Origin: a virus
IMG/VR virus record: IMGVR_UViG_3300022752_005600
Location: 1-21,288 of that record
Direction: 5' to 3' (one strand)
Length of the DNA: 21,288 nt
Below the pieces are notes generated by a model, which made no database searches, was not told the origin of the DNA, and saw only the letters and a list, made by a program, of their open reading frames with translations. Positions within the stretch are counted from its first letter, which is position 1, and each line of letters starts with the position of its first letter. The translations under genes were made by a program, and so were the position numbers. Shown here one piece after another: positions 1 through 21,288 of the stretch.

Positions 1-127
1 GAGGAGGACTTCCCCAATCAAAGCTACCACCAAAGTTTGCTGGCGGAGGACTTCCCCAATCAAAGCTACCACCAAAGTTTGCTGGAGGAGGTGTTCCCCA
101 ATCAAAGCTACCACCAAAGTTTGCTGG
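1..127. other. Left contig end repeat, identical to 289-415
   Basis: Bases 1-127 equal 289-415 exactly and differ at the next base (128 is C, 416 is A). Together with the right end this looks like a k=127 assembly graph end, not a biological boundary. Confidence 0.8.
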
Positions 128-566
128 CGGAGGACTTCCCCAATCAAAGCTACCACCAAAGTTTGCTGGAGGAGGTGTTCCCCAATCAAAGCTACCTGTA
201 ACGGGCGGAGGACTTCCCCAATCGAAGCTACCACCAAAGTTTGCTGGCGGAGGACTTCCCCAATCAAAGCTACCACCAAAGTTTACTGGAGGAGGACTTC
301 CCCAATCAAAGCTACCACCAAAGTTTGCTGGCGGAGGACTTCCCCAATCAAAGCTACCACCAAAGTTTGCTGGAGGAGGTGTTCCCCAATCAAAGCTACC
401 ACCAAAGTTTGCTGGAGGAGGTGTTCCCCAATCAAAGCTACCACCAAAGTTTGCTGGAGGAGGTGTTCCCCAATCAAAACTTCCACCAAAGTTTGCTGGA
501 GGAGGTGTTCCCCAATCAAAGCTACCTGTAACGGGCGGAGGACTTCCCCAAGTAAAACTTCCGGTA
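1..566 (-). repeat. 42-bp tandem repeat coding for ANFGGSFDWG(S/T)PPP
   Basis: About 13 FDWG units and one FTWG variant, each 42 bases (14 residues), all in frame with the adhesin gene. Units alternate between a Ser form (GSPPP) and a Thr form (GTPPP). A shorter 36-base unit reading VTG in place of ANFGG occurs at about 187-222, and a related VTG linker recurs near 517-540. The sequence around this linker is the same at 181-220 and 511-550 apart from the last bases, a spacing of 330 bases, so an eight-unit block appears to have been duplicated. Confidence 0.92.
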
Positions 567-2425
567 ACAATCGGAGCTGGACCAAATTTAAATTCTGTAT
601 TAACAACAGGAGCTGGACCAAATTTAAATGCCGTATTTACAACAGGAGCTGGACCAAATTTAAATGCCGTATTTACAACGGGAGCTGGACCAAATTTAAA
701 AACCCCACCAACAGCAGGTGCAGGACCAAATAAGATTAGAGTATCAACTGTTGGAGCAGGGCCAAATTTCAAATCCGCACTAATATTTGGAGCGGGACCA
801 AACTTTAGATCCGCACTAATATTTGGAGCGGGACCAAACTTTAGATCCGCACTAACATTTGGAGCAGGACCAAATTTCAAATCTGCACTAACATTTGGAG
901 CAGGACCAAATTTCAAATCTGAACTAACATTTGGAGCAGGACCAAATTTCAAATCTGAACTAATATTTGGAGCAGGGCCAAATTTCAAATCTGCACTAAC
1001 ATTTGGAGCAGGGCCAAATTTCAAATCCGCACTAATATTTGGAGCAGGGCCAAACTTTAGATCTGGACTTGATATTGTTGGTGCTGGGCCAAATTTTAGA
1101 TCTGCACTAATTAAAGGCGATGGGCCAAACTTTAGATCTGGACTTGATATTGTTGGTGCTGGGCCAAATTTTAGGTCCGCACTAACAAGAGGAGCAGGAC
1201 CAAATTTTAGGTCCGCACTAACAAGAGGAGCAGGACCAAATTTTAGATCTGGACTTGAAACTGTTGGAGCTGGGCCAAACTTTAGATCTGGACTTGATAT
1301 TATTGGAGCCGGTCCAAATGTAAAACTTCCTTGAGTAGGAACGCTAGGAGCTGGGCCAAATGTAAAACTTCCTTGAGTAGGAACGTTAGGAGCAGGACCA
1401 AACTTAAAGTCGCCTCCAAAATTAGTTGTAGGAGCAGGACCAAACTTAAAGTCGCCTCCAAAATTAGTCGCAGGAGCTGGACCAAATGTAAAACTTCCGT
1501 TAAAAGAAACTGGCTTTATTTCTATTTTTGGTATTGTTATTTCTGGAGGCGTTATTGATATGACTGGAGTGGTGAAGCTTGGAATTACATCTACTGTTGG
1601 TATAACTATTTGAGGTATATTAGGTATATCGGGGAAAATACAATCAAAACTTGGTATGTTGGGAAAAACAGGAGGAGGAGGAATTGGTATGATCGTTGGA
1701 ACAGTTGGAGTTGATTCTGGTATTGTTGAGGTTTTTCTTTTTATAGGAGTCTGAAGTACAGAGCAATCGTCGTTGCTCACGGTTACTATAGGGTCTATAG
1801 TTGAATTGGGAGCATATGTGTGAGATCCAGATTGTATAGATGTTGTAAATTGTCCATCTCCAAAATCCAATCTAAAATTAGTGTATGTTCCATTTATTAC
1901 AATAGTATAGTCTATTGTTGTTCCTTCGCAGACCAATGCGGGATTTTCTACTATTTCTAATACAACCTCAGGGCAAAGTTTGTCATCTGGGCACAGTGGC
2001 TGAGCTTCTAACTTTTCTATTTCATTTTCTAAATTAATTAGATAATCTTCTATCGACAAAACAACATCAACAATTTGATTGTGATGTTCAGCTATAACAT
2101 ATCCTCTAACCCAAGACCCCTCTGAATTAAATTTTGTTTGTTTGCCTCCAATATTCCTTGCACATCTTTTCAACTTAAAAATTTTACCTGCAGAGTTTTT
2201 TTCTACTGAGTCGTAATAAAAAAGCTCTCCCGATAAATTTGCAAATCCATTATCAGCCCATTGTTCTTCTTCATTGTCTTTAACTGGTTCGATTTCTATT
2301 TCTTCCGACCAAGCGGGATTATTTTTTACTAGTTTTGCTTCACTTGTATTAAATACAAGAAACAATGTTCTGTTTGAATCTATACCCAAAGGGTATCTTG
2401 GTTGCGGAGGAAATCCTATTGCCAT
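1..2425 (-). CDS. Repeat-rich PKD adhesin / tail fibre protein, C-terminus off the left edge
   Basis: The minus frame opens at ATG 2425 (MAIGFPPQPR) and has no stop down to base 1, giving at least 808 residues. Residues about 1-140 match the N-terminal domain of the two upstream adhesin genes: G-x-L, then YY, an FK-x-L-x-R segment, GSW, and an AEHHN motif at 113-116 leading into a helix. A PKD-like domain follows, with LDFGDG at 186-191 and HTY at 202-204. A proline-rich stalk occupies about 236-305 (PPPP, many IP/TP pairs). From about residue 308 onward the protein is tandem repeats: about 25 units with FGPAP, then about 14 units with FDWG or FTWG and PPP. It starts 15 bases after the previous stop, with only a weak ribosome site. 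It is probably a surface-exposed fibre or adhesin attached to the baseplate; that role is inferred from architecture and position. No receptor-binding tip is visible, because the C-terminus is missing. Confidence 0.85.
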   Translation of the reverse strand, partial: MAIGFPPQPRYPLGIDSNRTLFLVFNTSEAKLVKNNPAWSEEIEIEPVKDNEEEQWADNGFANLSGELFYYDSVEKNSAGKIFKLKRCARNIGGKQTKFNSEGSWVRGYVIAEHHNQIVDVVLSIEDYLINLENEIEKLEAQPLCPDDKLCPEVVLEIVENPALVCEGTTIDYTIVINGTYTNFRLDFGDGQFTTSIQSGSHTYAPNSTIDPIVTVSNDDCSVLQTPIKRKTSTIPESTPTVPTIIPIPPPPVFPNIPSFDCIFPDIPNIPQIVIPTVDVIPSFTTPVISITPPEITIPKIEIKPVSFNGSFTFGPAPATNFGGDFKFGPAPTTNFGGDFKFGPAPNVPTQGSFTFGPAPSVPTQGSFTFGPAPIISSPDLKFGPAPTVSSPDLKFGPAPLVSADLKFGPAPLVSADLKFGPAPTISSPDLKFGPSPLISADLKFGPAPTISSPDLKFGPAPNISADLKFGPAPNVSADLKFGPAPNISSDLKFGPAPNVSSDLKFGPAPNVSADLKFGPAPNVSADLKFGPAPNISADLKFGPAPNISADLKFGPAPTVDTLILFGPAPAVGGVFKFGPAPVVNTAFKFGPAPVVNTAFKFGPAPVVNTEFKFGPAPIVTGSFTWGSPPPVTGSFDWGTPPPANFGGSFDWGTPPPANFGGSFDWGTPPPANFGGSFDWGTPPPANFGGSFDWGSPPPANFGGSFDWGSPPPVNFGGSFDWGSPPPANFGGSFDWGSPPPVTGSFDWGTPPPANFGGSFDWGSPPPANFGGSFDWGTPPPANFGGSFDWGSPPPANFGGSFDWGSPP
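567..1504 (-). repeat. 36-42-bp tandem repeat coding for FGPAP units
   Basis: About 25 units, each centred on (K/T)FGPAP, in frame with the adhesin gene. The spacer between motifs varies in class: 12-residue units of the type NISADLK, 13-residue units of the type TISSPDLK, 12-residue units of the type VVNTAFK, and 14-residue units of the types NVPTQGSFT and TTNFGGDFK. Neighbouring units are often of the same class, which points to local duplication. One unit reads FGPSP, near 1110-1125. Confidence 0.9.
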
Positions 2426-2440
2426 AATAACTTATTTATA

Positions 2441-4792
2441 TTAATAAATTCCTAATTTAAATTGTTGTTCAGACGGCCTAATACCAGCAGAAGAAAATGT
2501 CAAATCGGTTCCGTTGAATTTAATAAATGCTTTTTCGCTATAATCGAAACTAAGATAAGCAATTTTATCGTTGTCTGATGCTGCTAATAAGCTATTTGAT
2601 TCGTCTGAAAAATTTGTGGCATTTCTATCTTGAAGCGATCTAAATGATAAAGTTGAAGAACTAGATCTTCCAACTTCCCAAGTTAGTGTCGTGTCATTCC
2701 AAGCCGAAATATCTCCTGAATTATTGAAGAAGAAAACTCCGTTAGAAAGCGTTATAAGTTGACCCTCAGTCTTTGCCCCCCCTATCATGTCAGGCAATCT
2801 AGTTAATATATTGTAAGCATCTTCTAAATTCCCATTAGTCCTATAGAAATCAGCAATTCTAAAAAAGTCATTCACCGATGAATTCCTTAGCAAATAACCA
2901 GAAGAGTCTTTCCAGGTGCTTCTATATGTGCAAAAATATCCATTTGAAGGCTTTGTAAAATTTACAATTTCTGTATCTTGAACAAAATTTGATGGATGAG
3001 AAAGTAATTCTTCAGCTCCATTTTCAAAATCTGAAGCTTGTAGAAATACTGTATTCAAAATTGCTAAATTGCTTAGACTGTAGTCAACTCTGCTGTTATC
3101 TGCTAGATTTTCTCCTGAGGCTTGATTGTCGTAAGAACCAAATACAAAATATATTTTTTCGCTCGAAACAAGAGAGGCCCAATTCCAGCTTTTAGATATT
3201 GGATCCAATGATTCATAAGTGTCATCAAATGCTTTGTATTTTTTAATTAAAATTTGCTTTTCATCTGTGTTGGCTCCACCTTTTGCCCAAAACAATAAAG
3301 ATTCACCACCATCCCCGGAAGAATCTAGATTTTTTTGGGCAAAACCAACATTTCTGTCAAATTCTTTTTGAGCTCTAAACTTTGCATCTGATTCGAATAC
3401 ATTTGAGCCTAGGTAATCCAAAAAAGAATTATTTCTTGTAATATAAATTTCTTGATTGCCTAACTTTTTAAAAGTTTCACTTACCAATCCAAATTCCCAA
3501 GCTCTAATGATACCGCTTGAATTTGTATTTTTATTTTTAAAACTATAAAGCCACAAATTTTGTTTCTCTATTATATCTATAGCGTTTTCATATTCTGTAA
3601 TTCTATAAGATCCAAATTTAGTATCTACTCTTAAAGTAATATTATAATACCCTCCAACCGAGTATAGTGCTCTTGTATAATTTGAATTAGAATGATCTAA
3701 CTCATCTCCTAAATCCCATGTGTATTCTACTATTGGATCTATTGGCTTTTGATTTTCATCTAAAAGTTCTCCTGCAAAAGACCTGTTGGAGCTAAATGTC
3801 GTTTGTTGAACTTCTAAATCTATAAAATCAGAAATAGATGATCTTATTTTTGGCGGAGTGTCATAGCCATCGTTAGAAATTACTCCTTCGTATAATATTT
3901 GATTTGATTTATTATTTATATTTATAATAGCTTTTTCTGGAGCCTGTATCTTTGCTGTTATTAATTCATCAAAAACAACTACATCTTCTCCATTTTCATT
4001 TATTACTGTAAGAGTGACGTCGTAAATTCCAGGAGTTTCATAACATTTTGTAATTTCTCCTCCATCAAGATCTCTAAATCTTACATTTGTCATCTCTGTT
4101 GCCGAGTCGGTAACAGAGACTACTCCATAATCAGGCGTTGTGGTTGATAAAAAGCAGTCCCCACTAGGAGGACAAACGGATATTGTTGAAGTTGTATGGT
4201 CTCCAAAATCCCAAATAAAAATTGTATTTTCATCAACTCTTAGGCTTTCTTCTTTAAAAGTAACGCAAAAAGGAATTATTCCCATTCTCCTATCCACAGA
4301 AAACCAAGCTCTTGGTTTTAAAGCTAATTTTTTAATAAAATTTATTCTTCCTGTTATTGTTGGACCAAAAGGAATCAAATCTGTTTGGTCTTTTATTCCA
4401 AGAAAAGTTTCTATTGCAATCAATGCGTCTTTTAGATGGTTGTGATGCTTGTCCATAACATTCATTGTCACATTTGTTATTTTTTTTGGCTTTATAAAGT
4501 CTTCAAACTCTGGTAATAGCTCTAGTCCTTCAAAAGTATTTTCTGTTCTAGAAGAATAATAGAAACTTATTGCTCTTTTGTCTATTTCGCTGCACTGTTC
4601 AGTTAAAGTTATTATTCCTGTTGGAGGAAATCTACTCATCATTTCTTTTTCGGCAGATTCATCTTCTATGTAAATAACTTTGTCCCCAGGATTGTAATCG
4701 TTCAATAATCTTACTCTAAGAGAATCATGAACAAGAAATAAATTGTCATCAGTGTCTAGTGAAGAGGGATAATTTGTTGGCGAAGGTATCAT
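2441..4792 (-). CDS. PKD-domain adhesin-like virion protein, 783 aa
   Basis: The start ATG overlaps the upstream TGA (ATGA), with an AGAGG ribosome site about 10 bases before it. Residues 1-160 are the same N-terminal domain as in both neighbours: SLDTDDNLF near the start, FPPTGII at 55-61, FYYSSR at 77-82, and KHHNHLKDA at 115-123 before an IE-rich helix. Two PKD-like domains follow, with WDFGD at 194-198 (its loop enlarged by roughly 40 residues) and WDLGD at 359-363. The last 400 residues are rich in aromatic residues, Asn and Ser. They contain short segments such as GVFFFNN and ISAWNDTTLTWEVG that resemble kelch or beta-propeller blades, but no regular blade spacing was established. It is most likely a baseplate-attached adhesin or fibre, with PKD domains as spacers and the C-terminal part as a possible binding region. 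The propeller reading is tentative. Confidence 0.8.
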   Translation of the reverse strand: MIPSPTNYPSSLDTDDNLFLVHDSLRVRLLNDYNPGDKVIYIEDESAEKEMMSRFPPTGIITLTEQCSEIDKRAISFYYSSRTENTFEGLELLPEFEDFIKPKKITNVTMNVMDKHHNHLKDALIAIETFLGIKDQTDLIPFGPTITGRINFIKKLALKPRAWFSVDRRMGIIPFCVTFKEESLRVDENTIFIWDFGDHTTSTISVCPPSGDCFLSTTTPDYGVVSVTDSATEMTNVRFRDLDGGEITKCYETPGIYDVTLTVINENGEDVVVFDELITAKIQAPEKAIININNKSNQILYEGVISNDGYDTPPKIRSSISDFIDLEVQQTTFSSNRSFAGELLDENQKPIDPIVEYTWDLGDELDHSNSNYTRALYSVGGYYNITLRVDTKFGSYRITEYENAIDIIEKQNLWLYSFKNKNTNSSGIIRAWEFGLVSETFKKLGNQEIYITRNNSFLDYLGSNVFESDAKFRAQKEFDRNVGFAQKNLDSSGDGGESLLFWAKGGANTDEKQILIKKYKAFDDTYESLDPISKSWNWASLVSSEKIYFVFGSYDNQASGENLADNSRVDYSLSNLAILNTVFLQASDFENGAEELLSHPSNFVQDTEIVNFTKPSNGYFCTYRSTWKDSSGYLLRNSSVNDFFRIADFYRTNGNLEDAYNILTRLPDMIGGAKTEGQLITLSNGVFFFNNSGDISAWNDTTLTWEVGRSSSSTLSFRSLQDRNATNFSDESNSLLAASDNDKIAYLSFDYSEKAFIKFNGTDLTFSSAGIRPSEQQFKLGIY

Positions 4793-5811
4793 GAAACTAT
4801 TACCTCTTTTGTTAAAAATATTCTTTTTATTTGTTCGTTTGCAAAAACAACTATAAGAGAAGGATCATAAGTTCCTGGTTTTTCATAAATATGAGTTATT
4901 TCATGTTCGTTTGGATTTTCTATAACAACATTTTCAGATCCGTCTCCAAAAATCCAAAATCTTTGTTTTACTTCTCCATCTGTTTGATCAACAAATCTAA
5001 ATTCTGTTGGAGAAGATTCATTTAATTCTGCTGTTTGTTTTGATACTCCTATATTTGGACTAGAATAAAAAAATGCTTCTGTTGTATCATTGGAGATATT
5101 TATATAATTATTTTTTGTTGATAACCCCTGCCCGCCACTACTAGTGATTACACTTAATTTTATACTGTATGTTCCTTCTGAAAAAAATGTGTGTGTTGGA
5201 TTTTTTTCTGTGCTTTGAGTTCCGTCTCCGAAATCCCATAAATATCTTACTATATCTCCGTCTGAAAAGTTTTGAAATCTAACTTTCAATCCTGTTTTTC
5301 CTTCTTTTGGAAAAGCTCTAAATGAAGCTTTGGGAGCTAAAAATCTTGCCTCTAGTGTATTAAGTCTTGAATTTAAACTATTAGCTTGCGGATTTGCTTT
5401 AGTTCCAATTTTTTCTTCTATATTTAGAATTGCATCTTTTACTGCATTGTGAGGTTCGGCAGTAACTGCGTTGGTAGCCCAAGACCCAGCCGACCATTGA
5501 TTTTGCCTAGACCCGGCAAATCCTCTTGTTAGTTCTTTGAATGTATCATTAGTTCTTAGACCATAATATATCAATTCAGCAGCCCCGGATTCACCTGGCG
5601 GCGGCCCTATTCTTAGAAGTCCTTTTTCTGGAAAAGAAGAAGCATTCTCCACTATTACAATTTTACCATTATAGGCCAAAGATGTTCTAAGTTTTGTTTC
5701 TGCATTATTTTTAACTTCATAAAGACTGTCTTTGGTATCTTTGCTTCCTGGAAATAAAGATAATGCTCCCGTTGTGTAATTGTCATCTAAACTTGAAAGT
5801 CTTCTTGCCAT
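4789..5811 (-). CDS. Two-PKD adhesin-like virion protein, 340 aa
   Basis: ATG at 5811 follows AGGA closely, and the upstream coding sequence ends one base before it. Residues 1-155 form the N-terminal domain shared with the next two genes: SLDDNY near the start, FPEKGLLRI at 60-68, IYYGLR at 81-86, FKELTRG at 91-97, GSW, then AEPHNAVKDA at 118-127 and a helix ending in a short LNSRLNTLEA coiled segment. Two PKD domains follow with WDFGDG at 192-197 and WIFGDG at 286-291, each with the typical later strand (THTF...GTYSIKL and THIY...GTYDPSL). The protein ends directly after the second PKD domain, so it is the minimal member of the trio. PKD domains are beta-sandwich spacers in surface proteins. 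A role as baseplate decoration or fibre root is inferred from this and from position. Confidence 0.82.
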   Translation of the reverse strand: MARRLSSLDDNYTTGALSLFPGSKDTKDSLYEVKNNAETKLRTSLAYNGKIVIVENASSFPEKGLLRIGPPPGESGAAELIYYGLRTNDTFKELTRGFAGSRQNQWSAGSWATNAVTAEPHNAVKDAILNIEEKIGTKANPQANSLNSRLNTLEARFLAPKASFRAFPKEGKTGLKVRFQNFSDGDIVRYLWDFGDGTQSTEKNPTHTFFSEGTYSIKLSVITSSGGQGLSTKNNYINISNDTTEAFFYSSPNIGVSKQTAELNESSPTEFRFVDQTDGEVKQRFWIFGDGSENVVIENPNEHEITHIYEKPGTYDPSLIVVFANEQIKRIFLTKEVIVS

Positions 5812-5812
5812 T

Positions 5813-6460
5813 TTATTCCTGTTTTTCTATTTTCTTATATTCTAAAGCCTTATTTTGTATTTGTTCTAAAATTTTAATCATTTCTATTCTTATTGGTGAC
5901 TCTTTATTTAGTGCCAAAATGCATTTAACCAATTCTAAATCCAAAGGTTTTTGCAATAAAATTCTCAATTGTAATTCTTGACTTAAATTCTCATTCCAGA
6001 ACTGTGCATTTGATTCTAAATCGTCATAATTTTTTAGCGGCTCTATTTTTTCTAGTTGTTTATATGCACTTAAGAAAAATGAAGCTTCTTCTTCTGTTTC
6101 TTTTAATTTTTTTATTAAATTATTTAAAGAATTTAATAATGATAATTTTTTTCTTTCTAATTTTCTTATTTGAATAACTTTGTATTGTTTATTTAATTCG
6201 CTTTTTTCTTTTTTCTTTTGTAAAGCTAAAGTTTTAATTTCTAATAATTTGATATCATCTTTGGCTTCTTCTATGCTTAAATTAATATTATAAATAGATT
6301 CTGTTCTTGCGTCTAATTCTTTTAGACATTTTTGTAATTTAGATTGAATTGTTAGCTCTTTTCCCAAAACAAAATGTTTTAGTTGGAAAAAAGTGTGCCT
6401 ATTAGATACTTGTCTGTCACATAACAATTTTTTTGATTCTTCGTATATTTCATTTGCCAT
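5813..6460 (-). CDS. Coiled-coil protein of unknown function, 215 aa
   Basis: The start is placed at ATG 6460 (MANEIYEES), because AAGGAG lies 7 bases upstream at 6468-6473. A longer reading would place this ribosome site inside the gene. The middle of the protein, about residues 45-150, is a long Lys/Glu/Leu-rich helix with heptad character, with segments such as LLEIKTLALQKKKEK and LNNLIKKLKETEEEA. The C-terminal 60 residues look helical and mixed. There is no signal peptide or membrane segment. It is the first gene after the only real intergenic gap and directly precedes the PKD adhesin trio (one base before the next ATG). It could be a fibre-assembly chaperone or a structural connector; no family was recognised. 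Confidence 0.75.
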   Translation of the reverse strand: MANEIYEESKKLLCDRQVSNRHTFFQLKHFVLGKELTIQSKLQKCLKELDARTESIYNINLSIEEAKDDIKLLEIKTLALQKKKEKSELNKQYKVIQIRKLERKKLSLLNSLNNLIKKLKETEEEASFFLSAYKQLEKIEPLKNYDDLESNAQFWNENLSQELQLRILLQKPLDLELVKCILALNKESPIRIEMIKILEQIQNKALEYKKIEKQE

Positions 6461-6520
6461 AATAAATCTCCTTCTATAATATAGAAAAGACCTTTGAAAA
6501 TTAGGCAAAAATAAGAAAGC
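6461..6520 (-). promoter_or_regulatory. Only sizeable intergenic gap; possible internal promoter/operator
   Basis: These 60 bases separate the glycosyltransferase-like gene from the coiled-coil gene, in a window where other junctions are 1-15 bases or overlap. On the minus strand the order is a T-rich stretch, a TTGCCT box at about 6503-6508, TATATT/TATTAT at about 6477-6483, and an AAGGAG ribosome site at 6468-6473. The -35/-10 spacing (about 19) is not ideal, so the promoter call is weak. The gap would be a natural place to restart transcription for the coiled-coil and PKD adhesin genes. Confidence 0.35.
6472..6486. promoter_or_regulatory. Perfect 15-bp palindrome upstream of the coiled-coil gene
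   Basis: TTCTATA and TATAGAA are exact inverted arms around a single A/T base, and the site touches the Shine-Dalgarno sequence at 6468-6473. It could be an operator over a -10 element, or a small RNA hairpin that affects ribosome access. It is AT-rich and short, so chance is possible. Confidence 0.35.
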
Positions 6521-7063
6521 CTAGCAAATTTTAATTCCTAAAATAGACTTGAAATTTGCCCCTTTTTCTTTGGCATCTATAGCCCAAAAAATCCTAGATG
6601 TTTCTAATGGATTATCCGATAAATTTCCTACGGATTTGAAAAAATTTTTATTTATACAAAGTCCATTTAAAGTGCAGTTGTAAAAAGAATTATTTATTTT
6701 ACATGGATAGCCATTCATATTATATTCTATAATAAGCGGATAAACTATGTCTTTTTCACTATTAATCCACATCGAATATTTTTTTACTAGATTTTTACAA
6801 ATTCTTGATCCTTCCATTACTAAAACTGACCATTCTGTAGTGCTTTTTTCAAAACCTTTATTAATTAAAGAAGTAATAGTATTTCCGCTTTTATAAGTTG
6901 TACATATAAGCTTCATTTCTTTATAAGGATCTGGTTTTATAGACTTATTTGCAGAACAAATTATAGGTTCATTTGGATATTCATTCTTAATAGAACGGAT
7001 AGTGTTCTTTAGCCCTCCGATGTTTCCATCGAGGGATAATATTATAAATCCTAAATTTAACAT
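6521..7063 (-). CDS. Degenerate glycosyltransferase-like (GT-A/GT2) protein, 180 aa
   Basis: The start is placed at ATG 7063 (MLNLGFIIL), 8 bases after the upstream stop. A 15-residue N-terminal extension would only re-read the end of the previous gene in another frame. The first strand and helix (GFIILSLDGN, then NTIRSIKNEYP and the strand EPIICSAN) look like the nucleotide-binding start of a GT-A fold. The segment WSVLVMEGSRI sits where GT2 enzymes carry the metal-binding DxD, but no DxD is present. The later part (NGLCINKNFFKSVGNLSDN) resembles the acceptor-side region of GT2 proteins. At 180 residues it is shorter than normal GT2 enzymes (about 230-300). It may therefore be inactive, structural, or a metal-independent variant. 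Its place among virion genes suggests a role in tail-protein modification or a co-opted fold. The fold assignment is by eye only. Confidence 0.5.
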   Translation of the reverse strand: MLNLGFIILSLDGNIGGLKNTIRSIKNEYPNEPIICSANKSIKPDPYKEMKLICTTYKSGNTITSLINKGFEKSTTEWSVLVMEGSRICKNLVKKYSMWINSEKDIVYPLIIEYNMNGYPCKINNSFYNCTLNGLCINKNFFKSVGNLSDNPLETSRIFWAIDAKEKGANFKSILGIKIC

Positions 7064-7070
7064 AAAATAT

Positions 7071-7934
7071 TTATACTGGAATTGGCGGCGGCGGAAGGGA
7101 TTGATCAAAATCTATAACTACTAGATCGCCAGGAGATATTGCTGAATTTAATGAAAATTCTCCTGTAGAGGGACTTTCTGAGGCCACATAAAGTTCAACC
7201 CATTCTGAAGCTTCATTATTTGGCACATTAATAGAAGGATTTGGAACAAACTCTCCTGGAGAGTATATTCTCATTCCATTTACATACACTCTAAGAGACC
7301 CTTCAATATAAGGAGTATTAGTTGATGTGGTTATAAAATCTAAATAATTAGGCCCAGAAGGATTACTATGTGCAGGAAATATGCCGTAATTATGCCTGTG
7401 TGCAGCGTGTGCAGGAAAAGCAGAATGAATTCTAAGTATATCTGGAGCTTGAAAATCAAAGATTACAGTATCAGAGCCTTTTAGTCTTAAGGTTCCGCTA
7501 GTAAGAGTAACATACTCAGGAGTTGTTGATATTGAAGATATTGTAGCGGAAATTGGAATCATATCTTCAATTTCTATATAAAGCTTATTAGCTTCTGATT
7601 GAATTAAAGATAACTTGTCTCTTTCATCTGCTGTCATTCTTACATAATCTATTCCTTCGTAGTTTCCATCTTCGTGTGCCCCTATATTATGCAAGCAGGC
7701 GTTAACCGCTTCGTATTTTAAATGCCCATTATCTTCCAAAGCGACAGACAATCTATTATTTAGAGAGCCTACTGTCCCACATGATGCTCTAAGTATTTGT
7801 GAGTTTATATCAACTTGAGCATTTACTAAGTCAATTCTAGTTAATATATTTTTTAATGGCAAATTATCATAATGAACATGATATGGTTGATTACCATCGT
7901 ATAATACTTCTGTTATTTTATTAATTTCTGGCAT
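7071..7934 (-). CDS. Baseplate/tail virion protein with histidine cluster, 287 aa
   Basis: ATG at 7934 follows AAAAGG at a good distance and overlaps the end of the SET gene by 14 bases. Residues 1-100 contain YHVHYDNLPL near 18-27, a helix-rich region, and a LHNIGAHEDG motif at 81-90 followed by DYVRMTADERDKL. I recognise this last style of segment from tail and baseplate proteins of marine T4-like phages, by general resemblance. A histidine-rich patch (AHAAHRHNYG and FPAHS) lies at about 175-190. The C-terminal 100 residues are beta-rich (GSLRVYVNGMRI), consistent with a fibre or sandwich domain, and the protein ends in PPPPIPV. It is probably a structural protein linking the baseplate wedge to the adhesins. 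Its exact role is unknown. Confidence 0.65.
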   Translation of the reverse strand: MPEINKITEVLYDGNQPYHVHYDNLPLKNILTRIDLVNAQVDINSQILRASCGTVGSLNNRLSVALEDNGHLKYEAVNACLHNIGAHEDGNYEGIDYVRMTADERDKLSLIQSEANKLYIEIEDMIPISATISSISTTPEYVTLTSGTLRLKGSDTVIFDFQAPDILRIHSAFPAHAAHRHNYGIFPAHSNPSGPNYLDFITTSTNTPYIEGSLRVYVNGMRIYSPGEFVPNPSINVPNNEASEWVELYVASESPSTGEFSLNSAISPGDLVVIDFDQSLPPPPIPV

Positions 7935-8379
7935 TTTTACCTTTTAATTCTTTTAAATTATATAGTTCCAGATCTAAAAACATTTGCCAAGCTAATTCTT
8001 CACTTAATTTTTTGTTCCACTTTTCTCCGTAATTTCCCAATATTTCTTGGTCTTTTTTTACTTTTTTAATAAAATAATAAATAGTAGAATCTTTTGCGTA
8101 TCTAATTTCTACATTTTGTAAATTTTTATCATCTGTGTGATTGACCATCCCCGCAAAACCAGTCGGAACTATATAAAACTTTGGATCGGGCAATGCGAAT
8201 TTGTAATCATTGGCATATCTTGTGCAAATATCAGCCAAAGAGTCTTTTTCCACTTTGAAGCCAATTACTTCTAAAATTTCTCCTTCGTTTATATCTGTAG
8301 ATGCAAAAACGCCCATTCCGGCATTTTCTATAAGCGAATCTTTAAGATAAAATCTTTTGTCTTTTTCTTCTATTATCAT
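7921..8379 (-). CDS. SET-domain protein, putative protein-lysine methyltransferase, 152 aa
   Basis: SET proteins transfer a methyl group from S-adenosylmethionine to lysine side chains. Three landmarks of the fold appear in order. The first is G21-M-G23-V-F-A with DINEGE at 29-34 (the opening GxG and the Ile-x-x-Gly-Glu turn). The second is N80-H81 followed by N86, matching the NHS/C-x-x-P-N pseudoknot strand. The third is E112-I-L-G-N-Y117-G118, matching the E-(I/L)-x-x-(D/N)-Y-G catalytic-tyrosine motif. The spacing fits a minimal SET domain of about 110 residues, as in chlorovirus vSET, with a short helical tail. There are no pre-SET cysteines. The start at 8379 has GAGGG just upstream and its ATGA overlaps the preceding stop; its own end overlaps the next gene by 14 bases, so it is translationally coupled on both sides. 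The substrate is unknown; virion or host proteins are both possible. Activity is inferred from motifs only. Confidence 0.8.
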   Translation of the reverse strand: MIIEEKDKRFYLKDSLIENAGMGVFASTDINEGEILEVIGFKVEKDSLADICTRYANDYKFALPDPKFYIVPTGFAGMVNHTDDKNLQNVEIRYAKDSTIYYFIKKVKKDQEILGNYGEKWNKKLSEELAWQMFLDLELYNLKELKGKNARN

Positions 8380-8726
8380 TTTCCCTCTTCAAGAGTATTA
8401 TGTATAGAACTATAATTTTGTCTTATTGTTAGAGATTTTTGTTGATCTTCTTTGTTTTCTAATTCATTTGGACAAAATTCTATATGGCCCGATCTTAAAC
8501 TCTCCAAGACATCCCTAATTGTTATTTTTCTATTTAAACAAGACTCTAAGCAGTCCAATAAAAACATTCTTATGTTGGCGTTTATTTCTTTAAGCTCAGC
8601 CTTATCTTTTATTTTCTTAATTTTTTCTATAGCTTCTTCTTCTATGTTCCAATCGAACAATTGATTGTCTATAAAAATAGCATTTTTTCCTTCGTATCTT
8701 CTTATTTCAAATGGTATTTTTTGCAT
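8376..8726 (-). CDS. Small helical protein of unknown function, 116 aa
   Basis: The start is set at ATG 8726 (MQKIPFEIRRYEG), two bases after the upstream TGA. The longer reading begins with TTG inside the previous gene. The N-terminal 35 residues look like a small beta unit (IPFEIRRY, NAIFIDNQLFDW), followed by two acidic/basic helices (EEEAIEKIKKIKDKAEL and NIRMFLLDCLESC) and a short tail. It has no signal or membrane segment. It sits between a conserved tail protein and the SET gene and ends in an ATGA coupling with the SET gene. It may be a baseplate assembly factor or a SET partner; neither is supported beyond position. Confidence 0.65.
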   Translation of the reverse strand: MQKIPFEIRRYEGKNAIFIDNQLFDWNIEEEAIEKIKKIKDKAELKEINANIRMFLLDCLESCLNRKITIRDVLESLRSGHIEFCPNELENKEDQQKSLTIRQNYSSIHNTLEEGK

Positions 8727-8728
8727 AA

Positions 8729-9223
8729 TCAGATAAAAGACAATCTCCAATTCCAAGTTATTTGCATCTGGGAGGTTTTGGAAATCCCAGCAAAAGTTGC
8801 CATGCTATAAAAATCTCCGCTATTTAATTTAAGAGCCATTTCATTTAATGTAAAATCATTACCTTCATTAAACGGTATGACAGAAGTAAAAATTACTTGT
8901 GTGGAATTATTAGGATCTATATTCGAAATTACAGGACGTATTACTCTAGCCGATCCAAAAAGGCCATTTCTATCATCAGATACTATTTTAGGGACGCCAG
9001 TTGTCCCCCCGGTATTAATTATGGCTCCGCCATCTCCAAATATCATTTGGCTTATAAAAAAGTCAAAATCATTTCCTATTTGATTTGCAAGACACAATGC
9101 TAGAGCAGAGCGTCCTGTTCTGAGTATTGTATTATTAAATTTTATTACATCTTTTGTTCCATTTTTATATTCAATGAAACCTTCAATAGTTCCCTTGCAT
9201 GCTGAATTTTCTAAATAACTCAT
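8729..9223 (-). CDS. Conserved tail/baseplate virion protein, 164 aa
   Basis: ATG at 9223 overlaps the preceding stop (ATGA), with GAGGAA about 9 bases upstream. The protein is mostly beta. It opens with IEGFIEYKNGTKDVIKFNN (a strand-turn-strand), continues with TGRSALALCLANQIG (a helix) and ISQMIFGDGGA, and ends in a long beta part (TQVIFTSVIPF, LNEMALKLNSGDFYSMATF, QITWNWRLSF). The FGDGG and LNEM...YSMATF segments recall proteins found after the gpI-like wedge gene in T4-like marine phages, and fibre-adaptor proteins of the P2 type. It likely attaches fibres or caps the wedge. There is no enzyme motif. The family was recognised by resemblance only. Confidence 0.6.
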   Translation of the reverse strand: MSYLENSACKGTIEGFIEYKNGTKDVIKFNNTILRTGRSALALCLANQIGNDFDFFISQMIFGDGGAIINTGGTTGVPKIVSDDRNGLFGSARVIRPVISNIDPNNSTQVIFTSVIPFNEGNDFTLNEMALKLNSGDFYSMATFAGISKTSQMQITWNWRLSFI

Positions 9224-12200
9224 GTTTCTTTTTCCTCTATTCTTCCGTCTTTATATTCTATTTTGAAATTAATTTTTTCTTGCTGTTCTGAACTATCTAA
9301 AACCTGAGTTCCAGAGTTAAGAACTTTAGCCAACATAGAATTTCCCATTTCTATTTTATTTGTTATTACTTCATTGTTTGAACGATTCATTTGATCAAAT
9401 GTATGTCCTGGATTTGGAGGATATTTTTGTTCTGAAATAATTAACTCTTGTGGAGAAAATTGATAAATTGAAAATTCTACCGAATCAGTTGGCCAACTTC
9501 CCGTAGTGGTCCAGTCCGTATTGGGCCCAGCCAAAGATATAATAGTGCCGTCAATATCTAAAATTGAATAATATTGAGAATTTATAGAAATTAAATAATT
9601 TTCTTTAAATTCTGCTGATTTTGTCTTTATCAAGGAGCCATTTTTGCCATTTTGTATTGGCAAATATGTCTCATAATTTATTGGAGAAGTATCTAAAATT
9701 AATCCTTCATAATCTAATTGTCCCAAACAATTTTCAACAATTCTTCTGTAAATTATTATGTCTACTCCTCCAACACTAGGAGATTGATAATCTTCAATGT
9801 AAAATTGATAAGGATTTACAAAAGATTTAATCTTATATTGATTAGAATCATAGAATAAATAATCTCCAATTTTTGCGTAATTTCTAATGTCATCAATTGG
9901 CATAGACTCAGACGCAGGATTTATATCGACTAATCCATCTTCTGAAATTTCAACTCCTGATTGAGAATATATTTTATTAGAAATTCTATATTCGAATTGA
10001 GATTTGTCTAAAGGTTCTAACACTTCTCCACTAACAATTTCAAATGAACCTTTAGAAACATTAGATACGCTATATAAACCTGCATGGTAATGATTGAATA
10101 TTTCTAATAAATTAGAATTATTTAATGGATTTGAATTTTCTATTGTACTTATGTTTATATTATTATTAATAAATCCACTTGATTTATTTCTAAAGTTTGA
10201 ATTTTGCATGTCATCAATCGAACTCAAACTTGGAGAATATAATTTTATAGATTTATTTCTTCCAACTCCTACACCACCTCCTGTTGTTCTTTCGCTCATC
10301 AAACTTAGCAAGTTTCTTTTTATGTTTTGAAAGCCTTGATAAACTGGCTCCCCATTTTCATCAAAAACCAGCTGACCGTCTTCGTCTTTTACTTGGTAAT
10401 TTCTTATTATTGCCCTGTTGAAGATGTGCTGAGCCTCTCCCGATATTAGAGTTTCTTGTCCAAAAATTGAAACTAATATTGACACATCTTCTATTGGAGA
10501 TTTTATAAATTCATTTATTGAGCCCAAGAAATTTATTGAATGTATTATTGAATGAAAAGGAACAAATTCTTCTATTATTTGTTTTGATTCAAATATTCTG
10601 TCATTTGAAAGATTTTCTATTTCTAGATCGATATTCAATTTAGCGGACTGACATTGGCTGCAAGGATCAATAAATTTTTTGTCTATATCGCAAGGCTTAA
10701 AGCTGTCACGAGTTGAACCATTATACTCTTCCATGTTGTATATGTTTTCACTATAAGGAAATTCTGTTCTAATCCTGCCCCAGACAACAGGGTCTTGTAT
10801 TGGGTGTCTTATTGGTATTATCAAATCAAAAAGAGGATCGTCTTCGTCTATGACCCGCGTATTCCAGTTTTTAACTGGATACTCTTGTTGTCTTTCGTCT
10901 CTTTGATCAAATAATTCTAAATTTCTTATATACTGATCCAATATTTGTTCTTGTTCATTTGGCATTTCTTTGAATTGATACAAAATTCGAATAGAATCCC
11001 CTGGAGCAAGACTTACGGGATTCTCGGAAAGTTGATGGCCTTGCCAAATTATGTAATAATCTGTTCCGTCTTGTTCTAAAGAAATATAATTTATATTTAG
11101 AGAAACCCAATCAGAAGAATACTCTGAATTTTTTGGTCTGTAATATATTTCAAAATTATTTTCATCTATGGGGGTAATTATATTTTTAGACAAAAGAAAA
11201 ACATTAGAGTCGGTGACTGTAAAAGATTCTTGATGTGTATATTTGGATAAAACTTGCCATAATTTTCCAATTCTTAGAAGCTGTATTCCAGCATCAGCCA
11301 AGGCGGTTTTCAAACCATCTTTTGTTCCTTTTTTCTTGAAATTAGGAATTGCCTTTTTTATTTGCCTTCTCCATAGAATAGGATCATTAGATTTTAATTT
11401 TAAGTTAAATAAATTGGACAATAAAGGCAATAATTGCTCTTGTGTAGAATTAGAGTCTAATAAATCAATTATTTGATTCGCTAAATCTTCTATAAAAGTA
11501 AAACCCTTAGCCACAGATCCGTTTAGTTCCTGAAGAACATACGGGGTTAGATCTCCATCTGATATGAAGTTTTTAAACATATCAGGAAGATATTTTTCTA
11601 ATAAAATTTCATATTTATTTTCTTTTGTAAAGTGAGTTGGTATTGAATTGTTTAGTTTTGGGTCGCCAAGCAGTCTAAAAGTCATATGAGCAGAAAGACT
11701 ATTTCCTGCCAAGTTTGGAGTCCAATTCCAACATATAAAATAATCTCCTTCTCTTAGTCCAATAGGACTCCAATCTAGCGTGAAAGAACCCTCAGAAACT
11801 TCTGCTAAAGAATTTTCAGAATTAACTTTTTGGGATAGTTCTGTTGGCACAAGATCTGGATTTAACCAAGCGGGAAACAACTCTCCAGCCTCGTCAACAT
11901 ATCCTCCAAAAACTTTAATTGGATCTGCTTCTTTAAAGAAAAAAGAAGATGTAGTTTTTGAATTTTCTAAATCCAATTTCACAGAGTTTAATTTGGATAA
12001 ATTATCTTGATTAGGATTTGAACAAACTTCAATTTTTAAATTTTCATATTTTTCTTTTTTAGATTTATCGTAAATAACATTTGCGTATTCAGAAACAGTA
12101 GAATCTGTGAAATCTCTTGAAACAAAGTATATTGTTACTTTATTTATTTTATATGGAGTTTTAGGACAACCAGATGAGTCTGTTGTTTTTATTTCAAATC

Positions 12201-12252
12201 TTAATTGATCTGTTATTTTAATGTCTTGATCTATTCCTACTGTTTTTAACAT
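9220..12252 (-). CDS. Baseplate wedge protein with gpI-like domain (gp7-like position), 1010 aa
   Basis: ATG at 12252 lies 7 bases after AGGA. Residues 1-200 are beta-rich and Ig-like (LRFEIKTTD, EGDYFICWNWTPN, HMTFRLLGD). Residues about 205-335 match the phage tail protein I fold: a helical region with YLPDMFKNF, then LLPLLSNLFNL, WRRQIKKAIPNFKKKGT at 294-310 and DGLKTALADAG. The K-x-G-T-x-x-G-L motif is the family hallmark. The remaining 670 residues are mixed beta with no recognised domain and a Ser/Asn-rich stretch in the middle. It follows the gp6/gpJ-like gene, the same order as gpJ-gpI in P2 and gp6-gp7 in T4. It should be part of the baseplate wedge that links the core to the fibres. 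At 1010 residues it is far longer than P2 gpI and close to T4 gp7. Confidence 0.78.
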   Translation of the reverse strand: MLKTVGIDQDIKITDQLRFEIKTTDSSGCPKTPYKINKVTIYFVSRDFTDSTVSEYANVIYDKSKKEKYENLKIEVCSNPNQDNLSKLNSVKLDLENSKTTSSFFFKEADPIKVFGGYVDEAGELFPAWLNPDLVPTELSQKVNSENSLAEVSEGSFTLDWSPIGLREGDYFICWNWTPNLAGNSLSAHMTFRLLGDPKLNNSIPTHFTKENKYEILLEKYLPDMFKNFISDGDLTPYVLQELNGSVAKGFTFIEDLANQIIDLLDSNSTQEQLLPLLSNLFNLKLKSNDPILWRRQIKKAIPNFKKKGTKDGLKTALADAGIQLLRIGKLWQVLSKYTHQESFTVTDSNVFLLSKNIITPIDENNFEIYYRPKNSEYSSDWVSLNINYISLEQDGTDYYIIWQGHQLSENPVSLAPGDSIRILYQFKEMPNEQEQILDQYIRNLELFDQRDERQQEYPVKNWNTRVIDEDDPLFDLIIPIRHPIQDPVVWGRIRTEFPYSENIYNMEEYNGSTRDSFKPCDIDKKFIDPCSQCQSAKLNIDLEIENLSNDRIFESKQIIEEFVPFHSIIHSINFLGSINEFIKSPIEDVSILVSIFGQETLISGEAQHIFNRAIIRNYQVKDEDGQLVFDENGEPVYQGFQNIKRNLLSLMSERTTGGGVGVGRNKSIKLYSPSLSSIDDMQNSNFRNKSSGFINNNINISTIENSNPLNNSNLLEIFNHYHAGLYSVSNVSKGSFEIVSGEVLEPLDKSQFEYRISNKIYSQSGVEISEDGLVDINPASESMPIDDIRNYAKIGDYLFYDSNQYKIKSFVNPYQFYIEDYQSPSVGGVDIIIYRRIVENCLGQLDYEGLILDTSPINYETYLPIQNGKNGSLIKTKSAEFKENYLISINSQYYSILDIDGTIISLAGPNTDWTTTGSWPTDSVEFSIYQFSPQELIISEQKYPPNPGHTFDQMNRSNNEVITNKIEMGNSMLAKVLNSGTQVLDSSEQQEKINFKIEYKDGRIEEKET

Positions 12253-12259
12253 TTTTTTC

Positions 12260-13837
12260 CTATGAATACATAAATGAAATGTTTATATCATTTGGCCTTA
12301 TAATTTCGTAGTACTTAGCAGTCACAAGAGAACCTGAATTTTTTTCGTCATTTGTAGTAAAGACTATATCTATTCCTTGAACTTCTTTCACAGCAGACAA
12401 ATATTTTGAAATATCAGATTCTCTTAAGTTTTGTCCGAAATCCCAATTATTTAAGCTAAAAAATTCTTCTACTTTAGATTGAATTTTTTGTTTTATTTCT
12501 TGTTCAAATTTTTTATTTATTCTAAATAATGTTGCTTCTATTGAAACGTCAACTTCTATTATTTGACCGTCTTTTATGCATATAAAGTCTGTTAGCATCT
12601 TTTTTTCTTCAATAAAATTTGCCAAATCCATTTTCAACTCATCAGAAGCTTCTTGAAGATAAAAATTAGAATCTTGTTTGGCCAATATATAAATATCAAC
12701 AACATTTCCGGCACAACCATGGTTTCTAAGAATGGCTGTTGATTTCCCTATTTGACCGTGATAAGCAGTATAAAATTGATCTGTTAGAGTTTTATAATCA
12801 TCGCCTGTAACTGCTCTGTTTTGCGTTCTCAAATATACAGGCAATTTTCTTCTAATGTCTTCTATTGTATCTCCATTATATCCGTACTCTCCTTTTGTAT
12901 AGTTTCTTAAAAATACAGGAATATTAAAAGGAGTTCCAAAAACCCCAGCTTGTCTTTGAGCCTCAACAAATCCTGTTACTATGTTTCCTCTGGTGCCTCC
13001 TCCAACTCTATATGTAATCTCTATTACGGATCCATTTGAAGGGCTAAGTCCTGCTCTATTATTTCCAAACATTACGTAAGATCTGTATTCTGAATCAAAT
13101 TCTACTCTATATTCTTTTCTTGGTTGAGAATCAGTGAAATAATCCACTTGGTCCCAAATTACTCCATCTATTCTAACGGTTATAGAATCGTATATTACTG
13201 ATGCGAATCTAGTTGGATAAGATTGTAAAATCTGTCCATTTCCAGAATAAGTGTCTACTATGGTCTTTCCTTCAAGCCCAATAATTGAAGAATTAACAGA
13301 AGATCCTGCTGGTATTATTATGTCTTGATCAAATATTGGATTGTTGTCAGCATCTGCTGGGAATAATTCTATTGTAATTGCCTCTCCATTAGATGCCACT
13401 TCTAATGCTATCGGAGCCGACAGAACTATGTCGCTATTCAAGGTGGTATTTAAGCTTGCTGTCCATAATGATCTAGACGGTATTGGCGGAGTGGGTTTAA
13501 ATCCTACTAGTTGAGAAAGCCTAAATGCATTGTCTGTTTCAGTTACTGTATCAATGAATAGCTCATTGACCATTTGGTCTATTTTGAATGATAATGTATC
13601 TGCGATGAACGCCCAGTTCTCCATTAGCATTATTGCTATGGAGCCTTCAACCAAATCATTAAATGTATTTGGTATTGTGTTGCCATTTTCACCAAATCTT
13701 TCATTAATAAAATCTACTAATTTATTTTTAAGAGACCAAAAATCTTGATTTGTATAATTTAAGTTGGGTACTTTTTCGTTTTTAATTAATGAAGATTTGT
13801 TAAAAGGGTTTATTTCAAATGGGCAATTTTCTTGCAT
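12260..13837 (-). CDS. Baseplate wedge protein, gp6/gpJ-like (baseplate J family), 525 aa
   Basis: ATG at 13837 follows GGAGGA by 5 bases; the ribosome site is formed by the last codons of the gp25-like gene. The N-terminus has NYTNQDFW and helices up to about 110 (SIAIMLMENWAFIADTLSF). A central beta region contains YVMFGNNRAGLSPS near 254-267 and TYRVGGGTRGNI near 275-286. The C-terminal part carries the family motif around RAVTGDDYKTLT at 341-352, followed by a helical/beta domain. Together these are typical of the baseplate J-like/gp6 family, which forms the ring of the baseplate and triggers sheath contraction. The gp25-like gene directly upstream and the gpI-like gene downstream agree with this. 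Confidence 0.87.
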   Translation of the reverse strand: MQENCPFEINPFNKSSLIKNEKVPNLNYTNQDFWSLKNKLVDFINERFGENGNTIPNTFNDLVEGSIAIMLMENWAFIADTLSFKIDQMVNELFIDTVTETDNAFRLSQLVGFKPTPPIPSRSLWTASLNTTLNSDIVLSAPIALEVASNGEAITIELFPADADNNPIFDQDIIIPAGSSVNSSIIGLEGKTIVDTYSGNGQILQSYPTRFASVIYDSITVRIDGVIWDQVDYFTDSQPRKEYRVEFDSEYRSYVMFGNNRAGLSPSNGSVIEITYRVGGGTRGNIVTGFVEAQRQAGVFGTPFNIPVFLRNYTKGEYGYNGDTIEDIRRKLPVYLRTQNRAVTGDDYKTLTDQFYTAYHGQIGKSTAILRNHGCAGNVVDIYILAKQDSNFYLQEASDELKMDLANFIEEKKMLTDFICIKDGQIIEVDVSIEATLFRINKKFEQEIKQKIQSKVEEFFSLNNWDFGQNLRESDISKYLSAVKEVQGIDIVFTTNDEKNSGSLVTAKYYEIIRPNDINISFMYS

Positions 13838-13838
13838 T

Positions 13839-14258
13839 TTATCCTCCGATAGGAATTTCTAATTTTAATTCTTCTAATTTTTGAATATCTTCAAAGTTCG
13901 TAAATAATATTCTTATTAATAGAATGTGTTGAGTGTATTGTTTGGCATCTTCCCGATTCAAATAGTTATTCACCTCAGAGCCATTTATAACTTCAATTTC
14001 TTGAACCGCTATTCTAGGCTCCCAAACAGCTATTGAATCTGCTATCGTTTGTCTTACTTGACTAATAACACTAGGATCATTTGGTTCGAAAAAATATTTT
14101 CTTAGCGGGGTCCCAAATTCAGGCAACATTACCCGTTCTCCAGGCTCAGTTAGCAAAAGAATCAATAAATCAGATTTTATCTGATCTATATCTGTTTGGG
14201 TTCTAAAAAATCCCATTGGATGTCTAGTTATTGGATAAGGTGCTCCTAAAAAACTCAT
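13839..14258 (-). CDS. gp25-like baseplate wedge protein, 139 aa
   Basis: The length is typical for the GPW/gp25 family. The hallmark region is present: a helix with IKSDLLILLLTEPGERVMLPEFG (E38-P-G-E-R and L45-P-E-F-G), then LRKYFFEPND, then a helix (VRQTIADSIAVWEPRI) leading to a strand with EIEV. The E-P-G-E-R motif is the one conserved from T4 gp25 to T6SS TssE, where it docks the sheath to the wedge. ATG at 14258 follows GGAGAG, and its ATGA overlaps the spike gene stop. It sits between spike and gp6-like genes, as in extracellular injection systems and many myoviruses. Confidence 0.92.
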   Translation of the reverse strand: MSFLGAPYPITRHPMGFFRTQTDIDQIKSDLLILLLTEPGERVMLPEFGTPLRKYFFEPNDPSVISQVRQTIADSIAVWEPRIAVQEIEVINGSEVNNYLNREDAKQYTQHILLIRILFTNFEDIQKLEELKLEIPIGG

Positions 14259-16402
14259 CTCTCTACTCTCCTATCTGAATAATCTTTTGTGTTATTTTCA
14301 TTTTGACAATCACATGGACTTGGGCATGGATCTGGGCACTTAGCAAATGGAGATAATTGAAATATTGATATACACTGAGATGGGAAAGAAGCTGATGCAA
14401 AAACTCTGTCACTAGCTCTAAGTTTTCCATTTATCAAAACAGCCACGGGCCCAACGCAAGGGCTGCAATTAAAGTCTATCTGCTCAGCGTTTGGTGGCGG
14501 TGGACAGTCCTTTCCAGCCATTAATAGTATTAACTTATCGGCCAAGAATGCGTGTATTTCTGCTTTATTAAAGTAAAAATTACAAGAATAATGAATTGAA
14601 TGCTGAGAAACAGCTGTAAACCAATTTCTAGGCCCTAAACAACCGCCTGCACAAAATTCATCTTCTGATGAGGAGGCACCAACTCCAACAATCGTAGTGT
14701 GATCACCTTCTGTAACACAGACATAATCACCAGCAGCTTTTATAAAAATGTAGCCGCAATTAACATCTTCTTGCATTCTTATTATATGTGGTCCGCAACA
14801 AGCGTCGTATTGAGGAGCCATTAATTGAATATATTGTGTTTGAGTATCTGTTTGATGATGATCATCTCCCATGTGCATCTCCAAACCATACCCAGTTCTT
14901 ATTTTAACAAACGCATCAGTTGCTTTGTTTATTGGAGTTCCGCCTTCTCTTCTATTTGGACTACATTGCTTGTTGTGATGATCTATCATTTGAATGGTGT
15001 GATTTGATGTGCTTTGCATCGTAATCCCACGCTTAGGTCCAGCGTCATCCTTGCCACATTTAGATGAACAACTACAATTTTTACATGTGCATTCGCAACT
15101 GTTTGAATCATCATTTAATTCTATCTTGTTGCCGGTTGAAGTTAATATTCTAATAAAATTTTCGTTGCCTCTAAGTCTTGGCTTGCCGTCTGGCTCTACG
15201 TCGCTCATCATCATATAATGACCATGAGCAGATTTCCAAACAGTAACTCCTTTGAACTCGCCGTCAGAATCTCCATTCTCATCTACTGGGCATCCGTAAT
15301 TGAATGGTTCCAAAGATTTTTCCCATTCATTTGTTCCGGTAGGTTCCTTAACAGAGTCGTCCATCCAAAATGTATGACCACTTAAAGATGTTAATTGTAT
15401 TCCAGTTTGCGGCAAAGTAACTTTGTCTACTTTATTATTTTGACAATTTTTTGGACCTTGATAGGGCCTGCATTCATTCTTGTGCTTAAAATAAGGATTG
15501 GCACAAGTGTCATCAAAGGCTTTTGTTGGACAATCTTCTAGTTGTTCAATTGGCTCGTCGCCTTCATTACATTTACTTACATCTCCTCCACCGCAACCGC
15601 AATCTGGATGGGCCCACTGAGCGGTGGGGTGAACCTTATCATCTTTAAAAATTAGATGATTTCCTTGAGCAGATTTTATTTCTAATCTTTGCCAACGGAA
15701 ATTACATTTATAATTTCCATCGACCATTTTGATCATATTTTTTTGTGGAGTTTTCCATCCATATATGTTTGGATAAGTTATTTTGTTTTTAGCATCCTCA
15801 TCTTTTTCAAAGTCTGTAATTGAGGTTATATCATTTCCATTATAATTTTCTGTGTTCCATGGAGGAAAAACTTGGGTTTCATTTGGACCCACCATATATC
15901 CGCCTCTATGGCCCCTATGTATTTTTTCGTATTCTTCAATTACATAATCCCAACCTTTGCTTCTATCTCTGTCCCAAGTTGTCCCAATATAATATCCCCA
16001 ATTCCTATTTCCTGCTTCAAATAAAATGCATAATTTACTTCCTGCCGGAGGAACCCAAGTGCAACCACAATCATCCCATCCTCCTTGATTAGAAACTGGA
16101 TAAGCCCAAGGCAAAGCTTTGATTGGAGTTTTATTAATATGTAATAATGGGCTAAAAAATCTTACTCTTCCTTGTTTCCAAGGATCTATTGTTTCGATGC
16201 ATATTGCAGTGTGTAAAGGAAAAATTGATGTTGCTTGTGGGGGAATTCTCCAAGAAGCCTTAATTTCACTTTGAACTATATTTCTAAGGTCATAGCCCAT
16301 GTCAGCAAATTTTTCTTCAACTTGACGCAATCTCATGCCCAAGTTGCTAATTTGCTCTGGCATTGATAAATTAACTATATTTTTTGGCTCATTATTAACC
16401 AC
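14255..16402 (-). CDS. Tail spike, gp5/VgrG-type OB-fold protein, cysteine-rich, 715 aa
   Basis: The start is GTG at 16402, chosen because GGAGG lies 5 bases upstream and no in-frame ATG is near; it overlaps the hub stop by 8 bases. Residues about 64-145 form the gp5/VgrG OB-fold (D-P-x-x-x-G-R-V-R at 73-81, LPWA at 97-100, VPPAGS and the strand LCILFEAGN). There is no lysozyme domain after it. The rest has short beta repeats with histidines (SGHTFWMDD, SAHGHYMMM, STSNHTIQMIDHH, GLEMHMGDDHH, CCGPHIIRMQED). These fit the triple-stranded beta-helix of a membrane-piercing spike. About 35 cysteines are present, with clusters near CECTCKNCSCSSKC and CPDPCPSPCDC. Such clusters suggest metal binding or cross-links. 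No separate PAAR tip gene is visible. Confidence 0.85.
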   Translation of the reverse strand: MVNNEPKNIVNLSMPEQISNLGMRLRQVEEKFADMGYDLRNIVQSEIKASWRIPPQATSIFPLHTAICIETIDPWKQGRVRFFSPLLHINKTPIKALPWAYPVSNQGGWDDCGCTWVPPAGSKLCILFEAGNRNWGYYIGTTWDRDRSKGWDYVIEEYEKIHRGHRGGYMVGPNETQVFPPWNTENYNGNDITSITDFEKDEDAKNKITYPNIYGWKTPQKNMIKMVDGNYKCNFRWQRLEIKSAQGNHLIFKDDKVHPTAQWAHPDCGCGGGDVSKCNEGDEPIEQLEDCPTKAFDDTCANPYFKHKNECRPYQGPKNCQNNKVDKVTLPQTGIQLTSLSGHTFWMDDSVKEPTGTNEWEKSLEPFNYGCPVDENGDSDGEFKGVTVWKSAHGHYMMMSDVEPDGKPRLRGNENFIRILTSTGNKIELNDDSNSCECTCKNCSCSSKCGKDDAGPKRGITMQSTSNHTIQMIDHHNKQCSPNRREGGTPINKATDAFVKIRTGYGLEMHMGDDHHQTDTQTQYIQLMAPQYDACCGPHIIRMQEDVNCGYIFIKAAGDYVCVTEGDHTTIVGVGASSSEDEFCAGGCLGPRNWFTAVSQHSIHYSCNFYFNKAEIHAFLADKLILLMAGKDCPPPPNAEQIDFNCSPCVGPVAVLINGKLRASDRVFASASFPSQCISIFQLSPFAKCPDPCPSPCDCQNENNTKDYSDRRVER

Positions 16403-17921
16403 AAGTTCCTCCGACGCTTATTCCCGTGTCGTTTGCACCCAAGGTATTTCCCCCGTCTAATTCGACTCCTGGACTTGGCAACACTAATTTTAATGTAGTA
16501 ACAAATGAGCCTTCTTGAACAGAATGGTTTATTCCTAAAACCATCCACTCTTTATTGCTATAAAATGGGTGACACTCGGCTTTTTTTAAGAAATCTCCGC
16601 ATTTTCCATTTCCTCCTCCTTGAATATAAAATGGAGCAATAACAACTATAGAACATCTATATCCTGAAATTAATCTAAAAAATTTATCTTCCACTAGCCC
16701 TACAACTCTTAGTTCTGCCGTGATCGCGGCTCCCTTTACATCCACTAGTCTTCCAGCAGCTAAATGTCTTTGTTGAGATTTATTGGCTTCGTCTGGAGCC
16801 TCTGTTCCATCTGAATAAACAGAAGCCTGTGTGACAGTTGTTGTTTGCTCAGGTCCAGCGTTATCTCCATGTTTTTTTTCACACTCTGATTTTCCGTCTT
16901 TTTCTTTAAATACGTTTTTAGATTCAAGCGGACCTTTAGTTGTTCCTCCACTTGCAAAAGCTGCCATTGCACTAACAAAGTCAAAAGTAGGATTAAACTC
17001 TAGGACATTGCTGCACTTTCCTGCATTTACTATAAAAGTTCCTAAGTGAAGATTAGGATTTAATTTCTCGCCACAAGCGGGAGTTGGATCCCTTAATACT
17101 ATCAAGTCATCAGGATTCTCAGGGTCATGTATTAGAATTGCACCTTTGCCATCTTTTCCATCATCTATTCTGTAAGGCTGAATCCAATTCATTATGGTTG
17201 CATATTTATTTAAACTATCTCCTTGCCAAGCTGCTTTTGCACCTTTTTCTCCATGCCTAACCCATTTGTGACTTCCGCATTTAAGTTCTCCACTTTCTTC
17301 ATACCAACAAAATCTACACTTTATTGGAGGGTATTTTTGACACAAAGCTTGTATTGCCTCCTCTAATTTCATCTCTTTTTCTCCTATTTCCTCTCCAAAA
17401 GTTTCGTCTTGTCTCCAATTTTGAACAACAGCTTCACAAGAAGAAAAATTTATTATAAATTTTATTAATCCATTACTTAAATTTGATTGTATGCTTAATA
17501 TTAGAGCGGTCATAGTAGGCGACCAAGCAGCTCTACCGCTAGTAGAACCGCAATCGGTAATAGTCCATCCTATTCTATATTTAATTTCTGTTCTTGATTC
17601 AAATCTTTTTGCACATTTTTGAACAGAGTCTAAAAAAACTGATAGTTGACTTCCTTCTTCGTCTACCACTTCAAGCTTTCCTTGATTTGTGTCTATAAAT
17701 CCAAAATCTATTGATTTCACAACGGCCTTATTAGGATTGGATGGATATGAATCATTGCCAACTGTAATTTTGTTTGAGCCGTTAGCTATAGTTACCTCTA
17801 TTAAGGGAGCGGAGTTATGTGTTGGGCTTGCTTTGCCAAATGGAGCTTTGTCATAAATAGGATCGGCTTTATATTTTTCCCCACAACCCTTTAAACAATT
17901 AGGTTTCGGCTGATCAGGCAT
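16395..17921 (-). CDS. Baseplate hub protein, gp27/gpD-like, 508 aa
   Basis: The start is set at ATG 17921 (MPDQPKPNC) because GAGG lies 7 bases upstream; the longer reading begins with TTG within the LysM gene. It overlaps that gene's stop by 8 bases. The first half contains paired beta elements typical of hub proteins (KITVGNDSYP, SIDFGFIDTNQGKLEVVD, IKYRIGWTI, LIKFIINFSS). The last part has the hub ending AELRVVGLV, SIVVIAPFYIQGG, WMVLGINHSVQEGSFVTTLKLVLP, as in gpD/gp27/VgrG N-terminal domains. The middle includes a Cys/His set, with CQKYPPIKCRFC followed by KCGSH, that could bind zinc. About 16 cysteines are present. It should form the trimeric platform under the tube, joined to the spike encoded next. 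Confidence 0.8.
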   Translation of the reverse strand: MPDQPKPNCLKGCGEKYKADPIYDKAPFGKASPTHNSAPLIEVTIANGSNKITVGNDSYPSNPNKAVVKSIDFGFIDTNQGKLEVVDEEGSQLSVFLDSVQKCAKRFESRTEIKYRIGWTITDCGSTSGRAAWSPTMTALILSIQSNLSNGLIKFIINFSSCEAVVQNWRQDETFGEEIGEKEMKLEEAIQALCQKYPPIKCRFCWYEESGELKCGSHKWVRHGEKGAKAAWQGDSLNKYATIMNWIQPYRIDDGKDGKGAILIHDPENPDDLIVLRDPTPACGEKLNPNLHLGTFIVNAGKCSNVLEFNPTFDFVSAMAAFASGGTTKGPLESKNVFKEKDGKSECEKKHGDNAGPEQTTTVTQASVYSDGTEAPDEANKSQQRHLAAGRLVDVKGAAITAELRVVGLVEDKFFRLISGYRCSIVVIAPFYIQGGGNGKCGDFLKKAECHPFYSNKEWMVLGINHSVQEGSFVTTLKLVLPSPGVELDGGNTLGANDTGISVGGTCG

Positions 17922-18240
17922 AAATGTTCCTCGGTAGTATAATTGTTTTACCTGCTTTGAAATCAAGTATGTCTTTAATGTTGTTTACTTCCATAATCCG
18001 CCACCAGAAATCAACAGTTCCATATCTTTCTCTAGAAACTAAATCAGGTCTATATTGCATCCTTGCAGGTATTACTGTAACCTGATCATCTCTAGAAACA
18101 ACAAATTGTTTCTTTTTGTAGCTTTCAAAAGTTATGAACTTCTCATCAGAATAGTATATTACCTTGCTATCTTTATATCTGCTAGTTGCTGTGACAAATC
18201 TACTTGGATTAATGTTTGGATATTCAATTTTATTTGCCAT
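17914..18240 (-). CDS. LysM-type baseplate protein (gp53-like), 108 aa
   Basis: The start is set at ATG 18240 (MANKIEYPN), 6 bases after GGGGG at 18247-18251 and just after the upstream TAA. The C-terminal 45 residues are a LysM-like module: YRPDLVSRERYG, then VDFWWRIMEVNNIKD, then LDFKAGKTIILP at about 92-103. This is the pattern of T4 gp53 and of the LysM part of Afp7-like proteins, where it clamps wedge to hub and does not bind peptidoglycan. The N-terminal 60 residues are beta (SKVIYYSDEKFITFES). The gene lies between the adaptor and the hub, which fits this role. Confidence 0.82.
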   Translation of the reverse strand: MANKIEYPNINPSRFVTATSRYKDSKVIYYSDEKFITFESYKKKQFVVSRDDQVTVIPARMQYRPDLVSRERYGTVDFWWRIMEVNNIKDILDFKAGKTIILPRNIYA

Positions 18241-18241
18241 T

Positions 18242-18796
18242 TTATACCCCCATGTTAAATATTCTTTGTTGGCCTGGCAAATCTGCACTTGAGTAAACCA
18301 CATCCCAGGTTGTATCTACATCAAATTTCGTAGGAGTAAATGCGTCTCTGTCACTTTCTTCGTCGGCATGCCAAGCTACATCAGTAGGAAATTTTACTGA
18401 GTAGTTTTTTAATATAACGCAAACTTCACCTTCTTTAGAAAGGAGTTTTCCACATTTTATTTTACAAACTGGAGGGGGTATAAAAGGAGCATCATTTTCT
18501 CCCTCTCTGGGATAACACGCACTTTGTATGGCTCTTAAGTTTTCTAAATTAGTTTTAACATCCTCGGGTTTAGAAATAATAAAATGTATTTGCATTGTTA
18601 TAGATCTGTTGTCTGACTGCGAATAAGTTTTTAATGGAGAGGCTCTGCCTATTACGACTTCGTCACTATAGTTTGCAGATTTAGTGTCACTTATATCCGG
18701 GAGGTTATCTAATATTATTTTTTTTGCTCCTGGAATGTCTATGTAACACTCATTTATTGGTATTAATGCACCACCTAGTTGCGTTGCTTTAGGCAT
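18242..18796 (-). CDS. Tube-to-baseplate adaptor protein, 184 aa
   Basis: ATG at 18796 has GAGGAA about 9 bases upstream. The protein reads as a small beta-barrel similar to tail-tube and adaptor proteins. It has an N-terminal stretch ILDNLPDISDTKSANYSDE, then VVIGRASPLKTYSQSDNRSITMQIHFI (long hairpin), a helix (VKTNLENLRAIQSACYP), PPPVCKIKCGK, and two last strands (CVILKNYSVKF and FDVDTTWDVVY). This arrangement of an insertion hairpin, a LRAIQSACYP helix, PP and closing strands is seen in tube-initiator/adaptor proteins that precede the LysM protein, in the N-terminal part of Afp7-like or XkdP-like proteins and in gp48/gp54-like positions. Here adaptor and LysM are separate genes. The assignment rests on fold pattern and gene order. 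Confidence 0.65.
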   Translation of the reverse strand: MPKATQLGGALIPINECYIDIPGAKKIILDNLPDISDTKSANYSDEVVIGRASPLKTYSQSDNRSITMQIHFIISKPEDVKTNLENLRAIQSACYPREGENDAPFIPPPVCKIKCGKLLSKEGEVCVILKNYSVKFPTDVAWHADEESDRDAFTPTKFDVDTTWDVVYSSADLPGQQRIFNMGV

Positions 18797-18811
18797 TTTC
18801 TATTTTCCTCA

Positions 18812-21288
18812 TCATGTTTCACCGTTGTTTATTATCGATCTGTTTGGAGTTCCTGCAACTTTTCCATATTTCATTTTTCCAAAAGTAGCAGAGTGCATAG
18901 GTCTTCTAGGATCTCTAGTAGACCCCGCTTCTGCTCCTGAAGACCCAGATAAGTTATATCCTCCTCCTCTAGGTTTCATTAGAGCAACAAGCTCTTGAAT
19001 TCCTTCTCTAATTTGTTCAAGCTCATCAATTTGCTTATAGGAAACTTCCTCGATTCTTGATAGTTCATCACTTTGTAATTTCCCTGAAGCAGGTTGATTA
19101 GCCGCCTTCTCTCTTAATATAGTTTGTGTAATATCTCTTAAGTGAATTGGCTGAACTTCGTTAGTAGGCTTATTCGCATCAGTAGCTTCTACTTCCGATG
19201 GTCTTGCCATTGGGATGGCTTGTTTTTCTATTATTAATTTATTATTTAATACATTATTAACAATTTTTTCTATTTGCTCTTCTGGTGTTTTTGGTGTTTC
19301 CTTAGCTGCAAATGTTGATTTCAAACCACCTAATAAACTAGATCCAATAGACTTTAGTCCCTCCCAAGCAGACGACCCGGCAGATTTAATTCCAGACCAT
19401 AACCCCGATCCTGCACCCTTAATGCCGTCCCATACAGAAGATAATGCTCCTCCTATTAAATTTCCTCCTTTTGAAAGTTTGTCTCCTATCCACTTAGCTC
19501 CATCCCAAGTTTTTTCTCCTATCCATTTAGCACCACCTAAAATTGTTGATCCAAATATGTCAATTCCTGTAGATAAAACAGGGCCTATAAGTGGCACGGA
19601 CCCGGCTATTCCACTTGCCAAATTAGTTAGTGCTCCTCCAACATCTCCTTTTATGAGAGAAGCAATTGCAAATCCTGCTCCTGCAACTGCCCCTACGAAT
19701 GGAAGTTTTTTCATAAGACTTTTCCCGCCAGAAAGCCCTAATTTAGATACCAAATTACCGGCCTTTCCAAACAAATTGCCCAATATTCCAGATCCTTTAT
19801 TTATACTTGAAGCTACTTTTGGACCAACATCACTTGAGGCTCCAAATAAATTGCCAATAATTCCTTTTCCTTTGTCTAATATTTTAGATCCAATTGAAGT
19901 TGCTTTTCCAACTACAGATTTTCCTAGTCCTTTTGTTCCTTCCCATGCTTTAGAAGCTAAATTCATAACGGATTGACCAAGTCCTTTTCCTTTCTTCCAT
20001 ATACTAGATCCAATATTCAATATTGATTCTCCAAGATATTTTGCTCCACTAAAAGCTTTAGAAGAAATCCATTTGGATCCTTGTGCTACTGAGTTGCCTA
20101 GTGACTTGGCGCCATTCCATACTGTAGAAACATAATTTGCATACGCCTTGCCCGCCCATTTAGCACTATCTAGAGCTTGAGAGCCTATTGATTTAGCTCC
20201 ATCCCAAGTTTTAGATCCTATCCATTTAGCACCCTCTAGAGCTTTAGATCCTAGTGATTTGGCTCCACTCCATACTGTAGAGGCATAATTTGCATAAGCC
20301 CCACCTAAAGATTTCGCGCCATTCCATATTGTTGATCCTAATGATTTAGCTCCATCTAAAGTTTTAGTTCCTAGTGATTTAGCACCTTCCCATGCTTTAG
20401 AACCTATCCATTTAGCACCATCTATAGTTTTGGTTCCTAGTGATTTAGCACCTTCCCATGCTTTAGAACTTATCAGTTTGGCTCCATCTAGAGTTTTAGA
20501 TCCTAGTGACTTTGCGCCTTCCCATGCTTTAGAACTTATCAATTTGGCTCCATCTAAAGCTTTAGAACCTAAGGATGCAGCTCCGTCAATTAAACTTTTT
20601 CCAAATAAATCTATACCTGTTGACAGTACAGGCCCAATTCCTGGAATGGCTCCTGCTATTCCGCTTGCTAAATTAGTTAAGGCTCCGCTTACATCTCCAG
20701 ATATCAAAGAAGATATTGCTCCTACGCCTCCAGCTATTGCTCCTATTCCTGGAATTTTTTTCATTATCCCCATGCTAGCACCACTAAGCCCTGCATTTGC
20801 TATTAGTCCTCCTGCTTTTCCTAGAAGACCGCCTCCTGCATTTGCTATTAGTCCTCCTGCTTTTCCTAGAAGACCACCTCCTGCATTTGCTATTAGTCCT
20901 CCTGCTTTTCCTAGAAGACCACCTCCTGCATTTGCTATTAGTCCTCCTGCTTTTCCTAGAAGACCGCCTCCTGCATTTGGCATCAAGTTCTTACCAAATT
21001 CAAATGCTTTACTGGCGTAACCAGCTATAGTTGGTGCCAAACTCTTACCAAATTCAAATGCTTTACTGGCGTAACCAGCTATAGTTGGTGCTAAACTCTT
21101 ACTAAATTCAAACGCCTTACCAGCATATCCAGCTATAGTTGGTGCCAGACTCTTACTGAACTCAAATGCTTTACTGGCGTAACCAGCTATAGTTGGTGCT
21201 AAACTCTTACTAAATTCAAACGCCTTACCAGCATATCCAGCTATAGTTGGTGCCAGACTCTTACTGAACTCAAATGCTTTACTGGCGT
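18812..21288 (-). CDS. Tail tape measure protein, C-terminal part, N-terminus off the right edge
   Basis: The frame is open from base 21288 to the TGA at 18812, at least 824 residues. An apparent start at 21040 is only a TTG in the middle of a repeat and is not the real start. From N to C the protein has 18-residue units (APTIAGYA-type with FEF), four 15-residue Gly-rich units (NAGGGLLGKAGGLIA), a hydrophobic Gly/Ile segment, about 20 eleven-residue units (SLGSKAWEGAK type, with Trp at a fixed place), a second copy of the hydrophobic segment, more eleven-residue units, and a hydrophilic tail with a helix near the end (IEEVSYKQIDELEQIREGI). Helical repeats of 11 and 18 residues with fixed Trp/Phe are typical of tape measure proteins, which set tail length inside the tube. 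The gene lies just upstream of the tube adaptor, as expected. Confidence 0.82.
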   Translation of the reverse strand, partial: ASKAFEFSKSLAPTIAGYAGKAFEFSKSLAPTIAGYASKAFEFSKSLAPTIAGYAGKAFEFSKSLAPTIAGYASKAFEFGKSLAPTIAGYASKAFEFGKNLMPNAGGGLLGKAGGLIANAGGGLLGKAGGLIANAGGGLLGKAGGLIANAGGGLLGKAGGLIANAGLSGASMGIMKKIPGIGAIAGGVGAISSLISGDVSGALTNLASGIAGAIPGIGPVLSTGIDLFGKSLIDGAASLGSKALDGAKLISSKAWEGAKSLGSKTLDGAKLISSKAWEGAKSLGTKTIDGAKWIGSKAWEGAKSLGTKTLDGAKSLGSTIWNGAKSLGGAYANYASTVWSGAKSLGSKALEGAKWIGSKTWDGAKSIGSQALDSAKWAGKAYANYVSTVWNGAKSLGNSVAQGSKWISSKAFSGAKYLGESILNIGSSIWKKGKGLGQSVMNLASKAWEGTKGLGKSVVGKATSIGSKILDKGKGIIGNLFGASSDVGPKVASSINKGSGILGNLFGKAGNLVSKLGLSGGKSLMKKLPFVGAVAGAGFAIASLIKGDVGGALTNLASGIAGSVPLIGPVLSTGIDIFGSTILGGAKWIGEKTWDGAKWIGDKLSKGGNLIGGALSSVWDGIKGAGSGLWSGIKSAGSSAWEGLKSIGSSLLGGLKSTFAAKETPKTPEEQIEKIVNNVLNNKLIIEKQAIPMARPSEVEATDANKPTNEVQPIHLRDITQTILREKAANQPASGKLQSDELSRIEEVSYKQIDELEQIREGIQELVALMKPRGGGYNLSGSSGAEAGSTRDPRRPMHSATFGKMKYGKVAGTPNRSIINNGET
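19300..20583 (-). repeat. 11-residue (33-bp) Trp-bearing helical repeats in the tape measure
   Basis: About 20 units of the type SLGSKAWEGAK, WIGSKTWDGAK and LISSKALDGAK lie at about 19870-20583, with some 18-residue insertions such as GGAYANYASTVWSGAK. A second smaller group (WIGEKTWDGAK and similar) lies at about 19300-19550, after the second hydrophobic segment. An 11-residue unit equals three helical turns, which gives a straight hydrophobic stripe. Confidence 0.85.
19530..19745 (-). repeat. Second copy of a duplicated hydrophobic segment in the tape measure
   Basis: This segment (LGLSGGKSLMKKLP through SGIAGSVPLIGPVLSTGIDIFG) matches about 20583-20795 (GLSGASMGIMKKIP through SGIAGAIPGIGPVLSTGIDLFG). 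The stretch GDV(S/G)GALTNLASGIAG is nearly the same in both. The DNA is also clearly similar, for instance the TTTTTTCAT end and the GCCAAATTAGTTA region. It is likely a membrane-active or pore-like segment delivered on ejection. Confidence 0.85.
20583..20795 (-). repeat. First copy of a duplicated hydrophobic segment in the tape measure
   Basis: This is the partner of 19530-19745. It contains two Gly/Ala/Ile stretches (IPGIGAIAGGVGAISSLI and LTNLASGIAGAIPGIG) that could form transmembrane helices, parted by a short polar GDVSGA turn. Confidence 0.85.
20790..20969 (-). repeat. Four 45-bp repeats coding for NAGGGLLGKAGGLIA
   Basis: Units at 20790-20834, 20835-20879, 20880-20924 and 20925-20969 differ by only a base or two, and a partial fifth unit follows. 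They are 15 residues long and glycine-rich, and sit between the 18-residue units and the first hydrophobic segment. Confidence 0.93.
20985..21288 (-). repeat. 54-bp repeats (18 residues) forming a 108-bp higher-order unit
   Basis: More than five units of APTIAGYA(S/G)KAFEF(S/G)KSL. Two subtypes (Ser and Gly forms with different codons) alternate, so the true period at the right is 108 bases: 21073-21180 and 21181-21288 are identical. The array continues past the edge. Confidence 0.95.
21162..21288. other. Right contig end repeat, identical to 21054-21180
   Basis: The last 127 bases equal 21054-21180 exactly; the base before differs (21053 is T, 21161 is C). The identity length is the same as at the left end. 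Confidence 0.8.

Follow-up and report, generated by a model that had tools for sequence, protein, structure and literature searches.

The window analysed here, a 21,288-bp stretch that makes up one whole IMG/VR viral record, carries a gene for a predicted SET-domain protein-lysine methyltransferase within a phage baseplate operon. Comparison with related loci identified the conserved unit as a two-gene cassette, in which SET is paired with a small partner gene (PART), and not as SET together with the baseplate genes. The cassette occurs in at least two unrelated genome places and is carried by about half of the baseplate operons that are otherwise collinear. The features of the window are listed in Table 1.

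Table 1. Features of the baseplate operon and of the PART-SET cassette, with positions in the window
Feature	Position	Strand	Basis
SET-domain protein-lysine methyltransferase, 152 aa (activity predicted)	7921..8379	-	Pfam PF00856; AF2/Foldseek fold; 28 viral homologues
GxG (G21-M22-G23), expected AdoMet-binding motif	8311..8319	-	G21 and G23 invariant in 28 homologues
NH (N80-H81), SET catalytic core	8137..8142	-	invariant in 28 homologues
NYG (N116-Y117-G118), predicted catalytic Tyr117	8026..8034	-	Y117 and G118 invariant in 28 homologues
C-terminal extension of SET, W..FL.L.LYNL..L, residues 131-145; proposed PART-docking segment	7945..7989	-	conserved where present
PART, 116 aa from ATG 8726 (126-aa ORF call starts at TTG 8756)	8376..8726	-	upstream of every complete C-extended family-A SET
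fibN, tail-collar fibre N-terminal protein; upstream edge of insertion site	8729..9223	-	Pfam PF12571, 31.4 bits (cut-off 23)
RBP287, 287 aa, no known family; downstream edge of insertion site	7071..7934	-	follows the insertion site in collinear operons, cassette present or absent
195-aa protein, glycosyltransferase-like by eye only	6521..7108	-	conserved in operon
Tail_P2_I-type baseplate protein	9220..12252	-	Pfam PF09684, 26.9 bits
Baseplate wedge protein, gp6/J type	12260..13837	-	PHROG 219, E 7e-33
Baseplate wedge gp25	13839..14258	-	Pfam PF04965, E 6.7e-19

A SET-domain protein encoded among baseplate genes

The initial annotation reported a SET gene at 7921-8379 with GxG, NH and NYG motifs at residues 21-23, 80-81 and 116-118. 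We found a 152-residue open reading frame at exactly this position on the minus strand, with all three motifs just where they had been placed; the opposite (plus) strand is full of stop codons. The Pfam SET profile (PF00856) matches residues 21-118 over its entire length (profile positions 1-105 of 105; 34.1 bits, E 3.8e-8), above the curated cut-off of 22.4 bits, and this was the sole SET match in the record. The same profile matches 27 of 28 non-redundant relatives (best E 8e-11). The NH motif and the catalytic tyrosine are retained by all 28 homologues, and an N-terminal block (D7, R9 and Y11) is likewise invariant among the 28 non-redundant proteins of the close family described below (family A). 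Pairwise dN/dS values for SET are 0.03-0.2 where dS is measurable, indicating purifying selection. The conserved motifs and low dN/dS show that the reading frame did not arise by chance.

An AlphaFold2 model of SET, built from 27 sequences, had a mean pLDDT of 84.7 and was least certain over the C-terminal 30 residues (blocks of 58-65, with the last block at 41). The LR756511 row was left out of the alignments used for folding both SET and PART. Among the 50 PDB matches listed by Foldseek, all are SET or PR domains, with E values from 5e-8. A comparison with the viral enzyme vSET, proposed in the initial annotation, gave a SET fold (3kma; TMt 0.76, about 23% identity over aligned columns), with the SET pseudoknot judged through the Foldseek matches and not by strand-by-strand tracing. 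The post-SET cysteine cluster (CxC...C) is absent: there are no cysteines beyond residue 118, and the protein instead ends in a W..FL.L.LYNL..L extension. By all sequence and fold features tested, the gene product belongs to the SET superfamily, with predicted methyltransferase activity. A predicted structure lacking the pseudoknot had been named as grounds for refutation, and the model, judged through the Foldseek matches, withstands that test. The SET observation is confirmed, and the interpretation that accompanied it is partly supported.

A tblastn search of 50,697 phage records found SET relatives in uncultured huge phages only. The closest named relative is encoded by LR756511.1 (595 kb, 38% identity), and more remote ones by LR756501 and LR756503 (735 kb). 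Searching IMG/VR with the single SET sequence returned zero relatives; a two-sequence profile reached 75 SET loci, more than half of which belong to family A. The only close relatives found in bacterial bins were L089, L090 and L091, on contigs of Planctomycetes and Chloroflexi metagenome-assembled genomes, and these lack PART. All relatives are metagenomic, and ORFs were called with a simple script. The contigs are mostly fragments, so the absence of a gene from one of them is weak evidence. Homology and synteny with relatives whose records span 341-595 kb suggest that the window is probably a fragment of a very large bacterial virus. In the open-paper literature we found neither a phage SET gene in a baseplate operon nor a phage SET linked to a partner, and the term SET is absent from a survey of jumbo phages (PMC7824862).

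The operon runs from the gp25 wedge gene through the gp6/J-type wedge, Tail_P2_I, fibN, PART, SET and RBP287 genes to genes for a 195-residue protein, a 231-residue protein and two PKD-domain proteins. The 195-residue protein had no match in Pfam, PHROGs or NCBIfam, and a receptor-binding role for RBP287 is a guess. A 4-nt overlap (ATGA) joins the PART stop to the SET start codon, and a 14-nt overlap joins the SET stop to the RBP287 start. SET had been described as coupled in this way to structural genes on both sides; the overlaps are real, and the upstream neighbour (8376-8756) is not recognisable as a structural gene. Elsewhere in the window, an open-ended ORF of at least 808 residues at 2-2425 (minus strand) includes short repeats in two blocks, of the FGPAPNVSADLK and FGGSFDWGTPPPAN types, probably encodes a repeat adhesin and gives rise to spurious plus-strand ORFs. 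The protein encoded at 18812-21040 (minus strand) is tape-measure-like, and its gene has tandem repeats of 33/66 bp and 45 bp.

PART is a new family that accompanies SET

The PART gene most likely starts at the ATG at 8726. Its product had no significant relative in Pfam, PHROGs, NCBIfam, PADLOC, the PDB or BFVD, and the PADLOC defence models gave no match up to an E value of 0.1. Searches for defence systems, tRNAs and Rfam families were also empty. The hallmarks of PART are an FDW motif and a C-terminal GxI, of which F and D are invariant, W is found in 21 of 23 sequences and G in 22 of 23. The AlphaFold2 model is confident (pLDDT 84.1), and pairwise dN/dS is 0.07-0.19 where dS is measurable. 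PART is thus a small family without a known family or fold, defined here for the first time.

We ran PART and SET HMMs on all loci and found PART upstream of every family-A SET that reaches its C-terminal end; the gap between the two genes could hold another gene in L017 and L241. At 95% redundancy, PART accompanies 34 of 39 SETs, and complete C-extended family-A SETs have it in 34 of 34 cases (both counts include two SETs cut by contig ends). The remaining five (L018, L049 and the bacterial-bin L089-L091) have neither an adjacent PART nor the C-terminal extension. L050, grouped with L049, likewise has no adjacent PART and no extension, and the more distant family-B phage SETs have neither PART nor the extension. 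Where the extension is present, F134 is found in 25 of 25 sequences, L139 and Y140 in 24 of 25 and W131 in 23 of 25; L135, L142 and L145 also belong to it, and the listed positions are mostly near-invariant. No remnant of it was found in the other frames of L018 and L049. The extension tracks adjacent PART, and this covariation suggests that it is a docking site for PART.

Some loci depart from the simple pairing. We considered that PART had been lost along with the extension in L049/L050 and dropped this idea, as a PART gene lies elsewhere in the L050 contig. Its neighbours resemble the surroundings of PART-SET in L026, and this gene order indicates that in L050 SET became unlinked from PART and that PART was not lost. 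Loss of both PART and the extension is seen in L018 only, on a 24.8-kb contig. In L120 (15858-17233), an ORF that fuses PART to a degenerate SET without NH is followed by an intact SET, and the fusion may be a decaying duplicate; a TnpB-like zinc-ribbon fragment, recognised by eye, lies ahead of it. T4-type late-promoter words were not found upstream of PART in non-baseplate loci or upstream of the gene that replaces PART in L049.

The cassette is accessory and changes genome place

A survey of where homologues lie had been suggested, along with the view that SET is fixed in the baseplate cluster. We scanned for the wedge protein, a retrieval independent of SET, and in 48 operons that span fibN to the next gene found both PART and SET in 18, neither in 30 and one alone in none. 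When these were pooled with loci selected through SET, a set that over-represents SET-positive operons, and reduced at 90% wedge identity, 22 of 40 operons had both genes, 17 had neither and one (L018) had SET only. The position between fibN and RBP287 thus recurs across a whole phage lineage, and the idea of a fixed location did not hold. In several SET-negative operons, fibN and RBP287 are separated by a few dozen bases. No family-A SET was found elsewhere on SET-negative contigs of 320, 340 and 527 kb, which indicates that the modification is dispensable. Where SET is missing, as in L135-L148 and L161, short inserts of another kind, about 100-1100 bp long, are often found in the slot, which may be an insertion hotspot.

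The cassette of LR756511 and its relatives lies away from the baseplate genes. LR756511 has the same baseplate operon order, with PART, SET and RBP287 missing there; its SET gene lies about 160 kb from the operon, after a homologue of the 126-residue ORF of the window and with a similar start/stop overlap. In LR756511 and L048/L051, the cassette lies between a helicase gene, which it precedes, and a gene that weakly matches the late sigma factor gp55 (PHROG 234; E 1.7e-4 for the LR756511 copy). In two further contexts, L054/L071 and L057/L058, a family-B phage SET comes immediately after a fibre-like gene, within a cluster of wedge or fibre genes. A tree of 36 SETs requires at least three shifts between baseplate and other contexts, at least two of which are forced by well-supported branches, and PART stays with SET through these changes. 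We conclude that the conserved unit is the PART-SET cassette.

PART paralogues pair with a lysine-epsilon-aminotransferase

Searches of whole contigs revealed a second group of PART-like proteins, PART2, in the LR756511, L051, L011 and L049 contigs and in the SET-less 527-kb contig. By hhalign, PART2 is a homologue of PART (probability 99.4%, E 1e-21). A gene for a lysine-epsilon-aminotransferase (LAT) begins 1 nt past the end of PART2 in LR756511 and the L051 contig. These LAT genes score 511-514 bits against TIGR03251, slightly below the equivalog cut-off of 520.8, and match Mycobacterium tuberculosis LAT (2cin) with an E value of 4e-110. A scan for LAT yielded 32 non-redundant phage loci, and in 18 of them PART2 precedes the enzyme gene in the same orientation, at a spacing of 12 nt or less or of about 320-520 nt. 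Such loci include L182 (5917-7447), L178 (6009-7524) and others in L183-L218. We found no earlier description of this pairing.

Of the other 14 LAT loci, those that were inspected mostly have aldehyde dehydrogenase and DDAH-like genes as neighbours. A phage operon of aldehyde dehydrogenase, DDAH-like and LAT genes was seen in L190, L193, L199-L206, L209, L219 and L221, several with a UDP-sugar dehydrogenase-like gene as well; L199 and L200 also have a SET-domain gene, located upstream of the DDAH-like one.

We think that PART serves lysine modification, mainly because the genes of its family accompany two enzymes with the lysine epsilon-amine as their site of action; this view is based on gene association. 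Some PART2 genes have no lysine-acting enzyme next to them, and a broader role for the family is possible. A broader hypothesis, which we regard as doubtful, is that PART proteins are a new adaptor or carrier family for lysine epsilon-amine modification in huge phages, in which PART would guide methylation by SET and its paralogue would guide LAT to transaminate a protein-bound lysine, yielding an aldehyde. If true, huge phages would own a modular set of lysine modifications for their own proteins.

Proposed function and candidate targets

Our preferred model, to which we give an even chance of being correct, is that PART-SET is an active lysine methyltransferase carried by huge phages as an accessory cassette, made late in the baseplate lineage and acting on a late phage protein. 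SET would be the AdoMet-dependent catalyst, and PART, encoded directly upstream and translationally coupled to it, would be its dedicated partner. PART probably docks on the C-terminal extension of SET and, once docked, probably presents or selects the substrate. The L120 fusion of PART to a degenerate SET is in line with such a partnership. Both proteins of the baseplate lineage would be produced late together with virion proteins. The target would be one or more lysines of a late phage protein, conjecturally and most likely a tail, fibre or adhesin protein, whose surface or assembly the methylation would alter. The operon position and two further settings in which SET adjoins wedge or fibre-like genes argue for a virion target; the other genome places, the dispensability of the cassette and the lack of a SET-linked lysine in neighbouring proteins argue against one.

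It is possible, though we lean against it, that SET methylates an adjacent baseplate or fibre protein and owes its place in the operon to this activity. The genes overlap, the slot between the fibre gene and RBP287 is kept in 22 of the 40 non-redundant operons, and other SET lineages adjoin fibre-like genes. However, 17 of the 40 collinear operons lack the cassette, other phages carry it elsewhere, and none of ten neighbouring baseplate proteins has a lysine that SET-positive operons retain and SET-negative ones have lost. RBP287 had no tblastn match in the phage records, including LR756511, yet LR756511 has SET.

A weaker candidate is an intracellular target, either a host protein or one of the phage's own proteins for transcription, replication or DNA packaging, whose methylation would favour infection. 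An accessory, mobile and conserved two-gene unit would suit such a role, as would the LR756511 and L048/L051 cassettes between the weak gp55 match and the helicase gene, and vSET provides a viral precedent for action on a host chromatin protein (PMC4023394). The commonest observed position of the cassette is nevertheless the baseplate operon, where late expression is expected. Nothing in the analysis pointed to delivery of the enzyme into the host, which the initial annotation had also raised.

The strict pairing of the two genes, and the pairing of PART paralogues with a different lysine epsilon-amine enzyme, could also mean that PART is itself the substrate and that methylated PART is the working product. 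We consider this improbable, as no lysine of PART is invariant and the best column has one in 14 of 23 sequences. Hitch-hiking of PART and SET on a mobile cassette without a joint function is very improbable: PART relatives do occur away from SET, and G035 has a PART gene with no SET beside it and a SET elsewhere, but the linkage survives context changes and deep divergence and the C-terminal extension tracks adjacent PART.

Comparison with known systems

We compared the predicted PART-SET methyltransferase with other SET proteins and lysine-modifying systems. The nearest counterpart in size and fold is vSET from Paramecium bursaria chlorella virus 1, also a small viral SET protein with the same predicted fold, and its target is lysine 27 of histone H3 (PMC4023394). 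The hosts of the phages described here, in contrast, are presumably bacteria without such histones, and the phage protein differs from vSET in most aligned columns, in its C-terminal extension and in its dedicated partner gene. vSET, too, is not known to carry a post-SET cysteine cluster. Family-B SETs, such as those of the 735-kb phage LR756501 and L003, are phage-encoded too, but they lack the N-terminal D.R(F/Y)Y block as well as the extension and PART. From a cultured phage, ORF62 of Stenotrophomonas phage Ps15 is a phage-encoded SET-domain protein mentioned as a passing annotation only (PMC9025141), and we liken it to our protein by its description. We found no described role for phage-encoded SET enzymes in the open-paper literature.

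The partnership with PART is analogous to that of SET catalytic subunits in complexes, such as MLL with RBBP5-ASH2L and EZH2 in PRC2. Both MLL and EZH2 are among the Foldseek matches of the SET model. Unlike the partners of these enzymes, PART is unrelated to any family searched, and its activation of SET is a conjecture. Methylation of surface lysines on an adhesive filament can matter, as illustrated by the flagellin lysine methylase FliB (PMC7181671), which is a [4Fe-4S] enzyme and not a SET protein (PMC8598068). The parallel with FliB, which concerns the lysines of an extracellular adhesive filament, is a functional conjecture. LysW, a small amino-group carrier protein that is paired with the class-III aminotransferase LysJ, ends in the motif EDWGE. 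The PART2-LAT pair resembles LysW/LysJ by analogy, but PART ends in GxIE or similar and PART2 in GWI, and no profile match was found.

With PART-SET there is a defined two-gene unit, a contrast between operons with and without it, and a partner protein open to testing, which brings the substrate and the purpose of protein-lysine methylation by phages within reach. The PART2-LAT pairing points to a wider, undescribed theme of lysine modification in very large phages.
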